Shown: piece after piece, positions 1 through 5,734 of the stretch
Numbering within the stretch: position 1 is the stretch's first letter
Layout: every line of letters begins with the position of its first letter
Assembly: GCA_041486365.1 (NCBI GenBank)
Contig: JBGPLH010000220.1
Coordinates: 1-5,734, forward strand
From: JBGPLH01 sp041486365 [NCBI: Thermodesulfobacteriota bacterium]
GTDB lineage: Bacteria; JAUYMQ01
DNA length: 5,734 nt
Direction of reading: 5' to 3'
The notes under the pieces: model-generated
What the model saw: the letters and a program-made list of their open reading frames with translations, nothing else
The model's database searches: none
Told to the model about the DNA's origin: nothing
Position numbers and translations under genes: made by a program

Positions 1-1
1 C

Positions 2-946
2 CGGATCATCGAGGAGTTCATGCTCGAGGCGAACCAGGCGGTCGCGGAGTTCCTCACCGGTCGCGAGGCGCCGACGCTCTACCGGATCCACGAGCCCCCG
101 GAGGCCAAGGACATGACCGCTTTCGCGGACCTGGCCAAGTCCTTCGGTCTGGTGATGGACACGCGCCGCGGCATACGGCCGCGGGATTTCGCCGAGGTGC
201 TCCGCGCCGTGAAGGGGCGGCCCGAGGAGAACCTGATCAACCAGGTGATGCTCCGCACGATGAGGCAGGCGCGCTACAGCCCGGAGAACGCCGGCCACTT
301 CGGCCTCGCCTTCGACCTCTACTGCCATTTCACCTCCCCGATCCGCCGCTACCCCGATCTCGTCGTCCACCGCGTGCTGAAGGAGGTGCTCCGGGCGGGT
401 GGGCTCTCCCGGGAGCGCGCGCGCAGGCTCGCGAAGGCGCTCCCCGAGTGGGGGCTCCACACTTCGCGGCGCGAGCGCCTCGCCATGGAGGCCGAGCGCG
501 AGATCGTGGCGCTCAAGAAGGCGCAGTTCATGCAGGACAAGGTCGGGCAGGAGTACGAGGGCTTCGTCTCGGGCGTCGTGAAGTTCGGGTTCTTCGTGGA
601 GCTGTCCGCGTTCTTCGTCGAGGGGCTCGTCCCCATGCGCACGCTCGACGACGACGAGTACATCTTCCACGAGCGGTTGCACAGCCTCGTGGGGCGCACG
701 ACGAAGAGAACGATCCGCCTGGGCGACCGCGTGCGCGTGATCGTGGACGCCGTGGACGTGGAGCGCCGCACCATCGACTTCTCCCTCGTGGCCGCGGAGG
801 AGGGGGATCGCGCGGCTCCCGCGGGCGCGCCCCATCTCCGGCCCGCGCGCGGCGTCCCCGTGGCTCCGGCCGGGAAGAAGCGAAAGTCGGGGAAGCCGAA
901 GAAGCAAGGTCCCGAGCGCCGCGGAGGGAGCCGCCGGCGCCGGTAG
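2..946 (+). CDS. rnr: Ribonuclease R, C-terminal part (RNB catalytic domain end plus S1 domain); 5' end outside the window
   Basis: RNase R is a processive 3'-to-5' exoribonuclease that degrades structured RNA in the cytoplasm. The visible 314 residues begin with RIIEEFMLEANQAVAEFL, a typical stretch of the RNB domain, and the frame is open to the window edge, so the ATG at 20 is internal. The RNB family signature HFTSPIRRYPDLVVHR lies at fragment residues 109-124. An S1 RNA-binding domain follows at about 183-263 (GQEYEGFVSGVVKFGFFVEL to RRTIDFSL). The last 45 or so residues are a Pro/Ala then Lys/Arg-rich tail ending in SRRRR, a basic tail common in RNase R. The catalytic aspartates would be upstream and cannot be checked. 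The order RNB then S1 also fits RNase II, but the basic tail and the S1 wording favour RNase R. It lies 153 bases before arnB and is probably a separate transcription unit. Confidence 0.93.
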   Translation, partial: RIIEEFMLEANQAVAEFLTGREAPTLYRIHEPPEAKDMTAFADLAKSFGLVMDTRRGIRPRDFAEVLRAVKGRPEENLINQVMLRTMRQARYSPENAGHFGLAFDLYCHFTSPIRRYPDLVVHRVLKEVLRAGGLSRERARRLAKALPEWGLHTSRRERLAMEAEREIVALKKAQFMQDKVGQEYEGFVSGVVKFGFFVELSAFFVEGLVPMRTLDDDEYIFHERLHSLVGRTTKRTIRLGDRVRVIVDAVDVERRTIDFSLVAAEEGDRAAPAGAPHLRPARGVPVAPAGKKRKSGKPKKQGPERRGGSRRRR

Positions 947-957
947 ATCGCGTGGAA

Positions 958-974
958 CTCGTGGGCCCCGCGAG
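958..974 (+). other. Small hairpin just after the RNase R stop, possible transcript end
   Basis: The 17 bases CTCGTGGGCCCCGCGAG fold into a 7-pair stem (one T-G wobble) with a 3-base loop, starting 11 bases after the RNase R stop codon. No T-rich tract follows, so it does not qualify as a classical intrinsic terminator. It could protect the 3' end of the transcript or be a chance product of GC-rich sequence. Confidence 0.25.
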
Positions 975-986
975 GAGCCCGAGGCA

Positions 987-1016
987 TTGCGGGGGCGGCT
1001 TTCGGCGTGCTAGGGT
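987..1016 (+). promoter_or_regulatory. Putative sigma-70-type promoter for the arn operon
   Basis: TTGCGG at 987-992 and TAGGGT at 1011-1016 are separated by 18 bases. A TG lies one base before the second element (TGC-TAGGGT), as in extended -10 promoters. Each hexamer keeps three of six consensus bases, including the TTG of the -35 and the T, A and final T of the -10. Transcription would start near 1023 and leave a leader of about 75 bases before the arnB start. This is the only gap upstream of the operon in the window, which supports a promoter here, but the match itself is weak. Confidence 0.4.
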
Positions 1017-1036
1017 CCTGCCGCCACGCCAGACGA

Positions 1037-1074
1037 TCCCCCGTTCCGGGCGCCCCGGCGCCGCGTCCCCCGTT
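1037..1074 (+). repeat. Direct repeat TCCCCCGTT in the arnB leader, flanking a small hairpin
   Basis: The 9-base sequence TCCCCCGTT occurs exactly at 1037-1045 and again at 1066-1074, 29 bases apart. Between them GGCGC (1049-1053) and GCGCC (1058-1062) can pair into a short stem. The pair lies downstream of the proposed promoter and upstream of arnB, where a direct-repeat binding site for a regulator could sit. There is no independent sign of function, and C-rich repeats are common by chance in this base composition. Confidence 0.3.
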
Positions 1075-1090
1075 GATCCAGGCCCATCCC

Positions 1091-1096
1091 GAGGAG
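1091..1096 (+). promoter_or_regulatory. Ribosome binding site deciding the arnB start
   Basis: GAGGAG lies three bases before the ATG at 1100. An upstream in-frame ATG at 1007 overlaps the proposed promoter and would add 31 residues unlike the ArnB family, so 1100 is the better start. Confidence 0.6.
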
Positions 1097-1099
1097 CTC

Positions 1100-2497
1100 A
1101 TGGCGCGCGCGTCCTTTCTTCCCTTTTCGCTTCCCGGAATCGGTGACGAGGAGATCGAAGCCGTCACGGCGGTCCTGCGCTCGGGCTGGATCACGACCGG
1201 CCCTGTGGCCGCGCGCTTCGAGGAGCGGATCGCCGCGCGACTGGGCGGAGGCTTCTGTCTCGCGACGAGCTCGGGAACCGCGGCGCTGCATCTCGCGCTG
1301 CTCGCTCTTCATCTGAAGCCCGGCGACGAGGTCATCTGCCCGTCGCTCACCTGGCCGGCCACGGCCAACACGATCGTGCTCGCCGGGGGGAAACCCGTCT
1401 TTGCGGACGTCCGGGCCCACGATCTGAACATCGACCCCGAGGACGTGGCGCGGAAGGTGACGCGCCGGACCCGCGCGCTCCTGCCCGTGCACTTCGCGGG
1501 GGCGCCCTGCGACATGGCGGCGCTCGAGGCCCTGGCGCGGCGCCACCGGCTCGCGATGGTGCAGGACGCCGCTCACGCCCTCGGGACCCTCTGCGGGGGC
1601 CGGGAAGTCGGCGCTCGGGGCGACGTGGCCTGCTACTCCTTCCATCCGACGAAGAACGTGACGACGGCCGAGGGGGGGGCCCTCTGGACGAAGGACGCGC
1701 GGATCGCGGACGTGGCGCGCCTCCAGCGCTTCCACGGCGTGAGGACGACCGCCTGGGAGAGAACCGGAGGTCCCGCCGGAGGTCCCGAGCGAAGCGAGGG
1801 CCGACTTCCAAAAAGATGCGCGGGCCGACAAGAATCTGATGTGCGAGGTCCCGCCGGAGGCCCCGCGCGCAGCGCGGGCCGACTTCGACACGCTGCGGGC
1901 CGACAAAAATCTGATGTGCTCGGCGGGGTGTCTAAGACGACCCGCGGCTACGATGTGGAAGTGCCGGGGCTCAAGTACAACCTGAGCGATCTGCACGCGG
2001 CGCTCGGCGTCGCCCAGCTCGAGAAGCTCGATGGTTTCCTGTCGGCTCGGGAGCGGCTCGCGGACCTGTACCGGAAGCGCCTGTCCGGGATCGATCTCCT
2101 GGAGATACCCGCCCCCCGGCTCGCGGCCGGCGACCGCCACGCATGGCACATTTTCCCGGTGCTCCCGCGGATCGATGCGCTCACGATCGATCGGTTCGAG
2201 ATCCAGGAGCGGCTCCGCGACGAGAACATCGGGACGGGCCTGCACTTCCTGCCCGTGCACCGGACGCGCTTCTACCGGAAGCTCCTGGGGCGCGCGCGGC
2301 TCCCGGTCACCGAGCGGGCGGGCGAGAGGATCCTCTCGCTCCCGCTGTTCCCACGGATGACGGAAAGCGACGTCGAGGACGTGGCGGCCGCCCTCGAGAA
2401 GGTGCTTTCCGTCGCGCGACGGCCCGCCCCTGCCCCGGGGAAGCCGCGCGCCGCCGCGGCGCGACGCGCGCCCGCGCCGAAGCGGAGGGCCCGGTGA
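1100..2497 (+). CDS. arnB: ArnB: UDP-4-amino-4-deoxy-L-arabinose aminotransferase (DegT/DnrJ/EryC1/StrS family), with a 51-residue repeat insertion
   Basis: This PLP enzyme aminates the UDP-4-keto-pentose with glutamate to give UDP-L-Ara4N in the cytoplasm. The 465 residues start with FLPFSLPGIGDEEIEAV and SGWITTGP, as in enterobacterial ArnB. Other family blocks are PSLTW (81-85), PVHFAGAP (129-136), QDAAHALGT (155-163; Asp156 should contact the PLP ring nitrogen) and SFHPTKN (180-186; Lys185 should form the Schiff base). LKYNLSDLHAAL (291-302), HAWH (347-350), IGTGLHF (377-383) and SLPLFPRMT (413-421) follow. E. coli ArnB is about 380 residues. The excess has two sources: residues 223-273, encoded by the tandem repeat at 1767-1919, and an Ala/Pro/Arg tail from about 438 to 465. 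The insertion falls between FHGVRTTAWERT and GGVSKTTRGYDVEVPGLKYNL and leaves both flanks intact, so the protein is probably still made; whether it is active is unknown. Its stop overlaps the arnC start by 4 bases. The family assignment is firm, and the ArnB role rests on wording and operon context. Confidence 0.95.
   Translation: MARASFLPFSLPGIGDEEIEAVTAVLRSGWITTGPVAARFEERIAARLGGGFCLATSSGTAALHLALLALHLKPGDEVICPSLTWPATANTIVLAGGKPVFADVRAHDLNIDPEDVARKVTRRTRALLPVHFAGAPCDMAALEALARRHRLAMVQDAAHALGTLCGGREVGARGDVACYSFHPTKNVTTAEGGALWTKDARIADVARLQRFHGVRTTAWERTGGPAGGPERSEGRLPKRCAGRQESDVRGPAGGPARSAGRLRHAAGRQKSDVLGGVSKTTRGYDVEVPGLKYNLSDLHAALGVAQLEKLDGFLSARERLADLYRKRLSGIDLLEIPAPRLAAGDRHAWHIFPVLPRIDALTIDRFEIQERLRDENIGTGLHFLPVHRTRFYRKLLGRARLPVTERAGERILSLPLFPRMTESDVEDVAAALEKVLSVARRPAPAPGKPRAAAARRAPAPKRRAR
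1784..1800 (+). other. Hairpin in repeat unit 1
   Basis: CCCGAGCGAAGCGAGGG can form CCC/GGG and GC/GC pairs around a GAA loop, with two tandem G-A mismatches between them. The core GCGAAGC is known to form an unusually stable mini-hairpin in DNA. GG at 1781-1782 and CC at 1801-1802 can extend the stem past a one-base bulge (T1783). Confidence 0.5.
1862..1878 (+). other. Perfect hairpin in repeat unit 2
   Basis: CCCGCGC (1862-1868) and GCGCGGG (1872-1878) pair perfectly over 7 bases around the loop GCA. GG at 1859-1860 and CC at 1879-1880 extend it past a single bulged C at 1861. Position for position it corresponds to the unit 1 hairpin, with the mismatched G-A pairs replaced by G-C pairs. 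Confidence 0.6.
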
Positions 2498-3465
2498 GCG
2501 AGCGCCCCTACCTCTCCGTGGTGATCCCGGTCTTCAACGAGGAGCCCAACGTCCCGTCCCTCGCGGAGCGTCTCGCGAAGGTGCTGGCCGCCTACCCGAA
2601 GCCGGCGGAGGTCGTTTTCGTGGACGATGGCAGCCGGGACGGGTCCGTGGCGGCGCTGCTCGGGGCCCGGACCGTCCTTCCCCAGGCGGTCATCGTGAAG
2701 CTCAACCGGAACTATGGCCAGCATCCCGCCGTCCTCGCGGGCTTCCTGCACGCGCGCGGCGACGTGGTCGTGACGCTCGACGCCGATCTGCAGAATCCGC
2801 CGGAGGAGATCCCGCGGATCGTGGCCAAGGTGGAGGAGGGCTACGACGTCGTCGGCGGCTTCCGCGAAGCGCGCCAGGACACCTGGTTCCGCCGGACCGC
2901 CAGCCGATGGGTCAACCGGATGACGGCCCGGATCCTCGGCGTGCGCCTGCGCGACTACGGCTGCATGCTGCGCGGTTACGCGCGCCCGGTCGTGGACCGG
3001 ATGACGGGGACGATGGAGCGGTCGACCTTCATCCCGGCGCTCGCGTGCCTGTACGCGTCCCGGATCACCGAGATCGAGGTGGCACACGCGGCGCGGGAAG
3101 GGGGCGAGTCGAAATACGGGCTGTGGAAGCTCCTGCGGCTCAACCTCGACCTCATCACCGCATTCTCCCTCTTTCCGATCCGCATGGTGAGCTTCTTCGG
3201 CGTCGGCGTGGCCGTGCTCGGGGCGGGATTCGGATTCTTCCTGTTCATCCGCCGGCTGATCGTGGGGCCCGAATCGGAGGGCGTGTTCACGCTCTTCGCG
3301 ATCCTCTTCGTGTTCGTCGGGGCGATCCTGCTCGCGCTCGGGCTGATCGGCGAGTACATCGGCCGGATCTACCACGAGGTGCGGCGCCGCCCGCACTTCC
3401 TCGTGGAGAAGATCTACGGAGGATCCGGATCATCAGACAATCCCCGGCGCGGCGACGGGATCTGA
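2494..3465 (+). CDS. arnC: ArnC: undecaprenyl-phosphate 4-deoxy-4-formamido-L-arabinose transferase (GT2 family, membrane)
   Basis: ArnC transfers 4-formamido-L-arabinose from UDP to undecaprenyl phosphate on the cytoplasmic face of the inner membrane. The 323 residues match the length of E. coli ArnC (322). The GT2 domain shows SVVIPVFNEEPNV (8-20), VDDGS (43-47), LNRNYGQH (70-77) and the metal-binding stretch TLDADLQNPPEEIPR (94-108). DYGCMLRGY (154-162), ERSTFIP (175-181) and GESKYG (204-209) follow, all close to enterobacterial ArnC. Two membrane segments lie at about 230-253 and 263-287, followed by GEYIGRIYHEVRRRPHF, a conserved cytoplasmic end. The start is the GTG at 2494, four bases after GGAGGG and inside a GTGA overlap with the arnB stop, which suggests translational coupling. 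DPM1- or GtrB-like transferases share this fold, but the wording and neighbours favour ArnC. Confidence 0.95.
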   Translation: MSERPYLSVVIPVFNEEPNVPSLAERLAKVLAAYPKPAEVVFVDDGSRDGSVAALLGARTVLPQAVIVKLNRNYGQHPAVLAGFLHARGDVVVTLDADLQNPPEEIPRIVAKVEEGYDVVGGFREARQDTWFRRTASRWVNRMTARILGVRLRDYGCMLRGYARPVVDRMTGTMERSTFIPALACLYASRITEIEVAHAAREGGESKYGLWKLLRLNLDLITAFSLFPIRMVSFFGVGVAVLGAGFGFFLFIRRLIVGPESEGVFTLFAILFVFVGAILLALGLIGEYIGRIYHEVRRRPHFLVEKIYGGSGSSDNPRRGDGI

Positions 3466-3472
3466 GCCGCCC

Positions 3473-4411
3473 ATGAGCGGACCGCTGCTGCGCGCCGTGG
3501 TCTTCGCCTACAGCGAGATGGGCGCCATGGGTCTGGAGACCCTGCTCGCGCTCGGCGCCGACATCCCGCTCCTGGCGACGCATCCGGACGATCCGGGCGA
3601 GAAGGCCTGGTTCCGATCGGTGGGAACCATCGCGGAGAACGCCGGGATCCCAGTCTTCCGGTCGAAGGGCGCGCGGGCGCCGGGGCTCCTGGAGGCCGTG
3701 CGCAGTGCTCAGCCGGAGTTCCTTTTCTCGTTCTACTACCGCCGGCTCATCCCGGAAGAGATCCTCCGGCTCGCGCCCCGGGGCGCCTTCAACCTCCACG
3801 GCTCGCTGCTCCCGGCCTTTCGCGGGCGCGCGCCGGTGAACTGGGCGATCCTCCAGGGCGCGGAGGAGACCGGCGTCACGCTCCACGTGATGGACGCCGA
3901 GGTTGATCACGGCGACATCGTCGCGCAGGAGCGCGTGGCGATCACGCCGCGGGAGACCGCGCCCACGCTCTCGCGCAAGCTCGTGGACGCGGGGCGCACG
4001 CTGCTCCAGGGTGCGATCCCGCGCCTGGCCGGGGCCAGCGCCGTGCTCACGCCGCAGGATCACGGGAAGGCGACGATCTTCGGCGGAAGGAAGCCCGAGG
4101 ACGGGCGGATCGACTGGCGGCGGAGCGCCGTCGAGATCGATCGCCTCGTGCGGGCGGTGACTGATCCCTGGCCCGGGGCCTTCGCGTTCCTCGGGCCGCG
4201 CAGGCTTATCGTGTGGGAGGCCCTTCCCGAGGAAGGGCCGGGATCGATCCGGCCCGGCAGGGTGCGCCTGGACGGAGAGCAGCAGGCGATCCGCGTGGAG
4301 ACGGGGGAGGGGTTTCTCCGGCTGGCGCGGGTCCAGATCGAGGACGAGGAAGCCGGCGGCGCCTGGGAGATGCTGAGGGGCCGGATCGGGGAAGGAGGAA
4401 TGCTCACGTGA
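3473..4411 (+). CDS. arnA: UDP-L-Ara4N formyltransferase, equivalent to the N-terminal half of ArnA, as a separate protein
   Basis: This enzyme uses 10-formyltetrahydrofolate to N-formylate UDP-L-Ara4N in the cytoplasm. The 312 residues correspond to about residues 1-304 of E. coli ArnA. Shared blocks include VVFAYSEMG (9-17), HPDDPGEKAW (37-46), FSFYYRRLI (85-93), AFNLHGSLLP (105-114), RGRAPVNWAIL (117-127) and DPWPGAF (231-237). The catalytic triad of the family (Asn102, His104, Asp140 in E. coli) appears as Asn107, His109 and Asp145. The C-terminal part is the small barrel-like domain seen in Fmt-type formyltransferases. The protein ends with MLT where the E. coli protein continues through a linker into its decarboxylase. 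The gene starts 7 bases after arnC with only a weak ribosome site, so it may depend on coupling to arnC. Methionyl-tRNA formyltransferase is the main alternative, but the FYYRRLI wording and the context favour the sugar enzyme. Confidence 0.92.
   Translation: MSGPLLRAVVFAYSEMGAMGLETLLALGADIPLLATHPDDPGEKAWFRSVGTIAENAGIPVFRSKGARAPGLLEAVRSAQPEFLFSFYYRRLIPEEILRLAPRGAFNLHGSLLPAFRGRAPVNWAILQGAEETGVTLHVMDAEVDHGDIVAQERVAITPRETAPTLSRKLVDAGRTLLQGAIPRLAGASAVLTPQDHGKATIFGGRKPEDGRIDWRRSAVEIDRLVRAVTDPWPGAFAFLGPRRLIVWEALPEEGPGSIRPGRVRLDGEQQAIRVETGEGFLRLARVQIEDEEAGGAWEMLRGRIGEGGMLT
4394..4398 (+). promoter_or_regulatory. Ribosome binding site for the decarboxylase gene, inside the formyltransferase gene
   Basis: GGAGG lies nine bases before the GTG at 4408. 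It shows that the second half of the split ArnA has its own translation start rather than depending on a frameshift. The ATG at 4400 between them is in the formyltransferase frame and reads only three codons. Confidence 0.6.
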
Positions 4412-5370
4412 AGGTACTGATCACGGGCGGCGCGGGATTCATCGGCTCGCACCTGTCGGACGCGTTCATCGGGCGCGGGGACGAGGTCTTCGTTCTCGAC
4501 ATGGCGGAGACGGGCAAGGTGCGCCACCTGCTGGGCGAGCCCCGGTTCCATTTCATCCACGACAGCGTGCTGAACGGGCCGATCGTGGAGGCGCTCGTCG
4601 ACAAGGTGGACCTCGTGTATCACCTCGCGGCCGTCGTCGGCGTGGAGCACTACGTGGCCGATCCCTACAGCGTCCTCAACGTGAACATCAACGGCACCCA
4701 GAACGTGCTGCGGGCGGCCTACCGCTCCGGGAAGAAGGTGGTCTTCTCGTCCACCTCGGAGATCTACGGGCGCAATCCGAAGGTCCCCTTCGACGAGCAC
4801 GACGAGCGCGTGCTCGGCTCCACGCGCATCGACCGCTGGTGCTACTCCACGTCGAAGGCGGCCGGCGAGCACTTCTGCTTCGCCTACCACCGGATGGGGC
4901 TTCCCGTGGTGATCACCCGCTATTTCAATATCTACGGTCCGCGACTGGACCAGACCGACATGGGCCGCGTCATCACGATCTTCATCGGCCAGATCCTGAG
5001 GAAGCAGCCGATCACCCTCGTGAACGGCGGCGCCCAGACCCGCTGCTTCACCTACGTCGACGACGCGATCCGCGCGACGGTGGCGGCGGGCCTCACGGAG
5101 CAGGCCGTGGGCGAGATCTTCAACATCGGCACGGCCGAGGAGACGAGCATCCGGACGCTCGCCGAGGCCATGGTGAATCTCACGGGCCACGAGGCGGGAA
5201 TCGTCGACGTGCCGCAGGAGAAGGTCTACGGGAAGTACTACGAGGACGTGGGCCGGCGCGTGCCCTCCGTGCGGCGGATGGAGGAGATTCTCGGCGTGAA
5301 GATGACCACCCCCCTCGAGGAAGGGCTCAAGCTCACCCTCGACTGGTTCTTCGCGCAGCCGCGCCCGTGA
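4408..5370 (+). CDS. arnA: UDP-glucuronate oxidative decarboxylase (UDP-4-keto-pentose synthase), equivalent to the C-terminal half of ArnA
   Basis: This short-chain dehydrogenase-type enzyme uses NAD+ to oxidise and decarboxylate UDP-glucuronate to the UDP-4-keto-pentose, the first committed step of L-Ara4N synthesis. The 320 residues begin VKVLITGGAGFIGSHL, with the Rossmann motif GGAGFIG at 7-13. FSSTSEIYG at 113-121 supplies Ser117 and Glu118, the counterparts of E. coli Ser433 and Glu434. Tyr146 and Lys150 form the YxxxK pair. VYGKYYEDVGRRVPSVRR (273-290) matches the ArnA stretch around Arg619, probably Arg284 here; this ArnA-like wording separates it from GalE. The start is GTG at 4408, overlapping the previous stop by 4 bases (GTGA). 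A stand-alone relative from Ralstonia makes both UDP-4-keto-pentose and UDP-xylose, so some UDP-xylose synthase activity is possible. Confidence 0.9.
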   Translation: MKVLITGGAGFIGSHLSDAFIGRGDEVFVLDMAETGKVRHLLGEPRFHFIHDSVLNGPIVEALVDKVDLVYHLAAVVGVEHYVADPYSVLNVNINGTQNVLRAAYRSGKKVVFSSTSEIYGRNPKVPFDEHDERVLGSTRIDRWCYSTSKAAGEHFCFAYHRMGLPVVITRYFNIYGPRLDQTDMGRVITIFIGQILRKQPITLVNGGAQTRCFTYVDDAIRATVAAGLTEQAVGEIFNIGTAEETSIRTLAEAMVNLTGHEAGIVDVPQEKVYGKYYEDVGRRVPSVRRMEEILGVKMTTPLEEGLKLTLDWFFAQPRP

Positions 5371-5375
5371 GGGGG
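5369..5375 (+). promoter_or_regulatory. Ribosome binding site favouring the arnD start at 5381
   Basis: GAGGGGG overlaps the last bases of the preceding gene and lies five bases before the GTG at 5381. The competing GTG at 5414, which would match the E. coli protein start better, has GAGG only two bases upstream, which is too close. Confidence 0.45.
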
Positions 5376-5380
5376 TGCGC

Positions 5381-5734
5381 GTGAGGTCGGCGGTGTTCGG
5401 GAGCGGTGAGGAAGTGCGGGTCGGCCTCAAGATCGACGTCGACACCCACCGTGGCCTCGACGAAGGCGTTCCCCGGCTCATCGAGCTCCTCGTCCGCGCG
5501 GGCGCTCCCGCCTCCTTCTACGTGACCATGGGCCCGGATCACTCGGGCCGCGCGGTCCTCCGTGTCCTCCGCCATCCCGGCTTCCTCGCGAAGATGCGCC
5601 GCTCAGGGGCGCTGCGCATGTACGGCCTGCGCACGGCGCTCTCGGGAACCCTGCTCCCGGCCCGCCCCGTGGGGAGCGGGTTGCCGCATCGTCTTCGCGA
5701 GATCGAGGCGGCGGGATTCGAGGCCGGGATCCAC
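5381..5734 (+). CDS. arnD: ArnD: 4-deoxy-4-formamido-L-arabinose-phosphoundecaprenol deformylase, N-terminal part; 3' end outside the window
   Basis: ArnD is a polysaccharide-deacetylase-type (NodB-like) metal enzyme that removes the formyl group from undecaprenyl-phosphate-linked 4-formamido-L-arabinose before flipping and transfer to lipid A. The 118 residues seen include VGLKIDVDTHRGLDEGVPRL, very close to the E. coli start [20 protein letters not shown]. The IDVD motif holds the expected catalytic and metal-binding aspartates. SFYVTMGPDHSGRAVLRVL and GFLAKMRRSGALRMYG also match E. coli ArnD. The window ends at EAGIH, where E. coli has EVGLHAWDHH, so the metal-binding histidines lie mostly outside. 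Start choice is uncertain: GTG at 5381 has the better ribosome site, while GTG at 5414 gives VRVGLKID, nearest to the E. coli N-terminus. The gene follows the decarboxylase by 10 bases in the same operon. Confidence 0.9.
   Translation, partial: MRSAVFGSGEEVRVGLKIDVDTHRGLDEGVPRLIELLVRAGAPASFYVTMGPDHSGRAVLRVLRHPGFLAKMRRSGALRMYGLRTALSGTLLPARPVGSGLPHRLREIEAAGFEAGIH

Follow-up and report, generated by a model that had tools for sequence, protein, structure and literature searches.

A putative REP-like repeat pair lying in frame within an arnB homolog

The arnB locus and its in-frame block

The window, by which is meant the whole 5,734-base stretch of DNA that was analyzed, has a GC content of 70% and carries an RNase R gene (identified with Pfam) upstream of arnB, whose product matches PF01041 with an E value of 1.3e-113 (Pfam). 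Feature coordinates are collected in Table 1. We read the gene order as that of an arn operon whose arnA is split in two; no arnT lies in the 5,734-base window. The formyltransferase and epimerase-family genes at 3473-5370 stand separately, as if arnA were split, and genes of both kinds also lie downstream of arnB in two homologous loci (L001 and L004). The last open reading frame (ORF) of the window was without a Pfam match and matched ORFs in L001, L002, and L004 by tblastn; from its place in the operon it is presumably an ArnD-like deacetylase.

The RNase R gene was also used to place the window among sequenced genomes. In the phylum of G001, 214 of 297 genomes had a match, with a best listed identity of 58%; in the phylum of G008, 11 of 38 genomes did, with at most 42%. 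In the RNase R tree the window formed a long branch that fell within none of the supported clades, and arnB was found in none of the 20 RNase R neighbourhoods examined.

Table 1. Positions of the genes, repeat units, hairpin cores, and boxes in the window
Feature	Position	Strand	Details
arnB, UDP-4-amino-4-deoxy-L-arabinose aminotransferase homolog	1100..2497	+	465 aa including the insert
Full in-frame excess over homologs	1766..1930	+	55 codons, residues 223-277; from the 12-homolog alignment and pLDDT
Repeat unit 1	1767..1844	+	78 nt; family-model match on minus strand at 1779-1834, 14.9 bits, E 0.0023
Hairpin core, unit 1, CCCGAGCGAAGCGAGGG	1784..1800	+	GAA loop; 7-pair stem with 5 standard pairs and two facing G-A mismatches
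GTCGGCCC box, unit 1	1798..1805	-	
GTCGGCCC box, unit 1	1822..1829	-	
Repeat unit 2	1845..1919	+	75 nt; family-model match on minus strand at 1857-1934, 12.0 bits, E 0.015
Hairpin core, unit 2	1862..1878	+	7 of 7 stem pairs standard, GCA loop
GTCGGCCC box, unit 2	1876..1883	-	
GTCGGCCC box, unit 2	1897..1904	-	
Downstream genes, same apparent operon	2494..5734	+	glycosyltransferase 2, formyltransferase, NAD-dependent epimerase family, start of a further ORF

An initial annotation of this DNA had reported a block of two repeat units within arnB and proposed that ArnB homologs be aligned across the site. All 12 ArnB loci found in one scan of genome contigs, including that of a distant relative (L012), were without the block; the closest homolog (L001) was 51% identical over the alignment. 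Since both these homologs and the four PDB sequences with alignments shown (of 79 matched) split at the block site, the annotated placement of the insert between two conserved blocks was borne out. The claimed size was less exact. By reading, the SK of the SKTTRG that lies 3' of the block aligns with SKGGSPQ of L001, so the excess comes to about 55 rather than 51 residues; the in-frame excess is thus real, but by alignment with L001 its size is 54-55 residues (1766-1930). Homology likewise resumes on both sides, as had been stated, but cutting out 1767-1919 alone leaves three to four extra residues rather than a normal ArnB.

The protein was modeled with AlphaFold2 (11 sequences), and the result was a normal ArnB whose best fold match was 1mdx (TM-score 0.94 by target length). 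Confidence fell below a pLDDT of 50 at residues 221-283, and in three other short stretches, one of them 184-190. Given the low pLDDT at residues 221-283, the block is predicted to form a disordered loop.

Repeat units, hairpin cores, and codon use

The two annotated units (78 and 75 nt, in the arnB frame at 1767-1919) are real, with an ungapped score of 30 against each other and a maximum of 13 in 300 shuffles. Their ends are alike, with 90% identity over 42 nt and 96% over 25 nt, their middles (11 nt in unit 1 and 8 nt in unit 2) are unrelated, and the unit spacing is 78 and 75. No further copy was detected on either strand in the rest of the window, where the best score for unit 1 was 12 (reached by 35 of 200 shuffles) and that for unit 2 was 11 (reached by 152 of 200). 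Within the block there was no inverted repeat of at least 12 nt, and no target duplication was found at it, the alignment of its flanks being equalled by 438 of 2000 shuffles.

A chimera or other artefact of assembly could be suspected, the source being probably a metagenome record. We regard this as highly improbable: frame and homology resume on both sides of the block, and two non-identical units are unlike a simple duplication error.

Each unit holds a hairpin core of 17 nt. The two cores differ by three A-to-C changes, two of which convert G-A mismatches into pairs. In DNA, unusual stability is a feature of both GNA loops and tandem G-A pairs. Whole units folded no better than shuffles (z from -0.02 to 0.83 as RNA); the unit 2 core alone folded better than most shuffles (9 of 200 and 2 of 200 were as good on the two strands), and the unit 1 core alone did not do so with the energy model used. 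The GTCGGCCC box occurs four times in the window, always on the minus strand inside the block, with the two copies of a unit lying 24 and 21 nt apart.

Codon use sets the block apart from the surrounding gene, as the initial annotation had noted. Its codon adaptiveness in the arnB frame was 0.275, against a minimum of 0.565 among 1452 overlapping 51-codon windows of the window's genes, and GC at third positions was 0.47 versus 0.92. The arnB frame is open across the block, and this part of the annotation stood; as evidence for an element, however, the kept frame is weak, because any insert in an intact gene must keep the frame and because 44% of shuffled blocks were stop-free in the arnB frame. 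Five of the six frames are open in the block and in each unit, and since 21% of shuffled blocks reach that number, the openness reflects composition rather than design.

The +1 frame of the block is more coding-like than the arnB frame (adaptiveness 0.57 versus 0.275; log-likelihood -3.85 versus -4.58 per codon), as would be expected if the block were a piece derived from coding DNA or were bounded by a compensating pair of frame shifts. Such an origin seems very unlikely, as 0.57 falls short even of the 5% point of the window's genes (0.644), searches with the +1-frame peptide gave nothing in Pfam at E up to 1 or in plasmids at E up to 10, and a frame-shift pair requires two indels at the edges of the repeat.

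Hairpins within a gene could also belong to a short intron or to a translational bypass, in which the element would be removed or skipped after transcription and a normal protein made. We find this barely credible: the block is in frame and stop-free, which such elements need not be, and positions 1700-2000 of the window gave no Rfam match at E up to 1.

Searches with the block and its parts were made in several collections. There was no match by blastn in phages and none in the peptide searches of plasmids; blastn against plasmids returned 63 records, of which the best 20 were short pieces with E values of 0.6 or worse. In the viral contigs, three hairpin patterns were each found 0 times, and an 18-mer present in two contigs was rejected as chance, the other repeat parts being missing there. 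When the 166-nt block was compared by blastn with 297 genomes, 16 gave matches, 19-53 nt long and with E values no better than 3.9e-4 per genome; these were likewise taken as chance.

The units may instead have arisen in place, the ArnB loop growing by local slippage or duplication unrelated to dispersed repeats. They are adjacent and alike, no other copy lies in the window, and the exact 21-base unit tail had 0 matches in the genome contigs and 0 in the viral contigs scanned. We nevertheless consider such a private expansion unlikely. It sits poorly with unrelated middles between ends that are at least 90% alike, with the foreign codon use, and with a core that is a repeat in other genomes. 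The three hairpin differences, moreover, raise the stem from five to seven standard pairs, which 44 of the 18360 possible triple changes do (a post hoc count on two copies only).

The same core in other genomes

The 17-mer of the unit 1 core recurs in other genomes. The pattern CCCGAGCGNAGCGAGGG occurred 44 times in 13 of the 297 genomes from the phylum of G001, with up to 15 occurrences per genome and one for the reversed control. A longer pattern, CCCGNGCGNAGCGNGGGNCGAC (the core and then GGGNCGAC), was found in 0 of 99 genomes, in two almost identical sets. The sequence GAGCGAAGCGA also lies within a primer that a rep-PCR study designed on repeats of Mycobacterium intracellulare (PMC10117815), which hints at a recurrence of the core in another phylum.

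In G239, the alaS gene (PF01411; L101 1515-1600, G239:C16) has an in-frame insert of about 27 residues that carries the same 17-mer antisense and is missing from the two solved AlaRS whose alignments were shown. As G239 holds one exact copy of the core, dispersal is shown for another genome, G368, and not for G239. When 30 genomes of the family of G239 were searched with the alaS repeat, three had matches, among them G368 with at least 40 (30 of its 70 candidates were scored).

The genome of G368 (~1.6 Mb) contains 45 copies of CCGAGCGNAGCGAGG, with 0 for the control. Covariation is seen in the stems of these copies. Both pairs adjacent to the core are standard in all 45, and each occurs as three pair types, of a compensatory sort; the third pair is standard in 35 of the 45, and the next two mostly are not. 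Copies were screened as intragenic where an open frame of at least 190 codons extended at least 50 codons to either side. Nine copies passed this screen; the other 36, in shorter frames or close to the end of a frame, were counted as non-intragenic. Six of the 45 are in frame in genes where Pfam matches either span the insert or flank it on both sides, namely a thioredoxin-reductase-like gene (trxB-like), an ispE-like GHMP kinase (whose C-terminal Pfam match of 20.8 bits is 0.2 under the curated cut-off of 21), a pseudouridine synthase, a nadD-like transferase, ubiE, and aroD. The hyuA gene (L144/L118), with a Pfam match upstream of the insert only, is a probable seventh case. Two more loci (L152 and L168) have long open frames through the copy and no flanking Pfam match, and were excluded from the count. 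The in-frame cases, including the probable one, are at L144, L150, L151, L156, L174, L175, and L177.

A direct repeat of about 33 nt, equalled in 0 of 500 shuffles, flanks the copy in ubiE (L150 ~1459-1560) and may represent a long target duplication. Flanking repeats at seven other tested inserts, including that in alaS, were not clear, with 31 to 434 of 500 shuffles equal to them.

A model of the 45 G368 copies was run against the window, and its three best matches all fell inside the block. The plus-strand match on the core (22.1 bits) is circular because the core had been taken from the window. Both minus-strand matches skip the core by which the copies had been collected, and their E values of 0.0023 and 0.015 are modest and rough; the next match elsewhere in the window had 9.2 bits (E 0.088). 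Local alignments with 19 G368 copies were compared with 200 shuffles. On the minus strand, one shuffle scored as high as unit 1, one as high as unit 2, and none as high as the block; on the plus strand the numbers were 0, 5, and 1, respectively.

The two sets of repeats have in common a hairpin core, in-frame copies in genes, and, in many G368 copies, GTC-CCC boxes that come in pairs, spaced about 20 nt with T-rich sequence between them. They differ in the box itself, which is mostly GTCGCCCC or GTCACCCC in G368 and GTCGGCCC in the window, and in stem and flanks, which are unlike; the window's lineage is also another one by RNase R. On these sequence comparisons, kinship or a shared architecture between the block and the G368 repeats appears likely, short of proof.

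The Y1 transposase family was present in G051 (13) and G134 (32), and no match to it was found in G368, G239, G353, or G232. The matches in G134 are frequent, and one (C2:62317-62637) is on the contig of L076, where three tandem hairpins with an exact spacing of 51 nt were observed at 2728-2846. At L080-L095 and L102-L105 (G234, G120, G051, G176, and G149), many hairpins stand just 5' of a second, variable palindrome, which by eye we take to resemble integron attC sites. Seven copies of GTCATTCTGAGCGNAGCGAAG, a related short palindrome, were seen in G232 (L107 and L109-L114).

Comparison with known elements and interpretation

Among the titles and abstracts listed in the literature searches, none was about the window's unit. 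The sequence had been annotated as an unrecognised one; its kind is already known, intragenic REP dimers and clusters having been published (PMC3733652). In that account, CGTC REPs are short GTC-tagged hairpins, often dimers, that include RPE-4 and RPE-6 of Rickettsia conorii; dimers or groups of them within genes, seen in some species, encode 20-30 residues, and some clusters 43-82, apparently with no dedicated transposase (PMC3733652). The comparison was made by such described features, the consensus letters of these REPs standing in a figure. As far as the described features go, the window agrees in its short hairpins preceded by GTC and in the pairing of units inside a gene, two of them in arnB. 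It departs in detail: CGTC REPs have a terminal CGTC, or TGTC/CCTC, whereas the window's units have, by reading, AGTC on the minus strand before the hairpin; and their stem of 8-9 bp starts with A-T, whereas the window's stems start with G-C and have five or seven standard pairs around a loop of 3 nt.

The Rickettsia palindromic elements (RPEs) described by Ogata and others, to which the block had originally been compared, are inserted in frame in conserved enzymes and tolerated there (PMC2229807). In-frame fusions to genes are described for RPEs and for other MITEs (PMC2229807, PMC10969869). Here too the comparison is with described features. The likeness lies in an in-frame insert in a conserved gene, 12 of 12 homologs being without the block, but the RPEs described are 105-146 bp long with terminal inverted repeats and a long stem-loop, whereas the window's units have 78 and 75 nt and are without an inverted repeat of at least 12 nt. 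The original comparison thus holds for a small hairpin repeat in frame, with a core that is multi-copy elsewhere and in frame in genes of G368 and G239; it does not hold for RPE length and terminal inverted repeats. Similarly, the MITEs with ORFs (ERIC/RU-1 and YPAL/RU-2), as presented in PMC2229807, are small non-autonomous repeats fused in frame; they differ from the window's block, for which no target duplication was found and which has no inverted repeat of at least 12 nt.

The best reading places the block near the CGTC-REP/RPE-4/RPE-6 kind known inside Rickettsia genes. Most probably its two units are REP-like dispersed repeats, each forming a hairpin, that lie head to tail and are tolerated in frame in arnB. 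The pair would have entered arnB in frame and been tolerated as an unstructured loop, arriving as a DNA insertion, either by transposition or by a hairpin-templated event. Both units would be separate members of one family, dispersed in their own genome, and the ArnB that carries them would still work. Survivorship is likely to have played a part, in that insertions that keep the frame and land in a flexible loop persist; with each unit open in five of six frames, frame-keeping insertions in loops would survive.

A broader possibility, which we put forward tentatively and with some doubt, is that the core-GAGCGNAGCGA hairpin is a portable module common to unrelated lineages. It would be selected as a DNA or RNA hairpin (with its GNA loop, and with G-A mismatches exchanged for standard pairs), would spread also where no Y1 transposase was found, and would repeatedly lengthen conserved enzymes in frame outside Rickettsia, with about one in seven copies doing so in G368.

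Rickettsia is the best-known setting for small repeats that invade working enzymes in frame. Should the units prove to be dispersed in their own genome, the arnB block would add a high-GC lineage to the cases of such invasion. Together, the six, probably seven, genes of G368 and the alaS of G239 would offer material for measuring both the cost to the enzyme and the mechanism of insertion.
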